Of a stretch of 64,000 nt of DNA, positions 1 to 64,000 are shown piece after piece. Numbering within the stretch: the first letter of the stretch is position 1; each line of letters starts with the position of its first letter. The notes under the pieces are model-generated. The model saw nothing but the letters and a program-made list of their open reading frames with translations. It made no database searches and was not told the DNA's origin. Where the stretch lies: positions 1 to 64,000 of IMG/VR virus record IMGVR_UViG_3300021963_000094; one strand, given 5' to 3'. Both the position numbers and the translations under genes were made by a program. The DNA is from a virus.

Positions 1-1
1 C

Positions 2-301
2 GACACCGAATTAACCTGTGTTGCTTACATTGAGGAAAAAGTTATAGATGCATCTGATTTGGAATTCGCACATCTTCATTACACTCAGGGACATTCTGAA
101 AAGGACTATGTCGACGTAAAAAATCAAGATACTTTTTACGATGGGTTTAATATATTCAGAAAAAGAATCTCTAAGAATTTTCATCTTCCAGATAAACTGA
201 CAAAGGATAAAATACCTTCTTCTATACTAGAATGGATAGAGGAGAATCAGCAAAGCATTCCAGAGGAAGATCCGGGGGAAGAAGAACTGTTTATGGAATA
301 A
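2..301 (+). CDS. C-terminal part of an unrecognised protein (5' end outside window)
   Basis: The frame is open from the first complete codon at base 2 to the TAA at 299-301, so this is the last 99 residues of a gene that starts upstream. The visible part is acidic at its end (EEDPGEEELFME) and has no motif I recognise. A TTG at 59 could act as a start, but the frame is open upstream of it, so a truncated gene is more likely. It runs in the same direction as the sugar and methyltransferase genes that follow, with a 24-nt A-rich gap, and probably belongs to their operon. Function unknown. Confidence 0.7.
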   Translation, partial: DTELTCVAYIEEKVIDASDLEFAHLHYTQGHSEKDYVDVKNQDTFYDGFNIFRKRISKNFHLPDKLTKDKIPSSILEWIEENQQSIPEEDPGEEELFME

Positions 302-325
302 TAATATAATTAAAAAAAAAGATTA

Positions 326-1129
326 ATGGATTCCATAAAAATAAATTGGCACTGTAGTATTAATTTCGGAGATCAGTTAAACCCCTATCTTATTGAAAAA
401 CTATGGGGCATAAAATCTGTAAAGGTAAACGAGGGTGACGAATCTCCCCATATAATGATGCTAGGTTCCATATTAAACGAAGCTAATGATGGAACAATTG
501 TAATGGGTGCAGGCTTAGTTGCAAGTGATAGAATATTTACAGGAAATCCTAAATTAATTGGTCTTAGAGGAAAATTAACCAAAGATACATTAAAAGAAAG
601 GGGGTTTAATGTGGATGATGTTTTTCTTGGCGATCCCTCGATATTACTCCCCAAATTTTACAATCCCACTATTGAAAAAAAGTATGATCTAGGAATTATT
701 CCACATTTGGTTGATTACGAGAATGCTTTAAATATTTTTAGCGACACTGAAAGATTCCTAGTGATTGACCTAAGACTTGATGAAAATAATACAATAGAGA
801 AAGTAATAGATAAAATAAAATCATGCAAATGTACTATATCAAGTAGTCTTCATGGATTTATTGTGTCTCACGCGTATGGAATACCAGGAACTTGGTGTAA
901 ATTTTCTGATAATGTCATAGGGGACGGTTTTAAATTTATTGACTATCTTTCAGCTTATACTGATTTATATAATGAAATACCATTTTTTGATCTGAGGAAT
1001 TTAATAAAAGAGGAAATTGATATTAATAAAATAATAGAGCTATCATCTACCACTATAATAAATAATCAGATAGAAATAGAAAGGGTAAAAGCTGGATTAG
1101 AGTTAGGAAAACTACAATTAACAATATAA
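326..1129 (+). CDS. Polysaccharide pyruvyl transferase-like protein
   Basis: This 267-aa protein looks like the polysaccharide pyruvyl transferase family, which transfers pyruvate from PEP to sugars of surface glycans, although the fold also covers other glycan-modifying enzymes. The clues are an N-terminal NFGDQLNPYLIEKLWG segment (about residues 13-28), the middle VMGAGLVASD and GLRGKLTKDTL segments, and the late SSSLHGFIVSHAYGIP motif (about 172-187), where a His-Gly pair is typical. It is shorter than many bacterial members but appears complete. The ATG at 326 follows an A-rich leader with no Shine-Dalgarno sequence. It opens a run of glycan-type genes ending in fcl and gmd, so it may modify a phage or host glycan. 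Family assignment is fairly secure; substrate unknown. Confidence 0.75.
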   Translation: MDSIKINWHCSINFGDQLNPYLIEKLWGIKSVKVNEGDESPHIMMLGSILNEANDGTIVMGAGLVASDRIFTGNPKLIGLRGKLTKDTLKERGFNVDDVFLGDPSILLPKFYNPTIEKKYDLGIIPHLVDYENALNIFSDTERFLVIDLRLDENNTIEKVIDKIKSCKCTISSSLHGFIVSHAYGIPGTWCKFSDNVIGDGFKFIDYLSAYTDLYNEIPFFDLRNLIKEEIDINKIIELSSTTIINNQIEIERVKAGLELGKLQLTI

Positions 1130-1142
1130 AAAAATTAAAAAA

Positions 1143-1715
1143 ATGGAAGAATTAGCATTCAATCAAGATATTTATTTGAGCGAAAAATTTTTGGAGATTA
1201 AAAATAAATACAATCTTGATACTGTTATAGAAACAGGAACATATCACGGTACAACTACTTCTTGGTTTTCTAAGCACTTTAAAGCTGTGTATACGATCGA
1301 ATCACAGCCTGCACACTTTGAAGAGGCAGCAAAAATAATTGGACGTATAGATAACATCAAAATGTCTTTAGGTGATAGCCCAGAATTCTTAAAAAAAATA
1401 CTTGCATCAATAGATGACAATAAGACTATTATATTCTTAGATGCGCATTGGTACACTAATCCTGTATTAGCAGAGCTAGATGCAATTAAAGAGTCCGGCA
1501 AATTACCTATTCTTGCTATTCATGATTTTATGGTACCAGGACATCCAGAATTTGGATATGACGAATATCCTGATCAGGGGATAGTTTATAACTGGGAATG
1601 GATAGAAGATCATATTAATTCAATCTATGGCGAAGATGGATACTCAAAAGATTATAACACAGAGGCAACCGGATCTATGAGAGGATGCCTATTTATATTT
1701 CCAAATAAAAAATAA
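1143..1715 (+). CDS. SAM-dependent methyltransferase, class I
   Basis: A 190-aa protein with the glycine-rich SAM-binding loop of class I methyltransferases near residues 28-45 (VIETGTYHGTTTSWFS). The acidic strand-2 end follows (VYTIES, about 55-60), and then an FLDAHW segment near residue 100 where these enzymes often keep a metal or substrate acidic residue. HDF (about 127-129) and the GxxRGCLF-like C-terminus are also typical of small sugar or FkbM-related methyltransferases. It starts 13 nt after the preceding gene in an A-rich leader and is followed within 3 nt by a second methyltransferase. The two may methylate different positions of the same glycan, but the substrate cannot be read from sequence. 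Confidence 0.75.
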   Translation: MEELAFNQDIYLSEKFLEIKNKYNLDTVIETGTYHGTTTSWFSKHFKAVYTIESQPAHFEEAAKIIGRIDNIKMSLGDSPEFLKKILASIDDNKTIIFLDAHWYTNPVLAELDAIKESGKLPILAIHDFMVPGHPEFGYDEYPDQGIVYNWEWIEDHINSIYGEDGYSKDYNTEATGSMRGCLFIFPNKK

Positions 1716-1718
1716 CAA

Positions 1719-2405
1719 ATGATCGACGTAAACAATTATCAAAGGCAGGTACACAGCCAATCCGGTGAAGATGGTATATTAGAAAAAATATTTGAAACCC
1801 TAGGAATAAAAAATGGATGGTATTGTGAATTTGGTGCTGGAGATGGTAACTGGATTTGCAATACAAGAAAACTTAGAGAAGAAGGATGGAAAGGTGTTTT
1901 AATAGAAGGAGATAATGCATCATTCATAAATTTAAAAAACAACTATGGGACACATCCGGATGTTTCTATTATAGAATCATACATCAGTTGCGAGCCTGGT
2001 GAATCCCTTGATGATTTATTAGCTACTACACAAATTCCTAAAGACTTTGATTTTTTATCTATAGATGTGGACGGAAATGATCTATGGATATGGAAATCTT
2101 TAGAAACATATGAACCTAAAGTTATTGCGGTCGAGTATAATCCACACTACAATCCTGTTGACAGCCTAACTATAGAATACGATGCTAATCATAGATTCAA
2201 TAGTGATAATTATTATGGAGCTACCGCAGGTGCTTTTAATAAATTAGCAGAAGAGAAGGGGTATAAACTAATAGGATCGACAGGTGGTTTAAATCTGTTT
2301 TATTGTAAAAAAGAATTATCTGATCAATTTAAAGAACTTGACATCAATGAAGTATACCAAGGAAGCGGATGGCCACAGAGTGACAGGAAAATGGTTCAAT
2401 ATTAA
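1719..2405 (+). CDS. FkbM-type SAM-dependent methyltransferase
   Basis: This 228-aa protein resembles FkbM-family methyltransferases, which O-methylate sugars and natural products. It starts with an SQSGEDGILEKIF segment (about 12-24). The SAM loop WYCEFGAGDGNW (about 34-45) is followed by GVLIEGD (59-65) and the FLSIDVDGNDLWIWK strand (about 113-127), whose paired acidic residues are characteristic. The SQSGEDG opening followed by CEFGAGDG is a familiar combination in glycan clusters. It lies 3 nt downstream of another methyltransferase. Its last codons overlap possible upstream starts of the next gene, so the boundary between the two is slightly uncertain. Substrate unknown; the glycan context is inferred from neighbours. 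Confidence 0.78.
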   Translation: MIDVNNYQRQVHSQSGEDGILEKIFETLGIKNGWYCEFGAGDGNWICNTRKLREEGWKGVLIEGDNASFINLKNNYGTHPDVSIIESYISCEPGESLDDLLATTQIPKDFDFLSIDVDGNDLWIWKSLETYEPKVIAVEYNPHYNPVDSLTIEYDANHRFNSDNYYGATAGAFNKLAEEKGYKLIGSTGGLNLFYCKKELSDQFKELDINEVYQGSGWPQSDRKMVQY

Positions 2406-2418
2406 TTCCATAAAGGGA

Positions 2419-3162
2419 ATGGCAATAATTGGATTATCATATCTAGGAATTAACGAAATAGAAGTTCCCTACATGGGAGTTAAAAAGATAGACGGCAGAA
2501 CGAGAAAGCTTTATCTGACCTTTATTAATTATGATGTTAAGAAATGTGAGAGCCTCCTAAAAAAATATAGGATGGACATCAATACACTTCCTGACGATCT
2601 TAGGGTTTTTAATTACATGTGCTTTCTTACCGATTATAAAAGGTACAAATCTTTCTTTCCTGAATTATTTAGGATCAAAAAATCAGTACACACCTCGGGG
2701 TTTTTACAGCTGTGTGCACATAGAATCTACCAAAAAGAGGGGTACACCAAAGAGCTTTCCGAAATCTTAAGAAAAAGCATAGAATATTCCGAGACTAATA
2801 AGATACACAAATGGAGACTCAGTGGTAAATTTTTCACTGGTGTTTATTCAGGTAACAAGTCTTCTATTTTTAAAAATTTTATAGAATGCCTAAACATCAA
2901 CAGATTAGAAATTGATATGGATTGTTGGAGAGATAAAATAGTTTATATAGTCAACTGGTTAAAATTCTATTATCCCTTGGAATCTAAATCACACATAGAC
3001 AAGGTTAGGAATTATTTAATAGAAATGAATAATGAATCATACGAGAATCTTGTCCTTCCATATTTGACTATAAACGAGCCTGGAATATTAAACGAAGATA
3101 TATTTAAATCCTTAAGTTCTATAAAGATACTTCAAAGGATTGATTCTATAATTATAAAATGA
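2419..3162 (+). CDS. Unrecognised protein in the glycan operon
   Basis: The ATG at 2419 gives a 247-aa product and leaves a 13-nt gap after the methyltransferase. The frame is open further upstream, so in-frame starts at 2347 (ATG) or 2338 (TTG) are possible, but these would overlap the previous gene by about 60 nt. The protein is rich in Lys, Ile, Tyr and Leu and looks mostly helical. It has no signal peptide or catalytic motif I recognise. Its end overlaps the start of fcl by 4 nt (ATGA), which suggests translational coupling to GDP-fucose synthesis. It could be a glycosyltransferase-associated or helical-repeat protein, but that is only a guess from position. Confidence 0.65.
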   Translation: MAIIGLSYLGINEIEVPYMGVKKIDGRTRKLYLTFINYDVKKCESLLKKYRMDINTLPDDLRVFNYMCFLTDYKRYKSFFPELFRIKKSVHTSGFLQLCAHRIYQKEGYTKELSEILRKSIEYSETNKIHKWRLSGKFFTGVYSGNKSSIFKNFIECLNINRLEIDMDCWRDKIVYIVNWLKFYYPLESKSHIDKVRNYLIEMNNESYENLVLPYLTINEPGILNEDIFKSLSSIKILQRIDSIIIK

Positions 3163-4100
3163 GTATGAAGAAAAAAATAGCAATATTTGGATCAACTGGT
3201 TTAGTTGGATCTAATATCGTTAAAAAAATAGACCTGGAGAAATATCAGGTATATTCTCCAACCAGGAAAGAACTTGACCTATTTGACCAAGAAAAAGTTT
3301 TAGATTGGTTTTTTAAAAACAGGGTAGAATATGTTATACTAGCAGCTGCCAGAGTAGGAGGTATAATTGCTAATTCAACATATCCAACTGAATTTCTGTA
3401 CGAGAATTTAACCATGCAGAACAATATCATGATGTCTGCATTAAAGAGCGATGTTGAAAATCTCATATTTCTTGGATCATCTTGCATCTATCCAAGAGAA
3501 TGCCCTCAGCCAATCAAAGAAGAATATCTTCTAACCGGTCCATTAGAGAAAACAAACAAATCTTATGCCTTAGCAAAAATAGCTGGTATTCAACTGTGTG
3601 ATTCCATAAGAGAACAGTATGGTAAAAACTACTATTCACTAATGCCCTGTAATCTTTATGGCCCTGGTGATAATTTTGATTTAGAGGCTTCCCATGTTAT
3701 CCCAGGGATGATTCGAAAGATTGAAAATGCTAGAGATAACAATCATCTTACTCTTAAGCTTTTAGGAACCGGAAGACCACTTAGAGAATTTCTTTATGTT
3801 GAAGATTTGGCAGAAGCTGTGATATTCATGCTGGAAAATTACAAAGGGAATGATGGATTAATTAACGTGGGAAGTGGATCCGAGATTTCAATCAAAGAAC
3901 TCGCAAATATAGTTGCTCGTGTCATAGACTACAAAGGTGATATACTTTTTGATACTGAGGGATTAGACGGAACCCCTAGAAAAGTAATGGATAATTCCAA
4001 GATAGAATCTATCGGATGGAAACCTAAAATGGATCTAGAGACAGGCATAACAGAAACAATTAGGTGGTATTGGGATAATAAAGATAACATTAGAAAATAA
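3159..4100 (+). CDS. fcl: GDP-L-fucose synthase (epimerase/reductase)
   Basis: A 313-aa short-chain dehydrogenase-type enzyme that converts GDP-4-keto-6-deoxy-D-mannose to GDP-L-fucose with NADPH. The Rossmann loop IFGSTGLVGSNI spans residues 9-20. AAARVGGIIAN (62-72) is a signature of this family, and the catalytic set is visible as GSSCIYP (106-112) with Y136 and K140 in SYALAKIAG. NLYGPGDNFD and GTGRPLREFLYVEDLAEA (near 199-215) also match the family. The length is normal. It overlaps the preceding gene by 4 nt, and its stop codon abuts the gmd start directly. Together fcl and gmd make the whole GDP-mannose to GDP-L-fucose branch. Confidence 0.93.
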   Translation: MSMKKKIAIFGSTGLVGSNIVKKIDLEKYQVYSPTRKELDLFDQEKVLDWFFKNRVEYVILAAARVGGIIANSTYPTEFLYENLTMQNNIMMSALKSDVENLIFLGSSCIYPRECPQPIKEEYLLTGPLEKTNKSYALAKIAGIQLCDSIREQYGKNYYSLMPCNLYGPGDNFDLEASHVIPGMIRKIENARDNNHLTLKLLGTGRPLREFLYVEDLAEAVIFMLENYKGNDGLINVGSGSEISIKELANIVARVIDYKGDILFDTEGLDGTPRKVMDNSKIESIGWKPKMDLETGITETIRWYWDNKDNIRK

Positions 4101-5105
4101 ATGAAGACAGCACTAATAACAGGAGTAAACGGCCAAGATGGATCTTATCTTGCAGAACTTCTTTTAGAGAAAGGATATCAGGTATATGGAACGATCAGAA
4201 GATCTTCTACCTTTAACTCTGGAAGAATAGAACACTTTAGGGAACATCCAAACTTTAAAAGATTTTATATAGATCTGACCGATCCCGGAAGTGTGTCCCA
4301 TATTATATCCGAATTAAAACCCGATGAGATTTATAATCTTGCTGCACAAAGCCACGTTAAGATATCATTTGAAATACCCAATTATACTGGACAAGTGGAT
4401 GCTATGGGAACTTTAAATGTGTTAGAAGCGATCAGAGCGCACTCCCCGGCATCTAAGTTATACCAAGCTTCAACATCTGAGTTATACGGTAAAGTCCAAG
4501 AAACCCCGCAAAAGGAAACAACCCCATTTTATCCCAGATCCCCTTATGGGGTAGCTAAATTATATGGATTTTGGATAGTGAAGAACTACCGGGAGTCTTA
4601 CAATTTATTCGCATGTAATGGTATTCTTTTCAATCACACATCGCCTAGAAGGGGTGAAAACTTTGTTGAGAAAAAAATAGTAGATGGATTATGCCAGATC
4701 AAAAAAGGTAGAGGTGGATTATTAACGCTTGGCAATTTATCAGCAAGAAGAGATATAGGTCATGCTAAAGAGTACGTTGAAGGTATGTGGAGAATGCTTC
4801 AGCAGGATTCACCGGAGGATTTTATCCTTGCCACTGGGGTAACATACTCAATTAAAGAGATGGTTGAAATGGTGTGTAAAAAACTAGAAATAGAAATCGA
4901 GTGGAGAAAAGATATTCAGGGAGATCTTGGTGTGGAGAAGGGAACCGGAAGAATTCTGATAGGAACAGATCCTAAATATTACAGACCAGCTGAAGTTGAA
5001 CTATTACAAGGAGATGCTTCTAAAGCTAAAGAAATACTTGGCTGGGAATCTAAATTAACTCTTTCCGATATACTTGACGAGATGATAGAAGAAGCTATGA
5101 AGTAG
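4101..5105 (+). CDS. gmd: GDP-mannose 4,6-dehydratase
   Basis: A 334-aa extended short-chain dehydrogenase that converts GDP-mannose to GDP-4-keto-6-deoxymannose, the substrate of the enzyme encoded just upstream. The NADP-binding motif is TGVNGQDGSYLAELL at residues 7-21, followed by the RRSSTFN motif (33-39) typical of Gmd. The active site is visible as STSELYG (124-130), with Y149 and K153 in SPYGVAK. NHTSPRRGENFVEKK is also characteristic. The length is slightly short but complete. The ATG follows the fcl stop with no gap. Its last 11 nt overlap the 3' end of a convergent minus-strand gene, so this is probably the end of the operon; I see no clear terminator hairpin. Confidence 0.94.
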   Translation: MKTALITGVNGQDGSYLAELLLEKGYQVYGTIRRSSTFNSGRIEHFREHPNFKRFYIDLTDPGSVSHIISELKPDEIYNLAAQSHVKISFEIPNYTGQVDAMGTLNVLEAIRAHSPASKLYQASTSELYGKVQETPQKETTPFYPRSPYGVAKLYGFWIVKNYRESYNLFACNGILFNHTSPRRGENFVEKKIVDGLCQIKKGRGGLLTLGNLSARRDIGHAKEYVEGMWRMLQQDSPEDFILATGVTYSIKEMVEMVCKKLEIEIEWRKDIQGDLGVEKGTGRILIGTDPKYYRPAEVELLQGDASKAKEILGWESKLTLSDILDEMIEEAMK

Positions 5106-5328
5106 TTGTTGATACCTTATCTCCAGCTCCTAAAAGATCATCTACAGTTTTAACACTATATGTGGTTTGGCCTGGTACACCCCAATCTTTTTGTTCACCC
5201 CAATTGATGAATCCTTGATGTGTTATATGATTACCTGAATTATAAGAAAAATCGTGTTTTCCGTCTTTAGACGAAGACTGTTCAAATTCATCCATTGAAG
5301 AAATGTTTTTATATCCGTATTTTTCCAT
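5095..5328 (-). CDS. Small unrecognised phage protein
   Basis: A 77-aa polar protein, rich in Ser, Thr, Gly and Asp, with no recognised motif. It starts at an ATG that overlaps the stop of the upstream minus-strand gene in a TAATG arrangement, so the pair is probably translationally coupled. Its 3' end overlaps the end of gmd by 11 nt on the other strand. A segment around residues 38-55 (GFINWGEQKDWGVPGQTT) is rich in Gly and Trp. Short length and unusual composition lower confidence, but the TAATG coupling and the lack of a competing gene support it. Confidence 0.6.
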   Translation of the reverse strand: MEKYGYKNISSMDEFEQSSSKDGKHDFSYNSGNHITHQGFINWGEQKDWGVPGQTTYSVKTVDDLLGAGDKVSTTTS

Positions 5329-5891
5329 TATTTCTTTTTCTTTTTCTTGTTAGCTTTTCCCCTCTGATATAACGCCTTATCTCCCATTTTAGTAGTCTTA
5401 CCCCCAGTAACAAATGAGTTAACTCTAGCCATTGCCCATTGCTGTGGGGTTGTTCCTGGAATATGCCCTTTTTTCCAAGCAGCATATCCTCTTTTCCAAA
5501 CCTGCTTAAGTATACCCAACGGGAATCTTGTTTTGTCTGATTTGTTTTTAAGAGCTTTATTCACTGGGCTAGATGGCGAATCTACACCCTCATTGATATC
5601 CTCTGATTCTTTTAAATCGTTGTAAACCTCCCAAGCTGCTATTTCAACTGCTTCTAGAAATGCATCAAATCCCAGTAGTTCTAAACCCTCCCCATACATT
5701 TTCTGATATTTTTTTGTGTATTGGCTCTTTTTAGTCTCAACTGGTTTACCCTTCCCTGCTTTTTTTGATTTATAATCAGCATCCCATGGTCCATATGCAG
5801 ATGAATCATTATCTGCTTTATCCCCGTGTTTTTTGATTTCTCTTTTCATCACACCTGGATTTTTGGTGAGGTATTTCTTAGGTAGTTTCAT
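5328..5891 (-). CDS. Basic phage protein with a conserved-looking C-terminal 'GILKQVWKRG' block
   Basis: A 187-aa lysine-rich protein. The N-terminal half is low-complexity and basic. A central acidic helix follows (about residues 70-100), then a compact block at about 123-165 containing FPLGILKQVWKRGYAAWKK, then TPQQWAMARVNSFVTGG. I recall blocks of this kind in phage proteins of unknown function (DUF5824-like), but I cannot verify that. The tail is poly-lysine (KANKKKKKK), suggesting nucleic-acid or acidic-surface contact. A candidate promoter motif, GGAATATATAGAG, lies just upstream on this strand. With the next gene it forms a two-gene minus-strand unit facing away from the structural genes. 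Confidence 0.75.
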   Translation of the reverse strand: MKLPKKYLTKNPGVMKREIKKHGDKADNDSSAYGPWDADYKSKKAGKGKPVETKKSQYTKKYQKMYGEGLELLGFDAFLEAVEIAAWEVYNDLKESEDINEGVDSPSSPVNKALKNKSDKTRFPLGILKQVWKRGYAAWKKGHIPGTTPQQWAMARVNSFVTGGKTTKMGDKALYQRGKANKKKKKK

Positions 5892-5896
5892 ATTTC

Positions 5897-5909
5897 TCTA
5901 TATATTCCG
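5897..5909 (-). promoter_or_regulatory. Candidate phage promoter motif (minus strand)
   Basis: On the minus strand the sequence reads GGAATATATAGAG about 6-18 nt before the ATG of the 187-aa gene. It matches the ATATATAA-type element seen before several other transcription units here. The evidence is sequence similarity and position only. Confidence 0.4.
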
Positions 5910-5972
5910 AAATAAATTCTTTTAATTCTCTATAATAAATTGGAATAAAGAAAATAAAGCCTTCATGGCCAC

Positions 5973-6602
5973 ATGTTTAAAAAGCTCAAGAAAATAATAC
6001 AAATTATGACAGATAAAGATCTTTCTGAAATCAAGGAAGAGTATTCCAATTTTTCGTATCAATGGATTAAAGGCGATAACCTCTCACAAACGCAACATTT
6101 TGAGGATTTAATTGAGGAGGGTGGCAGAAAATACATTCTTTTCACTGATAAAACCAGGATATCTTTAGATCTGCTAGACGAGTATATGATTAAGGTAGAA
6201 AAAGGATTTGAGGAGATAATTCCAAAATCCGATCCTAACGTCTTAAATCAATCACAGACCGAACAACCATCTGGCAGAGGGGTTAAGACAAGAGAGGTTC
6301 AAGAAATCAGACCACAGTCTAGAGACGAAAATCCAATATTTGCTCTACTCTCTAAACAGAAGGAAAACTGGGTAGATGTCGATTTAAAACTTAGCATCAA
6401 TCTTCCTCCTAGAAGCCTATGGGACGTTTTAATGGGATCTTTTGAAGATGCGGAGAAAGATATCTTAGAATACGTTACGAAAGACCTTGATATAGAGGTA
6501 GTTAGACAATCCCTGAGGGAATCCATAAAGGATATATATAAAAAGCAGAAAACAATTACATCCACAAAAAATGTCAGATCCCAAGATTCTATTCCAGAAT
6601 AA
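5973..6602 (+). CDS. Unrecognised phage protein
   Basis: A 209-aa hydrophilic protein with no recognised domain. The N-terminus is basic (MFKKLKKIIQIM), and a second possible ATG lies at residue 12 (6006). A Pro/Gln/Arg-rich linker occupies about residues 85-115, and the C-terminal half is predicted helical and charged (SLWDVLMGSFEDAEKDIL and on). It overlaps the next gene by 32 nt. Near its end, at 6530-6545, the coding sequence contains a copy of the candidate promoter motif (GGATATATATAAAAAG), placed 26 nt before the Nudix start. Function unknown; a structural or regulatory role would be a guess. Confidence 0.7.
   Translation: MFKKLKKIIQIMTDKDLSEIKEEYSNFSYQWIKGDNLSQTQHFEDLIEEGGRKYILFTDKTRISLDLLDEYMIKVEKGFEEIIPKSDPNVLNQSQTEQPSGRGVKTREVQEIRPQSRDENPIFALLSKQKENWVDVDLKLSINLPPRSLWDVLMGSFEDAEKDILEYVTKDLDIEVVRQSLRESIKDIYKKQKTITSTKNVRSQDSIPE
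6530..6545 (+). promoter_or_regulatory. Candidate internal promoter motif before the Nudix gene
   Basis: GGATATATATAAAAAG lies inside the 3' end of the preceding gene and 26 nt before the next ATG. It matches the copy at 46291-46304 (GATATATATAAAAA) in both sequence and distance to a start codon. An internal promoter is plausible but unproven. Confidence 0.35.
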
Positions 6603-7089
6603 TTACATCCAGGTGATAGAAAACAAAGACAGGGTTGGTATCAAGCAGATAAACCCGTCCGTGATGATTCTTCCATATACAGTGGATGAAAACGGAAATC
6701 CTAAATCTATTGGTCTGATCTCAGAACCCTCTAATATCAAAGAGGAAAGAATGAGCCAAACCATAATAACAGGATCTCCTGAAAAATCCGATGTTGATAT
6801 CTTAGCAACCGCCAAGAGAGAATTAAAGGAGGAATCGGGATACGACGTGGAAGACACAGAAAGATGGGAATTTCTTGGAAATATCCAATCCTCTAAATTA
6901 GTAGTAAACGGAAACCCAGCATTTGGTGTGGACGTTACTGGAATAAAAAGGGGAGAAAAATCAGGTGACGGATCGGAAAGCGAAAAGAATAGCAAATTTT
7001 CTCTAGTGTCTCTTAATGATGCATTAAATGTAGATGATGCTTTAATAGCATGTTTATTTTTAAAAATATTTCAAAACAAATTAATTTAA
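6571..7089 (+). CDS. Nudix hydrolase-like protein
   Basis: A 172-aa protein with the core of the Nudix box: ATAKRELKEESGY at residues 79-91, matching the REuxEExGu part that binds metal and hydrolyses nucleoside diphosphates linked to another moiety. The N-terminal half of the box is degenerate: a Gly occurs (68), but the usual glutamate seven residues before the Arg is a Val. Substrate preference cannot be read; phage Nudix proteins act on dNTPs, ADP-ribose-type compounds or capped RNA. Its start overlaps the previous gene by 32 nt. The ATG at 6571 is the only sensible start, and the protein has normal length for a single-domain Nudix enzyme. Confidence 0.75.
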   Translation: MSDPKILFQNNYIQVIENKDRVGIKQINPSVMILPYTVDENGNPKSIGLISEPSNIKEERMSQTIITGSPEKSDVDILATAKRELKEESGYDVEDTERWEFLGNIQSSKLVVNGNPAFGVDVTGIKRGEKSGDGSESEKNSKFSLVSLNDALNVDDALIACLFLKIFQNKLI

Positions 7090-7095
7090 ATTTAT

Positions 7096-7377
7096 ATGAA
7101 TTTTCCTTCGAGAAGAGAAAGAAGAGCAATGGCAAAAGCAATGGGGCTAACAGGAAAGAAAGAATCCCTAGCTAAAATGTCAGAGCGATTTAAACGTTCC
7201 AATGAGTTTGGAAAAATGATCCATTTACAGCATTTACAAAATTTAGAAAATACTAGAATTAATTCAGAAAAAATTGAGGAAACAGAAGAAAACACGCCAC
7301 AGGCACCAACTGATTCGCCAGATTGGGGATTAGAAGACTTCAAACAACAAATCATAAGTGGAGAAAATCCAGAATAA
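7096..7377 (+). CDS. Small basic/acidic phage protein
   Basis: A 93-aa protein with a strongly basic N-terminal half (SRRERRAMAKAMGLTGKKE, residues 5-23) and an acidic Pro/Glu-rich second half. I do not recognise it. The basic helical start might bind nucleic acid or another phage protein. It begins 6 nt after the Nudix gene, and its end overlaps the next gene by 20 nt, so it sits in the same short operon. Confidence 0.65.
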   Translation: MNFPSRRERRAMAKAMGLTGKKESLAKMSERFKRSNEFGKMIHLQHLQNLENTRINSEKIEETEENTPQAPTDSPDWGLEDFKQQIISGENPE

Positions 7378-7696
7378 GAAAGCCTCAATAAAAATACATC
7401 TTACTTCTCTTAGTTATCGTGAAATTAAAAAATCACTGCCAGATAACGAGAAGGTGTCCTATATAGATGTAACCAAGATTATTTCCGAAAGCTTTGGGGA
7501 TAAAGATCTTAGTGATATCCAATATTGGATCCTAAATCAAATGATAGTTAAGAAAATAGAGTCTTTTAAGACCACTAATCCTGCAAAAATCTTTATAACT
7601 ATCAAGGAACCCTCCAGAAATTCAATTAAATCTTTTAAAGACCTCCTCCAAGAGTTTAAAATCGGACCCGCTCAAATAGAGATATACAGCATTTAA
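7358..7696 (+). CDS. Small unrecognised protein, GTG start likely
   Basis: A 112-aa protein rich in Lys, Ile and Ser, mixed alpha/beta in appearance, with no recognised motif. No ATG is available near the 5' end. The GTG at 7358, inside the last codons of the preceding gene, gives the fullest product. The next in-frame ATG would lose about half of the protein. It ends before a short hairpin and a candidate promoter that mark the start of the tail block. Confidence 0.6.
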   Translation: MEKIQNKKASIKIHLTSLSYREIKKSLPDNEKVSYIDVTKIISESFGDKDLSDIQYWILNQMIVKKIESFKTTNPAKIFITIKEPSRNSIKSFKDLLQEFKIGPAQIEIYSI

Positions 7697-7707
7697 TTTA
7701 AGAGGTA

Positions 7708-7720
7708 TCCCGTTTCGGGA
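7708..7720. other. Short GC-rich hairpin at the start of the tail block
   Basis: TCCCG-TTT-CGGGA forms a 5-bp stem with a 3-base loop, in an otherwise AT-rich gap after the small-gene operon. It has no following T run, so it is a weak terminator candidate. Its right arm runs directly into the ATATATAA motif at 7717-7730. Confidence 0.35.
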
Positions 7721-7730
7721 ATATATAACT
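7717..7730 (+). promoter_or_regulatory. Candidate phage promoter motif for the tail/baseplate block
   Basis: GGGAATATATAACT lies about 20 nt before the GTG start of the 621-aa tail gene and resembles the elements at 22708, 51445, 59449 and 62919. It would drive the long structural operon. Supported by recurrence and position only. Confidence 0.45.
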
Positions 7731-7749
7731 TAAATAATAATTGTAAGCT

Positions 7750-9615
7750 GTGGGATTATTTGATTTTGTAACGAATGTCAGAAACGAGGCACTCATAAGA
7801 TCTACAACAATAACCAATGTTGTTTCCAATACAGGTGGATTCAAAGACGATCTTGTGGATCGATCTGAAGCTGTTAAGAAGAACATTTACAGCTTTAACT
7901 CCGATAAGGAATACGGAGTTTTTGAAAACCAAAGTGATGCTGTTACTAGGTTGCCTTCTTCATTATTTTACGAAGCTCAGTCTTCTGAGGACGGAAGGCT
8001 TGGTCTATTTAACTATCATGTTATAGGGGATATAAAGGCTGGTTTAGGGGGAGGTGGAAAGTTTAACTATATTAAATCCGAAACCTATGCTAACAATCAG
8101 AAGGTAACCCCGGAGATAAGTAGAAACCCTACAGCCCAAGCAATAATTAAGACCACAACATCTAACGGGGCATATCTAAATCCTAGTAGCCCTTATGTTT
8201 CCCAGCCTTATAACGTTAAAGACTTTATATTTTGTAAGCACTACGGCGTTATTCCAAATAACAGGATGATAACATTAAGAAGATTTCCTACACCGGTTAT
8301 GGACAACTTAAGAGTGCCTACGAGCGCTCCTAGAATAGAGCCTAGCCAACAAGGTGATGATATAAAAGGAAACTTTGTTAACAATGACGGGCTTAGTCGA
8401 AATCAAATGATTAAAGACGGAGCAGCCCTACCAATTGCACAGGCAATTACATATTTTGGAGGAGACACAGGAAACACCTTGGATTCAATATTGAATGTTG
8501 AAACCGGATTAAAATGGGAATCAAAGGGGCAAAAAACAAAAATGTCAGCCGAGGGAAATGATAAAGGATTTCTATCTAGTACATATGGGAAATACCTAGA
8601 AGCTGTTGTGGGTGCTTCCACTTTTGATGGCCTTAACAAAATAAGTAACGGAATAGGGGTGGTCACAGATCCTGATAATAGAGAATTACAAATAAGAAGA
8701 ACTCTCTTAGAAAAATTAACAACCGGGGACGGGCCTCTAAGTCAGAGAATCTTCGTTGATGTTAACACTGTTAATAGCATGTATGTAAGAGGTGTAGGAT
8801 TTACGGGGGGTGAGCAAACTTTCTCTTTGAAATTCACGTATAGTCTAACTAGCGTTGGCGAGGTAAACAGTAGAATGATGTTTATTGACTTGTTTGCAAA
8901 TCTTTTAGCAATAGGAAGTGATTATGGTAAATTTTTAGCCCCACAGCTTCTTGTGAATTCTAATAGGCAGGGAATAGGATTTCCTGGAGGATCCAAAGGG
9001 TATGTTAAGCACCTGACAAATCCCGTTGAATTTCTAAATGACATGATGAAGCTTAAATTCGGGGAAGAGGTTAAAAAGAAGATAAAAGGATTAGAGGGAA
9101 CACTTGCAAAAGCACAAACTGAGCTTTCGGGATTAAGTAATGGCAAACCACTTTCTAAGAATGGTCAGTTATATAAAACACTCACTGTTATGCTAACCAG
9201 CCAAATGCTTAATGACTTATACTATGAGCCTATTATGCTTTCTGGTTATCCAACAGGGGAATGGCACGTTGTAGTTGGAAATCCATTAAATCCGATAGCA
9301 ATGATGGGTAACCTAATTTGTGAAAAGGTTAAAATTAATTTCAACAACACCCTAGGACCAGATGACTTTCCAACAGAGATGACTGCAGTTTTCTCGATGA
9401 AAGCAGCGAGAACAAAACATAGAGGAGACTTTGAAAGCATGTTTAACAGAGGTAACGGTAGACTTTATCTTGGTAAATTCCCGATCTCTGATGCATCCAG
9501 AAATGCTCAGGTTGGAGCAACAACTGGAATTGACACTCAGGGAACTATTGGTAAGAATGTGAGAGACGGTGCTTTTGGATTAGCAGCGAACTTTGGCCAA
9601 CAACTAGGATTATAA
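7750..9615 (+). CDS. Tail/baseplate structural protein (621 aa)
   Basis: A large phage structural protein, first in the long tail operon. It has no signal peptide and no enzymatic motif. The middle (about residues 335-385) has a beta-rich core around FVDVNTVNSMYVRGVGFTGG. The C-terminal part includes GEWHVVVGNPLNPIAMMGNL, LGPDDFPTEMTAVFSMKAA and a Gly-rich end. The DDFPTE-type and 'VVVGNPLNP' segments suggest a tube- or hub-associated beta domain, but I cannot name a T4 counterpart. The start is a GTG at 7750, preceded by a candidate promoter at about 20 nt. It is followed 10 nt later by the gp53-like gene. A baseplate role is inferred from its neighbours. Confidence 0.7.
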   Translation: MGLFDFVTNVRNEALIRSTTITNVVSNTGGFKDDLVDRSEAVKKNIYSFNSDKEYGVFENQSDAVTRLPSSLFYEAQSSEDGRLGLFNYHVIGDIKAGLGGGGKFNYIKSETYANNQKVTPEISRNPTAQAIIKTTTSNGAYLNPSSPYVSQPYNVKDFIFCKHYGVIPNNRMITLRRFPTPVMDNLRVPTSAPRIEPSQQGDDIKGNFVNNDGLSRNQMIKDGAALPIAQAITYFGGDTGNTLDSILNVETGLKWESKGQKTKMSAEGNDKGFLSSTYGKYLEAVVGASTFDGLNKISNGIGVVTDPDNRELQIRRTLLEKLTTGDGPLSQRIFVDVNTVNSMYVRGVGFTGGEQTFSLKFTYSLTSVGEVNSRMMFIDLFANLLAIGSDYGKFLAPQLLVNSNRQGIGFPGGSKGYVKHLTNPVEFLNDMMKLKFGEEVKKKIKGLEGTLAKAQTELSGLSNGKPLSKNGQLYKTLTVMLTSQMLNDLYYEPIMLSGYPTGEWHVVVGNPLNPIAMMGNLICEKVKINFNNTLGPDDFPTEMTAVFSMKAARTKHRGDFESMFNRGNGRLYLGKFPISDASRNAQVGATTGIDTQGTIGKNVRDGAFGLAANFGQQLGL

Positions 9616-9625
9616 TATTTAGTAT

Positions 9626-10243
9626 ATGATTGATATAGACGTTTTAGCAAACAAACCGGAGATAATAGTTAACGGAGAGACTATTATAGATCTAGTTGCT
9701 AGATCCGTGGATCCTGATGTTGTTCCTGGATTTTCTAAATTTATTTTTACTAACGAAGAGATGGTAATGAGAGCAGATCTTGCAGCTCATATGCTTTGCG
9801 GAAGTCATAACAGAATGGGAACACTATTAAAAGTTAATTCCATAGGTAATCCTTTTTCTCTAAACGTGAATGAATTTTTATTTGTTCCTGACACAGAAAC
9901 AATTAATAAATTAAGCAGAAGACCCCAGGGAGAAGAGCCTGATGATATTAGAAAATCCTTTAGAAAACAATTACAAGATAGAATATCTAAGGTATCAGAA
10001 ACAAGAAAAGAGTATTTAAATGCTGTTAATATTAGTGAAGCTGCAGGTTCTGCAGGATCTGGAGAATTCCAAAATCCTCTTCCTCCTAATGTAACACAGG
10101 AGGGATCTGAACAATTCAAAGTACAAGACGGAAAATTAATATTTGGTTCTGATATTGGAGTATGTAGAACTAGAATACAGCAGAACAAATCACTAGCAAC
10201 AATTAAATCAAGATTTGCCCAAAGACAAATTTTTGAATCATGA
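9626..10243 (+). CDS. Baseplate wedge protein, gp53/LysM-like
   Basis: A 205-aa protein whose first half looks like the LysM-containing wedge protein (T4 gp53 type) that holds the baseplate around the hub. Residues about 50-90 read AHMLCGSHNRMGTLLKVNSIGNPFSLNVNEFLFVPD, the usual LysM-like order of helix, loop with 'NPF', and strand ending in a 'vP' turn. The second half is a charged helix followed by a Gly/Pro-rich linker. T4 gp53 is of similar length. It overlaps the hub gene by 4 nt (ATGA), which fits co-assembly. Assignment rests on motif and context, not on a search. Confidence 0.6.
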   Translation: MIDIDVLANKPEIIVNGETIIDLVARSVDPDVVPGFSKFIFTNEEMVMRADLAAHMLCGSHNRMGTLLKVNSIGNPFSLNVNEFLFVPDTETINKLSRRPQGEEPDDIRKSFRKQLQDRISKVSETRKEYLNAVNISEAAGSAGSGEFQNPLPPNVTQEGSEQFKVQDGKLIFGSDIGVCRTRIQQNKSLATIKSRFAQRQIFES

Positions 10244-11763
10244 TAGACAGCAAAAAAACAATTCTTCAGTTAGACAAAGAAACAATAGTTCTGGACGAGC
10301 TCTCTATTGTTGATGAGATAAATCACAAAGATAAAGAAAAAGTAGAAAGAATAGGAAGTAAAACCGAAACTGAAACTGGATTCGGAATGCCTATGATTAT
10401 GATTAATAACTTTCTTGTTAGAGATCTTAGTTTTTTCAGATTAGATCTATCGGATAAAATACCTCAATTAATATTTAGATTTACTCCACAGGATGAATCA
10501 TTTTTATATACATCGTATCCTAAAGATGGTGATCTAGTTTCGCTATACATTAGATCCACATCTGAGCTGTACAAGCCAGTTAGAATGGATCTATTAGTTA
10601 CCGAGGTGCTAAGTCAATTTGCCATGTTAGAAGAAAAATACATGGGTGAAGAAAATAGAGCTAATGGAAATAATGCATCATTTACTATAAAATGTCAAAT
10701 GAGAATTCCTGGTATATTTCAGCACACCTCTAAATCATTCAAAGATAAAACATCATTTGATGTTATAAGACAGGTAGCTAAAGATCTTGGACTTGGGTTT
10801 GCATCTAATGAGAAAAACACAGAGGACAAAATGAACTGGCTATGTCCTTCTAAAACCTTATACAAATTTATAGATGATGTCTGTGGATCTGCTTGGAAAG
10901 GGGAAGAAGACTTCTTTGATTGGTGGATTGATCAGTATTACGTTTTAAACTTTGTCAATCTTAAAAAACAGTTATTAGAAAAAAGTAAAGATGAAACAAG
11001 AGTACTTCAGGCTATAGGAACAGAAAATGGATTATCCGGAGGTTTAGACGGAAATGTTAAACCTGCTGAAGTTAAACTGCCTTTATTTTTTACCAATGAT
11101 TATTATTATAAAAAATATCCATTTTTTATCAACGCATATTCTGTTAAAAATGCATCCGGCTATATAGCAAATAATTTTGGTTATTCAAGGGATCTTCAAT
11201 TTTACGATACCAAGTTAGTAAGTGATAGACCTATTAATAAATTTGTGAAATATAAAGTGGAATATGTCACACAAAAAAATCTAGATTATAGCAGTATTCT
11301 CTTCAAAGGAAGAGCTAACGAGGATGTTTACAAAAAAGAAACTAAAAAAACCTGGGTTGGTACACAATATGGCGAAAATCAACACAAGAATATTCAACAG
11401 GCATTAGTTCAAAACAAATTAAACAAATACGAAAATTTTAAAGTCTATCTTGAAACACAGATGCATTCTTACGTTCCCTGGGTTTATCGAGGCCAAACAG
11501 TTCCGACCAGAATAGTACATGCTGAGGCAAAGCAGGCAAGGGTAAATTCACAGGAGGCTAATAAAAATCCTCCTATAGATAATGAACAACATGAGATCGG
11601 TAAAAAAGTAGACAATAAATTTCTGAGCGGGGTTTATATGATCATGGGATCCTATATTGAGTATATAGATGGTGCAATCAAGCAATCATTCCTGCTTGGA
11701 AAAAGAGAATGGTTAATTAATGATGGTAGAGGGTCAGATCCCGAGCCAGAAGTAAGTAAATAG
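10240..11763 (+). CDS. Baseplate hub protein, gp27-like
   Basis: A 507-aa protein placed immediately upstream of a tube-fold protein and the spike protein, as the hub usually is. The N-terminal region is a beta domain with LVRDLSFFRLDLSDKIPQLIFRF (about 65-87). A central block reads KSFKDKTSFDVIRQVAKDLGLGF (about 165-187), then KTLYKFIDDVCGSAW. These resemble the hub family (T4 gp27 / late-control D type) in which a small domain follows 'FxxxTxxDVIxxIAxxLGL'. The length fits (T4 gp27 is about 390 aa). It would form the trimeric ring that docks the spike onto the tube. The identification is by pattern and gene order. Confidence 0.62.
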   Translation: MIDSKKTILQLDKETIVLDELSIVDEINHKDKEKVERIGSKTETETGFGMPMIMINNFLVRDLSFFRLDLSDKIPQLIFRFTPQDESFLYTSYPKDGDLVSLYIRSTSELYKPVRMDLLVTEVLSQFAMLEEKYMGEENRANGNNASFTIKCQMRIPGIFQHTSKSFKDKTSFDVIRQVAKDLGLGFASNEKNTEDKMNWLCPSKTLYKFIDDVCGSAWKGEEDFFDWWIDQYYVLNFVNLKKQLLEKSKDETRVLQAIGTENGLSGGLDGNVKPAEVKLPLFFTNDYYYKKYPFFINAYSVKNASGYIANNFGYSRDLQFYDTKLVSDRPINKFVKYKVEYVTQKNLDYSSILFKGRANEDVYKKETKKTWVGTQYGENQHKNIQQALVQNKLNKYENFKVYLETQMHSYVPWVYRGQTVPTRIVHAEAKQARVNSQEANKNPPIDNEQHEIGKKVDNKFLSGVYMIMGSYIEYIDGAIKQSFLLGKREWLINDGRGSDPEPEVSK

Positions 11764-11765
11764 AG

Positions 11766-13949
11766 ATGGCAAATTTTTTAAATGAGATTAAAGACAACTT
11801 TAGAAGCGTAACTGACCCAAATCAGATACTGAATAAAGGTGTAGATAAGCAAAGAACTGCCTTTCTAAAGGGATTAAAATCAACTTCTTCCGGACAAAAA
11901 GAAGATCCAACCTATACTGGATTTAGAATCATGTTTGATTTTGGGTATGGTGGATTAGTTGATCCTTCAACATTTCTACCAGTTAGTCCTTTACTTTCAA
12001 AGGGAAAATTCAACGACGGAAAAACGATGAAGGATGACGGAGCTACTGATTTTTTCCATCTCTCCAGACAAAACATGAATATAGGGGAATTTCCAAATTA
12101 CACCGAGAATATTCATTATATGACCGCTGAAGGATTTCTAAGAGAAAGAAGAAGCGCTATGGAAAACGGGGAGTACGGTGGTAGCACTGATAACACTGGT
12201 AGAAAAATAGTTGGCGGAGATTCTGATAGATTCCAATCTGGGGTTTCTCATAGAGCTGCTGCGTTATCATCATTTAGAAATCTTCTTTCCAGTATAAACG
12301 AAAAGAGCCCTTGGTTTATTCAATCCATTGGAGGATTAGATAAAGTTTTAGGGGTAGATCAGCAAAGACAAATAGAGAGTTCTAAAGGAAGAGAACAAAG
12401 ATCTGGAGTTTTAACTTTTGAATGTATGGATTCTATAGATCTTAGAATCAATGCAATGGCGGAGCTTTACAGAAAGGCGACATATGATTATCAATATCAT
12501 AGACAGCTATTACCTGACAACCTTCGTAAGTTCAGAATGTATATCATTGTTACTGAGATTAGACAAATAGATCTTCAGAAAAATCTTGCTGATGTATTAA
12601 ATCCATTTAATCTTCCTGGTGTTAGAAACGCTGTTGATTCTATTAGGGATATAGCTCAATCTGCTGGTATATTGAGAACAGCTTCTCCTGAGTCCACTAA
12701 TGCAAAAGCGGATTTGGAATCGTTTGTTAAATCGTTCGAAAGAATGGAACCTTATATTCTAATTTATCAATTAGATTTATGTGAATTTAATTTTGACCAA
12801 TCATATCCCTTTACAACTTTAAATAACTCTGTTGGACCAGGAGCTCCTCCAGTAAAAAACACATTTAAGGTTCACGTTGGTTCAGTTAAAGAGTACAAAC
12901 TACAATACAATATCCTTTCTGATTTAATTAGAAATGAGTCCACTTTTTCTCCTATATTGATACAGGATAGCTGGAACTTAGCTGGATCCCATATGTTACA
13001 ACCAGGCTCGGGAATCAATAACAATCTGAATGTATTTAAAAAATTAGCAAGTAATTTCATAACAAATTCGGTTGCTTCTGTTGTTCAACAACAGGTATCC
13101 CCTATTGTTACCAAACAGCTCCTTGGCAACGCTTATGGATTTAGATTGAGCGATGCTGTTAGATCTCTGAATTCTGTTCAGGATTTAGTTACTGGTATTA
13201 AAGAGATGAAGGATCCTTTCGGTGACTATAAACCACAATCCAGAGGATTGGGCGGACCTGCTGAAAGACAATATCCTATAGTCAGTCAAGATGTTTATCC
13301 GGATAATAATCCAAACAATGCAATAGGATCTGGACAGGGAAACGTTTTTCCCAGACCCGGAGTACCTGGATCTTTAGGCCCTGATGACATCTATGCGGAT
13401 AGCCCAGGAAAAGATCTAGGATTACCTGATAGAATCTATGGTAAAATAAAAGATGACGAGTACAGAAGAGTAGGTGGGGATATTGATAGCACGGATCTTG
13501 GTGTACCTAATAGAGTATATCCAACAATAAAGGACGATATCTATAAAGGTGTACCCGGGGAAGATCTTGGATTACCTAAAAGAATTTATACCACTTTGAA
13601 GGATGACGAGTACTCTCAGATCCCAGGAAAAGATCTTGGTGTTCCTGATAGAAAATATGCATCTATGAAAGAAGATGTTTATAAGAACGAAGAAATCAAA
13701 TACGGATCAATAAAAGAAAGATCTTATAGCGAGGATTCTAGTATTCCCGAAGAATTAAAATCTGATGTTTATCCAAATTCTGAGATAGAATACTCACCTA
13801 TTAAAGAGACCTTATATACTAGCGATCAAACCGATCCAAAGAATACCTCAGGAGAAGATGTGTATGCTAATAGTCCAGGAAAAGATTTAGGCCTACCTAA
13901 AAGATCATATCCTACGATCAAAGATAACGCTTATAAACAGGGATCTTAA
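11766..13949 (+). CDS. Tail-tube-fold protein with C-terminal tandem repeats
   Basis: A 727-aa protein. Residues about 215-360 look like a tail-tube or tube-initiator fold (T4 gp19/gp48/gp54 type): a segment near LPDNLRKFRMYIIVTEIRQ, then PYILIYQLDLCEFNFDQSYPF. The first 200 residues are extra. From about residue 539 to the end it carries a degenerate tandem array of about 20-25-residue units with the pattern D-D-x-Y-x(4)-PG-x-DLG-L/V-P-x-R-x-Y-x(2)-I/L-K. About seven copies are visible, and two in the middle are shortened. It is flanked by the hub and spike genes, so a tube-cap or baseplate position is likely. What the repeats bind is unknown. Confidence 0.65.
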   Translation: MANFLNEIKDNFRSVTDPNQILNKGVDKQRTAFLKGLKSTSSGQKEDPTYTGFRIMFDFGYGGLVDPSTFLPVSPLLSKGKFNDGKTMKDDGATDFFHLSRQNMNIGEFPNYTENIHYMTAEGFLRERRSAMENGEYGGSTDNTGRKIVGGDSDRFQSGVSHRAAALSSFRNLLSSINEKSPWFIQSIGGLDKVLGVDQQRQIESSKGREQRSGVLTFECMDSIDLRINAMAELYRKATYDYQYHRQLLPDNLRKFRMYIIVTEIRQIDLQKNLADVLNPFNLPGVRNAVDSIRDIAQSAGILRTASPESTNAKADLESFVKSFERMEPYILIYQLDLCEFNFDQSYPFTTLNNSVGPGAPPVKNTFKVHVGSVKEYKLQYNILSDLIRNESTFSPILIQDSWNLAGSHMLQPGSGINNNLNVFKKLASNFITNSVASVVQQQVSPIVTKQLLGNAYGFRLSDAVRSLNSVQDLVTGIKEMKDPFGDYKPQSRGLGGPAERQYPIVSQDVYPDNNPNNAIGSGQGNVFPRPGVPGSLGPDDIYADSPGKDLGLPDRIYGKIKDDEYRRVGGDIDSTDLGVPNRVYPTIKDDIYKGVPGEDLGLPKRIYTTLKDDEYSQIPGKDLGVPDRKYASMKEDVYKNEEIKYGSIKERSYSEDSSIPEELKSDVYPNSEIEYSPIKETLYTSDQTDPKNTSGEDVYANSPGKDLGLPKRSYPTIKDNAYKQGS
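13378..13944 (+). repeat. In-frame tandem repeat array encoding about seven DLGLP/Y-x-x-IK units
   Basis: The array encodes the C-terminal repeats of the tube-fold protein. Units begin near 13387, 13450, 13531, 13600, 13675, 13768 and 13855. The four best conserve PG-x-DLG(L/V)P-x-R-x-Y. Nucleotide identity between units is partial, so the array looks old, not freshly expanded. Confidence 0.7.
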
Positions 13950-13982
13950 AAACAAGGATAGATAAGAGAAAATCCTGTTTGT

Positions 13983-14762
13983 ATGTCTTTACAAAATTTA
14001 CAAGAATCTAATATAGAAAGGACGCAACACTTCTTAGGTGTTGTTGTTGACAACAAGGACCCAGAGTTCAGAGCTAGATGCAGGGTTAGGGTTTTTGGTG
14101 TTTTTGATGATGTTAAAGACGAGGATCTTCCTTGGGCATTTCAAAGGTTCGATATATCTTTTGGTGATAACGGCGGATCCGGTAGGGTTAGTATACCTAA
14201 GCTAGGTTGTATAGTTCATGTTCAATTCAATAACGGAAATTATTACACTCCAGAATACAAAGCAGTACAGGAACTTTCAAAGGATCTAATAACAGAATTA
14301 AGCGCTTCTTACGAAGGTGCTCATTCACTAATATACGATGGTATAGAGAAACTTAAAATATATTACACCGTTGCTAAAGGATTGGTTATAGATTTAAAAG
14401 AATCTACTGTTGTAATATCCAATGATAATTCCATAACAATAACACACGCAGGTCAAACATCAACCCTAGAATTCAGGGGTGGAAAGATAACAGAATTTGC
14501 TAATTCTGAAATTGAAAGCACAGCAACAACTAGAATTAAACAAAGCAGTAACGAAGTTTGGGTAGACGGTAAAACCACTAAGCTTGGACATGCTCCTGTA
14601 TACTCAGCTATTCTTGCTGAACCATTATGGATGTTTCTGAAACAACTTGCAGCAGCAGTTGATGCTAAACTTCCATCTACACCAGGAGCAATGACAAGTT
14701 TAGCTGAAAGCTATGAACAACTATCAACCTCAGATGTAGTTAAAGTAACAAAGTCTAATTAA
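13983..14762 (+). CDS. Baseplate spike/hub protein with gp5-type OB fold
   Basis: A 259-aa protein with the N-terminal OB-fold of the gp5/VgrG/gpV spike family. Residues 18-60 read FLGVVVDNKDPEFRARCRVRVFGVFDD, then DLPWAFQRFD. PKLGCIVHVQFNNGNYYTPEY (about 77-97) completes the barrel; this is the usual 'W...P.....G..V.V.F..G....P' order. No lysozyme domain is present, unlike T4 gp5. The second half (about 115-200) is a run of short beta strands that could make the triple-stranded needle. It follows the hub and tube-cap genes, with the same logic as T4 gp27-gp5. No separate PAAR-tip gene is visible nearby. Fairly confident. Confidence 0.8.
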   Translation: MSLQNLQESNIERTQHFLGVVVDNKDPEFRARCRVRVFGVFDDVKDEDLPWAFQRFDISFGDNGGSGRVSIPKLGCIVHVQFNNGNYYTPEYKAVQELSKDLITELSASYEGAHSLIYDGIEKLKIYYTVAKGLVIDLKESTVVISNDNSITITHAGQTSTLEFRGGKITEFANSEIESTATTRIKQSSNEVWVDGKTTKLGHAPVYSAILAEPLWMFLKQLAAAVDAKLPSTPGAMTSLAESYEQLSTSDVVKVTKSN

Positions 14763-14767
14763 GATAA

Positions 14768-17700
14768 ATGGATTTTAATTTCAATAAACTTCAGGACATA
14801 AGTGATAGAATATCCAGCGGTGAATTAAAACCAGAGGATGTTCTTAACGAGTTTAGTGGATTTACTGACGATCTTCCTAGTGACGAAGAGATAATCAATA
14901 ATGCCCAGGAGTTAGAAAAATCAATAGAGCCGGTTCCTTTAATTTTAACCGACGATGAAATTAACGACCTTATCTGTTCTTATGATGGAGAGGAACTAGC
15001 TAATAGAACTTTTTGGGAGATATTAAGAAAACAAAATTATTTAGACAGAATATCAGAATTGCCGGACTTTTCTAGGAATAGAAATTTCGATAAATTCATG
15101 GATGATAATAATCTTTCCAACGAACTTAACGGTGCTAAAGAAATGATTTCTGACAATTTAGATTTAGATCTTCTTGGAATAAAATTTTCAGGATCTAACA
15201 GAAAAATCAGAAGATTTAAAATAGGTCCATTTGGATTTGACATTCATATTATAACACATAAAGGAGTTCCTCTATTTTTTCACGTTGCACCCAAAAAGAT
15301 GTCTTTAAGTTTTATAAGGGATCAGCTGAAGAAAAAAAGTAAAAAAGGAAAAGCTAAGAAATGCTCCGATGATATCTACAATAAATTTGGATCTGGTTCA
15401 GGACCATCAACTTCTGACAACAATGACTTTGGTGATGGTACCGGATCAGAAGCTGGATCTGATTCGGGTTTTGGATCGAACAATATAGATCCGGAAAAAT
15501 TATCATCCCTCCTAGATAATATTTTAGACAGAGAAGCTTCGGAAAAAGATTCTAATAATGCATTTGATGTTTCGGATATAGTAGATCAGGTTTTTTGTGA
15601 ACCAGATTTTCCCATTAACCCCGAAACGGGAGAACCGCTTTTCACAAAAGAGGATCTTAAATCTTTCATAGAGGAGATTTGCTTACCGGAGGAAGAATCT
15701 GCAATACCCGAGGTTTTACCTGAGGGTGATATAGATGATGTAACAGAAAAGGTAAATAAATGTCTAAGTCAAGCAAAGGAAATATTTAAAGATGTAAGGG
15801 AAAATAACGAACTTAGATCTAGATATGAAAAAGCAGAAAAAGATTTAGAAGAAATCCTATATCATTATAAGATAGTTAAAAACTACTACAATGGGCTTTC
15901 TAAATCATTTGAGGCCAAAGCAAAATCTGGAAAGAAAGGAAATCCTTTAACTCTACTTTTAACTTTAGTCTTAGCTTCATCCGATGCAAATAAATTTTTA
16001 GATGCTGTAAAGAATTTTTCTGCTAGGTTTAAAGAAACCAAAAAACAAACATCACCCGGTAAAAAAGGATATGTTGGTATTAAATTTGATATAGCATTTC
16101 CTCATGGCCTTGGTGGGGATCTCCCTTACGAAACTGTTAAACCAGAAGCAACCTCCGATTTACTTTCATCAGACTATGAGAGAGTAGATTTAACTAAGCT
16201 TCAACTTGGGATGGAATTCTCAAGTAAAGGAATTCTTGGATCGGGCAATTCTGATTTTCTTAAATCTTATGAAGATTTTATAATATTCAGAGACGAGAAT
16301 CCAAAACTTGATGTGCCTTTCTACAATTTCATTCAGGACATAGAAGGATCCAACAAACCAAAGGAAGCTATTATAAAAGATATAGAGAAAAATCATGGAT
16401 TTCTTTATTCTAATCTTTTAGAGATTTCTGCAAACCCGTGGCTATTCTTTACTGCAGACGAAAGAGGGGATAATGATGCTAGAAAATCAGCGGACATAAA
16501 ACCACAGAGCACAAATAGTGACGGAGAACCAAATCAATCATTTAGCGACTTCTGGGGTAATTTTAAAAAATCTTTTGATACTAAATACAATGCAAGAAAG
16601 AAGATAGTAGAGGATAAAATAAATTCGATCAAAGTTCTTTCTGATAAATTCGTAGACACCCTTGCTGATTACTATTTCACTGTTAATCTAAGTTCTACCT
16701 CTAATAATAGTAAGCTACTAAAGGATGCATCGGACAAAGCGGATAAGAACGTTAGCTATATCGAGGATCTTTTACTTTCAATAGCTCAGAAGATACAGGA
16801 ACTAGATCAGAAAAACTCCCCGGAGGTTTTACAATCTAGAGCCGAGTCTATAGATTGTTTTGGCTCTGCCAATGATGGTAGCGAAAACAGTGGAGGATCT
16901 TCTTCTACTGGTATTGGGGTTTCTATTGGACTTGATGCAAACGGAAACCCGAACAATTCTACTCCTGACACACTAAAGGCTGCTTGCCCTCCGGATTGTT
17001 GCGGTGCTTCTGGTCAGGCATTTTCGGGTGGGGGTATAATAGACGGATTAAACTCTCCAGACTGTCCTAATTTATTCACAACATGTTATTGGAAAGAATT
17101 TGCTAAAAAAGCCACGACAGTTGGAATCCTCCCAATTCCTAATGGATTACCACCAATTGAAAATCCTGCTGGATTTCTACCGAACATCGGTTTAAAATAT
17201 TGGCCGGTCGGATATCTTCCGCCATCTTTTATTCCTTTACCCCCGCCATTGGTTAATCCCCTTGACGGAACTCCTTTCATAAGAATTCCTATGCCTATGA
17301 TATGGACTATTATACCTCCAATAGTTATACCATTGCCTATAGGGGTTATAGTTATATTCATACCGTTCATAGGTGGATTTATGCCTAGTCCGTTAGTTTT
17401 CTTCCATGATTTTTTAACCGGAAATTCAATATTTCTTTTGGGTATTAGAGGATTTAGATTTATACCTAGAAAATCAGATCCTGTTATACCAGATCCATTA
17501 GTTAGATTAAAGCAATTTTTATCCCTAGGAGTACCTAACTATCTTTTTCCTTTCCCAAATCTTGGTAAGGACAACGTCGACGATCCTAAGAGAATAAAAA
17601 AAGACATTTTAGCAAATCTTAAAAAAAGATTATCAAATGCTAAAGTTAATATCGATTTTTCCAAGATTCAAAAAGTACAGGATGATTTGGCTAAAAAGAA

Positions 17701-19309
17701 AGCAGATCTAGAAAATCAGGTGCTTGATTTGAAAAGAAAGTCTCCACTTGATGGTTCAGATCCTAAACAAAAGATGAAAGAATTAAAGGAGCTTTCTGCA
17801 TCTTTTGATGCTCAGAAGATAGAAGCTGTTAGATCCGTGATGAAAGATTATTTAAAAAACTCTATCACGGTTCCTGATATACAATTCCCTAAGCAGTCTA
17901 AAAATCTGATTGCTGAAATACCATCTCCTATAAAGATTATAAGAGACACTAACGCCAAGATAAAAATAGGTGCAATTCCACAAATTCCGTCTGCTGGTAA
18001 AAAAGTTAATTTAAAATCCAGAATATTAGACTCTGTAAAAAATATAGAATTCAAGGCAGCATCTAAATATGCAGATCTTAACAAAGATTTACCTAAAGGC
18101 TCAAGAATAGTTGCGGTATTTAATTCACCAATAAATGAGTTAGGTAAAAGCCAGGAGGATGTTGAATCTTTAAAGGGATTGATATCTGATGGGATAGGAC
18201 AGATATTCAGTGGAGATAAATCTCCTCTAAGTAACAAATCTCTTCTAACCTTCAAACCTAAACTAAAAAAGATTCCAAGAATTCCGGGAGCAGGTCTTCC
18301 CGCACCAGGAGCTATAATAGCAACGCCTAATCCTATAGTTAATTCTGTTAAAGGATTTATTAATAAAAATCTGAATGTCAATGTTCAGGATTTAGTAAAG
18401 CTTGCAGATCGAACTTCTATCGGAGGTAACAAAGTTTTAAGGGAAAAAGATTTGCAATTAATGATTAGGAATTCTCTAGATAAAACTTTAAGCAAATTCC
18501 CAGTTGATCTAAAGAATGTTAATTTCCAAAATATTGCTAGTGCAGGTGATGTTGCTCAAGAATATTCTAAGTTTTGTTCTTCTTTAGAACTTCCTCCATT
18601 TCCTCCAAAGAAGAGTGGCAATCCTGCTGTTCCCCTGGGACCTGGCGGAATACCACCGATAATAATTCCAGGCTCTGTTGTTTCAAACTTTATAGTGAAG
18701 GGAGCTTCATCAGCGATAGATTCCGTGGATGTTTCTAAAATTATTCCTGGCGGATTATCTGCATTTGATAATTTAGCTGCAGATGACATCAAAGTTATGA
18801 CAAACAATATTGCGGTTTCTTTTTTTAACAAAGCAAGCATACCAGCTATTGATAATTTGCCATCAATTCCTTTAGAAGCAAGACCCCAAGATTACATAGA
18901 GCTTGTTATGAGCTTTTTACCGGTTCATCCTTATGCTGATATAGCATTCACGTTATTGTGGACCAAATTTAAAAACCCGCCGAGGATTCCGATCCCTCCT
19001 GAAATAATAGAACCTCTGTTAGCACTACAAAAAGCTATAGTGTATAAACTACCTTGGCCTATCGTAGTATTACTTGGAAGAAATGTTATTAACATTTTAA
19101 ATCCCCTTTATACAAGAGAAGATATTCCTAGATGGGATAGAATGTCTTTGAAAAATCCATTTTTTGTTGTTTTTCTGGACGAATTTATCAGATCAGCTGC
19201 GGATATATCTGGAGGATTCAAATTCTTTATAGGCGCGGGAAAATTATTTTATCCCCTCCCAACTCTTGAAATTAATTTGGGATTTGGTACTAAAATCAAC
19301 ATAAACTAA
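14768..19309 (+). CDS. Very large tail/baseplate protein with proline-punctuated hydrophobic segments
   Basis: A 1513-aa protein with no recognised family. Residues 1-200 are acidic and helical. A Gly/Ser/Asp-rich linker lies at about 210-240. A coiled-coil-like charged segment covers about 335-370, and a short Cys-rich stretch (CPPDCCG, then CPNLFTTC) lies at about 740-775. Residues about 787-885 are very hydrophobic but broken by many prolines (for example IPMPMIWTIIPPIVIPLPIG), followed by helical regions. A second such stretch lies at about 1369-1448. It sits between the spike gene and the S1-repeat gene. A tape-measure or membrane-contacting tail role is possible by size and hydrophobicity, but this is inference. 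Confidence 0.65.
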   Translation: MDFNFNKLQDISDRISSGELKPEDVLNEFSGFTDDLPSDEEIINNAQELEKSIEPVPLILTDDEINDLICSYDGEELANRTFWEILRKQNYLDRISELPDFSRNRNFDKFMDDNNLSNELNGAKEMISDNLDLDLLGIKFSGSNRKIRRFKIGPFGFDIHIITHKGVPLFFHVAPKKMSLSFIRDQLKKKSKKGKAKKCSDDIYNKFGSGSGPSTSDNNDFGDGTGSEAGSDSGFGSNNIDPEKLSSLLDNILDREASEKDSNNAFDVSDIVDQVFCEPDFPINPETGEPLFTKEDLKSFIEEICLPEEESAIPEVLPEGDIDDVTEKVNKCLSQAKEIFKDVRENNELRSRYEKAEKDLEEILYHYKIVKNYYNGLSKSFEAKAKSGKKGNPLTLLLTLVLASSDANKFLDAVKNFSARFKETKKQTSPGKKGYVGIKFDIAFPHGLGGDLPYETVKPEATSDLLSSDYERVDLTKLQLGMEFSSKGILGSGNSDFLKSYEDFIIFRDENPKLDVPFYNFIQDIEGSNKPKEAIIKDIEKNHGFLYSNLLEISANPWLFFTADERGDNDARKSADIKPQSTNSDGEPNQSFSDFWGNFKKSFDTKYNARKKIVEDKINSIKVLSDKFVDTLADYYFTVNLSSTSNNSKLLKDASDKADKNVSYIEDLLLSIAQKIQELDQKNSPEVLQSRAESIDCFGSANDGSENSGGSSSTGIGVSIGLDANGNPNNSTPDTLKAACPPDCCGASGQAFSGGGIIDGLNSPDCPNLFTTCYWKEFAKKATTVGILPIPNGLPPIENPAGFLPNIGLKYWPVGYLPPSFIPLPPPLVNPLDGTPFIRIPMPMIWTIIPPIVIPLPIGVIVIFIPFIGGFMPSPLVFFHDFLTGNSIFLLGIRGFRFIPRKSDPVIPDPLVRLKQFLSLGVPNYLFPFPNLGKDNVDDPKRIKKDILANLKKRLSNAKVNIDFSKIQKVQDDLAKKKADLENQVLDLKRKSPLDGSDPKQKMKELKELSASFDAQKIEAVRSVMKDYLKNSITVPDIQFPKQSKNLIAEIPSPIKIIRDTNAKIKIGAIPQIPSAGKKVNLKSRILDSVKNIEFKAASKYADLNKDLPKGSRIVAVFNSPINELGKSQEDVESLKGLISDGIGQIFSGDKSPLSNKSLLTFKPKLKKIPRIPGAGLPAPGAIIATPNPIVNSVKGFINKNLNVNVQDLVKLADRTSIGGNKVLREKDLQLMIRNSLDKTLSKFPVDLKNVNFQNIASAGDVAQEYSKFCSSLELPPFPPKKSGNPAVPLGPGGIPPIIIPGSVVSNFIVKGASSAIDSVDVSKIIPGGLSAFDNLAADDIKVMTNNIAVSFFNKASIPAIDNLPSIPLEARPQDYIELVMSFLPVHPYADIAFTLLWTKFKNPPRIPIPPEIIEPLLALQKAIVYKLPWPIVVLLGRNVINILNPLYTREDIPRWDRMSLKNPFFVVFLDEFIRSAADISGGFKFFIGAGKLFYPLPTLEINLGFGTKININ

Positions 19310-19331
19310 AATCATTTAAAAACAAACAAAA

Positions 19332-20456
19332 ATGGCTAAGAAAAGACAATACACAAGAGACGAGTATTCTCCGGAAGAAAGGGCTATTATGGACGAACTT
19401 TACGAAGGTCACTTTAGAGTAAATTTCGCAGATAACCCTGCCCAATCATATTCTAAGGAGCTAGAAGAAAATCAAGTTCTAAGTGTAAAAATCACACAGA
19501 TCAGAGGAACCAGTGCAATAGGTGAAACGTCTGTTGGACAATCTGTTGCGATAGATTTAATGAAAGAAGAAAAAGCAATCAAGAGATTAGGATTCCCTGC
19601 ACTTAATGTACAGGAAGGATCTCAGCTTGATGTTGTAATATTCAAAGATAAATCTGGAATGTATAATGGATCTTTAGCAGCAGGCTATGAGAATTCATTA
19701 AAGACCGAATTATTAAATTCGATCAAGGAAGAGAAAACAGCATACACGGTGAGAATCGATTCAACATGTCCTGGAGGATTTATGGTGAACCTTTCTGGTA
19801 TCAAGTGTTTCTTACCTGGTTCATTAGCAGCAGCTAATAGAATTATAGATTTCCAATCATTTGTTGGAAAAACAATCAATATAATGATTGAGACTTACGA
19901 TGAAAGAAGAGACATTTTTGTTGTTTCCTTCAAAAAGTATCTTAAGCATGTTATTGATGCTAAAGTGGAAGAATTATCTCTCACACAAAAATACACAGGT
20001 ACAGTTACAGGTATGTCAACTGCAGGTGTATTCGTTGAATGGGATGAGTATTACACTGGTTTAATCCCAGCAGAGGAATTTGATAATGCCGGAATTAAAA
20101 TGGATCTAAACGCAGGAGGAAGCGTGTCATTCTATGTTTCTGACTTCAGAAATCCAAACAGAATAGTATTAAGATTAAACCCACCTGAAGGAAAAGATAG
20201 GGACTTACAGGAACTTAAAGACATTTCTTTATTGGAAGATAAAGAAAATAAAATATATAGAGGGACAGTGTCAAAGGTGAAAAACTTCGGGGTTTTTGTA
20301 AAACTTGAAAATAACATCGTTGGCCTTGTTGAAAAGGACTATTTGGCTGGAAATCCAAAAGATTATGAAGTAGGATCTGAAATATCCTGCACTATCATGG
20401 ACGTAGAGCTACAGAGTTCAAAACTCTATTTAAAGGAAAAAATTGAAAATACTTGA
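19332..20456 (+). CDS. Protein with S1-type RNA-binding repeats
   Basis: A 374-aa protein made of S1-like OB repeats. Two are clear: residues 219-283 (KYTGTVTGMSTAGVFVEWDE, then GLIPAEEF) and 307-370 (KIYRGTVSKVKNFGVFVKLE, then GLVEKDYL and VGSEISCTIMDV). A more diverged repeat lies at 134-203, and a degenerate one at about 46-120. This is the architecture of ribosomal protein S1 and related RNA-binding proteins, and it is shorter than bacterial S1 (usually six repeats). It sits inside the baseplate block. It could recruit host ribosomes to phage mRNA or protect RNA; the cellular role is inferred. The ATG at 19332 lies in an A-rich leader. Confidence 0.85.
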   Translation: MAKKRQYTRDEYSPEERAIMDELYEGHFRVNFADNPAQSYSKELEENQVLSVKITQIRGTSAIGETSVGQSVAIDLMKEEKAIKRLGFPALNVQEGSQLDVVIFKDKSGMYNGSLAAGYENSLKTELLNSIKEEKTAYTVRIDSTCPGGFMVNLSGIKCFLPGSLAAANRIIDFQSFVGKTINIMIETYDERRDIFVVSFKKYLKHVIDAKVEELSLTQKYTGTVTGMSTAGVFVEWDEYYTGLIPAEEFDNAGIKMDLNAGGSVSFYVSDFRNPNRIVLRLNPPEGKDRDLQELKDISLLEDKENKIYRGTVSKVKNFGVFVKLENNIVGLVEKDYLAGNPKDYEVGSEISCTIMDVELQSSKLYLKEKIENT

Positions 20457-21903
20457 TCAAAATTTTTATTACGCAGCTAAAATCGGATTCGAATTCGAAT
20501 TCATGTCTTCTTTCTCTAGGAAGGAGATAGCCGAGAAAATTGGGGAAGATTTAGGGAAACAGGTAAAAGTCTTTAGAAAATACCACTCTAAATTTTCCCC
20601 AACTCGTGATATTTTTAAGCTGGAGCCTGATTTTTCTGGGGGTCTTAAGATGGTTGAGCTGATAACCGGACCCATGGATTACTTCGAGGCAATCCCCGTT
20701 TTAATTAGAATTTTAAAATGGATAGACGAAAACGGATATACTAACGAAAGATGTGCACTCCAATTTGGTCTAAGCTTTGATAGAGTAAAATATCCTTCGT
20801 TAATAGATTTTAGCCAACTAAATCCCCTGAAATTTGTTTTGGGATTTGATGAAGAATTCATCTGGAAGAAATTTCCGGAGAGAAGAGGATCTTTATATGC
20901 GAAGTCAATCAAAAGAATATCCCCTTCTAATAGATTTGTAAGAGGACATAAAGACATTCTAGGAGACAGAAACTCATATACTGTTTACACAGAAAAAAAT
21001 ATGGGTGTTAATCTAACCAAGTTACAGGACGGGTATATGGAGGTTAGGTATATGGGTGGAACGGATTATCAGAAAAAGTACACAGACATCAAAGAAATTA
21101 TAGATTATCTGATATCTCATACTTTTAATTGTCTTTTGCATAACGATACTCTTACACAAAAAGAAACATCGACCCTTAGTGAATTGATATCTAAGGTTTA
21201 TAAAGAAACTGAAAGTTTTATAGATCCTGAGTCTTTCATGAGAAACTATCCAGATCTACACGTTACTGTCGATTTAAGAGAGGATTTACAGATAATTAAA
21301 ACTTATTTTAATGAGGTTAAAAATTTCCTATACAGTTTAATTGTAGATAATGGAATCACAGAAGGATTCTTAAACTACGACACGCAAATTGCTAAGTACC
21401 AATTAAAGGATGGTAAAACAAAAACAGCTAACATGCTAAAAGATCTAGATCTGATAGAATGTGAAATTGAAGGAAACGTAGCAAGATGTAGAATATTTGG
21501 CTGTAAGTTAGAAAACTGCCAGATAGAAGATTCCCAGTTAGTCATGAACAATGACGTAACGGATTCTAAAATCCTTGACTGCGATCTTAGTTTTAGCAAC
21601 AACATTTCAAATTCGTATATAGATTCAAAGGATAGAGAAATCAGCTGCGAGGTTACTGGCGGTGTTATTAGGTCTGGTTATATAACAAAACTGGCTGAGA
21701 TATCATCTTCAACTGAAATTATCAGTAATGGTGCAGATCCTAAAGGTAAAGACAAAGGAAAAGGAAAGGGTGGAAAAATGATTAAATCCACAATTTTCCC
21801 AGATAGAAACTACGAGGATATCGTAAAACCAGAGCCTTTCGAGGATCTAAATAATCGAAGACCATCTTTTTCCGTAAACCAGCTGTATAAAAATAATAAT
21901 TAA
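20443..21903 (+). CDS. Amidoligase-like (ATP-dependent COOH-NH2 ligase) protein with a beta-helix-like C-terminal part
   Basis: A 486-aa protein. Residues 1-250 look like the Amidoligase_2 family, which is related to glutamine synthetase and joins carboxyl and amino groups: KIGFEFEFMS (13-22), a VELITGP strand (71-77), a C-A-L-Q-F-G-L-S segment (104-111) in the place of the usual CGxHxH, and YMEVRYMGGTDYQ. The His residues of the third motif are missing, so activity is not certain. Residues about 335-430 hold short repeating strands rich in C, D, I and S (LIECEIEGNVARCRIFGCKL type), like a small beta-helix. The end has a Lys/Gly-rich patch. A TTG start at 20443 follows an AAAGGA sequence and overlaps the S1 gene by 14 nt. 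Confidence 0.65.
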   Translation: MKILDQNFYYAAKIGFEFEFMSSFSRKEIAEKIGEDLGKQVKVFRKYHSKFSPTRDIFKLEPDFSGGLKMVELITGPMDYFEAIPVLIRILKWIDENGYTNERCALQFGLSFDRVKYPSLIDFSQLNPLKFVLGFDEEFIWKKFPERRGSLYAKSIKRISPSNRFVRGHKDILGDRNSYTVYTEKNMGVNLTKLQDGYMEVRYMGGTDYQKKYTDIKEIIDYLISHTFNCLLHNDTLTQKETSTLSELISKVYKETESFIDPESFMRNYPDLHVTVDLREDLQIIKTYFNEVKNFLYSLIVDNGITEGFLNYDTQIAKYQLKDGKTKTANMLKDLDLIECEIEGNVARCRIFGCKLENCQIEDSQLVMNNDVTDSKILDCDLSFSNNISNSYIDSKDREISCEVTGGVIRSGYITKLAEISSSTEIISNGADPKGKDKGKGKGGKMIKSTIFPDRNYEDIVKPEPFEDLNNRRPSFSVNQLYKNNN

Positions 21904-21905
21904 GA

Positions 21906-22676
21906 ATGACTACATCAGAAGAGGCACTAATACAAGAGGTAAAGGACGACATATCTCATTCTTGCGCATTACCATATGCACTGAACGATCAGGAGATAAA
22001 AAGGATCATAAAAAGAGCGAAGGCATATTTTTATGATAACTATCAATATGCGGTAGAGGATAAAATAATGGTGTTACCTTCACAATTATTCAGTACCCAA
22101 CAATTCAGAGCGACCAGACAAATCCAATTACCAGACTGCGTTATAGGTGTTTGGGACGTGAGAGAAGTAGGAGGAGCTGGTATAGTTGGAACCCCGGATA
22201 AGGATTTTGGAGATGCTAAGCTATTAGGTTCGGAGCTTATGCTTAGCCCTTTTATAGGTGATAACCTTGTTTATAGAACAGTTTTATACTCATTTTTCGA
22301 TCTTGCAAAAGCTTTTTTATTGGAGACTTTTGCATTCAATTACAACAAAAACACTAAAAGATTAACTATAAATGGTAGAGATCCTAGTAGAGCAACTTCT
22401 TCTGGAATGACCATGGGAGGTAAAGATGTCGGGGTTAGAGCTTTTATTGCAATACCTGACGAGAATCTTTATTCCGACGAGCTTTTTGTTAGATATGTGC
22501 TTGCTGAAGCAAAAATTAACATAGGCAGACTTTTAGGCACATTTGGCTATCAATTGCCAGGAGGCGTAACCATAAATGCTGCAGCTATTCAAGGAATTGG
22601 ACAAGCAGAGAAAACCGAGGTTATGGAGATGATTAAAAGTGAAAATACGCCAAGTTACTTCCTACAGTGGAATTAA
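21906..22676 (+). CDS. Phage structural protein of unknown role (256 aa)
   Basis: A 256-aa protein without signal peptide or enzymatic motif. The N-terminal part is helical (about 24-45), the middle is beta-rich (LPDCVIGVWDVREVGG), and the C-terminus includes RYVLAEAKINIGRLLGTFGYQLPGGVTINA (about 198-227) and a final NTPSYFLQWN. The 'LGxFxxxLPGGVxINA' block is one I associate with T4-like virion proteins, but I cannot name the gene. It lies just upstream of gp25- and gp6-like genes, separated by a promoter-like gap, so a baseplate or neck position is likely. Confidence 0.6.
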   Translation: MTTSEEALIQEVKDDISHSCALPYALNDQEIKRIIKRAKAYFYDNYQYAVEDKIMVLPSQLFSTQQFRATRQIQLPDCVIGVWDVREVGGAGIVGTPDKDFGDAKLLGSELMLSPFIGDNLVYRTVLYSFFDLAKAFLLETFAFNYNKNTKRLTINGRDPSRATSSGMTMGGKDVGVRAFIAIPDENLYSDELFVRYVLAEAKINIGRLLGTFGYQLPGGVTINAAAIQGIGQAEKTEVMEMIKSENTPSYFLQWN

Positions 22677-22707
22677 TCCCAATAATTATCTTCTGCTTAT
22701 ATTTTCT

Positions 22708-22720
22708 AAATATATAAGGG
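22708..22720 (+). promoter_or_regulatory. Candidate phage promoter motif before the gp25-like gene
   Basis: AAATATATAAGGG sits 4 nt before the ATG at 22725, in a 48-nt gap. The 3' part (AAGGGAG) could also act as a Shine-Dalgarno sequence. The same TATATAAGGGA string recurs before the genes at 46318 and 51462. Confidence 0.4.
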
Positions 22721-22724
22721 AGAT

Positions 22725-23096
22725 ATGATCAAAATTTCGGACATATACCCAAGAAATCCAGACGACCCGCTTTACGAGGCGGATAAGCTTGAGACTGATG
22801 ATGTTGTTGAATCTACCGTAGGTATGATAAAACAGATCATGCTAACCAAGCCGGGGACTGTTTTGGGCGATCCGTATTTTGGCATCGATCTGGAATCAAT
22901 GATATTTGATTTTGAGGTGTCCCAAAGTGAATTGGAAGAAGCTATATCGTTACAGCTTTATACGTATTGTACTTTTGCTAGGGGCATTCTTAATATCGAT
23001 TTTCAATTGGGATTCTTTGAAGGCGAAACAAGAGATACGTGTGTGATAGAGTTCGCAATCAAAGGTAATCCAGTTCTAGGAATAAAGGTAATTTAA
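22725..23096 (+). CDS. Baseplate wedge protein, gp25-like
   Basis: A 123-aa protein of the gp25/GPW family, the small sheath-like wedge component that starts sheath assembly in contractile tails. Features are the 'V...I.QIM.T.PGT...DP.FG.DL' region (about 34-60, GMIKQIMLTKPGTVLGDPYFGIDL) and a C-terminal strand set (CVIEFAIKGNPVLGIKVI). The length is normal. It is immediately followed (2 nt) by a gp6-like gene, the usual partner order (gp25 then gp6). It is preceded by a good purine-rich ribosome-binding stretch and a candidate promoter. I consider this one of the safest tail assignments in the window. Confidence 0.85.
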   Translation: MIKISDIYPRNPDDPLYEADKLETDDVVESTVGMIKQIMLTKPGTVLGDPYFGIDLESMIFDFEVSQSELEEAISLQLYTYCTFARGILNIDFQLGFFEGETRDTCVIEFAIKGNPVLGIKVI

Positions 23097-23098
23097 AA

Positions 23099-24823
23099 AT
23101 GGATTTATTTAAAAAAAATCGTGCCAAGATACAAGACCTGCTCCAGGACACTCTTGAGCTAATACAAAAAAGATATAATCAAGCAAATCAGCTATTTACT
23201 GTTGCTTCTGCCTGGGGACAGATATTGTTCGTTCTACAGAACCTATCTCAACTTATTTTATTCTTTATCGAAGACTCCATAACGGAGCTTGATATCAATA
23301 AGGCGAGCAGAGAAAGCTCTGTTTATGGATTAGCAGCTCTAACTGGACACAACGCTTCCAGAAGTAGCTGTGCAAGAGGGCAGGTAGATATCACATGGAA
23401 TGGACAGGATTCTACCAGTGTAGGTGGAAGTGCAATATTAATTCCTAAATATTCTTCAATTAAATTTCAAAACGGAGGTATAAACTATCTTTTAAACCTA
23501 CCACAGGACTATGCAAGATTAAACCTAACGCCTTCTACCAAAATCTCTTGTGAAATAATCGAGGGAAGTATTAGAGCTTCAACTTTTACCGGGAGTGGAA
23601 CAATATTACAAAGCTACAATGTTTCCGATAGGGTAACATCCACCGTAGACAACTTCGAGGTTAAGGTCTTCGTCGACAGCGAAGAATGGAAAATATACGA
23701 TTCACTTTACGATATACCTTTTAATTATAACGGATGCCTGGTTAAAACCGGTATCAATAATGGTATTGATGTTATTTTCGGGAACACCAACTTTGGAAAA
23801 ATACCACCCCTTGGGTCTACCATCCAGGTTCAATATGTTGAAACTATAGGGGTTTCTGGAAATATCAATTCGATAGATCCAGGTAAGATATCATTTGAAT
23901 TTGATGATGATGGAACAGATGCTTTTGGTAATCCTGTTTCTTTAAGTGATTATTTAAAAATAACCTGTGTTACTGCTCCACAACTTGGAACAGACAAAGA
24001 ATCTATTCAGCTTACAAGAATATTAGCACCTAAAACATCAAGATCTTTTGTTTTAGCAAATGCTGAAACGTATACCACATATTTTGAAAAATTTGGTACA
24101 TTCTCTATTATAGAGGCATTCTCAACATTTGATGATCAATATCTCGATGATGATAATATTATTTATGTTTTACTAGTTCCTGATATCAGACAAAAATTAA
24201 AAACGAATGAAACGTATTTCGATATAAAGGAAACTGAGTTTACCTTAACCGATTATCAAAAACAAAGACTTTTAAAAGTAATAGACGAGAGCGGGCAAAA
24301 GATTGTAACAACTGAGGTAAAAATATTAGATCCTAAAATATCTAGATATGTTATAAACGTTCTGATTAGCATATTCGAAGGATATGACCCAAGTACAGTT
24401 AAGGGACAAATAGTCGATTCCATAAGCTCTTATTTTATAGGAATAAGAAGAAGAGACAAGATACCAAGATCTGATCTAATCGCTATTCTAGAATCTATCC
24501 CAGGGGTAGATTCTGTTACATTATTCTTCGTAAGTGAGAAAAATGAAAAATATGCTAGAAGCGTAGAAAATCTTGCAGACACAGATCCTAAGAAAAATCT
24601 AGTTCTTGGATTAGACGAGTTTGGTGATATCGTTTTTGGTAAAGATGAAATAGCAATTATAACAGGTGGATGGGGAGACAGAACTGGACTTTACTACGAC
24701 CAAGGTGCTGATTATAACAAACTTTCATCTATCAACATAGATATTAGAGCAACTGTTCCGGTAACATATAACACCGAGATTAATATGAAGAACAAGACGT
24801 TCCTAAAAAATAACAATCAATAA
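23099..24823 (+). CDS. Baseplate wedge protein, gp6/J-like
   Basis: A 574-aa protein that fits the gp6/baseplate J family, which forms the iris-like ring of wedges around the hub. The N-terminus is helical (about 5-65, with SVYGLAALTGHNASR following), then a long beta-rich middle with ARGQVDITWNG and GGSAILIPKYSSIKF (about 95-130). A conserved-looking region follows near VPDIRQKLKTNETYFDIKETEFTL. The C-terminal domain includes IPRSDLIAILESIPGVDSVTLFFVSE (about 460-485), typical of J proteins where a final strand swaps. The size is near T4 gp6. It overlaps the next gene in a TAATG junction. Identification is by architecture and the gp25 neighbour. Confidence 0.8.
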   Translation: MDLFKKNRAKIQDLLQDTLELIQKRYNQANQLFTVASAWGQILFVLQNLSQLILFFIEDSITELDINKASRESSVYGLAALTGHNASRSSCARGQVDITWNGQDSTSVGGSAILIPKYSSIKFQNGGINYLLNLPQDYARLNLTPSTKISCEIIEGSIRASTFTGSGTILQSYNVSDRVTSTVDNFEVKVFVDSEEWKIYDSLYDIPFNYNGCLVKTGINNGIDVIFGNTNFGKIPPLGSTIQVQYVETIGVSGNINSIDPGKISFEFDDDGTDAFGNPVSLSDYLKITCVTAPQLGTDKESIQLTRILAPKTSRSFVLANAETYTTYFEKFGTFSIIEAFSTFDDQYLDDDNIIYVLLVPDIRQKLKTNETYFDIKETEFTLTDYQKQRLLKVIDESGQKIVTTEVKILDPKISRYVINVLISIFEGYDPSTVKGQIVDSISSYFIGIRRRDKIPRSDLIAILESIPGVDSVTLFFVSEKNEKYARSVENLADTDPKKNLVLGLDEFGDIVFGKDEIAIITGGWGDRTGLYYDQGADYNKLSSINIDIRATVPVTYNTEINMKNKTFLKNNNQ

Positions 24824-25077
24824 TGTTTAACACAGAAAGAAAGAGTTATTACGAGTATATTGAATCAACAGAGGATAAAAGAACCAACGTTGGTTTTGAA
24901 TATGAAGGAAGAATATTCGAAAAGACCCTTTCTTCTATAACTTTGGGTGGAGATAACAACAGAAAAAGTATATTAAGCTCAATAGAAAGAGTTGTTTTTA
25001 GGTTAATTGAGACAACAAAAAACATTAGAAATTTTGTTAACTACAGAGTTCCTAAAAATAATAAGTATGTTCGATAA
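24823..25077 (+). CDS. Small protein between gp6-like and the giant wedge gene
   Basis: An 84-aa polar protein with no recognised motif. It overlaps both neighbours by one nucleotide through TAATG junctions, so it is tightly coupled to the gp6-like and giant wedge genes and is likely made in matching amounts. It could be a small wedge component or chaperone, but nothing in the sequence says which. Confidence 0.65.
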   Translation: MFNTERKSYYEYIESTEDKRTNVGFEYEGRIFEKTLSSITLGGDNNRKSILSSIERVVFRLIETTKNIRNFVNYRVPKNNKYVR

Positions 25078-28000
25078 TGAGTTATAAGAATCTTTTATTT
25101 TTTAATAAATCCGGTCATCAGACAAACTTAATCTGGAATGGGGATTTCTGGGAAGCAAGATTGCTTCTCCCTAGGGTTTCTGTAGATCTTTTTGAGATTG
25201 AGCATTTTTTTATTGTGGAAAAATTTCTTGACACTAATGGAAATATTGTTTATGGATATCCACACATAACCCCCGATATAAATTCTTTAACCTCTGCCTC
25301 TGGAATATATGGAAATTTTAAATCGGGATCTACTGTTGTAAATACTGATATTAAACCTCTTGCTGATTATGTGGGTGCTAAAATATTTACTGAGCAATTC
25401 CCTAACGGAAACGAGGTGGTTTCTGTGGATACCACTTTAAACAGAATAACCTTAAAAGATCCAGCAACTGCAACGGAGGGTGGGATACCCTTGTTTTTCA
25501 ATCTTTGGAAATCTTCTTTCGAAACCAGCAGAAACGTTTTAGATTTTGATTCTTTTGATTCGTTTAAAGGAAATATAATCAAAGGTGCTGATTACATCAC
25601 AACTTCGTCTGATATTTCAAAAATTAAACTTAGCGGAGATTATTTAAGTATCTTAGGTAACGGTGTTCCTAAGAATGCTAGAATAACAAGTATAGTTGGT
25701 GATAAGATCTATTTAAACAAAATATGTAACGTTGATCTTTCAAACAGTACTATATTTGTTTATCCAGTCGAGGAAAAAAACGATGTTTCCAATTACATAT
25801 TTCAATATGAACTTTTAGAAGATCAAACACTAGATGCGCCGGTATTAAACAAATTGCAGGATTCGTATATTAAAATAGGATATGACGGAAACGAGTCTTT
25901 CCAAAATGACATAAGAACCAGTAACGATATTGATTCTGCTAGTGTTACTATTAATATAGCTTTAAGTTCTGATGAAGAAGGAATTTTCGGAAGAACACTT
26001 GTTATAGAGGATTACTCGCTTGGATATCCTAAAATCATAGCAAGAATTGAGATCCACGGAGAGACTATAGGCGAAGACGAAAGATATAAAACATTATTAA
26101 GCAACTTCGGTAGAAAGTTAAATTCCGAAGATGCTTACATATTAAGACCTAGCGATCCAAAAGAACCTTACACCGATTACGAAATTGTAAACGCAAAGAG
26201 AAAAGAACTTCTATTAGAGGGTCACGAAATATTCTCTTATTTAGGGTCTTATAAGGGCTTAATAAACGCAATTAGATTTTTCGGATATCAAGATTTAAGG
26301 GTGAAAGAATACTGGCTGAATGTTAAAAAATCAGACACAGCAACATCTGCACTCAAAGAGAATTCCGATTTCATGGACAAGATAAAGGGCAAGCCTTATA
26401 GTCAAAGTACCTTGATAGGAAATCTTTTAGATGACGAAAACTCTGGGAAGTATAAACAAGTAGAAATATACGGTAAAAAGAAAGACGGAACATACGGATT
26501 AAAATCCCCGATAGAACAATTATTTCCTTCTTCAAGTTATAAAAAGACTGCACTATTTGGATTATTTTATGACATCAATGTTGTAGTGGATGATGAATAT
26601 GATGAGTTTGGTTATCCAATCACAGAAAATGCTGATGTGTTTTCACCTGATGAGGTATTAATTAAATTGTTTGGTTTAAAAGAAAAGCTTAAAAAAGACT
26701 ACCTACCTTTAAATGCTAGAATTATAGACATCACAGGTGAGGGGGTTTATTTTGGTATCTATAAAAACAGAACATGGATCGATAACTTAAAGATCGACGA
26801 ACTTCAGCAAGGTATAGATATAGATCTTGCATTTACTCCAGAATATGGGTACATTGAGGATCTAAGACCTTTCTATCTTAGACCTAATAAGTACATTCCG
26901 TTTGTTCCTTTTGTCGGCGAAAATCTAGCCACATATAAATACACAACATACGGAAACCAAGTAGAACCAAAGGCTACCAATCCCAAACTAAATGGAAGAG
27001 AATCTAAAAGATTGGCTGACGCAATTAAACTTTTTTACGAAAGAAGAAATAGTGGAGAACCTAAATATAGACTCGGTGATGGAGATAGCAAGAACAATGG
27101 CTACCTTAAATTATTCGACGGACAAAGATATGAAGTGCCTGCTGGATTCCCAACAGTACTAGAAGTTACCACCTTTAATATAACATGGGATGAAGTTGGA
27201 AATACATGGGGTTCTTTAGAAAACAACATTGCAACTTATTCTACGTCTTTATCTTCTTGGGACGATACTGGTTATACTGGAAACGGATTAATAGATTCAT
27301 CTTTTGATTTCAGCTTTGATACTGCCACTGGATTCGGTACTCTTTTCGATATTACCCTACCAACTGGATTAGATTTTCTTCGTCCAGAAGCAGGATCTGT
27401 TCAGCTTAAGTTTACTTCAAATGATGATGATTCTTTTCAGCTTCTTTGCGAAGTACAAAACGGATCTATCCCTGGAACCTATTACGATTCTGCGACGGGA
27501 GAAACCTCATTAAAACTTTTATGGTCTAAAGGAGATGGAATAATTGATAACTGGAAGATTGAACTTGTGAATAGCTTCCAAAGCACATTACCTCTTGAGT
27601 ATTACGATTACTCATTTAATCCTGGGGGTTTTTATTCGTGGGACAATCTAAGATTCGCAGGATTCTATGAAATAGAATGGACCGTAATCAAAAGAGGAGA
27701 AACCCCCTTCTATTACGAATTTAGAGGCGCTATAAGCGACTATTATAAATTACCAATTATACTACCGTACGACGGAATATACACTGTTAAATGCAGAGTA
27801 TGGGATGGCTTCAATGATATTTGTAGTGTTAACTATGAAAATTGTATAGAGGTTAAGAAAAGAGACATAGAATTAACCAATATTGCCAGATTTAGGGAGA
27901 CTGAGGTTTACACCTGGGATAACACTAAACAAAACTGGGATGATTATGTTTCAATGTGGTTATTTCCAGTAGAGAAAGGAAAGGATCCAGGAATTATCTC

Positions 28001-31000
28001 AAATCAGATTTTAAACCCTGCTGAATATGGCAATCAATTTGGAGAAGGCCAAGAGTGTAAGGTTTTAAAAACATACGAAGAAACAATAGGATCGGGTATC
28101 TGTGAATTTGGACTTCAAACTGTTCAAGTTGCTGGTATAACTAGTGATTATCCAGGTGGGGGTAAAGGACCAGCTATCATCACTATCGATCCTGCATATC
28201 TTCCGCATGAATTTGCTGTTGGCGATGATGTTTTATTATTAGACAATTTCAATCAGCAAATACAAACATCCTCCACTGATACATTCACCCTTGGAGAAGG
28301 AGGAACCCTAACAGTTGGAACCGGATTGGAATTCATTGTAGGCAAAAAGGTTAGGATCTCCCATAATTATGGAAAATATCAAATAAGTGAGATTATATCA
28401 TACGATCCATTAACAGGAATTCTTGTTTTCGATGATCCATCAAAGGTTTCGGGAAGAGGAACTAAAACGTTTACTGCAGTTTCTGGTTTTAATTTCTTTA
28501 TCTTCCCTTATAGAGTTGGATATGTCGAGGTATTAATTAATAATGTTGTAACATCTCCTTCTAATTATAGCGCAACAGATGGTGTGGTTGTATTCTTAAA
28601 TTCCGGATACACTGCGGGAGATTCAGTAAAGATAAGAGAAATTATAGGACCATACGCACAGTGGGAGGTATCATCACAGAACTATTCCGGAAACTATAAA
28701 ATATCATCGGTAACTTCCGACGGATTTTACATTCCATTAATAATGGACGGGAACGTAGATCCTGCTGACTTTAGCTTGATAGAAAAAGGATCAATCACTA
28801 TTAACTATGAAGGTAAAAGATTTGCAAGAGTCGATTTTAACGGAAGGCTAGATACCACTCTCGGAAATTTAATGAGCAAGCTCAACAATTCCAAAAAAGA
28901 TCCTGCTTTTGCTATTGATACCATATTCAACGATTCGGAGATAGTAAATGCATTAGTGCAAGAATGGAAAGAAGTTGAATTTAAAGCACCGATAGGTTCT
29001 GGAAATTTATTTAACGGAAAGAAACTTGATATAACCACAACAGGGGGTTTATATCTGTACGATGGTCAAAACCCAGTAAAATCTTTAAGTGTTGAAATAA
29101 GCGGAGGAGTAAATCCTTATAGTGAATATATTGATTACTCTTTCGACGGTAATCTTCCGGTAGAAAATATAAGATATTACGGAACTAAGAAATTAGACTG
29201 GGATGCTTTTGATATCTTACAGTGGGATAATTTATATGCACAAACGTGGCAATTTTATGACTATCATAACGATTGGCTAGGAGGATTTTCTTTGTACAAT
29301 CTTCAAGCCGGTGACAAAATTAGAATCGGTGCTAACACTAAAGGTATTGTGCTAGGAAACGATACTAATGACAGTAGCCCAGACTATTTGGATCTTAGAG
29401 AAGCGTGTAGACAATTAAATGCTTCAAAAGACAAAGGTGTATCCAAATTCTCTTACGAAGTTAGAGGATTTTCTAAACTTCCTAGTAAGTTTGATATAGA
29501 CGGAGACACCGTAAATTCACCTTTGACCTGTTTGGCAATACCGTATAACGAAGAAACTGAATCATACGATCTTCAAGAAAATCCAAGCGTAACAGACGGA
29601 CCAACATCTATAGTTCAAGACAAGCACGGCGATATCATAATGGGCGGTGAGTATGATGTTAAATTATTCAGATCGCCAGAAAAAATAGACGTTTTTAATA
29701 TCTCGACTAGATTTCCAGGATCAAAACCAAGAAAGGTTATGACCGATGAGTACAATAACTGGTGGTGCTATGGAGACTATGCAGATATTCCTTTATTGGT
29801 ATTCGATAGAGAAAACCCAGAAAACACAAAGATCTTTACATCAAGAATTATCGAAGGATTTGCTAGACCTGATTTAAATTTTGTAGTTCCCATTCCTGAC
29901 GATCAATTCCAAGTGATCTCACTTGCTATTGACGATCTAACAGGAAACTTTGTAATGTATGTTAAGTATTTCCAAAGCTATACGTCTTCTTTACCCGATT
30001 CTGTGTTTAGATTAATAGAGTATGATGCAGGATCCCAAGAGTTCAATACTATATCAACAGTAGGACCAGTTTGGAATGTTAATAAAATATATGACCAAGG
30101 AAGTGTAGTAAGCTACCTTGGGAATTCATATGTTTCTTTATTAGGTTCTAACAATCAAAGAAATCCCACTGCCTATCCTAATTATTGGGAAAAAATATAT
30201 CAGCCTAATCCTGGGGTTGTTGATTTAACTCTTTATTATATTAGACAGATGAAGTACAACTATGTTGGAAAAAAATCTGAGCTTTGGATAGCGACTAACG
30301 ATGGAATTAAGATTTATGATGGAATTAAAATTAAAACTGTCAATACTGACAATTCAGGATTACACTCGAAAGACATCTATTCCATAACATTCGACGAGAC
30401 TGGCGGTAAATGGATAGGAACAAGTAACGGTATAGCATATTACGATAACGGTAGATGGGGATGCTGGACACCTTCATCTAATCCGGAATTACCTATCGGT
30501 AGATCAAGAAATATAGTTAATCTAGGAAACGGAAGAATATTCTTCATGCTTCAATACGGGTCTGGACTTTATAAGCTAATTTATTTTAACGGTATTAACT
30601 TTATCATTTATGATAATAATCCAGGAACTTCCGAAGGATTCTCTCCTGGATCTGGAGCAGATAATGATTATGAGGATCTATATTTAGTATTGAACAAAAC
30701 TAAATTTATAGATGGTGGATTCACCAGATATGTTAGCGATCTATTCTATCTTGGAGATTCCCTTAGAGGTGGTGATCCTTATGTAGATCCTTCTTATTGG
30801 GATATAACTTATGTTGGGTATTTCTCTGAAGGCAGAAACGTTTTCTTAAAGAAAATCAATTATCTTGTTCCTTATGTTCATGCCTCTGCAAAATCTCCAG
30901 GAATGCTAGGGTGGGAATTCATTTATCATCTTTCGTATAGACCTTTTGCAGATCCTATTTATGTGAAAAATAAAGGACTTGGTGATGTTGAGATCAACTT

Positions 31001-33053
31001 TAACTTGATAGTTGGACCTTTATATACATCATCTATTAATATAGGTAAAGATCCACAGCTTCCTTATGTAGACAGAACTAGCTGGAGATTGCCTGAATGG
31101 ATTAAATACGATTTCGATGATATCATAGAATCTCATCCAGGAATTGATAAGAATGATTTATTCTTGGATGCTCCTTTGAGAGATATTATTTCCGGAAAAG
31201 CTAAAACAGAAACCTACTGGAGAAATTCAAATGTGATAAGAAGTGCAGCTAGAGATACCGGAAATCTAATTGATAGCTTTGAATGGGTTATTAAAATAGG
31301 GGATTCTTCTGATGATAGAGGAACCAAGATTTTCATAGACAGCGAAGGATATGTTTATGCAACCGGGTATTTTAACGGCAATGCATACTTCGGTGCTAAG
31401 AACAATTTACCAAGTGGTGCTAACACGACACTTCCTTCTCCAAACACCCAGTCAATATTTGTTGTTAAGTACAATCAGTTTGGTGTAGTTCAATGGGCAA
31501 GAAAATACGGTGGAACGGATTCATTAGGGACATCTTCAGATACTACTAACGATTATTCATATACCCCAACAGGTATAAAAGTTGATAACTTAGGAAATGT
31601 AATAGTTATTGGATACAAATCAAAGGTTAGGAATAATACCACAAACGAAAAACCTACAAACATATTTTTAAAGTGGGATTTTAATGCGCATCTTTCAACC
31701 TCTACGAATTTGTTTGCACCATCCAGCGCTACTGCAGATGACACTATTAGAGATCTTGCAATTGATAAAGTTGGTAACACCTATATTACTGGTGTTTATA
31801 AAGGAACATTAACAGCAGGAACCAATTCAATAACTTCCTCCGGTAATAACTACGAGGTGTTTGTTGCAAGAGTAGAAAATGACGGATACATTAAATGGCT
31901 TTATAAAGCTGGAACCGGTGGAAATGAAACCAACCCTTCAATTCAGATAGGGAATGCATTTGAAGATCTTTATCTAGCGTTCAATACCAATGATGGCGTA
32001 TCTCAAAAAATAGTTTTAAATAGACATTCTAGCTATGACTTCCATCTTGATTGGGAAAAACAAATAGAAAATATCAATCACGGCGGAACCCCTGTATCTC
32101 CTAGAATTAAAATTTCAGGAAACGGAGAAATAGCAATGGGAGCAACGTTTGCAGGTACAATCTCAGTTGATGGAATTGGCATCACCTCAAATGGAATTTC
32201 TGATATAGCTATTATCAAGTTTAATGGATACAGAACCTTATGGGCTAAGAACGTAGGATCATCTGCCGCTGATTACTGTCAAGATGTTGATATAGATTCA
32301 GAGGGAAGTATATTTGTACTAGGATCTTATGGAGCTAAATTGATAGCATCCCCAGAAATATCTTCTCCGACTTATTATCCTTCGCCTCAAGGAGATCTTG
32401 ACCTAATCATGTTTAAATATTCAGGAATTGGAACACTTCTTGATGTCGTTGATGCCGGAGGTATAGCTAAGGATGAAGGTATATCTCTTTCGATAGACAG
32501 CAGTGATAACATTTACTTAACTGGATATATTTCCGGGCAAGCTCAATTCTCTAACTGGATCACCTCCCCTAGTGGTGGTGAAGATGCCTTTGTTGGAAAA
32601 ATCTCAAATTTAAGATACCAGAAAGGTAATAAGAACGGAAACGCGTTTTCGTGGTTTGGATCCGGAGCTTGGCAAACTGGCGAAGCCAAAATATTCAAAG
32701 AGGAATTTGAAATCCCTATCGGAACAACCGTAGTGTTTAACCCGATAGATTCATTGATCCCTGGTAAGAAAAATCACATTTGGAAATTAATCTATGATGG
32801 GGATGGAGCTGAGATAATCAACGTAAAGGATGCACAATCTTTTATCTGGACCTTTAATCAGCCAGGATTCTATACCCTGTATTCATCCATAGAGGATAGC
32901 AACGGAAATATATCGGTGCATGATAAGAATGGATACATCAGAGTGATCGATCACAAAAATGCTCCTCCAGGCGAATCTGTAACATCAGTAACCAGTGACA
33001 CCTTCAGAAGAAGGTCAATCTACGAGTTAAAATCTAAGCCTCAGCTGATTTAA
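25077..33053 (+). CDS. Giant baseplate wedge/appendage protein (2658 aa), multidomain
   Basis: The position after gp25- and gp6-like genes suggests a T4 gp7-type wedge role, but it is far longer than gp7. The N-terminal part (1-600) is wedge-like, with a GYQDLRVKEYWLNVK segment near 400-417. About 690-930 holds PKD/Ig-like material rich in W-D (TWDNTKQNWDDY). About 1665-1710 is a CBM5/12-like module (VWNVNKIYDQGSVVSYLGNS). About 1729-1800 looks like reg_prop propeller blades (LWIATNDGIKIYDG, GGKWIGTSNGIAYYDNG). About 2080-2510 has SBBP-type propeller repeats (GYVYATGYFNG, VQWARKYGGTD), and 2540-2638 is a PKD-like end. This gives a baseplate protein carrying surface-facing propeller and carbohydrate-binding parts, perhaps used in host recognition. 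Domain calls are by pattern; no search was run. Confidence 0.75.
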   Translation: MSYKNLLFFNKSGHQTNLIWNGDFWEARLLLPRVSVDLFEIEHFFIVEKFLDTNGNIVYGYPHITPDINSLTSASGIYGNFKSGSTVVNTDIKPLADYVGAKIFTEQFPNGNEVVSVDTTLNRITLKDPATATEGGIPLFFNLWKSSFETSRNVLDFDSFDSFKGNIIKGADYITTSSDISKIKLSGDYLSILGNGVPKNARITSIVGDKIYLNKICNVDLSNSTIFVYPVEEKNDVSNYIFQYELLEDQTLDAPVLNKLQDSYIKIGYDGNESFQNDIRTSNDIDSASVTINIALSSDEEGIFGRTLVIEDYSLGYPKIIARIEIHGETIGEDERYKTLLSNFGRKLNSEDAYILRPSDPKEPYTDYEIVNAKRKELLLEGHEIFSYLGSYKGLINAIRFFGYQDLRVKEYWLNVKKSDTATSALKENSDFMDKIKGKPYSQSTLIGNLLDDENSGKYKQVEIYGKKKDGTYGLKSPIEQLFPSSSYKKTALFGLFYDINVVVDDEYDEFGYPITENADVFSPDEVLIKLFGLKEKLKKDYLPLNARIIDITGEGVYFGIYKNRTWIDNLKIDELQQGIDIDLAFTPEYGYIEDLRPFYLRPNKYIPFVPFVGENLATYKYTTYGNQVEPKATNPKLNGRESKRLADAIKLFYERRNSGEPKYRLGDGDSKNNGYLKLFDGQRYEVPAGFPTVLEVTTFNITWDEVGNTWGSLENNIATYSTSLSSWDDTGYTGNGLIDSSFDFSFDTATGFGTLFDITLPTGLDFLRPEAGSVQLKFTSNDDDSFQLLCEVQNGSIPGTYYDSATGETSLKLLWSKGDGIIDNWKIELVNSFQSTLPLEYYDYSFNPGGFYSWDNLRFAGFYEIEWTVIKRGETPFYYEFRGAISDYYKLPIILPYDGIYTVKCRVWDGFNDICSVNYENCIEVKKRDIELTNIARFRETEVYTWDNTKQNWDDYVSMWLFPVEKGKDPGIISNQILNPAEYGNQFGEGQECKVLKTYEETIGSGICEFGLQTVQVAGITSDYPGGGKGPAIITIDPAYLPHEFAVGDDVLLLDNFNQQIQTSSTDTFTLGEGGTLTVGTGLEFIVGKKVRISHNYGKYQISEIISYDPLTGILVFDDPSKVSGRGTKTFTAVSGFNFFIFPYRVGYVEVLINNVVTSPSNYSATDGVVVFLNSGYTAGDSVKIREIIGPYAQWEVSSQNYSGNYKISSVTSDGFYIPLIMDGNVDPADFSLIEKGSITINYEGKRFARVDFNGRLDTTLGNLMSKLNNSKKDPAFAIDTIFNDSEIVNALVQEWKEVEFKAPIGSGNLFNGKKLDITTTGGLYLYDGQNPVKSLSVEISGGVNPYSEYIDYSFDGNLPVENIRYYGTKKLDWDAFDILQWDNLYAQTWQFYDYHNDWLGGFSLYNLQAGDKIRIGANTKGIVLGNDTNDSSPDYLDLREACRQLNASKDKGVSKFSYEVRGFSKLPSKFDIDGDTVNSPLTCLAIPYNEETESYDLQENPSVTDGPTSIVQDKHGDIIMGGEYDVKLFRSPEKIDVFNISTRFPGSKPRKVMTDEYNNWWCYGDYADIPLLVFDRENPENTKIFTSRIIEGFARPDLNFVVPIPDDQFQVISLAIDDLTGNFVMYVKYFQSYTSSLPDSVFRLIEYDAGSQEFNTISTVGPVWNVNKIYDQGSVVSYLGNSYVSLLGSNNQRNPTAYPNYWEKIYQPNPGVVDLTLYYIRQMKYNYVGKKSELWIATNDGIKIYDGIKIKTVNTDNSGLHSKDIYSITFDETGGKWIGTSNGIAYYDNGRWGCWTPSSNPELPIGRSRNIVNLGNGRIFFMLQYGSGLYKLIYFNGINFIIYDNNPGTSEGFSPGSGADNDYEDLYLVLNKTKFIDGGFTRYVSDLFYLGDSLRGGDPYVDPSYWDITYVGYFSEGRNVFLKKINYLVPYVHASAKSPGMLGWEFIYHLSYRPFADPIYVKNKGLGDVEINFNLIVGPLYTSSINIGKDPQLPYVDRTSWRLPEWIKYDFDDIIESHPGIDKNDLFLDAPLRDIISGKAKTETYWRNSNVIRSAARDTGNLIDSFEWVIKIGDSSDDRGTKIFIDSEGYVYATGYFNGNAYFGAKNNLPSGANTTLPSPNTQSIFVVKYNQFGVVQWARKYGGTDSLGTSSDTTNDYSYTPTGIKVDNLGNVIVIGYKSKVRNNTTNEKPTNIFLKWDFNAHLSTSTNLFAPSSATADDTIRDLAIDKVGNTYITGVYKGTLTAGTNSITSSGNNYEVFVARVENDGYIKWLYKAGTGGNETNPSIQIGNAFEDLYLAFNTNDGVSQKIVLNRHSSYDFHLDWEKQIENINHGGTPVSPRIKISGNGEIAMGATFAGTISVDGIGITSNGISDIAIIKFNGYRTLWAKNVGSSAADYCQDVDIDSEGSIFVLGSYGAKLIASPEISSPTYYPSPQGDLDLIMFKYSGIGTLLDVVDAGGIAKDEGISLSIDSSDNIYLTGYISGQAQFSNWITSPSGGEDAFVGKISNLRYQKGNKNGNAFSWFGSGAWQTGEAKIFKEEFEIPIGTTVVFNPIDSLIPGKKNHIWKLIYDGDGAEIINVKDAQSFIWTFNQPGFYTLYSSIEDSNGNISVHDKNGYIRVIDHKNAPPGESVTSVTSDTFRRRSIYELKSKPQLI

Positions 33054-33815
33054 TTATCTGTCGTTGTATTCTGTGTAAACTCCAAGAATTTCTGGAACAA
33101 TAGGATGTCTGTGATTTTTCTTAAGTGAAATAACCTGAACCCCTGGTACTCTTGCAGCAACGGTATTAAGAAAATCCAATCCTGAATCCTTCTTAACCTT
33201 AAGATCTATCTGAGAAATATCTCCGCAGATCATAATTTTTGATGCTACACCAAGTCTTCCTAAAACCATTTCCATTTGATTATTAGTTACGTTTTGTGCT
33301 TCGTCAACTATAACACAAGAGTTTAAAAAAGTTCTACCCCTCATAAAAGGGAAAGGAAGAATTTCAATAACATTATTTTCTACTAATTTGTCTATTTTTT
33401 CTTTGTCATAAAGCATATAAAGATTTGAATAGATTGGTGCTAACCAAGGATCCATTTTTTCTTTTAAATCACCTGGCAAAAATCCAATATCTTCTTTTGC
33501 TACTGTTGGCCTTGTAATGATAATTTTTTCAGCTTCTCTGTTAAAAAGAAGGTCTAAAGCAATCTGACATGCCAAAAGGGTCTTTCCAGATCCCGCCATT
33601 CCTCTAATAACTGTGACTGGATTCTCCAGAATTAACGACTTTGCTTCTTTTTGCTCTTCGTTTAATTGTAACTTGAACTTAATAGGTCCCTTAACCTTCC
33701 CTTTAGAGGGCTGTTCTTTAACTTCTCTTTCCATAAGTGTTTTGGTTTTTTTGACAGAAACTAATGTATGTTTTAGTGTATGATCTATGCATGAAGGATT
33801 TATTTCTTCGTTCAA
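33054..33815 (-). CDS. phoH: PhoH-family ATPase
   Basis: A 253-aa PhoH-type P-loop ATPase, common in phages but with unsettled function (RNA or phosphate-stress links are proposed). The Walker A GMAGSGKT is at 72-79 and the Walker B VIVDEAQN at 168-175. The family strings TRPTVAKEDIGFLPGDLKEKMDPWLAP (101-127) and KIMICGDISQIDL (near 193-205) are present. The 5' end has no ATG: a TTG at 33815 gives the full product, while the ATG at residue 28 would still keep all motifs. It is the only minus-strand gene in a long + block. Its stop abuts the stop of the giant wedge gene with no gap, and it has its own promoter-like element upstream, so it is transcribed on its own. Confidence 0.93.
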   Translation of the reverse strand: MNEEINPSCIDHTLKHTLVSVKKTKTLMEREVKEQPSKGKVKGPIKFKLQLNEEQKEAKSLILENPVTVIRGMAGSGKTLLACQIALDLLFNREAEKIIITRPTVAKEDIGFLPGDLKEKMDPWLAPIYSNLYMLYDKEKIDKLVENNVIEILPFPFMRGRTFLNSCVIVDEAQNVTNNQMEMVLGRLGVASKIMICGDISQIDLKVKKDSGLDFLNTVAARVPGVQVISLKKNHRHPIVPEILGVYTEYNDR

Positions 33816-33820
33816 GCTTA

Positions 33821-33840
33821 TTTGATATATATATTCAGAA
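33821..33840. promoter_or_regulatory. Divergent promoter-like motif between phoH and the fibre genes
   Basis: The 38-nt gap reads TTTGATATATATA on the + strand and TCTGAATATATATATC on the minus strand. Each resembles the recurring ATATATAA element. It could drive phoH leftward and the fibre operon rightward from a shared site. Confidence 0.45.
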
Positions 33841-33853
33841 TAAAAAATAGCAA

Positions 33854-34819
33854 ATGATTACTATACAGGAGATCCTAGGGACAGATTCGATTGCAGCTTC
33901 GAGACTGACCATTAATTCAAATTTTCTACTAGTTGAGAATGAAATCAACGATTTAGAGAACGTTTTTAATCTTAACGTGGTTACAGGGGCGATGGACATC
34001 TCCCAGGCAACTAGCGGACAGTTAAAAGCCAAAACAATTTATTCCAATCAGGCAGCCTTTCCAGCTTCCGGAACACCTACCGTGAACATCTACGGAACAG
34101 GCGCAAGTGCAGGTAATGCTTCCTTCTCTGGAATAGTTTCTGCAAACCAAATGACCCTGTCTGCAACAGGAACATTTAACCAAATAAATGCATCTGGTCC
34201 TGCTGTTTTTGGATCTACAGCTAGATATGACGGAGCAGTGACATTTAATTCTTCAGTTACCAACGGGCCAACTGGATCTTATATCGAGAAAAACGCAACA
34301 GGTGCATCCGGATCAACCAATGCCTTTATATCCCCACTTAGCGGTGGCGGAGGGGGTATTACTGGTACATTTAGTAATCCGTATGCTTTATCACTAAATG
34401 AGAGCGTGGTTTATGTTGATGCTGGATATGTTAGCACTGCTACAGGAGATTCTGGGTTTAATACTGGATTTTTCTTCTATGTTGCTACAGGAACAGCTCC
34501 TTCGGGAACTCCTCCTGCTATCCCACAGGGTTTTAGATTAACTTTGATTAATACTAACGGATCTAATGGAAGAATAGCTACTGGAATAACAGGTCCTACT
34601 GGAGGCACATATTACACTGGATTTAACACTCTAGCAAACGGTGGTGCATGGGCTTCTAAAGCAATTTCGGTTCCATCATCACTTCCTTACAAAACGTCTG
34701 TTACCTTACAATGGGAAAACAGAGTAGGAAAAGGTGGTACAACACAAAACGGATCTTGGGTGGTTATATCATCCTCTGGATACACAGGAAGCGATTTTAA
34801 CGCAGGAACTGGAGCATAA
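33854..34819 (+). CDS. Fibre/appendage-like protein (321 aa)
   Basis: A 321-aa protein rich in Gly, Ser, Thr and Asn, typical of fibrous phage proteins. Residues 1-45 (QEILGTDSIAASRLTINSNFLLVENEINDLENVFNL) look like a helical attachment segment. A beta-helical or fibrous body follows, with repeated small-residue strands (TVNIYGTGASAGNASFSG and similar). A Gly-rich hinge lies at about 163-170 (SGGGGGITG), then a C-terminal beta domain. The N-terminal style recurs in the collagen-containing fibre at 46318. A short-fibre or whisker role is inferred from composition and location. Confidence 0.6.
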   Translation: MITIQEILGTDSIAASRLTINSNFLLVENEINDLENVFNLNVVTGAMDISQATSGQLKAKTIYSNQAAFPASGTPTVNIYGTGASAGNASFSGIVSANQMTLSATGTFNQINASGPAVFGSTARYDGAVTFNSSVTNGPTGSYIEKNATGASGSTNAFISPLSGGGGGITGTFSNPYALSLNESVVYVDAGYVSTATGDSGFNTGFFFYVATGTAPSGTPPAIPQGFRLTLINTNGSNGRIATGITGPTGGTYYTGFNTLANGGAWASKAISVPSSLPYKTSVTLQWENRVGKGGTTQNGSWVVISSSGYTGSDFNAGTGA

Positions 34820-34840
34820 TATTTAATAAAATAAAATCGA

Positions 34841-37024
34841 ATGGCTAAAACCCCATTTATTAGGCCCTTACAAGTACAAGGCGGAACTTTTTACACATTT
34901 AGTTCTGCTGCGGAGGATCTTGCGTTAACTTTTAACAACACTGTAAACAAATTTAGATTTTCAAAATATGTTCTTTTGAATCTTCCTGAGTTTAGAGAAC
35001 CTTTGTATGGCGAGAATACAATTTTATTCAACACCACGGACACTGCTTTTTTGGATGTTGCTGAAGAAGCATTTACTGTGGTCGATCCTAATAATTTAAG
35101 TCCAAACCTAGAAATAGCATTTCAAAACTATTGTTTGAATCTAGAAGCATCTTTAGTTTCCAGCGAGAATTACAATCCAACATTAAAAAGAAACGTTTCT
35201 GAAAGAGTTTTTTGGAAATGGCTAAAAGAAATGGGCGGGATTAGATTTAGACCTGCTAATTCAAATGAGGTTGTACCAACACTAGATCAAAACTATACTG
35301 GTCTTTCCGGGGGATTTCCATATTCAGATAAGAGATGGACAGAGGAAGATGATCTTTCAACAGGTAACGGAAGTGGAACACCTAGATATTCTAGAGTAGT
35401 AAAATACATTGGTGAATGTGATATTATCAACTCTGTACAGCACAAAAATAATTCTTACTCTGAGGTATACATTCACGTTCCAACAAGCGATGGACATACT
35501 CCATTAGTTATGTTTAAAACAAAAGCTGATGAAAATTATTATCCGGGACAAATATTAACACATACACCTAATGATCCATTAGATACCGAATACCTTCAGG
35601 GAAGAAGTTATAGTGATGGATTATTCGGCCCTAATGGATTTCCAACACTTGCGATTTTTGATCAGGACGTTATAGGACAGCCTGGTATCACAGGAACAGA
35701 CGCAGCGGGAAATCAATTTGTGAATCAATGGTATTATCCTAGAAACGTAGCTAATTCTTATTATACCGATTCTTCTTTCTTTAGTTCTGATACCGATACT
35801 ATTACTAAGTATTTAAAAAATGGAACTTATGAGGTTTCTTATAAAAGAAATAAACTTGACGGGATTCAATTAGATTTTAACCCCGACAATTATAAGCCTA
35901 TATTAGACAATCCTTCTATTAGCACGATGGATGAGTTTAACGGAACTATAGATTCAGCTTCTTTTGAGTTTAACACTGTTCTTCTTTATTATGATGTATA
36001 TGATCCTAATAACCCAGAAGATGCAGAGACTAACCTGTATGGTATTTTATTCCTTGAAGACATTGAGCCAATTTCAAACTCTGCTGGAAGAATACCTACA
36101 TTCAAGAAATACAAGCCAGATCCGATTACTAAACTTAACGGTAACTCGTATGGATTAAAGGTTAATCTTAAGTTTGATACTGACGTAGATAGCACCGGTG
36201 TTGAATTAGCGGTCAATGATTATTCATCATTCTCTCTTTCGATGTTTATGGATGCTGCTAACGTTCTTCAGGAAGCTTCTAGAACACTTAACGATCAATC
36301 TCTTGAAATGATCGACGTAGCTAAAAGAGTAACAGTTTTGGAGGATCTAGTTGTGACTATGGACGATAATACTTCCATTGGCGCAAGGCTAACTGCTTTA
36401 GAAAATGCAATGGTTGCTAATCAAGCACTATTTAGAAACACACAAGATATTTTAGGTCTGATAGAAAGAAACTACTCTTTAACGAATGATCTTTTAAATG
36501 GTAGGACTAACATTAAACTTTCGTATGATCTTGATTTAATTAAGAGCGGAGATGGTATTAATGTTGACAGATCTGTACAGAACAGATTAATACTTAATAA
36601 CACAGTACAGCACTATAATATTTCAGAGGATGTAAATTACAACTTTACTATCAATGAAACTAGTGGTAACACGTTAGTTTTAAATCCTTTTAACAATTAT
36701 TATAAACACAGCAATTTTGGATTGACTATCACATTAACTAATGACGTAATCATTAGAATAGATGATACTAACAGCCAATGGAAAAAAGGACAGACAATCA
36801 GATTAGTTTTTGATGACAAAATAGTTCTTGCTGGTAATAATATTCTTATCTACACAGATACAAAAGGAGTATACCCGTTGAGCTCACCATCAGGAGTTGC
36901 ATATAGCAAATTAGTTGGGGGTTTCACACAAAGCATATTTGATTCTGCAGGCAACAAACCTATCTTTGATATTGTTTGTGTTGACGAAAAGAATTTAGCT
37001 TTCGAAATAGATCAAATAAGATAA
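34841..37024 (+). CDS. Large virion structural protein (727 aa)
   Basis: A 727-aa protein with no recognised enzyme motif. The N-terminus (MAKTPFIRPLQVQGGTFYTFSSAAEDLALTF) and a beta-rich body suggest a baseplate or tail appendage part. Residues about 480-560 look like a coiled coil (VAKRVTVLEDLVVTMDDNTSIGARLTALENAM) that could make a trimer, followed by a C-terminal beta domain. It lies between two structural genes with short gaps (21 and 1 nt). T4 gp8-gp10-like functions are possible given gene order, but I cannot assign one. Confidence 0.6.
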   Translation: MAKTPFIRPLQVQGGTFYTFSSAAEDLALTFNNTVNKFRFSKYVLLNLPEFREPLYGENTILFNTTDTAFLDVAEEAFTVVDPNNLSPNLEIAFQNYCLNLEASLVSSENYNPTLKRNVSERVFWKWLKEMGGIRFRPANSNEVVPTLDQNYTGLSGGFPYSDKRWTEEDDLSTGNGSGTPRYSRVVKYIGECDIINSVQHKNNSYSEVYIHVPTSDGHTPLVMFKTKADENYYPGQILTHTPNDPLDTEYLQGRSYSDGLFGPNGFPTLAIFDQDVIGQPGITGTDAAGNQFVNQWYYPRNVANSYYTDSSFFSSDTDTITKYLKNGTYEVSYKRNKLDGIQLDFNPDNYKPILDNPSISTMDEFNGTIDSASFEFNTVLLYYDVYDPNNPEDAETNLYGILFLEDIEPISNSAGRIPTFKKYKPDPITKLNGNSYGLKVNLKFDTDVDSTGVELAVNDYSSFSLSMFMDAANVLQEASRTLNDQSLEMIDVAKRVTVLEDLVVTMDDNTSIGARLTALENAMVANQALFRNTQDILGLIERNYSLTNDLLNGRTNIKLSYDLDLIKSGDGINVDRSVQNRLILNNTVQHYNISEDVNYNFTINETSGNTLVLNPFNNYYKHSNFGLTITLTNDVIIRIDDTNSQWKKGQTIRLVFDDKIVLAGNNILIYTDTKGVYPLSSPSGVAYSKLVGGFTQSIFDSAGNKPIFDIVCVDEKNLAFEIDQIR

Positions 37025-37025
37025 A

Positions 37026-40000
37026 ATGGCAGGTACCAAAAATTCAATAAGTTCTCTATTAGCTCAGTTTTTGAGACTTCAGAAAAATTCTCTGGAGATC
37101 ATTAACAAGTTAAGTAATGCTACTACATCCAAGCAAGACACTGTCAATGTGGAATTTCTTGATGATAATAACGTTACTAGTATCATTCCGATACCTTCTT
37201 GGGGATACATTATAAATGAGATTAAAAGATTAGACTCTAACATTAAAACCCTAAGTGGTTTAGATGATGGAAATGCCAATGTTAGAAATGCTGACGGAAC
37301 AGTTTCTAGAATTTATCAGACCAAACCTTTACTAGATCCAGTTGCTCCAAGCAATCTTCAAGTTCCTTCCAATTTTAAATTTAGAAGTAATCACTTTTTT
37401 GAAAGTTTTTTAAACCCTCTTTTGTTTGTTTCCTTTAGTTTAGACGGACAAGTAGATCCAGGAACTAAAAGAGTTTTTGTTAAAAGAATTATTGCTAATA
37501 CCATATCAGATTCACAGAGAAATTATTTCGATACCAATTTAAAGGGCAGAAATGATATTTCTGATTCAGATTTTATGAATTCCCTTTATGGCCAGGGTAT
37601 CACATATACAGTTGATGAAAATCCAGAGGATCTTCCTTTACAAGTTATAAGATACAGCGGAACATTCTCTGTCCTTAGAGTTTTTGATACAACAATTCCA
37701 GTAACTGTCGGGGGACAAATAATTAACCAGACTGTTAGAAAATACAAACTTGACTTAATCACATACAAGGATCTAATATCTAGCTCTTTGAATGCAGATC
37801 GTCAGCTTAAAACTGGCGACGTTTTAATGACTAGTGGTGGAAGCAAATTTGAAATAACAAATGTAGATCTTTCTGAATCCACTGTGGTTCTGAAAAGACT
37901 TAATGGATATGAACCAGTTCCTATAGGAACTAATGCTCTTGTATTAGCTTCTGAAATACTTTCACCTTTGCAAGTGAATGTTAACATTGGACACGACGAA
38001 AGACAAGCGGTTTTTATCAAATCAATTAACGATGAAAAACACGTTACTGGTTCAGCATATAGCAGAGGTGTAGTTTTCCATTCTAATGAAATGCTGATCA
38101 ACACATCGGAGGGAACAATGACCCTTGATGAATTTTACAAGAATCAAGTAGCAGATTTTGGAGCACAATTCCTAGCTAACACTAAGGAAAAAGCAATACC
38201 TTCTGTTTATGGATTGACCCCAAACTCTCCAACGGTTGATTCTGCTAATTTTAAGGTTGTTCAAATCAACAAACAAATAACGCAAACCAATACGTCTGAT
38301 AAATTCTCAAACACTGTACAAACAAAGGTTAAATTACAGAATGAGATAGATGCTCTTAATAAATCTATAGATCAAGCTAGAAGCGAGGTTGCACAATTAG
38401 TTACAACATCAGTGACTTCTGCAAACACATCCAGCAGAGAAAGCTTAATAACTAAGATAGACAGTTTAACTAGAGAGAAGTCCACTAAGACTGCTTTGTT
38501 GCAAACTGTTATTCAAGACCTAAATAATATCACATCTACGTCTCCTGAAATTTCGGAAACACCGAAATATAGAGTTAGAGGATTCTGGCCTATTCCTGCT
38601 CCTATCACAGACGGGAAAACAGGAAACCAAGATGTTATTCAATTTAGAGTTAGATATAGATATTTAACAAAACAAGGAAATGCAACAGCTTCCGACGAGA
38701 TTAAATTTAAGGATAACGACGGAACTGAAAGAAGAGCAACCTATAGTAACTGGGTAGAGTTTAAAACTGATATCAGAAAGAAGGGGTACAACACAACAAC
38801 TAAAAAATACTACTGGTTAGATGAAGATGTTCAGAATGCTGATGTCCCAAACATTAACCAATTAGATATTCCTATAACAGCAGGTGAGAAAGTTGAAATT
38901 AAAGTTGCTTCGGTCTCTGAAGCTGGATGGCCAACCAATCCGCTAGAATCAGATTTTTCGTCTCCAATCACTATTGGATTTCCTGAAGAATTAACCACTG
39001 CAAGCGGAAACGAGCAGTACGTGAAGCAAAATTCTAATGATCAGATTTTGGTTTCTTTGCAGCAGGATTTATCCGCTAGGGGTTTAGATTCACATTTATC
39101 TACTGCTTTTAATAGTGGTGACAAATATTATGCACACGTTGCAGATACTATATCGTCGGGATTCTTTGACGGAACAACCGGTAAATCTCTAGACCTTTAT
39201 CAGAAGCTACTTTCAATGGACCAAGAGATAGCATCTCTTAAAGCTCTTATTGCTGTTGCTAAAGGTGTGCTCTCTGTTTATGTTACATATGGAGCAGGAG
39301 CGAATGCCACATCAATATCTGTTAAGAGAGGATCTTTAGTAGAATTATTTGCTGGATATTACAGTGAATTGTTAGATCTTACAACAGATAACACTAAATG
39401 GGGAAAAATCATTTCAACATTATACACAATAGAATTAAGAAATGAAACAGCTTCTCCTTTAGAATTATCATCAACCATACCAGGAGGGCAGAATATTATA
39501 GCTCTATCTAGCGGTGCCACAGGAGACGGAAGTGCAGACTATAAGAACTTTAGAAAATACGATCTAACGCCTATCTCTTTAACCGGAGTTAAATCGTCTG
39601 ATATAACAGTTGGACTAAGAGACGTTTCTTCTTTTGTTCATGCTGCTCCTTTTCAATCGGCTAATTCAAATTCACAGTTTGTTTACACCAGATATAAATC
39701 AGTTGGATATGACGAAGATTTATTCTTCCAACCTATAACATCTACATCATGGAATGAAAATACAGGAGTTGCTGGACAGCCAGTAGATTATGGCACTTTA
39801 ATTCCATTTAATCCAACTGGGACAAACACCCCAGGATCTACAAACGCAAGCGTTTGGTCTGGTACATATTCAGCAGGAGCTCCGGTAGGAAGTGGAAGAT
39901 TAAATGAATTTTGCGTTCATATAAGTCACCCTACTGTGGTTTACGAAGCAACTCAGGGTACACCTAAAACTTTCAAACAGTTGGTTAAGCCAGCTCAGCC

Positions 40001-40586
40001 TTCACCAGGATCAAAGGGATTTGTTTATCCTGAATTTAGACATGCTGCGGGATTTGAAGCTGCAATAACTGATGTTACACCACAGTATCCTTCAAATCAG
40101 ACTAAGCCTTATCAACAGCTAGGATACAATTTGATTGCAAGTAACATTTATGGTGTAGGGGGAGATAACCACTCTTATCCAGAAAAATTAGGATTTTCAA
40201 CTAACGACGAATATCTAATAGGAAAATATTCATGTGGATCTTATTTATTTATGGCTCCTTCAAGCCACGCTCCTATACAGGTTGAGGGATCAACTTCGCT
40301 AGCAACAAAGGTTCTTTCCCCAGGAGCACAAAATGCAATAGTTATACCAGTTTTATTCCAAATGAGATGTCAGGATAAGCTAGGATATATTGGAGGATTT
40401 AGAACCAGCGGAACGATCAGAAACATTACCTATACCAAAAAGATAGGGATAGATATAAAGGTAAGTAATGAAGAGATATTCTCTTTTGACTTATCAGTTT
40501 CAGGAAGCTATACTAAATCTGCTTTAGCTTCTCCTACTTATTCAAGTTTCAAGGATACGTTAGGAGTTAAGAGATTTAACAACTAA
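37026..40586 (+). CDS. Large virion structural protein (1186 aa)
   Basis: An 1186-aa protein, mostly beta-rich. A coiled-coil-like segment is at about 435-500 (KVKLQNEIDALNKSIDQARSEVAQLV and the later LTREKSTKTALLQTVIQDLNN). An Ig/FN3-like region follows at about 515-655 (YRVRGFWPIPAPITDG, IQFRVRYRYLTKQGN), then a long Ser/Thr-rich part. A trimeric appendage or baseplate part is likely. It begins 1 nt after the preceding gene. No enzymatic motif seen; specific role unknown. Confidence 0.6.
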   Translation: MAGTKNSISSLLAQFLRLQKNSLEIINKLSNATTSKQDTVNVEFLDDNNVTSIIPIPSWGYIINEIKRLDSNIKTLSGLDDGNANVRNADGTVSRIYQTKPLLDPVAPSNLQVPSNFKFRSNHFFESFLNPLLFVSFSLDGQVDPGTKRVFVKRIIANTISDSQRNYFDTNLKGRNDISDSDFMNSLYGQGITYTVDENPEDLPLQVIRYSGTFSVLRVFDTTIPVTVGGQIINQTVRKYKLDLITYKDLISSSLNADRQLKTGDVLMTSGGSKFEITNVDLSESTVVLKRLNGYEPVPIGTNALVLASEILSPLQVNVNIGHDERQAVFIKSINDEKHVTGSAYSRGVVFHSNEMLINTSEGTMTLDEFYKNQVADFGAQFLANTKEKAIPSVYGLTPNSPTVDSANFKVVQINKQITQTNTSDKFSNTVQTKVKLQNEIDALNKSIDQARSEVAQLVTTSVTSANTSSRESLITKIDSLTREKSTKTALLQTVIQDLNNITSTSPEISETPKYRVRGFWPIPAPITDGKTGNQDVIQFRVRYRYLTKQGNATASDEIKFKDNDGTERRATYSNWVEFKTDIRKKGYNTTTKKYYWLDEDVQNADVPNINQLDIPITAGEKVEIKVASVSEAGWPTNPLESDFSSPITIGFPEELTTASGNEQYVKQNSNDQILVSLQQDLSARGLDSHLSTAFNSGDKYYAHVADTISSGFFDGTTGKSLDLYQKLLSMDQEIASLKALIAVAKGVLSVYVTYGAGANATSISVKRGSLVELFAGYYSELLDLTTDNTKWGKIISTLYTIELRNETASPLELSSTIPGGQNIIALSSGATGDGSADYKNFRKYDLTPISLTGVKSSDITVGLRDVSSFVHAAPFQSANSNSQFVYTRYKSVGYDEDLFFQPITSTSWNENTGVAGQPVDYGTLIPFNPTGTNTPGSTNASVWSGTYSAGAPVGSGRLNEFCVHISHPTVVYEATQGTPKTFKQLVKPAQPSPGSKGFVYPEFRHAAGFEAAITDVTPQYPSNQTKPYQQLGYNLIASNIYGVGGDNHSYPEKLGFSTNDEYLIGKYSCGSYLFMAPSSHAPIQVEGSTSLATKVLSPGAQNAIVIPVLFQMRCQDKLGYIGGFRTSGTIRNITYTKKIGIDIKVSNEEIFSFDLSVSGSYTKSALASPTYSSFKDTLGVKRFNN

Positions 40587-40601
40587 AAAGTATAACTAAG
40601 A

Positions 40602-43600
40602 ATGGCAGAGAAAAAAGACAAGTATAAATCTTCCTTCGGTATTATAAGAGCTAATCCCAGAATTTCTGGTAACCTTAAGATCAGCGTAGATTCAACCGAA
40701 AACATCTGGTTAAATTCCATTGATTCCAATGATGAGATGTCTAGGAATCAATACAAGGGATATAGAATATCCCCAGACGGAGATTTTGCAAATGATGTAT
40801 ATTCTTTTTTCAATGGCGGGAAAACCCCTACCAATTTTATCTTTGGGATTAAGGGTGAAGAGACTATCAAAGAAAATTTTGTTTCTGCCCTGGGGGATCA
40901 GTACGATGGATTTTATCATGCTGGTGTATCCCCCCTGGTTTCAACCGTTCATGATGAAAGCTTTTCCTACCTAGCACCGATTTGGTTGGGTAAGGATATA
41001 CCGAAATATTTTATTATATTTAGAATAGATGATCCGATAGATTTTTCTTATGTTGTGAAGGTTACCCAACTTGAGATTGGGAAAACCTATAAAGTTTTAG
41101 AAGATTATGGTCTTGATACAACGGCTTTAACCTATCAACAGTATAAGATTAAAACAGACGGTGTTGAGTATTCTGCAGGAAGCATATTTAGTGCAACAAC
41201 AACGTCATTTACCGCTGTTGCTGGATCGGGTAGTGTAGTTCTTTTGGATGCTAATTATAATGTACAAAACGTTGGAGATATCCAAAAACATTTCATTGAA
41301 AACATTCTTCCTAAATCATCGATAGTTTCTACATTTTCACTTCAGAAAGAAAGTAAAATTGGAAGATACATTAGAAATATTCAAAATAATTCTGGGTATT
41401 CTAAATCACTGATAGATGTTAGATTCGAAAAAAATTCTCTCAGCACCTATAACGGTGTTTCAGTTTCTGATGGGGTTTATTGCAAAAAGGGTGAATACCT
41501 GGATTCTCTTTTTACTACCGATTCTACTATGATAGAATTCGATCAGATAATCACTGATGGATTCAAGAGAAATGGAGTTGTTTCGTATAATCTTTTAAAT
41601 CTTGAATTTTTATTTGACGATAAGGATGCTGATCTTTATACCATCAACAGGTATTATGGATTATATGTTGATGATATACCTACTGGTAAATTTCAATTGT
41701 CTGGAGATTTATTTTATAACAAATCAACTGAGAAAGGAAATTTTCCAGAACCTAAATCGTCATTACAGATTTCCAAACAAATGCTCAATCCATTCAATCA
41801 AAATAATGATAATGGATTAAGACTTTTTGTAGATAGTGATTCTAAATGGGGTTATATACCTTCATCAGAAAATATACATATAGATGATAGACTTAAATAT
41901 TTTTACGTAAAAGACAAATACAATAAGTTCCATTCATATAAGCAGGTTAAGAATTACAGTACTGGTGTTTTAAGCTCTGATACATGGGGAGATGATACAG
42001 ATCAGAATGATCTAATAATTTTAAAAGATAGAAAATTAGATCTTTCGATATTCGGAGGAATAGACAAGACTAAAACAAAAGAGTATAAAGGGATTCTTGC
42101 AAAGACTGGGGGAAGATCCTACGGCGTTATAAAAATAACAGGAGAATTACTTCCAAACGATGCTATAGTTTTATATCACCCGTTTGGTGAGAATAAGATA
42201 GGTAATAAAAGATATGATTATTTTGTTGCATCCGAATTAACCTACGTTATAAGCGGGTGGGGTCCAGGAAGTCATATAGACGATAGCGGTGCTTATTATT
42301 TCCATCCATTTGGTACAAACGAAGAAATAGCTAAAGCAATTGCTGCAGCTATTAATAGTGTTAATTACAAATCTTACAAGGCATTTAATATAGGTGATGA
42401 AGTGGTTATTAGATCAGAAGGAAGCGATCATAGAAATAACGATATATTTTCTCTTTTTGTTTATAAGGATTTTTACAACAAAGAAAAATTCAGCACCAGA
42501 GAAAAAATCTATTTCAATGGAATAGACGGGGCAGATTTGACCAACTACTTAAATTTCATTGGTGGATCTGAACATAAAAATACCAGAGTTAAAATCAAGG
42601 CCGAGGATGCTAATAAATTATCGCCTGAAAAAAGTTATATCCGAACAAATTTTGGATTATCAAAAGTTAGATTTGTTGGTAAATTCATAGACGAGACCGA
42701 AGATGAATTATCTTATTACACAATCAAGGATTATACGAGTCATGCAATAGTTGAAATAGAAGACAATACCCATACGATATTATTAGGAACTAGTAATACC
42801 ATTATTGTTGAAGAACTTGTTGAAATAGAAACCGGGATTTTTTCAATGTACGGAGTAAGAGATCTAGATATTGATTTCTGGTCCAGTACTTACGGAAGGA
42901 CACCAACAGAAGAGTATTATCGATATATTGATGTACAACCTGACGGTGTATCAACAATTTATCCAGGAATAGATTATGCATTAGCAGCAGGATCTAGTAT
43001 AGAATACAACGGAGTAACTTACGGACCTAATTCAAACTTTATATTTAGAGGGGTAACTGGAGCGACTGAATATAAACTTTTGAATACTGCTAACGATGCA
43101 AGGGTCAATGTGGTTCCAACCATGTATGTGAATGTTCCCTTGAATATCTCCGGTGGTAATAATGATCCGCATTCGGATCTTGATAAATTTCCAGGATTTT
43201 TAGGATTGCAGGATATTAAATTTCTAGACGATGCTAATTCTATCTACACCAAGAAAGATCAAATGAATTTCGGAAAGGTTGAAAGTGAGTACGATGTACT
43301 AAAAGAAAACTATCTGAGAAATTTAGTTACTCTATCAAGAATAACTCCTTATGTTACTAAATGGGTTTATAATGGGGGAATTGATGTTAGAGGTAACGAG
43401 TATAGACTTAATTCAAGCCCAGCATTTACACCATTAAATTTTTCACCAAGCTTTTTTGGTCAAACAAGGGATCCTTTGTATTTCACTAACGAATGGTATC
43501 TTTTGGAAAACCCTCCAATTGATTCTCCCGCTAATCTTTTAAAGAACTCGTCTAGTTATTGTGTGGGCGGAACAGGGGGAATAAATTTAGACCTAATTAA

Positions 43601-46286
43601 AAATGCAGATCCTTCTTTGGAGGATTATTTCGTGAATCACTTCACTATAGATGGCGAAGATTTTTACAATCTCGATAATGTTAAATTTAGTGATGCAAGA
43701 AATAGAAATTCTGATCAGCTTTACACGTATTTCTCCTATGACGGTGCTTCTGGTTTTTCTGATACACTATTCAGGGGGGTAAAGGTTAGGATCAAAGAAA
43801 GAACCGATGCTTCTTTAGAAACGAAGGAAAGGAATCTTTTCAAATTGAACGATTCTAAATTTGATGGCTATAAGTTTTCTTGCGTGTTAAAATCAATAGA
43901 TGACCCGGATCCGTATAAGGTTACTTCACCTTTAACTTTTAGTGTTCACCAGAATGATCAATTTAAAACTGTAACCCTTGTAATTACAATTGTTAATAAT
44001 GATTTAAGATTTGTGGATCCTGTTAAATTTAGATCAAGCATATACAACGTAAATGGAGATGCTAATAGATTTTTCGAAACAGCTACAGGATCTTGGTTTT
44101 ATAACCCAACAGGAATATACGGGGGACTTGATTATTTTGGACTATATTCAGTTAGTAACAAATACAGACATAGTGTTTCATTAGGATCTGGAGGCACTGA
44201 ATATGCCAGATTAAATAATGGTGGTTATCTTTCCTCTGCCATAGGTAATGTTAAATTGAGCTCAGGTTTAAATGTAACAAGAAGAGCTACGATAGGATTC
44301 TCATCCATTGTTGACGAAACAACCACTGAAGGAACTGGAATAGTGGCGATAGCGGTTAATTCTGAATACGACACAGATCTTCGTGAAGAAGTTAAATTCT
44401 ATTCTCCAACAACCCCTGTTGGAGGAACCGGATCTAGACCAAGCACATTTAAATCGGCCTACACTATGTTCTCGCCTAGATCCGATGTTAATGGAGGATA
44501 TTGGTTTAGAACTCCATGGATCACTGGAGCAGGAAAAAATTATGTCAATTATAACGAGGTTAGTTATAATAACGGTGCTGGATATTTCTTCGACTTTACA
44601 AGTTTAGGATATCCTTTTACCAACGGATACACTAACGTTCCTATCAGTGCTTCATATAATGCTATTAAGAACAGAGCGGTTTATCAATTTGCTTCTGGAG
44701 AAAACTATTGGGATTCCTTATTAAATAAGATAACATTCCCTGAGATCTATAGGATTTTCACCGAGGATAGCAGTTACATCAATTATACAAAATCAACATG
44801 GGACGCTGCAACACAGACCACGGTGATAACAGAGAACACATTTGCTTTAGAATTTATTAAACCATCGTCTTTCGTTCAGAATTTTAGGAAAATTCCTATC
44901 GAAGAGGATTATAAGCCAGAATCATATTCAAATACAAATGTTGGATATAAACTTGTAGAAGAAGAGGCTGTAACGGAATTCTTCAGATATGGAGGTGGAT
45001 ATGTTCCTAAATTCAAAGATATTTTGTTATTCGATAACATAAAGAACGACAGATTATCAGCAGATAAAAATCCACCAACAGATCAAAATCCAAATGTTTT
45101 AGATGTTATTGTTAAGATACAATTAAAAACGTTGACCTCTAAATACTATGGAGTAGGATCGAACTATGAGATATTAATAAACGGGACTACTAGAAAAAAA
45201 CTAAGATTGGTTAAGGGTAATTCTTATAATTTTATATTTGATAATTTCTCCATTCTTTCTTCCAACAATTCTGGCCTTAAGAAAAACTTTGTTATGTCCT
45301 ATGTGGCTGATTCGGGAGAGCCAGCTAATCTTTATACCGATGGGTTTTCATACACTAGTAACACGACAGCTTTATTCGTTGTTCCACAGGATGCACCGGA
45401 TCAATTGTACTATGAGATACAAAGCGAAAATTTCTCTGGAGCCTCTGCTTTAATAACAGAATCTCTGGAATACAAGAACGTAACATTAGGTGTAAACAAG
45501 GATTCATTTGCAAAAGTTAAGAATCTTAGTCTTTACAAATATTCTAAATCCAATCCGTTTGGAATAGATCCACAATCAGGATTTAAACCCCAGTATCCTT
45601 TAATAGGTGAAACACCTATTGACAGAAGGGATATGTTTATATTCGAAAGCACATGGGATGCTGGAAGATATAGAGAATATTTTGCACCTACAACATATCA
45701 GTATGTTCCTGGAGTAAAAAATATGCTAGAGCAAAAATCGTTTTTCGGAAGCAAGGTGATGCAAACACCTAATCTAATAAAACAACCTATGCAATTAAAG
45801 TATCCGTCAGCCTTATCGGATGTTTTCAATGTTAATCAAGATCTTTATCCTAAATATGAAATTTTATGGGAAGAAACTGATACTGAGATAAAGGCATTAC
45901 TATTAGTGGACAGAACAGCGGTTAAACATTTCCAGAACGGAGGAATAGATAAGAAATTTTCAGAATTGCTTGTTTCTGAATTCGGTGTGGGAAATGAGAC
46001 GATTTTAACTGATGATGCCGATGAATATGTGAAAAACAACATTTTACCTCAATACGAGGCGAAAGAGATTTTAGTTTTTGTGAAAAAAATAAAAGTAACG
46101 CAGGGAGTGGATCTTCAACCGATAATAACAGATTTATCTGATTATCAAAAGATATCCACTGGATTTATCAAATCTGCTAATAATGACATTAAAAAAAGAG
46201 GTTCTCTTGCATATGAATATAAATTACAAAAGGATCCTTCCTTCGATTACTCGGTGGCATTCTCTTTTGTGATTGGAAAAATATAA
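40602..46286 (+). CDS. Very large virion structural protein (1894 aa)
   Basis: An 1894-aa protein. The first 200 residues (SSFGIIRANPRISGNLKISVD, YFIIFRIDDPIDFSYV) are a compact beta domain, and the rest is a long Tyr/Asn/Asp-rich beta region without a recognised family. There is no signal peptide, repeat array or catalytic triad that I can see. It sits between the 1186-aa protein and the collagen-like fibre and is the largest gene in the fibre block. It is probably a distal tail or adhesion component. The position is inferred; function unknown. Confidence 0.6.
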   Translation: MAEKKDKYKSSFGIIRANPRISGNLKISVDSTENIWLNSIDSNDEMSRNQYKGYRISPDGDFANDVYSFFNGGKTPTNFIFGIKGEETIKENFVSALGDQYDGFYHAGVSPLVSTVHDESFSYLAPIWLGKDIPKYFIIFRIDDPIDFSYVVKVTQLEIGKTYKVLEDYGLDTTALTYQQYKIKTDGVEYSAGSIFSATTTSFTAVAGSGSVVLLDANYNVQNVGDIQKHFIENILPKSSIVSTFSLQKESKIGRYIRNIQNNSGYSKSLIDVRFEKNSLSTYNGVSVSDGVYCKKGEYLDSLFTTDSTMIEFDQIITDGFKRNGVVSYNLLNLEFLFDDKDADLYTINRYYGLYVDDIPTGKFQLSGDLFYNKSTEKGNFPEPKSSLQISKQMLNPFNQNNDNGLRLFVDSDSKWGYIPSSENIHIDDRLKYFYVKDKYNKFHSYKQVKNYSTGVLSSDTWGDDTDQNDLIILKDRKLDLSIFGGIDKTKTKEYKGILAKTGGRSYGVIKITGELLPNDAIVLYHPFGENKIGNKRYDYFVASELTYVISGWGPGSHIDDSGAYYFHPFGTNEEIAKAIAAAINSVNYKSYKAFNIGDEVVIRSEGSDHRNNDIFSLFVYKDFYNKEKFSTREKIYFNGIDGADLTNYLNFIGGSEHKNTRVKIKAEDANKLSPEKSYIRTNFGLSKVRFVGKFIDETEDELSYYTIKDYTSHAIVEIEDNTHTILLGTSNTIIVEELVEIETGIFSMYGVRDLDIDFWSSTYGRTPTEEYYRYIDVQPDGVSTIYPGIDYALAAGSSIEYNGVTYGPNSNFIFRGVTGATEYKLLNTANDARVNVVPTMYVNVPLNISGGNNDPHSDLDKFPGFLGLQDIKFLDDANSIYTKKDQMNFGKVESEYDVLKENYLRNLVTLSRITPYVTKWVYNGGIDVRGNEYRLNSSPAFTPLNFSPSFFGQTRDPLYFTNEWYLLENPPIDSPANLLKNSSSYCVGGTGGINLDLIKNADPSLEDYFVNHFTIDGEDFYNLDNVKFSDARNRNSDQLYTYFSYDGASGFSDTLFRGVKVRIKERTDASLETKERNLFKLNDSKFDGYKFSCVLKSIDDPDPYKVTSPLTFSVHQNDQFKTVTLVITIVNNDLRFVDPVKFRSSIYNVNGDANRFFETATGSWFYNPTGIYGGLDYFGLYSVSNKYRHSVSLGSGGTEYARLNNGGYLSSAIGNVKLSSGLNVTRRATIGFSSIVDETTTEGTGIVAIAVNSEYDTDLREEVKFYSPTTPVGGTGSRPSTFKSAYTMFSPRSDVNGGYWFRTPWITGAGKNYVNYNEVSYNNGAGYFFDFTSLGYPFTNGYTNVPISASYNAIKNRAVYQFASGENYWDSLLNKITFPEIYRIFTEDSSYINYTKSTWDAATQTTVITENTFALEFIKPSSFVQNFRKIPIEEDYKPESYSNTNVGYKLVEEEAVTEFFRYGGGYVPKFKDILLFDNIKNDRLSADKNPPTDQNPNVLDVIVKIQLKTLTSKYYGVGSNYEILINGTTRKKLRLVKGNSYNFIFDNFSILSSNNSGLKKNFVMSYVADSGEPANLYTDGFSYTSNTTALFVVPQDAPDQLYYEIQSENFSGASALITESLEYKNVTLGVNKDSFAKVKNLSLYKYSKSNPFGIDPQSGFKPQYPLIGETPIDRRDMFIFESTWDAGRYREYFAPTTYQYVPGVKNMLEQKSFFGSKVMQTPNLIKQPMQLKYPSALSDVFNVNQDLYPKYEILWEETDTEIKALLLVDRTAVKHFQNGGIDKKFSELLVSEFGVGNETILTDDADEYVKNNILPQYEAKEILVFVKKIKVTQGVDLQPIITDLSDYQKISTGFIKSANNDIKKRGSLAYEYKLQKDPSFDYSVAFSFVIGKI

Positions 46287-46290
46287 GGGA

Positions 46291-46304
46291 GATATATATA
46301 AAAA
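46291..46304 (+). promoter_or_regulatory. Candidate promoter motif before the collagen-like fibre gene
   Basis: GATATATATAAAAA, about 14 nt before the ATG at 46318, follows ATATAAGGGA. It matches the copy at 6530-6545. Position and recurrence are the only evidence. Confidence 0.4.
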
Positions 46305-46317
46305 GTAATACTTAGAG

Positions 46318-48585
46318 ATGCCGAAAATAAACATATTAAATATTCTTGCAGGGGATCAACAGGCAATACTTGTAGACAAGGTAAACTACAACTTTGATCA
46401 AATTTTAACTGCAGGTGGTGGACCACAAGGCCCTCAAGGCATCAGAGGTGCTACTGGACCTATAGGACCTCAAGGAATACAGGGACCAACCGGCCCACAG
46501 GGACTAAAAGGAGCTAGATGGTACGTTCAGGTAACAGCACCTGATTCCGAGAATATTTTTCACACCCCATGGGGAGAACCAGAATTAGGCGATTATTGGT
46601 TAGCTGGTGCTGACAATGATAATCCCTATGGAATTTATGTTTATAATGAAACTAGCCCAGGAACTTTAAGCTGGGAATATTCTGGTGTATTCTTTGCTAA
46701 TACCTCAGCATTTACTCCGGTTGACGACATAAACCAAACGGACGAGAGAGCATTAATACATGACACATTGTTCAGTAATAGATATTCTCTAGTTTTAAGT
46801 GATTATGGAGTTACTGGATCCGAAACAGATTTTAAATACAGAGAGACCAATAAATTTGGTATTAACGGTGAAAGGTCCAAGCTTAAGATAGCTACAGATT
46901 TCAATTCCCCATTCTTATCTCTATTATCATTTGGTAGAGCTAATTTGGATGATGGTAACAGATCCAATACATCCTATAGCTTAAATAGAAATCCTAGATT
47001 TAGATGGAAGAATCTAACAGGAAGCGATCATCATATAGAATTCTTTTCTCCGGTCGGTGATTACCATGTAACAACCCCTAAGTTTGTTATCGGGGGTGCA
47101 ACTGCTGCTTTTTCTATCACAGGTTATAATACAACTGGAGATATAGCTCAGCTTAGAACAAATGGAGGTACATATTTCTTTGGATTTGATAAAGATGGAT
47201 ATGCCACTAAAGGTATGCCTTATAATCCAACAATAAGTGCAGGTATCCTTTCTTCCAGTCCTAATAATTTGGATTATTATGAAGAGGGTGATATGAGATC
47301 ATTCCTCCAATTAAAAACATACTGTAATACATCAGAATGGAGTGGAGCACCAGATTCTACGTATAAAAACGTGAAAGCCAGATATACCAGAATAGGTAAT
47401 TTAGTTCATGTTGATTTTACAATTAAAATAGATGGACTTTCTGCTACTGTTCCTCAGTATAACGATTTCGGGGGTGTACTATTCATTAAAGGATTTCCTT
47501 ATGATCCGGACTTTACGTTAAGATCTGGTGAAAGTGCTAATGCAACATCATCTGATATACCTAGACCTTCGATGCCAGCGATACCACTCAAGGCATCTAT
47601 AGGAGATTCAACCCTGGTTGATCTCTCTGGTGCATTTTTTAACTATACAACAAGTACTAGTGAAACTGAAACAAGATTGGTTCTTTATAAAAATAATGGG
47701 TCTTTATTTAACGTTAGCAATCTAACAACTGCTACTTCATATTTATATGGTAGTTTTAGTTACAGCACACAAAGCCCAACTAGAATCAGTAGCATAGTTA
47801 CCCCAAGTGGATATTGTACAGGACTTTTACCAGTACCAACTCCAGCACCAACGCCAGCGCCAACACCGGCTCCGACACCGGCTCCAACGCCAGCGCCAAC
47901 ACCGGCGCCTGATTATAGTTTCGAATGGGAATATGCTAATTATGTTGCAGGACCAACACCAGCACCAACACCAGCACCGACGCCAGCACCAACGCCAGCA
48001 CCAACGCCAGCGCCTCCTGGCCCAACGCCAGCGCCTACACCGGCTCCGACGCCAGCACCAACGCCAGCACCAACGCCAGCGCCAACGCCAGCACCGACGC
48101 CAGCACCAACACCAGCACCGACGCCAGCACCAACACCTGCTCCTGCAGCATGTAACATAAGCGATCCAAGCTATGTGACTGTGAGTACACCTAGTACATA
48201 CGGATCAATTTACGTGTCAACTGGTAGAAATATAAGATTGAGTGTCTTTGGAGGAGCTACGTACGGAGGTAATAATAGAGGCTTCCTTACTGTAACAGGG
48301 GTAAGCGGAACACCTACACCTAGTCCAAATGCTATAAGTGTTTATGCAGCAAACTTTGCTAATGCATCGGATAATCTTGGATTACCTGCTGGTTATTACA
48401 GTTTCTATCTGTACATGACACCACAAGGATCTTCTGGACATAATGCTGGTATATCTTGCGGTGATGTTATAACATATACACCAACACCTAGCCCAACACC
48501 TAGCCCAACCCCTAGTCCAACACCTAGTCCTGGCGGAGGCGGCGGAGGCGGAGGCGGCGGAGGTAGCATCCCGCAGTTTGAGTAA
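46318..48585 (+). CDS. Collagen-like tail fibre with Pro-Thr-Pro-Ala repeat arms
   Basis: A 755-aa fibre protein. After an N-terminal attachment segment, residues about 34-67 are a short collagen-like Gly-X-Y run ([19 protein letters not shown]). A fibre body follows (about 70-500), then two long (PTPA)n arms at about 507-531 and 545-611 separated by a short non-repeat segment. Next come a globular part, a PTPS arm at about 722-738 and a poly-Gly end at about 739-749 before SIPQFE. Collagen-like and proline-rich stretches are known as spacers in phage fibres, and such arms can hold a receptor-binding tip away from the virion. The repeat arms make length variation easy without breaking the frame. 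Confidence 0.78.
47836..48150 (+). repeat. 12-nt (PTPA)n repeat arrays in the fibre gene
   Basis: Repeats of a 12-nt unit (CCAACGCCAGCA and synonyms) occupy 47836-47908 and 47952-48150 and encode Pro-Thr-Pro-Ala. Unit copies differ mostly at third positions. Each unit is 12 nt, so gain or loss keeps the frame. Confidence 0.85.
48481..48570 (+). repeat. (PTPS)n and poly-glycine codon repeats
   Basis: CCAACACCTAGC-type units at 48481-48530 encode PTPS, and GGCGGAGGC-type units to about 48567 encode eleven glycines. Both are low-complexity. Confidence 0.75.
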
Positions 48586-48592
48586 ATAATAA

Positions 48593-49237
48593 ATGGATCC
48601 AATTATGAATAGAGAGGTAAAACCGGGAGAAAATTTTCTATACCAAAGAGGGGTAGTTTCAACTACCTTTCCTTGGGATAGACCATCATACACATCGGTA
48701 AAGAATTATTTAGAATATCTAAAAACCGAATCTACTGTGTTTGACGAATTTGAAATTTATCTGGCAGGTGGAATATTATATGATTTCAATAATACATGGG
48801 ACGTAGACATATTTCTGGTTGGGGGATCTCAGACCGATGCAAGAATAGAGGAGCAACTTAATTTCATGACCGACGTTGCTTTAAATAAATTTTTCCTGCT
48901 TGTTGATGTTTCCTGGTATGAAAGAAAAACCTCAGATTATGAGTACAGCACAATGGAGGCTAATAACTTTCTTTCTGAGGATATCACCTATAAAAAGATA
49001 GGACATTTTAAAAAGGAAATGGGGGGTGAGGCAATCGAATATGATATGAGAATCATCCCGGATATAGAAACTATAGGTGATTATTTGGTAAAGGGGAGTT
49101 TTAATGGATTTAGGCACAAAGATAAAATGATAAATAAGGTTAAAGATCATCCAAATCAATCTGTAATAACAACATTTAGTGCAGAGGAATTTCTATTGAG
49201 TGACGAGGATCATTTTTTGAATAATACTAATAGATAA
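48593..49237 (+). CDS. Nucleotidyltransferase-fold-like protein
   Basis: A 214-aa protein lying between the two (PTPA)n fibre genes. Residues 54-78 read [25 protein letters not shown], matching the nucleotidyltransferase pattern (hGG near the start, then a D-x-D at 70 and 72 in a strand). A possible third carboxylate is in EYDMRIIPD (about 152-160). The motif is shared by many enzymes that transfer nucleotides to proteins, RNA or small molecules, so the substrate cannot be named. It may modify the adjacent fibre proteins, but that is inferred only from position. The start at 48593 lies 7 nt after the fibre stop. Confidence 0.6.
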
Positions 49238-49242
49238 ACAAA

Positions 49243-50319
49243 ATGCCGTTCAACGTAAATATAAAATTTTCATCTGCCGGGAACATCACGAGTCAATCGT
49301 ACGAGATATCCGCAAGCTCATCAGAGAATGGGAGTTATAGTACAACTGGGGTTCAACCTAGTACTATAGCAAGAGCAGATCTTCTTGGAGGAACTTATAT
49401 TCAGGTTCCTGATGGTTCTACATGGATCAAAGGTGATAATGTTACTCAGGGAGCACCAGCTGGTACAAAAAAAATAGCAATAGCAAATATTCCATCAGCA
49501 CCAACGCCAGCACCAACGCCAGCACCAACACCTGAGCCAACACCGGCTCCTCCTGGACCAACGCCAGAGCCAACGCCAGCGCCAACACCGGCTCCAACAC
49601 CAGCGCCTACACCGGCTCCGACACCAGCACCAACGCCAGAGCCAACGCCAGCGCCAACACCGGCTCCAACACCAGCGCCTACACCGGCTCCGACACCAGC
49701 ACCAACGCCAGCGCCTACACCAGCACCGACGCCAGCACCAACACCACTTGGTAGCATACTTCTTCTTGATGGTAGCCTTGGGTATTACACTGCAGACATA
49801 TTAGATAGCGGACAAGACTATTACAGCGGAGGAGGATTCTGCTACATTTCACAAGGTTCCTATTATAATGCAGGGGATGTTACCGGAAAAACACAAATAT
49901 TCGGAACTGCTTGTAATTCTTCTGGTGGACAATGTAATGACTGTACTGGGGTATCACCATCACCAACGCCAGCACCAACACCTGCTCCGACGCCAGCACC
50001 AACTCCAGCACCTCTTTCGATAATATTCAGATCTCTGGGATTAAGTGCATTTAATAGCCACTGTGGAGAAAACTATTTAATTAGTGCCGATTTATGGGTG
50101 ATTACAACATCGATACCTAGCTTATATTATACAACAGTTTATAGTGATGGAAGTTATACTCCTTTCAATGGATCTGATCTATGGTATGCAGTTTCGAATG
50201 GCGATCCAGCAAACACAGAGACCGCTCCTTACCAGGTTATTCAGATTGATTCGTCTGGTGTTGTTACGAGCGTTCAAACAGTTACATCATGCGGTGGCGG
50301 TGGAGGAGCTATAAATTAA
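49243..50319 (+). CDS. Second fibre-like protein with Pro-Thr-Pro-Ala/Glu repeats
   Basis: A 358-aa protein. Residues 1-85 form a short beta domain ([19 protein letters not shown]). The (PTPA/PTPE)n arm covers about 86-168, with a PGP break and Glu in some units. A Gly/Ser/Cys domain follows (about 170-238). A short second PTPA arm is at about 240-256, then a C-terminal beta domain ending in [11 protein letters not shown]. It shares the unusual repeat and Gly-rich end with the 755-aa fibre two genes upstream but lacks the collagen part. It may assemble with it or be an alternative tip. Function inferred. Confidence 0.72.
49498..49746 (+). repeat. 12-nt (PTPA/PTPE)n repeat array
   Basis: Tandem CCAACGCCAGCA-type units; some read GAG to encode Glu. 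The nucleotide units are nearly the same as those in the gene at 46318, so the two genes share long repeat tracts in direct orientation. Confidence 0.85.
49961..50010 (+). repeat. Short second (PTPA)n array
   Basis: About four 12-nt CCAACGCCAGCA-type units near the C-terminal domain of the 358-aa fibre protein. Confidence 0.75.
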
Positions 50320-50337
50320 TCCCAAATTTAAATATTT

Positions 50338-50622
50338 ATGAGATTATCAGAAATAGAAATAAACCAGATAGGATCGATAATGAATAATTATCGATCCATT
50401 CATGAAAGCCTAAACTTCTATGAAAAGAATCTAGGCCTAATGGAGAATGGTACAATAAAAAAATCTAAGGAAGAAATATCTTCACTTGGTTTAAAAATAA
50501 AAGAGAGTATATCAAAATTACAACAGGAGCGAGCTAAGGAAAAAGATTTCTTTGGTTTTCTTGAACAGAAATACGGTCCTGGACAATTTGATGTGGAAAC
50601 TTTTGAATATAAAACAAAGTAA
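50338..50622 (+). CDS. Small coiled-coil-like protein
   Basis: A 94-aa Lys/Glu/Ser-rich protein, predicted mostly helical (SIHESLNFYEKNLGLMENGTIKKS, then KIKESISKLQQERAKEKD), with no membrane segment. It overlaps the next gene by one nucleotide (TAATG), so it may be translated together with the membrane coiled-coil protein. It may act with it in lysis or membrane contact. Function unknown. Confidence 0.65.
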   Translation: MRLSEIEINQIGSIMNNYRSIHESLNFYEKNLGLMENGTIKKSKEEISSLGLKIKESISKLQQERAKEKDFFGFLEQKYGPGQFDVETFEYKTK

Positions 50623-51365
50623 TGAAAAAAGTAGAAAAACATATTGAGGTTGTAAAGGAGTTTAAAAACAACAATAAGAAATTACTTATAGTTGCAGGAC
50701 TTTTTATATTGGCATTCTTATTATACGGTACATTTAACAATGAATACCATGCTAAGGAAATAAAAGCTCTAGAAACCGAAATAGGCGTTGTACAGAAAAA
50801 ATTTGATGCAGCAGTAGAAGAGAAAGAAAAATTCAGGGATTCTTCCTTGGTATATGAAAACCTAGCTGAGCAAGCAGGAGCAGAAGCTGATGCGTTTAGA
50901 GCAAAGGCAGAAAAAGAAAAAAGAGCAAAAGAAGCAGCGTTAGCATCTTTACAGAATTTACCAAAAGATGTGATTGACACATTTTTTGTTAAAAGATATG
51001 CAGAAGTTGTTAAAGCAGACATTGGTTTAGAGCTTGATAAAAACGTGGGAAATGCCATAGTTATAGAATTAGTTGAAAAAGATCATTTAGTAGGTCAATT
51101 GAAGACCTCGGAGAATCTAGCTAACACACTAACCACACAGGTTGGAACCTTACAAACATCTTTGGCTTTTTCAAAATCCGCATTGGTAAGCGCAGATTCT
51201 GCAATTGCAGCTAGATCCAAACAGTTTGAACTACAACAGCAAGTGAGCAATTTATTAAAAGAAGACCTAAAAGTTGCCAAGAAAAAGGCATTCTGGAATA
51301 AGATCAAGGGAACTGCCTTTGGTGTGGGAGTAGGCCTAGTTGTTGGTATCATCGCAGTAAAATAA
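50622..51365 (+). CDS. Membrane-anchored coiled-coil protein; candidate spanin-like
   Basis: A 247-aa protein with a basic N-terminus, a clear transmembrane helix at about 20-37 (LLIVAGLFILAFLLYG) and a long charged coiled coil after it (about 45-115 and 150-230, for example KALETEIGVVQKKFDAAVEEKEKF). A short hydrophobic Gly-rich end closes the protein (FGVGVGLVVGIIAVK). The order of an N-terminal anchor and a long periplasmic coiled coil resembles inner-membrane spanins, which help disrupt the envelope during lysis. The second hydrophobic segment at the C-terminus is unusual and might cross a membrane too. No endolysin or holin is next to it, so lysis is only one possibility. Confidence 0.68.
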   Translation: MKKVEKHIEVVKEFKNNNKKLLIVAGLFILAFLLYGTFNNEYHAKEIKALETEIGVVQKKFDAAVEEKEKFRDSSLVYENLAEQAGAEADAFRAKAEKEKRAKEAALASLQNLPKDVIDTFFVKRYAEVVKADIGLELDKNVGNAIVIELVEKDHLVGQLKTSENLANTLTTQVGTLQTSLAFSKSALVSADSAIAARSKQFELQQQVSNLLKEDLKVAKKKAFWNKIKGTAFGVGVGLVVGIIAVK

Positions 51366-51366
51366 T

Positions 51367-51434
51367 TGCTAAATAATGATTGTACGAGGAAAGATGAAGA
51401 AAACTGTGTGTGGATGGAGTACAATATTATTGCA
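51367..51434. other. Long imperfect inverted repeat in an intergenic gap
   Basis: Left arm 51367-51385 (TGC..AATAAT.ATTGTAC) pairs with right arm 51419-51434 (GTACAATATTATTGCA). The 16-bp stem has two small bulges, and the 33-nt loop contains GAGGAAAGATGAAG. It sits in the largest gap in the window, just before a candidate promoter, and may be a structured RNA, a terminator-like stem or an operator. Confidence 0.45.
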
Positions 51435-51444
51435 TGCTAATAAA

Positions 51445-51456
51445 CTTGATATATAA
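51445..51456 (+). promoter_or_regulatory. Candidate phage promoter motif
   Basis: CTTGATATATAA lies 5 nt before the ATG at 51462, followed by GGGAT. If used as a -10 element, the transcript would have a very short or no leader. It matches the TTTG-containing copies at 59449 and 62919. Confidence 0.45.
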
Positions 51457-51461
51457 GGGAT

Positions 51462-53915
51462 ATGTCAAGCTTCACTTATACCAGTAAATTTTTTAGTCTG
51501 GCTCCGTATTTACTTATGGAGTACAGATATGGTACACAGCCTAATCCAGAGAATCATCCGGTACTATACGGACTAGATGCAATAGGGTTCGAAAAGATCT
51601 CTAATGGATATTTTAATGGTGCTGTTCAAATAACAAACAGAAATCAAGACACACAGGCAACTGGTAACGTAAGAGACAGAAGCTCGGTTCAGATCTCGCA
51701 GAACACCTTTGTTAGACTTGATATAGACCGTTTGCAGGAATACCTTGATTATGACGATAAGCTAACTGATGTTAGCAACGTCCCTGTTGAATTTGAAAAC
51801 AACATTAATGTTTATTATGACACGGTAAGGTATCACTTTATAAGTGGATACAATTTTGGAACAAAGGATGGTGCTATCATGCAAATCCAATTCCAAGAAA
51901 GAAATGGTAAAAAAGCCACTATCTCACAGGTAACATACGAGAAGGGTGATATTGATATCACAACACCTAATCCAAATCCAATTTATTTTAATGCTGGGAT
52001 ATATGATCATTATATAGAGGTTAAGATACCTTCTTATGCTTCAATCACTTATGATTACGACACACAAGCAGTAAATGGATTAGCTGATCAAACGATTGCT
52101 TCTAAGATTAGTTCTGATGGCCAGGGGTTCATTAGAAATCAACCTTTCAATGTTTCTCTTTATGAAATAGAAACAACGAATGAAATCAACGAGTTCTTCT
52201 ATTATCAAACTGCTTTATTTACAATTGCAACAATCACTCCTTTCGATGAGTATGCAGATCTAGCAGCTAATATAGTGGAGAATGAAGACTTTGATTACTT
52301 TGAATACTATCCTTCTTGGCAAGGAAATTTCATCGAAGATTTTATCTATGCTGAAAGTTCTTTAGGTAACATATACTATATCATTCACGATATTGAATTA
52401 AAAGAGCAGATAGGACTTAGAAGAGTTTCCACACAGAAAATACAATTACTTCAAGACAAGGATTTTAACAGTCCTTACTTGTATCGTCCAGTTGTAATGA
52501 ATCCGAAAGCAACTAGCTTTTCCATTAACTACTCAATGAGATTAGTTAATAAATTTAGCAACGTTTCTATTCTGAGAACATCAACTGTTACTAGTACAGA
52601 AGTTGACAAATATGGCCCAGGGGTAAAGAGAATAAATCTATTACATCAACCATATCCACAAAAGGTTTACAATAAAGTTGTTGAACCTGCTGTTTCTAAA
52701 GCATACACACTAAACGTGAATCCAATTGAAAGAGTTATCACCAAATACGTTCCTGCTTTCTTCGAAAGAGAAAACGTGAACATCTCGGAGGAAGATTTAA
52801 CAATAGACAATCTTGGTGGATTAACACAATCTGCAACAGTCGATGCATCAATAGCATTTGGCCAGGGCAAATCTAAGATCGTGATCAATCCTTATGACAA
52901 CTACTACAAGTTTAGAGTTTTTGTTAAAAATGATGGGAAAGAAAATACGTTATTAGATCTTGGATCAAATTCTGATTTTTATCTTGTATTCGAAGGTGGA
53001 GACAGTAAAACTGTAAGGGTATCTAGTTTAATTAACAGCACTTTCCAAAATCCTAGCAAAGGTGAATTAGTATTTAGAGTTGTTGAATCTGATTCTAAAA
53101 AAATAGCAGCATTCACTGGAAGAGATTTTCATATAGTTGCAAAAACTAATAATGGAATAGAAACGTCAATTTATCACGGATATTGGATATTACCTAGTGA
53201 GAGAGATCAGAAGCCAGTTGCGGTAACACCCGCAACTCCTCCTCCTGTTCCAGCACCAGTAATAATTGCACCAGTTCAGGCAACATCTGCACCTGCGCCA
53301 GCACCTGCACCTGCTCCTGCACCTACTGCATCTCCAACACCGGCACCACCACCGCCACCTGTTCCATCACCGATTGAAGTTGCCACACCAGCACCTGCAG
53401 CACCAACTGTTGATATTATACCTCAACAGCCTAAAGAATACTTTGACGTGAAAACTGACCCTGTTATTCTGAACGTTGAACCTGCTGTGATAAGAACACC
53501 AATCATTGAAGAACCAGTAATAGTGAAAAAAGTTCCGATCAGAGCTGATATTGATACTTTGGCCAATCTAATTAAGATGGATGAAAATGCAGGAAAATTA
53601 GTTCCTGAAATTTGTGACTACTATACAGTTCCTGGAAATCCTGGAAATCTTCTTTATGAGGGTATAAATGTTAGATTCTTCTTAAACGCAGTTAGATTAG
53701 TTCATCCAGACATATTCGGAAGAAGAAGCGACGAGTTTGCAATGTATGCTAATTACCTAGGAGAAATCTATGATCCTTATGAGAATCAAAGATATCCATC
53801 AGGCGGTGGAGGTGGAGCAGGTGGTGGATACATCGGAGGCGGCGGAGTAGGATATAACATCTACGATAAAATACAAGACAAAAGCGAAACGATGGGTCAA
53901 ACCTTCTTTCTATAA
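51462..53915 (+). CDS. Large virion structural protein with Pro/Ala linker
   Basis: An 817-aa protein. Residues 1-580 are a beta-rich body with no family I recognise. Residues about 587-653 are a flexible linker rich in Pro and Ala (for example APAPAPAPAPAPTASPTPAPP). The C-terminal part (about 655-790) is a compact domain with LVPEICDYYTVPGNPGNLLYEG, then a Gly-rich tract (GGGGGAGGGYIGGGG), then a short tail. The layout of body, proline linker, tip and glycine tract repeats what is seen in the PTPA fibres nearby. It is probably part of a tail appendage; specific role unknown. Confidence 0.6.
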   Translation: MSSFTYTSKFFSLAPYLLMEYRYGTQPNPENHPVLYGLDAIGFEKISNGYFNGAVQITNRNQDTQATGNVRDRSSVQISQNTFVRLDIDRLQEYLDYDDKLTDVSNVPVEFENNINVYYDTVRYHFISGYNFGTKDGAIMQIQFQERNGKKATISQVTYEKGDIDITTPNPNPIYFNAGIYDHYIEVKIPSYASITYDYDTQAVNGLADQTIASKISSDGQGFIRNQPFNVSLYEIETTNEINEFFYYQTALFTIATITPFDEYADLAANIVENEDFDYFEYYPSWQGNFIEDFIYAESSLGNIYYIIHDIELKEQIGLRRVSTQKIQLLQDKDFNSPYLYRPVVMNPKATSFSINYSMRLVNKFSNVSILRTSTVTSTEVDKYGPGVKRINLLHQPYPQKVYNKVVEPAVSKAYTLNVNPIERVITKYVPAFFERENVNISEEDLTIDNLGGLTQSATVDASIAFGQGKSKIVINPYDNYYKFRVFVKNDGKENTLLDLGSNSDFYLVFEGGDSKTVRVSSLINSTFQNPSKGELVFRVVESDSKKIAAFTGRDFHIVAKTNNGIETSIYHGYWILPSERDQKPVAVTPATPPPVPAPVIIAPVQATSAPAPAPAPAPAPTASPTPAPPPPPVPSPIEVATPAPAAPTVDIIPQQPKEYFDVKTDPVILNVEPAVIRTPIIEEPVIVKKVPIRADIDTLANLIKMDENAGKLVPEICDYYTVPGNPGNLLYEGINVRFFLNAVRLVHPDIFGRRSDEFAMYANYLGEIYDPYENQRYPSGGGGGAGGGYIGGGGVGYNIYDKIQDKSETMGQTFFL

Positions 53916-53925
53916 TTCATAGGAT

Positions 53926-54477
53926 ATGTTATTAAATTCAAGGCAGAATGGTTTTATATTTAATTTTCCAAAGGGATTTTTCTCTAAGGAGTTGGAAGAC
54001 AAGTATCATGCCTATGTGAGAAGAATGCCTATCCCTTATGACAATCTGAAGGATTTCATGAATTCCACAATTCAGCAGGTTTCTTTTCCGACGTTCCAAT
54101 CGATAGATCACGTTGAACAGACAAGACCTGGTGGATACAAACAGAATTACAAAAGTGCAACCAACATCCAGAATTTAATTAGAAGGGATTTCACAGTGTC
54201 TTTTAAGCTTGGTGAGGGTTTAATTAACTATTGGATCATGTATGAAAGCATGGTTAATTTTTTGGACTTCAACAACACAGAACAAGTTCTTCCTGACTTA
54301 ACCCTTAGATTATTAGACCATGAAGGTGTTATGATGTCAAGCATTGAATTTCAGCAACCGATATATACATCATTATCAGAGACCCAATTAAACTATTCCA
54401 GCACGACTCCTCAGTTTTCCACTTTCAGTGTGGGTTTTAGATGTAACTACGTAAACATAAAATTAGAAATTGGCTAA
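53926..54477 (+). CDS. Tail-tube-like protein (gp19-fold)
   Basis: A 183-aa protein that resembles the contractile-tail tube family. It has a short N-terminal helix with FPKGFFSKELEDKYH (about 14-28), then NSTIQQVSFPTF (about 45-56), a long loop, DFTVSFKLGEGLINYWIMYESM (about 88-109), and a closing set of strands ending in STFSVGFRCNYVNIKLEIG. The order 'inner strand, loop, strand with a W-x-M-Y-E-type helix, final strand pair' is typical of tube proteins (T4 gp19-type). The length fits. Its last 8 nt overlap the RuvC-like gene. A baseplate tube-cap protein of the same fold is an alternative. Confidence 0.55.
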   Translation: MLLNSRQNGFIFNFPKGFFSKELEDKYHAYVRRMPIPYDNLKDFMNSTIQQVSFPTFQSIDHVEQTRPGGYKQNYKSATNIQNLIRRDFTVSFKLGEGLINYWIMYESMVNFLDFNNTEQVLPDLTLRLLDHEGVMMSSIEFQQPIYTSLSETQLNYSSTTPQFSTFSVGFRCNYVNIKLEIG

Positions 54478-55138
54478 ACGAATCCTAGGAGTGGATTTCA
54501 GTTTAAATTCTCCAGCTTGGTGCTTATTAGCAGAGGGTGAATCTAAATGGGGATCCTTTCATCGAACAACAAAAAAGATAGAACCAATGATGGCCAAAGA
54601 GTCATCTCCGTTCAAGGTATTTTCTGAAATCCCAAATTTCTCGATTAAGGTTATAGAGAAAGAAAGAGCAGATGGTGAATACTGGGAAGTAGAGAGGAAA
54701 AAGATAGAAAATTTCCTCGTCATAGCTGATTCTTTCATCGAAATGATCAAACCCCACATTGACGAAGAGACCGTTGTTTTCATGGAGGGTATATCATTCG
54801 GAAGCTCTGGAAATTCCCTGATCGATATTTCTATGTGTACTGCTCTTATCAGAGAAAGACTAGTTGATATAGTGGGATTCGGGAGATTAAACATTTATTC
54901 CCCGACTGCTATTAAAAAATTTGCACACAAGGGAAATGCAAAAAAAGATGAACTTTATCAAGCACTTTTAGATAAATACAGTGAGGATAACCTTCTAAGT
55001 CCTCTTATCAGACCGCTGAAACAAAACCAGGATCTATGGATAAAGAAAAGTAAGGAAGTTGAAACCCCTTGCTCCGATATTATAGATGCTACTTGGATTA
55101 GCCTTTATGGTAAACAAATTTTAGGGGAAACTTTTTGA
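54470..55138 (+). CDS. RuvC-like nuclease/resolvase
   Basis: A 222-aa RNase H-fold protein of the RuvC type. The catalytic carboxylates are visible: D9 in RILGVDFSLN, E106 in VVFMEGISFG, and D203 and D206 in SDIIDATW, with K158-K159 before a D in GNAKKDEL (about 155-162). The order matches crossover-junction nucleases that cut Holliday or branched DNA, a job T4 gives to the unrelated gp49. It starts at a TTG overlapping the tail-tube gene by 8 nt and lies next to gp32-like, primase, UvsY-like and UvsW-like genes. A role in resolving recombination intermediates is likely. No sign of damage. Confidence 0.82.
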   Translation: MAKRILGVDFSLNSPAWCLLAEGESKWGSFHRTTKKIEPMMAKESSPFKVFSEIPNFSIKVIEKERADGEYWEVERKKIENFLVIADSFIEMIKPHIDEETVVFMEGISFGSSGNSLIDISMCTALIRERLVDIVGFGRLNIYSPTAIKKFAHKGNAKKDELYQALLDKYSEDNLLSPLIRPLKQNQDLWIKKSKEVETPCSDIIDATWISLYGKQILGETF

Positions 55139-55140
55139 AC

Positions 55141-55159
55141 AACTTAGGTATAACTTAGG
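55141..55159 (+). promoter_or_regulatory. Direct repeat of AACTTAGG before the ssDNA-binding gene
   Basis: AACTTAGG occurs at 55141-55148 and again at 55152-55159, spaced 11 nt apart, about one helical turn. It lies 37 nt before the ATG of the gp32-like gene. It may be an operator or upstream promoter element; no footprint is known. Confidence 0.35.
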
Positions 55160-55195
55160 AATCAATTTTAGTTAATTTAAAAAATTTAGAAAAAC

Positions 55196-56179
55196 ATGGA
55201 CAATTTAGACATTTTCAGTTTGGACAACGAGGACTTCTTAAAGCCCGAACCAGCAACCACAGGAAGCGGAGACGCTAACATTTACAAGCCTTATCCAGAA
55301 TTAGGCAAAGACGGTGTTTACAAAGCACTTATCAGATTTCTACCTAACGTAGCAAATCCAAAAAAATCAAAAATCCATAAGTATTACGTTTGGTTGAAAG
55401 ACCCAGTAGACAACAGCAACTTCGTTGCAGATTGTCCATCAACTGTTGGTAAGAAATCAATCTTGAAAGATATCTTCTGGAAATTAAAAAACTCCCCATC
55501 TGCAAAAGATCAAGAGTTAGCAAAATCATTTGCTAGAAAAGAAGACTACTATTCTTTAGTACAAATAGTAAAAGATCCTAACCACCCTGAATTAGAAGGT
55601 AAGGTTATGGTATTTAAATTTGGTAAAAAAGTTGCAGATCTAATCGAGCAACAAATTAAACCAGAATATGGTAATCCATGCAACCCTTATGATTTATTTG
55701 AAGGTAAAAACTTCGGTATTCATGTAAGAAAAGTTGGAGACTGGAACAACTACGATCTTTGCCAATTCGTTGGTGAGAAAGGACCAATCTCAATCGATGG
55801 TACACCAGTAGAAAAATCAGAAGACGATCAAAAAAGAATTGTTGAGTATTTAAAGAAAGGTCCACAAGACTTAGTAGAGAAATACGACTACAAAGAATGG
55901 ACTGATGAAGACCGTGAAAAAATCACATCTATCATTAGAAACATCGTACCAGACGGAAGAATGGTAGCAGAAATTCTTTCAGGATCCCCAGATTCTAGAC
56001 CTTCTACTAGCATCAACAATCCACTTAAAAACGAAGCTAAGAAAAGTCCAGCACCAGCTGATGATTTCTTCGGCGATTCATCATCTCCTGACGAGATCGA
56101 AGAACCAGCACCGAAGGCAGCTCCTAAAAAGGCAGCATCATCTTCAGGAAGTTTAGACGATTTGTATAACGATCTCTAA
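55196..56179 (+). CDS. ssDNA-binding protein, gp32-like
   Basis: A 327-aa protein of the T4 gp32 type, which coats single-stranded DNA and coordinates the replisome. The N-terminal segment precedes a core with GVYKALIRFLPNVANPKKS (about 40-58), KYYVWLKDPVDN (about 61-72) and FGIHVRKVGDWNNYD. The end is acidic (about 285-327, DDFFGDSSSPDEIEE, then SLDDLYNDL), as in gp32, where this tail contacts other replication proteins. T4 gp32 binds zinc through a His-Cys3 set; here only one of those cysteines is evident (DCPST), so the zinc site seems lost. It is preceded by a repeat-containing leader that may hold autoregulation. Confidence 0.82.
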   Translation: MDNLDIFSLDNEDFLKPEPATTGSGDANIYKPYPELGKDGVYKALIRFLPNVANPKKSKIHKYYVWLKDPVDNSNFVADCPSTVGKKSILKDIFWKLKNSPSAKDQELAKSFARKEDYYSLVQIVKDPNHPELEGKVMVFKFGKKVADLIEQQIKPEYGNPCNPYDLFEGKNFGIHVRKVGDWNNYDLCQFVGEKGPISIDGTPVEKSEDDQKRIVEYLKKGPQDLVEKYDYKEWTDEDREKITSIIRNIVPDGRMVAEILSGSPDSRPSTSINNPLKNEAKKSPAPADDFFGDSSSPDEIEEPAPKAAPKKAASSSGSLDDLYNDL

Positions 56180-56199
56180 GATAATAAAGATGAGATTTT

Positions 56200-57252
56200 A
56201 TGCAAAAGTTAGGACTAGAAGAGGTAAAGAACCTTGTAAATAAGGTTCTACAAAAATCCTTTCCGGGTAATTCTGGAAAGCAACAGATCTATACCTCTCA
56301 GAACAGATTAAATTTTTCTTGTCCTTATTGCGGAGATTCAAATGATCCTAGAAAAAAGAGAGGCAATCTATATCTAGATAGCCTCTCTTTTAAGTGTTAC
56401 AACGGCGGTTGTGGACAGTTCAGGGATTTAATTGGGTTGCTGTTTGATCATGACTTAAATCGTGAATTAAGTATAGAACAATTAGAGGAAGCTAAGAACA
56501 CTATTTCTTTGAAGAAGACCTCTAGAAGAATCAGTGCAAATGTTGATGTTTTCATTCTTGAAAATTACAAAGACGTTTTAGTTTCCCGTGATGACTACAA
56601 GACAAAACTTAAATTGATAGAGGTTCCAAGACCGATTAAAGAGTATCTTTCTTCGAGGAATCAAACTGTGGATGAAAAGTACCTGTATTGCCCGTTTAAG
56701 AAGTCAATACACATTCTAAATCTCACCTCTGATGGTAAGTATATACTGGGTTTACAGCTTAGAAATATGAACAAAAACGCTGTTAACAAGTACTTTACTT
56801 ATAAGCTTAGTGGGATCCATAAAAATCTATTAAGAAACTTCAATCCTGATATCATTGCTAAAGCGGAAGAACTAGATCCGATTTCTTTGGTGTTTGGATT
56901 TTCAACAGTTAACCTAGATGAAACAGTTACAATTTTTGAAGGTCCTCTTGATTCTTTCCTCTTTCCTAATGCTGTTGCACTTTGTTCAATCAACAATCCG
57001 TTTCCGTTTGACATTCCAAACAAAAGATGGTTTTACGACGGAGATGATGCTGGACGTGATGCCCTTAGAAAAAAATTAGCTGTGGGTGACACTGTTTTTC
57101 TTTGGGATAAATTTATAAAGGAGAACGATTTACCGGAAAGAGATAAATGGGATCTAAATGATTTAGTAAACTATCTAAGAGAATCTGGAAAGAAGATCAA
57201 AAGATTAGAAAAATATTTTAGCAACGAACAATGGGATTTAATTGGGATTTAA
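56200..57252 (+). CDS. DNA primase (zinc ribbon plus TOPRIM)
   Basis: A 350-aa primase. The zinc ribbon uses C41, C44, C66 and C71 (CPYCGDSNDPRK, then FKCYNGGC), and a linker with a basic region follows. The TOPRIM domain has its catalytic Glu in TIFEGPLDS (E247) and the acidic pair in WFYDGDDAGRDAL (D280, D282). The layout fits phage primases of the T4 gp61 type, which make RNA primers for the helicase. The size is normal. The replicative helicase is not in the window. It overlaps the next small gene by 22 nt. Good confidence from motifs. Confidence 0.88.
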   Translation: MQKLGLEEVKNLVNKVLQKSFPGNSGKQQIYTSQNRLNFSCPYCGDSNDPRKKRGNLYLDSLSFKCYNGGCGQFRDLIGLLFDHDLNRELSIEQLEEAKNTISLKKTSRRISANVDVFILENYKDVLVSRDDYKTKLKLIEVPRPIKEYLSSRNQTVDEKYLYCPFKKSIHILNLTSDGKYILGLQLRNMNKNAVNKYFTYKLSGIHKNLLRNFNPDIIAKAEELDPISLVFGFSTVNLDETVTIFEGPLDSFLFPNAVALCSINNPFPFDIPNKRWFYDGDDAGRDALRKKLAVGDTVFLWDKFIKENDLPERDKWDLNDLVNYLRESGKKIKRLEKYFSNEQWDLIGI

Positions 57253-57458
57253 CAAAAGAAGAGCTAGCTGAAATAGAGCGTAAAAAATCTCTATTGAAAG
57301 CCCCTATAGTATATAGAGTAGATGATTCACTTGAGATCCCGGATCTGAGTGAAAACTTTACCCCTAAGGAGGAAAAAGCAGCTAAGAAAATTAAAACCGA
57401 AATAGTAGATATCAAAATTAAGAAGACAAAGAATAAAAGCAATAAGTTGTATGAGTGA
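57231..57458 (+). CDS. Small charged protein between primase and UvsY-like
   Basis: A 75-aa protein, Lys/Glu-rich, with a first acidic helix (DLTKEELAEIERKKSLL, about 6-22) and a basic end (KIKKTKNKSNK). It overlaps primase by 22 nt and the next gene by 8 nt. No family is recognised. Such small charged proteins often act as replication adaptors, but that is a guess. Confidence 0.6.
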   Translation: MGFNWDLTKEELAEIERKKSLLKAPIVYRVDDSLEIPDLSENFTPKEEKAAKKIKTEIVDIKIKKTKNKSNKLYE

Positions 57459-57891
57459 TGAACTAAGCAATCTGGAAGAACAATTTACAAACGAGAGAAC
57501 TGAATGGACTGAGAGAATCCGAGAACTTTCTGTTCGAATGAGAAACATCAGAGAAATGGCGGAAGTTCAGGTCGAACTATATTCTGATAGACAAAGATTA
57601 CTTGAATATGCTTATAAATTAGGTCAGATTCTAACCAGGCTGAATGCAAGGTTTAGAGCAGACCGTAGAAATAAAATGGTTTATTATTCAGAAGAACATA
57701 ACACCAGATACGGAGCAAACGAAAAAACTGCTTTAATAGAGGGTGATTTGACAGAGCTAAAGAGAAAAATAGATGTTGTTGATAATCACTCTAGCTTTAT
57801 GAATGAGACCGTTAAAACCGTTGATCATTTTCTTTATGGGGTGAAGAGTAGAATCGCCCTTGAGGAATTTATGAGAGGCGGAACAAAATAA
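57451..57891 (+). CDS. uvsY: UvsY-like recombination mediator
   Basis: A 146-aa helical protein that fits the T4 UvsY pattern, the mediator that loads the recombinase UvsX onto gp32-coated DNA. It has an N-terminal charged helix, then RLLEYAYKLGQILTRLNARFRADRRNKMVYYSEEH (about 50-84), where UvsY has a similar YYS region. The C-terminal helix ends in FLYGVKSRIALEEFMRGG. T4 UvsY is 137 aa. The next gene is UvsW-like and gp32-like lies upstream, which supports the call. I recognise no UvsX in this window. Similarity is weak, so this is moderate. Confidence 0.55.
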   Translation: MSDELSNLEEQFTNERTEWTERIRELSVRMRNIREMAEVQVELYSDRQRLLEYAYKLGQILTRLNARFRADRRNKMVYYSEEHNTRYGANEKTALIEGDLTELKRKIDVVDNHSSFMNETVKTVDHFLYGVKSRIALEEFMRGGTK

Positions 57892-57902
57892 GAAAAATTT
57901 GA

Positions 57903-59444
57903 ATGCTAAAATTTATAGTATCTGAAGACCTTCAATGGTTACTTTTACAAGACTACGATGAAGAGGTTGACAGAAAGCAACTTGAAATATCTTTAACAAG
58001 AAAAATACACAATTATTTTTTTCATCCACTCGTGAAGAAAAAACATTGGGATGGAGCAATTTGCTTTGTTGACAAGCGTGGTCCATTGTGGAGAATCCCT
58101 AGTGGTCTTTGGAGTGAGGTTTTTGAAATCGGTGAAAAATATAAAATAGAGGTTGAGATAATAGGCCTTGATAAAATAGTAGATGGTAATTTAACCCTTG
58201 AAGAATTCACTGAATGGGCTAATGAATTTTTTGCAGATAAAGAATTAAAGCCTAGAGACTATCAGATAGAAGCTGCATGGAGAATTGTTAAATTTAGATT
58301 TTCCTGTTTGGAAATTGCAACATCATCGGGTAAGACCCTAATTGCATTTATTGTTCTTGCGTACTTAAAAAATGTAAGGGGAATCAATAAATTTCTGATG
58401 ATAGTTCCTAATACCACATTGATCTTGCAGGGATCTGAAGATTTCGAAGGATATGGATTGAAGGAATTAGATAACTGTGACATTCAATTGATCCATGGAG
58501 GAAATAAGAATAAAATCTCGGGAGGATTAATGATTGGTACGTATCAATCTCTTGTTAAGCAAGAAGATGATTTCTTTGATGGTGTTGAAGCTATCTTTGT
58601 TGATGAATCACATCAATCCCATTCCAAGTCAATTAAAGAGGTTATATCTAAGTGTAAGGATTCGAGATATAGATTCGGTCTTTCAGGAACATTGACAAAC
58701 AGAAACACCGCAGAACATTTAACTATCCAGCAGTACCTAGGTCCATTAACCATGGAGATTAGTCCTAAGTTTTTGTTTGATAACAAGTACGCCACACCTG
58801 TCGCTATTAAAATAGTTAAGATGGATTGGCTGGACGAAAACCTCAAACAAAAACTTTACGAACTGAGGACCAATAAAAATAACAAGGACACCGAAAAGTT
58901 GGAAGGGAGTGAAATATTCGGGGTGGAAAGAAAGCTTGTTATATCTTCAGACAAAAGATTAAAATATATCGTAGATTTTATTGCTAAGACAAGTAAAAAT
59001 TCACTTGTGCTTTTCCAGTCTGTTGGTGAGGGATACGGTAAAAGAATATACGAGAATCTAAGGGAGATCCAAGCAGACAAGGAAGTTTTTTATATAGACG
59101 GTGACACTGATCCCGAGAGAAGAGACTATTACAAGACCAAACTTGAAGAAGGAGCTAACAAAGTTATGGTAGCAAGCTTTGGTACACTTAGTACCGGGGT
59201 TTCTGTGAAGAATATTCACAATATATTTTTGGTCGAATCATATAAATCTGAGGTTTTGATCAAACAAAGCTTAGGAAGGGGTATGAGACTTTACGAGGGC
59301 AAGGAAAGGGTAAATATCATCGATTTTGTGGACGATTTCTCCTATGAGGGGTCTATGAATTATCTAATGAAGCATTCTCTGGAAAGGATAGAAATATACA
59401 AAAGGGAGAAGTTTGAATATAAGACCTACGATATTACTCTTTAG
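57903..59444 (+). CDS. uvsW: UvsW-like branch-migrating helicase
   Basis: A 513-aa superfamily 2 helicase. The N-terminal domain (1-105) resembles the UvsW accessory domain, with HPLVKKKHWDGAICFVDKRG (about 41-60) in the place of T4's 'NPRFRYGNWDGRIRLLD'. The Walker A is TSSGKT (140-145), the DEAD-type box is DESH (234-237), the SGT motif is at 261-263, and motif VI is QSLGRGMR (455-462). T4 UvsW unwinds branched DNA and RNA-DNA hybrids and shifts replication from origin-initiated to recombination-dependent mode. The length matches (T4 UvsW is about 503 aa). It closes the replication block and is followed by a candidate promoter. Confidence 0.9.
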   Translation: MLKFIVSEDLQWLLLQDYDEEVDRKQLEISLTRKIHNYFFHPLVKKKHWDGAICFVDKRGPLWRIPSGLWSEVFEIGEKYKIEVEIIGLDKIVDGNLTLEEFTEWANEFFADKELKPRDYQIEAAWRIVKFRFSCLEIATSSGKTLIAFIVLAYLKNVRGINKFLMIVPNTTLILQGSEDFEGYGLKELDNCDIQLIHGGNKNKISGGLMIGTYQSLVKQEDDFFDGVEAIFVDESHQSHSKSIKEVISKCKDSRYRFGLSGTLTNRNTAEHLTIQQYLGPLTMEISPKFLFDNKYATPVAIKIVKMDWLDENLKQKLYELRTNKNNKDTEKLEGSEIFGVERKLVISSDKRLKYIVDFIAKTSKNSLVLFQSVGEGYGKRIYENLREIQADKEVFYIDGDTDPERRDYYKTKLEEGANKVMVASFGTLSTGVSVKNIHNIFLVESYKSEVLIKQSLGRGMRLYEGKERVNIIDFVDDFSYEGSMNYLMKHSLERIEIYKREKFEYKTYDITL

Positions 59445-59448
59445 TATC

Positions 59449-59461
59449 TTTGGATATATAA
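59449..59461 (+). promoter_or_regulatory. Candidate phage promoter motif
   Basis: TTTGGATATATAA, about 11 nt before the ATG at 59473, directly after the UvsW-like stop. It shares the TTTG-x-ATATATAA layout with the copy at 62919. Confidence 0.5.
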
Positions 59462-59472
59462 AATAAAAAAAG

Positions 59473-60165
59473 ATGAGACATCTCCAATCATTCGAATTAC
59501 TAGAGAGCAGTAATAAATATGTTAAGTCGTATACCCCTGAAAAATACAAAAAAATCACGGGTAGTGATTCTGCCCCTGGATTTACTGGGTGGATTTATAA
59601 TATTTTCATGTCTCTGAAGAGTAATTTTGAGAATATGGATAATTTCTTTATGAGTAATATCTACATGAAAGATATCCACGGAAAACCAATCGATACCGGA
59701 ATGGGATGGCTAATTGGACAGGCTGGGTCACTTGCCACGTCTGTTGCAGCCAAAATTTTCGAGCCTAGTGAATTTATTAGCACAGATTGGAAATCTTCTG
59801 ACGGATCTACTATAACCCCTCCAACATCAGATAAAGATGTGAAACCGGAGCATCTTAGATTGTTCAACGATAATTTCGCAAAAAAAGATCTTCCTAATAT
59901 CAAGAACGACGGGGATATGAAAAACTGGATTACAGACTTCTATAAAAAATCAGGCACCCCTCCAGGAAAGATAAGATGGGTAGATGATGCAGCATCAACT
60001 GCTAGCAACACATACTACAATAGATCAATGGGATATGGCGGAACGGAGGTAGAATCTGGATCGGGAGGAGTAGGAACCGCAATGAATATAGCAAGCGCAG
60101 CATCATCTTTACTTCCGATTGGGAAGGCAGGTAAGATAGCAGCTACTGTATTAAAAAAATCATAA
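59473..60165 (+). CDS. Unrecognised phage protein (230 aa)
   Basis: A 230-aa protein. Its start, MRHLQSFELLESSNKY, resembles the short basic/aromatic N-terminal tags I associate with some large-phage virion proteins, but that is not a defined family. The middle is polar and the C-terminal 40 residues are rich in Gly, Ala and Ser (SGSGGVGTAMNIASAASSLLPIGKAG), perhaps membrane- or assembly-related. No catalytic motif. It follows a candidate promoter and starts a short run of unknown genes. Function unknown. Confidence 0.62.
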   Translation: MRHLQSFELLESSNKYVKSYTPEKYKKITGSDSAPGFTGWIYNIFMSLKSNFENMDNFFMSNIYMKDIHGKPIDTGMGWLIGQAGSLATSVAAKIFEPSEFISTDWKSSDGSTITPPTSDKDVKPEHLRLFNDNFAKKDLPNIKNDGDMKNWITDFYKKSGTPPGKIRWVDDAASTASNTYYNRSMGYGGTEVESGSGGVGTAMNIASAASSLLPIGKAGKIAATVLKKS

Positions 60166-60178
60166 TATAAAAAAATAA

Positions 60179-60442
60179 ATGAAAAAAGTATCACAAATTC
60201 AGGAAAGCTTAAAGGTACAAAAAGCTACTGCAATCTCTAAATTGGAAGAGACGAATAAGTATCTGACTTTTGCTAAAGCGTACTATAAGAAGCATGGCGT
60301 TTCTGGTCCTTTCGATGAGAAATTCAAAGGCAATAAAAAAGCACAAGAAAAATTCATGGAAGAATTAGGAAAGGCCTGGTCTGATTACAAGAAAGAAAAA
60401 GGAATCGAAACTAAGTCTAGCAAACCTTGGGGTAAGAAGTAG
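60179..60442 (+). CDS. Small lysine-rich protein
   Basis: An 87-aa protein, very Lys-rich, mostly helical, with a conserved-looking C-terminal helix (QEKFMEELGKAWSDYKKEKG, about 57-76) and a basic end. It may bind nucleic acid; the helix loosely recalls HMG-like sequences, but this is not enough to assign a family. It begins 13 nt after the preceding gene. Function unknown. Confidence 0.6.
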   Translation: MKKVSQIQESLKVQKATAISKLEETNKYLTFAKAYYKKHGVSGPFDEKFKGNKKAQEKFMEELGKAWSDYKKEKGIETKSSKPWGKK

Positions 60443-60459
60443 GAATAAAATCCAAAAAC

Positions 60460-60888
60460 ATGTACGATATATTTTTCCCTATTATTGAGCACTATACAGG
60501 AACTGTGGTATCGAAGGTAAGAAGAATAGATGAACTAATTCTATTCCGAACCATACAGGGTCAAGCAGGTAAGATAGAGAGAAATTTATACGGAGATTGG
60601 GATTTATTGGTTGATGAGGAAAAAGTAGCTGAAATAGAAGATGTGTTATTTTCTATCTTTTGTGAGTCCAAGGATCAACCCCCAATTGACAAGTATTATA
60701 AAGAATTATTAAGATTAAAAAATAAAGGCGTATTGAATTATAAATCCAATGTGCTAGTAGATCAACTAATAACTTCCATAGAATTTCTAATTCTACACAT
60801 GGAAGTTCAATTAGAAGATCCTATAGCAATGGGACCTTATTATACATTCAGCCACAATGGAACTAAACACGTTTTAGTATTAAATTAA
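60460..60888 (+). CDS. Small unrecognised protein (142 aa)
   Basis: A 142-aa acidic protein with alternating hydrophobic and charged segments and no recognised motif. A segment near 80-115 (KELLRLKNKGVLNYKSNVLVDQLITSIEF) looks helical. It ends 4 nt before the ligase/nucleotidyltransferase fusion gene, so it may be co-expressed with it. Function unknown. Confidence 0.6.
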   Translation: MYDIFFPIIEHYTGTVVSKVRRIDELILFRTIQGQAGKIERNLYGDWDLLVDEEKVAEIEDVLFSIFCESKDQPPIDKYYKELLRLKNKGVLNYKSNVLVDQLITSIEFLILHMEVQLEDPIAMGPYYTFSHNGTKHVLVLN

Positions 60889-60892
60889 AAAT

Positions 60893-62869
60893 ATGGCAGG
60901 GATAAAACATTTAAGCGAGATTTACAAAAAACAAGGAGCGCAATTCCTTGATGATTTATTTGGAAAGGAATTAACAGTTTCTGAAAAATTAAATGGGATG
61001 AGCTTTTCTTTCGAGAAAAGTATCTTCGACGGATCTCTGTCTTTTTATAAAAGAGATCAGGTAAATCCCATCTCAAAAATTGATCGTGTACTAATGAAGT
61101 ACTACGAATCACCAATTTCACACATTCAGGAACTACCAGCATTAACTTTAGACGAAATCCCTAGCGGATGGAGATTTGGGATGGAATTTTTTATTAATCC
61201 TAGTCCAGTTTTAGTTTCCTATCAAAGAGTACCTAAAAATGGATTGGTTCTGACACATATTGTTGTTAAGAATCAATTCGGTGACGTTGAAAGAACTATC
61301 GTTGAAAAAGAAGAACTAGATTACTGGGCAGATCTTTTAGGCGTTGAAACACCACCTATCATATTTCAGGGTAAGCTATCTGACGAGCAAAAAGTATCAA
61401 TTAATGATTTTGTTAATTCACCGCATGATAATCTTAAGAAAGATCACGGAACAGAAAGCTTTGCTAAATATCTTGTTACCATTTTAAATCCAGGGTTAAA
61501 TAAAACATTCCTAAATGATTCTTTGGAAGAACCAATAGAGGGTGTGGTATTTAGATTTGGATCGATTGATGGGACAGGAGAATCTTTCACTGCAAAGATA
61601 TTAGATCCGGTTTTTGAAGATATCACAAGACAGAACAATGTAAAGAAGGTAAGTTATTTTCCAAGCGATATCTACGGAATTACTATACTAGAAGTGATGA
61701 ACTACATCCTCGATAAAGGAGTTGATTCATTCTCATTTACCGGGGAGGATCCACAAGACAAATATATTTCTTTTGTGTGTTCTGTGTTCAATTCATTCAC
61801 TGATGAATATGGAGAAAAATATTTAGGACTTGATTTTCAAGAGCCTCAATTTTTAAAGCAAGAAGGATTTGAATCAAATCACGATTTAATTCAAGATGAG
61901 AAAACAAGATCTTTAATTACTGATGATGAAAGCTATGAGTCTCTTTTCAAATTAATTCTTTCTGCTTTCAGAAAAATCAAGAAAAGACCTGGAGGGTTTT
62001 TCACACAGGGAGCTATTGAACAATTTAATTTATTGGTTAAAGAAATCTCCGAATACCTAAACAACAATTCAATCGTTGTTGAATCTATCATTCCAACATT
62101 CGATCAATTCAGAAAGGTTAAAAAACCTTTCATTCCTCAAGAGGAAGAGGATGAAGAGGATATCGAAGATGAGGTTGAGGAAATTCCAAGAGATGAAGTT
62201 GTAGAAGAACCTGTAGAGAACCCGATCGAAGAACCAGAGGTTGAAATCGAGGAAGACCCAATAGGAGATGAAGTAGTTTTAGATCCAGAAGTTATTGATC
62301 AAATCAAAACAGCACTTGGACAAAATGAACCGATTTCACAGAAATCTGTAGAAGATGACGTTAGAAGAGTAAACATAGTGATTGGTAAATTCCAACCTTT
62401 CAACAACGGTCACTTAAAGATGATTAAAAAAGCAAATCAGAATAACGGATTACCTGTTGCTGTGTTTGTAATTAAACCAGGTCCACATAGCTTCATAGAC
62501 GATCAAACGATGGACAAGATGATGGGAATAGTATCCAACGATCTTTCTGATGTGATAGACTCTGTTCATTATGTTGATGATGATCTTTTATCAACAGCTG
62601 TTCAAACCCTTGGAGATAAATATGAGCCCAAAACATTGACTGTTGGGAAGAAAAGATTGGATAATTATTTGCTTCAAACAAGATCATTAAAGAAGAGAAA
62701 AAAGCTAAACCCTGCTTTTCAAATTCAAACTTCACCTGAATGGATCAATTCAATGGATGTATCCAAGACTATCCAAGAGAAAAATTACATGGAATTCAAA
62801 AAGAACGTTCCTAAATCTCTCTCCGGCCTTTGGGAGGAACTCACAAGATGCTACGATTCGTCTAAATAA
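60893..62869 (+). CDS. Fusion: RNA/DNA-ligase-type nucleotidyltransferase plus NMNAT-like domain
   Basis: A 658-aa protein of two enzyme-like halves. Residues 1-240 have the covalent nucleotidyltransferase set of RNA/DNA ligases: K32 in SEKLNGMSF (motif I), GWRFGMEFF (about 91-99, IIIa), IEGVVFRFG (about 217-225, IV) and FTAKILDP (about 233-240, V). The middle (to about 415) is unknown, and 416-460 is strongly acidic. Residues about 490-640 look like a nucleotidylyltransferase (NMNAT/cytidylyltransferase type): VIGKFQPFNNGHLKMI (about 495-510) contains the xxGH motif, and MDVSKTIQEKNYMEF fits the late S-x-T site. Phages are known to carry NMNAT enzymes and RNA ligases separately; this fusion is unusual. 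It may link NAD or nucleotide metabolism to nucleic-acid end repair; that is inference. Confidence 0.72.
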   Translation: MAGIKHLSEIYKKQGAQFLDDLFGKELTVSEKLNGMSFSFEKSIFDGSLSFYKRDQVNPISKIDRVLMKYYESPISHIQELPALTLDEIPSGWRFGMEFFINPSPVLVSYQRVPKNGLVLTHIVVKNQFGDVERTIVEKEELDYWADLLGVETPPIIFQGKLSDEQKVSINDFVNSPHDNLKKDHGTESFAKYLVTILNPGLNKTFLNDSLEEPIEGVVFRFGSIDGTGESFTAKILDPVFEDITRQNNVKKVSYFPSDIYGITILEVMNYILDKGVDSFSFTGEDPQDKYISFVCSVFNSFTDEYGEKYLGLDFQEPQFLKQEGFESNHDLIQDEKTRSLITDDESYESLFKLILSAFRKIKKRPGGFFTQGAIEQFNLLVKEISEYLNNNSIVVESIIPTFDQFRKVKKPFIPQEEEDEEDIEDEVEEIPRDEVVEEPVENPIEEPEVEIEEDPIGDEVVLDPEVIDQIKTALGQNEPISQKSVEDDVRRVNIVIGKFQPFNNGHLKMIKKANQNNGLPVAVFVIKPGPHSFIDDQTMDKMMGIVSNDLSDVIDSVHYVDDDLLSTAVQTLGDKYEPKTLTVGKKRLDNYLLQTRSLKKRKKLNPAFQIQTSPEWINSMDVSKTIQEKNYMEFKKNVPKSLSGLWEELTRCYDSSK

Positions 62870-62874
62870 CTACT

Positions 62875-62900
62875 AAATCCTGCAATCGCAGGATTTTTTT
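62875..62900 (+). terminator. Intrinsic terminator
   Basis: AAATCCTGC-AATC-GCAGGATTT forms a perfect 9-bp stem with a 4-base loop, followed by four more Ts. It is 5 nt after the stop of the ligase/NMNAT fusion gene and just before a promoter-like motif. This is the only clean intrinsic terminator I could find in the window. Confidence 0.85.
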
Positions 62901-62918
62901 ACGTGGATATGTGGTACA

Positions 62919-62931
62919 TTTGAATATATAA
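62919..62931 (+). promoter_or_regulatory. Candidate phage promoter motif
   Basis: TTTGAATATATAA, 19 nt downstream of an intrinsic terminator and 16 nt before the ATG at 62948. The terminator-then-motif-then-gene order makes this the best-placed copy of the recurring element. Confidence 0.55.
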
Positions 62932-62947
62932 AGCAAAAAACATAGGA

Positions 62948-63757
62948 ATGTCTAAATTAGTAAAATGGAAAGACTATAGCAAAATCTACGAGGATGCTAA
63001 TTCCAATACAGGTATCGATGAGGTAGCTGCCAAAAAAATACAAAAATGCCAGATTATTTTAATAACCCAAGCGGCATTTTTTGGCCAGCTTTGCATGAAT
63101 CTAAAATTCATAGAGGATAGAAATTTAAGATTCAAAACCATGGCTACCGACGGAATGAATATTTATTATGATCCAGGTTTCGTTAATGATCACACGGATG
63201 CAGAAATTAGATGGGTAATATGTCATGAGATATTACACTGCTCTTTGCATCACTTTTTAAGAAAGCAGGCAAATCCTAGTATTTGGAATATGGCAGCTGA
63301 TTATGAAATCAATCAATTGATAGATCCTAAAAATTATACATCTAAGCCAACTTATCAAAATGCTTTGGGAACAATGCCTTCTGGTGCTTTAGGTGGTTCT
63401 GGTGATAAAGATAAAGGATTTTTAAATGGCGATTACAAAGGTAAAGCAGCAGAGCAAATCTATCAAATGCTCATAGAAAATAACACACAAGTACCTCCTG
63501 AAGAAGGGTGGAATTACGGAGGGGTTCAGCCTCCTGTCATGGTTTCTGCCCCTCCGGGATCTGGCGGTGGGAATGATGAAGATTATGGTGAAAAAGCAAA
63601 GGTTGGTGATTATGTTGCCTTACCTGGTGGAGGATACGGAAAGATCGAATCAATTGATCCTGCAACAGGTGATGCTGATATTACACAAGTAACAGAGCCA
63701 GATTTGAGGTCAATGATTGAATCAAAAACGGGTAAAACAGTTAAAAAAATAAGCTAA
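62948..63757 (+). CDS. Putative zinc metallopeptidase-like protein (HExxH), VWA-system type
   Basis: A 269-aa protein with a zinc-protease-like motif, ICHEILHCSLHHFLRK (91-106; HEILH at 93-97), followed by WNMAADYEIN (113-122), as in the putative metallopeptidase domain (DUF2201 N-terminal type) that often pairs with a VWA protein and an AAA ATPase. The N-terminal helix (1-50) precedes the domain. The second half has Gly-rich linkers (SGGGNDEDYGEK) and a small beta barrel-like part (VGDYVALPGGGYGKIESIDPATGD, about 217-240). The next gene begins as a proline-rich protein that might be its partner. It could act in virion maturation or host-protein turnover; not shown. Confidence 0.68.
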   Translation: MSKLVKWKDYSKIYEDANSNTGIDEVAAKKIQKCQIILITQAAFFGQLCMNLKFIEDRNLRFKTMATDGMNIYYDPGFVNDHTDAEIRWVICHEILHCSLHHFLRKQANPSIWNMAADYEINQLIDPKNYTSKPTYQNALGTMPSGALGGSGDKDKGFLNGDYKGKAAEQIYQMLIENNTQVPPEEGWNYGGVQPPVMVSAPPGSGGGNDEDYGEKAKVGDYVALPGGGYGKIESIDPATGDADITQVTEPDLRSMIESKTGKTVKKIS

Positions 63758-63767
63758 TTATAATAAT

Positions 63768-64000
63768 ATGAAATTTAGTGTAAAGGATTTAAGGAAAATT
63801 GAGGTTGAGTATGAGCCAACACCGCCACCACCTACCCCACCACCGGGTGAAGATCCACCCCCTCCACTTCCCCCAATGCCACCGGGGGAAGAAAAACCAT
63901 GGAATGAAAAACCAGATCCGAACGAAAAAGGTGGAGATGGCCCAGGCAAAGAGGGTCAAGGGACTAAACCTAAATTAGTGTCTAAGAAAATAGAATCTGA
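63768..64000 (+). CDS. Start of a proline-rich protein, 3' end outside window
   Basis: An open frame from the ATG at 63768 runs to the window end, giving 77 codons. It begins MKFSVKDLRKIEVEYEP, followed by a proline-rich tract (PPPPTPPPGEDPPPPLPP) and a charged Gly/Lys-rich segment. The start lies 10 nt after the metallopeptidase-like gene. It may encode the VWA-like partner usual for such proteins, but the visible part is too short to tell. Confidence 0.6.
   Translation, partial: MKFSVKDLRKIEVEYEPTPPPPTPPPGEDPPPPLPPMPPGEEKPWNEKPDPNEKGGDGPGKEGQGTKPKLVSKKIES

What the first reader, a model, noticed from the sequence alone, without database searches (positions are those of the whole stretch)
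19332..20456. Phage S1-repeat protein in a genome whose starts are A-rich and lack Shine-Dalgarno sites
The gene encodes two clear and two weaker S1 repeats. Across the window most start codons are preceded by A/T-rich leaders such as AAAAAATG, AAATAAATG or AAAAATGG. Bacteroidota are known for SD-poor initiation. A phage S1-like protein might steer ribosomes to phage transcripts, or compete with host S1. Its location inside the baseplate operon suggests late expression.
Basis: partly seen in the sequence, partly recalled or inferred. Interest (0 to 1): 0.68.

Follow-up and report, generated by a model that had tools for sequence, protein, structure and literature searches.

The report
Phage version of ribosomal protein S1
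A large virus of Bacteroidota bacteria carries a shortened, long-diverged relative of the bacterial ribosomal protein that brings messenger RNA to the ribosome; such genes in huge phages are already published, and the unusual start signals around it turn out to be those of the host group in general, not a trait tied to this gene.

Summary
The gene is real: 374 aa, four S1/OB domains, under strong purifying selection (dN/dS 0.04-0.09). By profile it runs colinearly along bacterial ribosomal protein bS1 from the N-terminal docking helix to the end of domain 4 (E 3.6e-44). That is the piece shown in E. coli to be sufficient for mRNA docking; domains 5-6 are absent. In the window's own clade the uS2 zinc-pocket lysine and part of the domain-3 RNA surface are lost. 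Starts are A-rich and lack Shine-Dalgarno (SD) sites (window 3%; 24 of 666 starts in 83 S1-positive loci; T4 64%). However, Bacteroidota phages without S1 and Flavobacteriaceae genes show the same, so the leaders are host grammar, not evidence for S1 action. The baseplate-operon position is confirmed for this lineage; other lineages carry S1 elsewhere. Eleven of 17 large S1 contigs also encode bS21. The idea that such phages use S1 on SD-less mRNAs is published (Al-Shayeb 2020). Most likely function: a late bS1 substitute or supplement on host 30S subunits. New member of a known kind.

The parts
19332..20456 (+). CDS of the bS1-like protein, 374 aa
   Evidence: dN/dS 0.04-0.09
19310..19331 (+). 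22-nt A-rich leader without SD site
   Evidence: sequence; conserved A-rich in relatives
19371..19430 (+). N-terminal helix (aa 14-33), counterpart of the bS1 helix that docks on uS2; Y24 at the place of E. coli Phe9
   Evidence: (E 1.3e-3 to the bS1 N segment)
19458..19685 (+). OB domain 1 (aa 43-118), bS1 D1-like; lysine of the uS2 zinc pocket replaced by G69 in this clade
   Evidence: hhalign D1 vs bS1 D1 E 3.6e-13, best of six
19731..19940 (+). OB domain 2 (aa 134-203), bS1 D2-like; F150 and F160 kept, K117 counterpart is P
   Evidence: hhalign D2 vs bS1 D2 E 3.7e-15, best of six
19977..20183 (+). OB domain 3 (aa 216-284); canonical RNA-face residues replaced by A231 and P246 in the window's clade
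20247..20441 (+). OB domain 4 (aa 306-370), bS1 D4-like; protein ends here (no D5-D6)
   Evidence: hhalign D4 vs bS1 D4 E 1.7e-23, best of six; PF00575 best stretch 303-363
20443..21903 (+). next gene, conserved TTG start overlapping the S1 stop by 14 nt; weak amidoligase-like N-terminus
   Evidence: (PF12224 E 0.0018, below cut-off)
13983..14762 (+). baseplate hub / gp5-like gene, conserved neighbour
   Evidence: PHROG 430 E 7.7e-14; synteny
14768..19309 (+). 1513-aa gene of unknown function just upstream
   Evidence: no significant family match
21906..22676 (+). neck / head-tail adaptor (T4 gp13-like)
   Evidence: PHROG 211 E 2e-7; hhalign gp13 85%, E 6.5e-6
22725..23096 (+). gp25-like baseplate wedge subunit (weak match)
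   Evidence: PHROG 261 E 0.0023
23099..24823 (+). gp6-like baseplate wedge subunit
   Evidence: PHROG 219 E 4.2e-24

Best explanation
The protein is a phage-lineage relative of ribosomal protein bS1, cut down to the N-terminal helix plus OB domains 1-4. Shown: the domain order, the colinear match to bS1 residues 2-348, the family's single phage clade, purifying selection, and the position in a baseplate operon of a Bacteroidota-type phage. Inferred: the helix and D1 dock on uS2 of the host 30S subunit in place of, or beside, host bS1; D2-D4 line the mRNA exit side and hold unstructured, A-rich 5' leaders; and because the gene lies among baseplate genes it is made late, supporting bulk synthesis of virion proteins when host bS1 is limiting or diverted. 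It probably raises initiation on A-rich, SD-less leaders in general rather than reading a phage-only signal, because no phage-specific leader signal was found.
For: Full-length profile match to bS1, aa 17-371 to E. coli 2-348, E 3.6e-44; D1, D2 and D4 each match their own bS1 counterpart best. Foldseek's first PDB hit is bS1 in the 30S mRNA-delivery complex, E 3.2e-24. The N-terminal helix resembles Bacteroidota bS1 (Y at the Phe9 place: 33 of 54 phage, 25 of 40 bacterial sequences). E. coli bS1 lacking D5-D6 is viable and only slightly impaired in 30S initiation-complex formation, and D1-D3 is the minimal core (PMC3858243); D4 is placed over mRNA -12 to -15 (PMC6847099). Strong purifying selection. 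One S1 gene of this family in each of 17 large contigs. bS21, which contacts bS1 on the platform (PMC10123108), is co-encoded in 11 of 17 large contigs and in 4 of 7 named huge phages.
Against: No binding, expression or proteomic data. The window's clade lost the uS2 zinc-pocket lysine (G69) and two RNA-face residues of D3 (A231, P246), which the other phage clades mostly keep. Scores stay far below the curated bS1 cut-offs (87 against 577 bits). Leaders do not differ from those of S1-free relatives. In Lak phages the gene lies near a tRNA-His guanylyltransferase, a DnaB-type helicase and an RNA ligase, not structural genes.
Confidence: 0.58

Rival explanations
1. Off-ribosome RNA-binding protein: a chaperone or stabiliser of phage transcripts (or an anti-termination helper) that descends from bS1 but no longer needs the 30S subunit.
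For: The uS2 zinc-pocket lysine is lost in the window clade; the branch to cellular bS1 is long, about 1.4-3 changes per site; in Lak phages the gene lies beside RNA-processing genes.
Against: The docking helix and D1 are kept under strong selection and match bS1 D1 best; two canonical RNA-face residues of D3 are lost in the same clade, which is no better for a pure RNA binder.
Confidence: 0.2
2. Inhibitor or decoy: it occupies the uS2 site and displaces host bS1, so that host mRNAs that need D5-D6 or strong unfolding are shut off.
For: Truncated D1-D4 form without D5-D6 in the window clade, D1-D3 in Lak; partial loss of RNA-face residues in D3.
Against: Most phage members keep RNA-face residues in D3 (46-54 of 54 at three places) and D4 (29-53 of 54), which a mere plug would not need; E. 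coli bS1 without D5-D6 still works (PMC3858243).
Confidence: 0.12
3. Virion component: packaged in the tail or baseplate, possibly injected to act at once on ribosomes.
For: The gene is embedded between baseplate genes in the window lineage and in about 46 of 80 distant loci.
Against: Cultured phages with related baseplates (Tenacibaculum PTm1, Flavobacterium MaF61) lack it; other lineages keep S1 in different neighbourhoods; the whole protein is explained as bS1-like.
Confidence: 0.08
4. Cofactor of a phage RegB-type mRNA nuclease, as host S1 is for T4 RegB.
For: Host S1 activates T4 RegB (stated in PMC13157829).
Against: No RegB family (PF10715) in 14 S1-carrying records, while T4 itself rings at 1.1e-69.
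Confidence: 0.02

Closest known systems
rpS1-like proteins of huge phages (Al-Shayeb et al. 2020, PMC7162821)
   Same: S1-domain proteins in huge phages that rarely show SD sites; role in initiation proposed. Uncultured huge-phage genomes LR7565xx/LR745206, which I take (from memory) to be from that study, are in the same clade as this protein.
   Different: Here the domain identity (N-helix plus D1-D4), the single origin and the host-level explanation of SD-lessness were tested; the paper left 'true rpS1' open.
Cellular bS1 (rpsA; E. coli, Flavobacterium)
   Same: Same order helix-D1-D2-D3-D4, OB2 Phe130 counterpart invariant, Bacteroidota-type docking helix.
   Different: No D5-D6; separate clade on a long branch; conserved phage-only D2 motif of the kind 'P[GN][ST]LA..N[KR]' in place of 'PGS.VD.RPVRD'; loss of K43/K117 counterparts and of parts of the D3 RNA face in the window clade.
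Phage-encoded bS21 (PMC6375957, PMC9723584)
   Same: Ribosomal protein of the mRNA exit platform carried by Bacteroidota phages, lying among structural genes, proposed to redirect host ribosomes late; often in the same genomes as S1.
   Different: bS21 is a small separate protein; its late transcription was measured, that of S1 was not.
bS1 of Microcystis jumbo phage PhiMa05 / MaAM05 (PMC13157829)
   Same: A bS1-like gene in a jumbo-phage record.
   Different: Reported to group with Vampirovibrio bS1 (separate acquisition); the flanking genes look cellular.

Membership tests
Cellular bS1 (rpsA equivalog) | Score above the curated TIGR00717 / NCBIfam S1 cut-offs | tested here: not met
   87 bits against 577; 83 against 368
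Cellular bS1 (rpsA equivalog) | Colinear D1-D4 domains, 4-6 OB repeats | tested here: met
   17-371 aligned to 2-348, E 3.6e-44; D1, D2, D4 each best to its counterpart, D3 ambiguous between D4, D5 and D6
Cellular bS1 (rpsA equivalog) | N-terminal helix with an aromatic at Phe9 for uS2 | tested here: met
   Helix 14-33, Y24 as in most Bacteroidota bS1
Cellular bS1 (rpsA equivalog) | Lysine 43 in the uS2 zinc pocket | tested here: not met
   G69 in all 7 window-clade rows; K or R in 46 of 54 phage rows; K in 39 of 40 bS1
Cellular bS1 (rpsA equivalog) | OB2 mRNA pocket K117, F120, F130 | tested here: inconclusive
   F/Y150 and F160 kept in 54 of 54, K117 counterpart never K
Cellular bS1 (rpsA equivalog) | Groups inside cellular bS1 in a tree | tested here: not met
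   59 phage rows on one side of a branch, SH-aLRT 100; 14 rows 100/100 in the careful tree
Cellular bS1 (rpsA equivalog) | Binds the 30S subunit | not testable with these tools
   needs biochemistry
Huge-phage rpS1 group of Al-Shayeb 2020 | S1-repeat protein in a large phage genome | tested here: met
   94% identical sibling in a 245-kb contig; homologues in 462-735 kb genomes
Huge-phage rpS1 group of Al-Shayeb 2020 | Genome rarely has SD sites | tested here: met
   3-4% of starts

The most novel reading that the evidence does not exclude
The phage rebuilds the mRNA-exit side of the host 30S subunit with its own bS1-like protein together with its own bS21, giving late-infection ribosomes a changed choice of mRNA; the phage bS21 genes read here lack SD sites in their leaders, whereas Flavobacteriales rpsU carries an extended SD used for autoregulation, so they would escape that control.
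Probability: 0.17. Interest if true: 0.75.

Novelty: new member of a known kind. Interest (0 to 1): 0.4.

Why it matters
Whether phages specialise host ribosomes is open. This family gives a testable object: a compact D1-D4 bS1 relative in phages of SD-less hosts, where bS1 has been proposed to replace SD pairing. The controls also weaken a published inference: the link between phage S1 and missing SD sites is, for this family, confounded by host phylum and by a single origin, so it should not be used as evidence for an S1 role until independent acquisitions are compared.

Tried and rejected
(1) 'SD-less starts point to the phage S1': rejected, S1-free Bacteroidota phages and host genes look the same. 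(2) RegB-type nuclease partner: none in 14 S1-carrying records, T4 control positive. (3) Recent theft from the host: rejected, long-separated phage clade. (4) 'Always in the structural cluster': not upheld; of three main neighbourhoods only one is clearly baseplate, the others flank mostly unknown genes, and Lak differs. (5) Phage-specific leader signal against the host: a per-position comparison gave mainly differences at -27 to -29 and -2, but the host set comes from genes next to rpsA and is not independent, so I draw nothing from it. (6) T4-type late promoter (TATAAATA) or strict Bacteroidota promoter in front of the gene: none near it. (8) Identification of the window genes at 51462, 53926, 37026 and 40602 by profile against T4 proteins gave nothing.

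Full report
What is there. The ORF at 19332-20456 encodes 374 aa. PF00575 hits it with three stretches (E 7.5e-16); the closest solved proteins by sequence are bacterial ribosomal proteins S1 (E 6e-17). A profile of 54 phage relatives aligned to an alignment of 40 bacterial bS1 proteins runs colinearly from aa 17-371 to E. coli 2-348 (E 3.6e-44). Cut into domains, D1 finds bS1 D1 best (3.6e-13), D2 finds D2 (3.7e-15), D4 finds D4 (1.7e-23); D3 is ambiguous between D4, D5 and D6. The AlphaFold2 model from the 54-row alignment (pLDDT 81, pTM 0.55) has an N-terminal helix and four OB folds, and its first PDB match is bS1 in the 30S mRNA-delivery complex (E 3.2e-24). Viral relatives annotated '30S ribosomal protein S1' exist in the viral structure library. 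The gene is under strong purifying selection (dN/dS 0.04-0.09).

Docking and RNA-face residues. In E. coli the bS1 helix stacks Phe5/Phe9 on uS2, Lys43 enters the uS2 zinc pocket, and Lys117/Phe120/Phe130 of OB2 form an mRNA pocket (PMC10123108). The phage protein has M20/L23/Y24/E25 where Bacteroidota bS1 mostly has M or L/L/Y/E or D; F150 and F160 are kept; the Lys43 place is K or R in 46 of 54 phage sequences but G in the window's clade, and the Lys117 place is never K in that set. The S1-fold RNA-face residues of D3 (aromatic before the glycine, and the later His) are kept in 47 and 46 of 54 but are A and P in the window's clade; in D4 the window clade keeps both Phe but has E for His (the choice of these face residues rests on my knowledge of the S1 fold). 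So the family looks like a working bS1 core, with the window's clade more derived. In E. coli, bS1 without D5-D6 supports growth and initiation, D1-D3 is the minimal core, and shorter forms are lethal (PMC3858243). The phage family ends after D4, and Lak after D3, which fits that boundary.

Family and history. Named phages with a relative are the Lak megaphages and uncultured huge phages of 462-735 kb. In a careful tree, 14 phage sequences form one group (100/100) apart from 27 Bacteroidota and 5 other bS1 proteins; 59 phage sequences do so again in a quick tree. Long branches make the attachment point unsure, so the donor cannot be named. Each of 17 large contigs has one such gene.

Neighbourhood. 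In the window the gene sits in a run of + strand genes with gaps of -14 to 48 nt, between a gp5-like hub gene and neck, gp25-like and gp6-like genes. The next gene starts with a TTG, conserved in close relatives, inside the S1 stop region. The same order is found in LR756500 and in about 46 of 80 distant loci; 16-17 loci have S1 behind homologues of window genes 37026 and 40602, and 10-12 behind homologues of 51462 and 53926. Those neighbours are mostly unknown, one is a weak tail-tube match, and Lak S1 lies by nucleic-acid genes. So the baseplate context is a lineage trait, and late expression is an inference.

Start sites. I called genes with a simple hexamer method and used only ATG starts without another start codon within 45 nt in frame. 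SD-like motifs occur at 3% of 31 window starts, 4% of 147 starts in the 245-kb sibling, 4% of 75 in the 148-kb relative, and 64% of 28 in T4; across 83 S1-positive loci 24 of 666 starts. S1-free controls: Cellulophaga phi14:2 1 of 31, Tenacibaculum PTm1 0 of 25, Flavobacterium MaF61 1 of 11, Flavobacteriaceae host loci 3 of 77; A content at -18 to -11 is 51-60% in all of these. crAss001, also S1-free, gave 3 of 12, too few to weigh. A profile search found no S1 of this family in those control phages (that search had no positive control of its own). The control shuffles preserve only the base composition of the 35-nt leader. The conclusion is that the leaders follow the known Bacteroidota grammar (PMC6847099; PMC9976891) and carry no information about S1. 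Al-Shayeb et al. had read the same correlation as a hint of function (PMC7162821); given a single clade and, as far as can be told, a single host phylum it is one data point.

Host. After uncultured huge phages and Lak, the closest cultured relatives of the wedge protein are a Flavobacterium and several Tenacibaculum phages, with Sphingomonas phage PAU among them and Chryseobacterium phages further down. Together with the start grammar this supports Bacteroidota, without proof.

bS21. Eleven of 17 large S1 contigs, including the 94% sibling of the window, also encode bS21, as do four of seven named S1 phages; four S1-free Bacteroidota phages do not. The five phage bS21 leaders that could be read lack an SD, in contrast to host rpsU, whose extended SD serves autoregulation (PMC9976891). 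bS1 and bS21 touch on the platform (PMC10123108). This makes a paired exchange thinkable; nothing here shows it.

Verdict. A genuine phage bS1-like protein, most likely acting on host 30S subunits late in infection. New member of a known kind, with the start-site half of the finding explained by the host.

Noticed in passing
window 20443-21903: Gene after S1 uses a conserved TTG start (ATG in the more distant L022/L024), overlaps the S1 stop by 14 nt, has a weak amidoligase-like N-terminus and a repetitive, pentapeptide-like C-terminal part.
   Followed up: partly
L265 (245-kb sibling G002:C1:18962-19114) and L267-L270: bS21 genes in S1-carrying phages; the five readable leaders have no SD motif, unlike the extended SD reported for Flavobacteriales rpsU.
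   Followed up: partly
window 14768-19309: 1513-aa gene between the hub gene and S1 has no significant family match and no detected counterpart at that place in L022/L024 despite conserved flanks.
   Followed up: no
L273 (MW495066, 1000-50000): The first 50 kb of Microcystis phage MaAM05 holds ordinary bacterial genes (ispG, mqnC, trpS, ruvA, nusG, pgi) around its rpsA, and 4 of 12 usable starts have SD motifs; its ribosomal genes may be of cellular origin or a mixed assembly.
   Followed up: partly
phages collection, hits: Many short records named Listeria, Enterococcus, Escherichia or Salmonella phage carry near-cellular rpsA or other S1-domain genes and look like host contamination.
   Followed up: no
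genomes G040, G044, G060, G076: Some Bacteroidota genomes hold a second S1-like protein of about 520-560 aa (238-273 bits to TIGR00717, positions about 70-430).
   Followed up: no

Follow-up and report, generated by a model that had tools for sequence, protein, structure and literature searches.

The plus-strand gene at 60893-62869 of the window (the whole stretch of viral DNA analysed here, 64,000 nucleotides) encodes a protein of 658 aa in which a ligase resembling T4 RNA ligase 2 (Rnl2) and a HIGH-superfamily nucleotidyltransferase (NTase) of the NMNAT/PPAT fold are joined in one chain, as assigned from the open reading frame, an AlphaFold model and Foldseek comparison. This is a new architecture assembled from known enzyme kinds, and the pairing is ancient and widespread among uncultured T4-like phages. 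Our preferred reading, to which we give a probability of about one in two, is that it would be a two-module adenylyl-transfer protein in the repair of nucleic-acid ends, probably those of RNA, with the window copy comprising a ligase and a non-catalytic C-terminal half. A large and apparently undescribed phage family physically couples the two enzyme folds by which A(5')pp(5')X bonds are formed, the one on nucleic acids and the other on nucleotides.

The reading frame is intact, with an ATG start and no internal stops. It belongs to a virus record of 74.5 kb, and T4-like genes lie close to it, among them those for a gp32-like SSB (at 55196), a primase (56200) and UvsY (57451). An artefact of assembly or frame was ruled out, since more than 100 distinct homologous fusions were found on independent contigs.

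Predicted structure of the fusion

Searches of the PDB and PHROGs with the single sequence yielded almost no information. An AlphaFold model was built from an alignment of 73 relatives (mean pLDDT 84, with disorder in the acidic linker only) and compared with the PDB by Foldseek. The top match was T4 RNA ligase 2 (2hvr; E 3.5e-8 over 381 columns, including the second domain of 2hvr), and the next were NaMN, pantetheine-phosphate and NMN adenylyltransferases, which matched the C-terminal half (E 2.5e-6). A previous sequence-only reading of this DNA had proposed a ligase half and an NMNAT-like half in one chain, to be checked by structure prediction; the motifs that it named are all present (KLNG at residues 32-35, EGVVFRF at 216-222, AKILDP at 234-239 and GKFQPFNNGH at 498-507), and the predicted structure bears the proposal out, with a fold match to T4 Rnl2 for the N-terminal half and to nucleotide adenylyltransferases for the C-terminal half.

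In the model, an Rnl2-type nucleotidyltransferase core (residues 1-245; 60893-61627), assigned from Foldseek matches to 2hvr, 2hvq and 1s68, from Pfam and from profile alignment, is followed by an all-helical region (residues 246-400; 61628-62092), defined from the AlphaFold secondary structure and Foldseek. An acidic linker, mostly disordered (residues 405-488; 62105-62356; pLDDT below 50 at 421-464 and 475-488) and the fastest-evolving part of the fusion, then leads to a HIGH-superfamily nucleotidyltransferase fold whose nearest relatives, by Foldseek and profile models, are NaMNAT, PPAT and NMNAT (residues 489-658; 62357-62866). As the Foldseek match includes the second domain of 2hvr (381 columns on a target of 319 residues), residues 246-400 sit where the helical C-terminal domain of Rnl2 does, a placement to which sequence profile alignment with Rnl2 lends no support of its own for these residues. 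The full-length Rnl2 match thus extends over what had been described as a long unknown region between the halves, and it is the acidic linker that is disordered. The rmsd is high when both ligase domains are aligned together, so their placement relative to each other in the model is unreliable.

The ligase half

The Pfam RNA_ligase model aligned to residues 26-221 of the window protein below the cut-off (E=0.001-0.003), scoring 18.4 bits against the curated 27 of PF09414, where a relative of 657 aa (G016) scored 29.9; the model matched 33 of the 73 aligned relatives, the best at 1.6e-7. When the fusion family was aligned by profile (hhalign) with ten phage Rnl2 proteins, K32, R54, E98, E216 and K235 fell opposite K35, R55, E99, E204 and K225 of T4 Rnl2; the hhalign score against Rnl2 alone is weak (P about 0.01-0.02) and serves for register only, and the motifs co-align. 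By this register K32, within motif I (E31-K32-L-N-G35; 60983-60997), lies opposite the adenylated Lys35 of T4 Rnl2, R54 (61052-61054) corresponds to motif Ia, E98 (61184-61186) to motif III, E216 (61538-61540) to motif IV and K235 (61595-61597) to motif V, and position 237, that of Rnl2 K227, is Leu. The Lys of motif I, the Arg of Ia and the Glu residues of III and IV are conserved across the family, K32 being retained in 98 of 117 sequences. On these residues, the ligase half of the window protein is predicted to be active as a ligase.

Motif V of the family holds a single Lys, with K or R at position 233 or 237 in none of the 117 sequences. T4 Rnl2 uses two lysines in this motif, of which K227 is required for adenylyl transfer, and its K227Q mutant keeps step 3 and has lost adenylyl transfer (PMC3149579). 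The single-Lys motif V was also seen in other phage Rnl2-type ligases, some of them from the same genomes as the fusion, which indicates that the lysine pair marks T4-like Rnl2 and not the wider family. The missing lysine therefore counts against the ligase reading but is not decisive, and we dropped it as proof of a ligase for pre-adenylated ends.

The nucleotidyltransferase half

The Pfam CTP_transf_like model matched 68 of the 73 aligned relatives (best 6e-14) and the window protein below threshold (E=0.002-0.004), and NMNAT-type NCBIfam models matched most of the 73. In canonical members this half is nearest to NadM-type NMNATs (TIGR01527, PRK01153 and NadM-Nudix, with best E of ~1e-9 to 1e-10). 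In the window copy, GKFQPFNNGH (62384-62413) is the HxGH motif with its first His replaced by Asn504, and WINSMDVS (62741-62764) is a decayed (I)SATxVR motif in which Arg624 has become Ser. The window clade has N504, H507, K587, R588, E616 and S624, against H/T, H, D, R, R and R in canonical members; it lacks the His of HxGH, the Asp of GxDR and the Arg of SxTxxR, and it retains K32, E98, E216 and K235 of the ligase. A "late SKT-type site" (624-626), previously taken for a functional motif, sits at the (I)SATxVR of the relatives, with Ser624 in the place of the conserved Arg. Because N, K, E and S stand where the family has the catalytic His504, Asp587, Arg616 and Arg624, the NMN adenylyltransferase role once suggested for this protein is unsupported for the window copy, for which an NMNAT annotation would be wrong. 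Going by these replacements, the chemistry of its second half has probably been lost.

Both halves of the window clade are nevertheless under strong purifying selection. In comparisons with the closest relatives, the ligase core gave a dN/dS of 0.02-0.03 and the NTase half one of 0.035-0.037, values that are rough as dS is near saturation; against the more distant L004 the values were 0.07 and 0.12. The NTase half of the window protein is probably a constrained, non-catalytic module for binding or positioning.

Distribution of the family and catalytic status across the tree

In IMG/VR, 8 relatives were found for the whole protein, 289 for the N-terminal half and 298 for the C-terminal half, and loci were analysed for the best 80 of the 289 and the best 80 of the 298. 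Both halves were present in 159 of the 175 ORFs among the matches listed, with the ligase half alone in 12 and the NTase half alone in 4. At least 107 distinct proteins at these loci carry both halves, downstream of uvsW, so that the same fusion does recur in related phages, where the sequence-only reading had suggested looking for it. At least one full-length fusion is present in BFVD, where A0A6J5NWC5 gave a full-length structural match (E 4.9e-52). Annotated phages yielded relatives of the NTase half only (Campylobacter CP220-like and Stenotrophomonas phages), and a scan of genome contigs gave four weak loci, one of them on a Flavobacteriaceae MAG contig. The ligase half stands alone in metagenomic phages of 635-735 kb, with Asp or Asn in place of K32. 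No published description of the fusion was found in the open-access papers searched, in keeping with the earlier suggestion that it was undescribed.

At four loci (L090, L091, L159 and L164) the ligase and NTase halves lie on separate ORFs, where each is attached to further long regions of unknown type. The ORF for the NTase half at L090 begins MKNLKNIDTFLVEK, with MKNLKSINEFLVREK as a second such sequence in its interior, as though modules bearing targeting peptides had been fused. Two fusions (L077 and L149) carry a third, C-terminal domain of ~200 aa; in other phages this domain (family C4, function unknown) is encoded on its own, by a downstream gene of about 180 aa.

When the 107 distinct fusions among the matches listed were sorted by their catalytic residues, 72 had both sets, 18 the ligase set only, 5 the NTase set only and 12 neither. 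Doubly intact fusions occur in each of the two deep halves into which the tree divides, which makes a bifunctional ancestor the simplest reading, and the residues suggest that the ancestral fusion probably was bifunctional; the tree requires three changes at K32 and two at Arg624. K32 has been lost in some lineages, in which catalysis is therefore dispensable; a few lineages without it (L010, L146 and L151) have an intact NTase. Within a single subclade both halves have lost residues, with conservation of the whole domains maintained. With ligase-only, NTase-only and doubly changed natural 'mutants' in one tree, the division of labour between the halves is testable.

Gene neighbourhood and upstream partners

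A gene for a UvsW-like helicase (57903-59444, plus strand) is a conserved upstream feature, lying 2-6 genes before the fusion in 66 of the compared loci. The immediate upstream neighbour (60460-60888, plus strand; 142 aa), of a family without known function, holds this position in 30 compared loci. On the other side, a putative DUF2201_N metallopeptidase (62948-63757, plus strand) is a neighbour typical of the clade with a decayed NTase, most members of which carry genes for DUF2201_N, a VWA-like protein and an AAA ATPase on the downstream side. At 62948-64697, as at L099 and L102, DUF2201_N, a VWA-like DUF2201 protein and an AAA ATPase form a conserved trio of this clade, and the ATPase bears a capsid-targeting-like N-terminus.

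Canonical relatives have a partner gene of one of two families (C8 and C13) within the two genes upstream of the fusion. Taking H/T504, H507 and R624 together as an intact NTase, a partner was found upstream of 53 of the 54 intact-NTase fusions and of none of the 18 decayed ones; as no more than two independent losses of the NTase lie behind it, this association is not statistically independent evidence. C8 is a family of 311 aa whose structure model (pLDDT 90) matched pol beta, pol mu, CutA and GLD-2 with probabilities up to 0.99 and E of 0.009-0.07; with a best E of only 0.009, the model is suggestive, not certain, of a polbeta-superfamily nucleotidyltransferase. This polbeta-like gene is near the fusion in 33 relatives. 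A search that detected the positive control found it in none of ten records, of which eight have a decayed NTase, and there was none beside the window gene or in the window-clade records searched. Distant relatives of C8, at about 28% identity, are found in the Prevotella Lak megaphages (MK250015-MK250029).

The other partner, C13 or 'lig2', is a family of 426 aa that appears ligase-like from its motif order, TEKTDGQN ... FMNMELIY ... EGIVF ... YKLTG, an assignment to which Pfam gives no support; L168 is among the loci with this ligase-like partner upstream. In Microcystis phage Mel-JY01, the protein WWT39297.1 (L209 4323-6242) has an N-terminal HIGH-type NTase, recognised by its motifs, followed by a lig2 domain (E 5e-124), and is on those motifs a second, independent fusion of an NTase to a ligase-like protein. 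LR756508 likewise has a HIGH-type NTase N-terminal to the lig2 domain.

Proposed role and alternative explanations

In the mechanism that we prefer, the Rnl2-type ligase (core and helical region) would be tethered through the flexible acidic linker to the NadM-like HIGH-superfamily adenylyltransferase. The ligase half would activate a 5'-phosphate with AMP through Lys32 and then join it to a 3'-OH, the NTase half would build the same type of A(5')pp(5')X linkage with NMN or a related 5'-phosphate as its substrate, and the polbeta-type neighbour or second ligase-like protein may process or extend the ends. The window lineage lacks both the partner gene and the catalytic residues of the NTase, and its protein is predicted to be a ligase. 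RlaP, a polbeta NTase, is known from RNA repair as a neighbour of RNA ligase (PMC7824862), and the polbeta-type nucleotidyltransferase that lies near the fusion in canonical relatives strengthens the case for a role in RNA-end repair.

Other genes of these phages bear on this role. A separate ATP-dependent DNA ligase (DNA_ligase_A_M) was present in 22 of 30 relatives' records, Rnl1 in 15 of 30, with additional PF09414 ligases in many, and NadV (NAPRTase) in 11 of 30; two window-clade records checked for NadV (245 and 219 kb) had none, though the records may be fragments. From these counts the fusion is not the replicative ligase, nor is it simply an enzyme of salvage, and we rejected it as the sole DNA ligase of the phage and as a plain NAD-salvage protein. 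It was likewise rejected as the main RNA-repair ligase, as the same records often hold Rnl1 and separate PF09414 ligases. Since separate DNA and RNA ligases are usual in these phages, the fusion would be an extra, specialised module for end joining or adenylyl transfer.

A bolder version, which we consider rather doubtful, has the NadM-like domain feeding the Rnl2-like ligase in cis, by NMN recycling or by way of App-ended or NAD-capped RNA, with the window lineage reduced to the ligase and a non-catalytic sensor of cofactor or RNA ends. Such cis-fed ligation, if true, would be a mode absent from the papers searched, and the family offers a handle on whether phages connect RNA-end repair with NAD+ or NMN. 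The initial idea of NAD chemistry placed beside end joining fits the ancestral and canonical members, whose residues are intact, but not the window protein, in which those of the NTase are lost.

It is unlikely that the fusion has a non-catalytic or moonlighting role on old enzyme folds, for instance as a factor of head or virion assembly. T4 RNA ligase 1 has a role in tail-fibre biology, and several observations on this family point the same way. The subclade with losses in both halves kept its domains, and the standalone copies of the 635-735 kb phages are without K32. Many genes near the fusion start with M-x-x-(I/L)K-x-(F/Y)-x-x-F-(I/L/V)-x-E, which resembles the T4 capsid targeting sequence (the N-terminus of T4 ipII/ipIII is MKTYQEFIAEA); the rate of this motif is 12.2 per 1000 sites within residues 1-10 and about 0.6 at residues 10-30, and a prohead protease was found in 23 of 30 relatives' records. 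The N-termini of these neighbours keep a part in virion assembly under consideration. Both catalytic sets are however conserved over both deep branches of the tree, and the window fusion itself is without a peptide of the capsid-targeting kind, its best PSSM score being 2.1 where the threshold is 8. A capsid-packaged polyprotein was rejected because the motif, enriched at the N-termini of neighbours, is absent from the window fusion.

Still less probable is an NMN-recycling loop, in which the ligase half would take AMP from NAD+ and the NMNAT half would rebuild NAD+ from the NMN and ATP. NMN is released by NAD+-dependent ligases (PMC8131947), the C-terminal half of canonical members is nearest to NadM-type NMNATs, and the scarcity of NadV suggests that salvage is not required as a source of NMN. 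The fusion, however, has no domain found to resemble the NAD+-binding Ia of LigA, its nearest ligase fold is the ATP-dependent Rnl2, and the window clade has retained the ligase and lost the NTase, leaving the recycling half decayed in that lineage.

We regard it as very unlikely that the NMNAT-like half places AMP directly on nucleic-acid 5'-phosphates, making App-ends for a ligase half that mainly carries out the last joining step. The A(5')pp(5')X chemistry is identical, the single-Lys motif V recalls the K227Q mutant of T4 Rnl2, which keeps step 3 (PMC3149579), and a few lineages without K32 have an intact NTase. Against this stand the general retention of K32, the occurrence of the single-Lys motif V in other Rnl2-type ligases and the opposite pattern of loss in the window clade, as well as the finding that E. 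coli NadD and NadR neither capped nor decapped RNA (PMC8131947). That the protein serves NAD+ salvage and its ligase domain is vestigial, as the NadM-like second half of canonical members might suggest, is highly improbable given the few records that encode NadV and a window clade that conserves its ligase residues better than those of the NTase.

Comparison with known systems

T4 RNA ligase 2 (Rnl2/RnlB, gp24.1) shares with the N-terminal half its fold, motifs I, Ia, III and IV, the first residue of motif V and the helical region. The fusion differs in its added linker and C-terminal adenylyltransferase and in its one motif V Lys, and sequence similarity between the two is very low. The C-terminal half has the fold of NadM-type NMNATs (archaeal NadM, and the phage NadM-Nudix and NadR-kinase fusions; PMC9503650), and most fusion relatives share their GRFQPF(H/T)xGH and SxTxxR motifs. 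In those phage fusions the partner is a Nudix or kinase domain, whereas here it is a ligase with no tie to NadV, and the window copy lacks the key catalytic residues.

Phage HNH-Rnl2 fusions and the pairing of RlaP with RNA ligases (PMC7824862) likewise combine an RNA-ligase module with a second end-processing enzyme, and the polbeta-like gene that adjoins the fusion in relatives recalls RlaP. Here, in contrast, the fused partner is a HIGH-superfamily adenylyltransferase, and the window clade is without a polbeta gene in the records searched. One phage (L199) has both an HNH endonuclease-Rnl2-type ligase fusion of the kind described (PMC7824862) and the ligase-NTase fusion.

The Mel-JY01 protein, from a cultured phage and named 'cytidylyltransferase like protein', also carries a HIGH-type NTase and a ligase-like domain in one chain, but in the reverse order and with a ligase-like domain of the lig2 family. 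UniProt A0A6J5NWC5 (uncultured Caudovirales phage, 623 aa) is evidently the same fusion, deposited as 'Cytidyltransferase-like domain-containing protein' only, with its ligase half unnamed.

Further observations on neighbouring genes

Targeting-like N-termini were seen on the genes at 64731 and 66902 (positions in the whole record), the first of which has AAA ATPases as homologues, and at related loci (L002-L171). Copies of the motif at the tail of the fusion were confined to an L144-like subgroup and L146. In several relatives' records (G018, G024, G027, G029 and others) the open frames that contain the T4-type prohead protease domain (Peptidase_S77) run to about 640-720 aa, compared with 212 aa for T4 gp21, suggesting a fused or extended protease. 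Beyond the window, at about 71856-74466 of the record, the coding is highly repetitive and open in several frames, possibly representing a collagen-like repeat protein.
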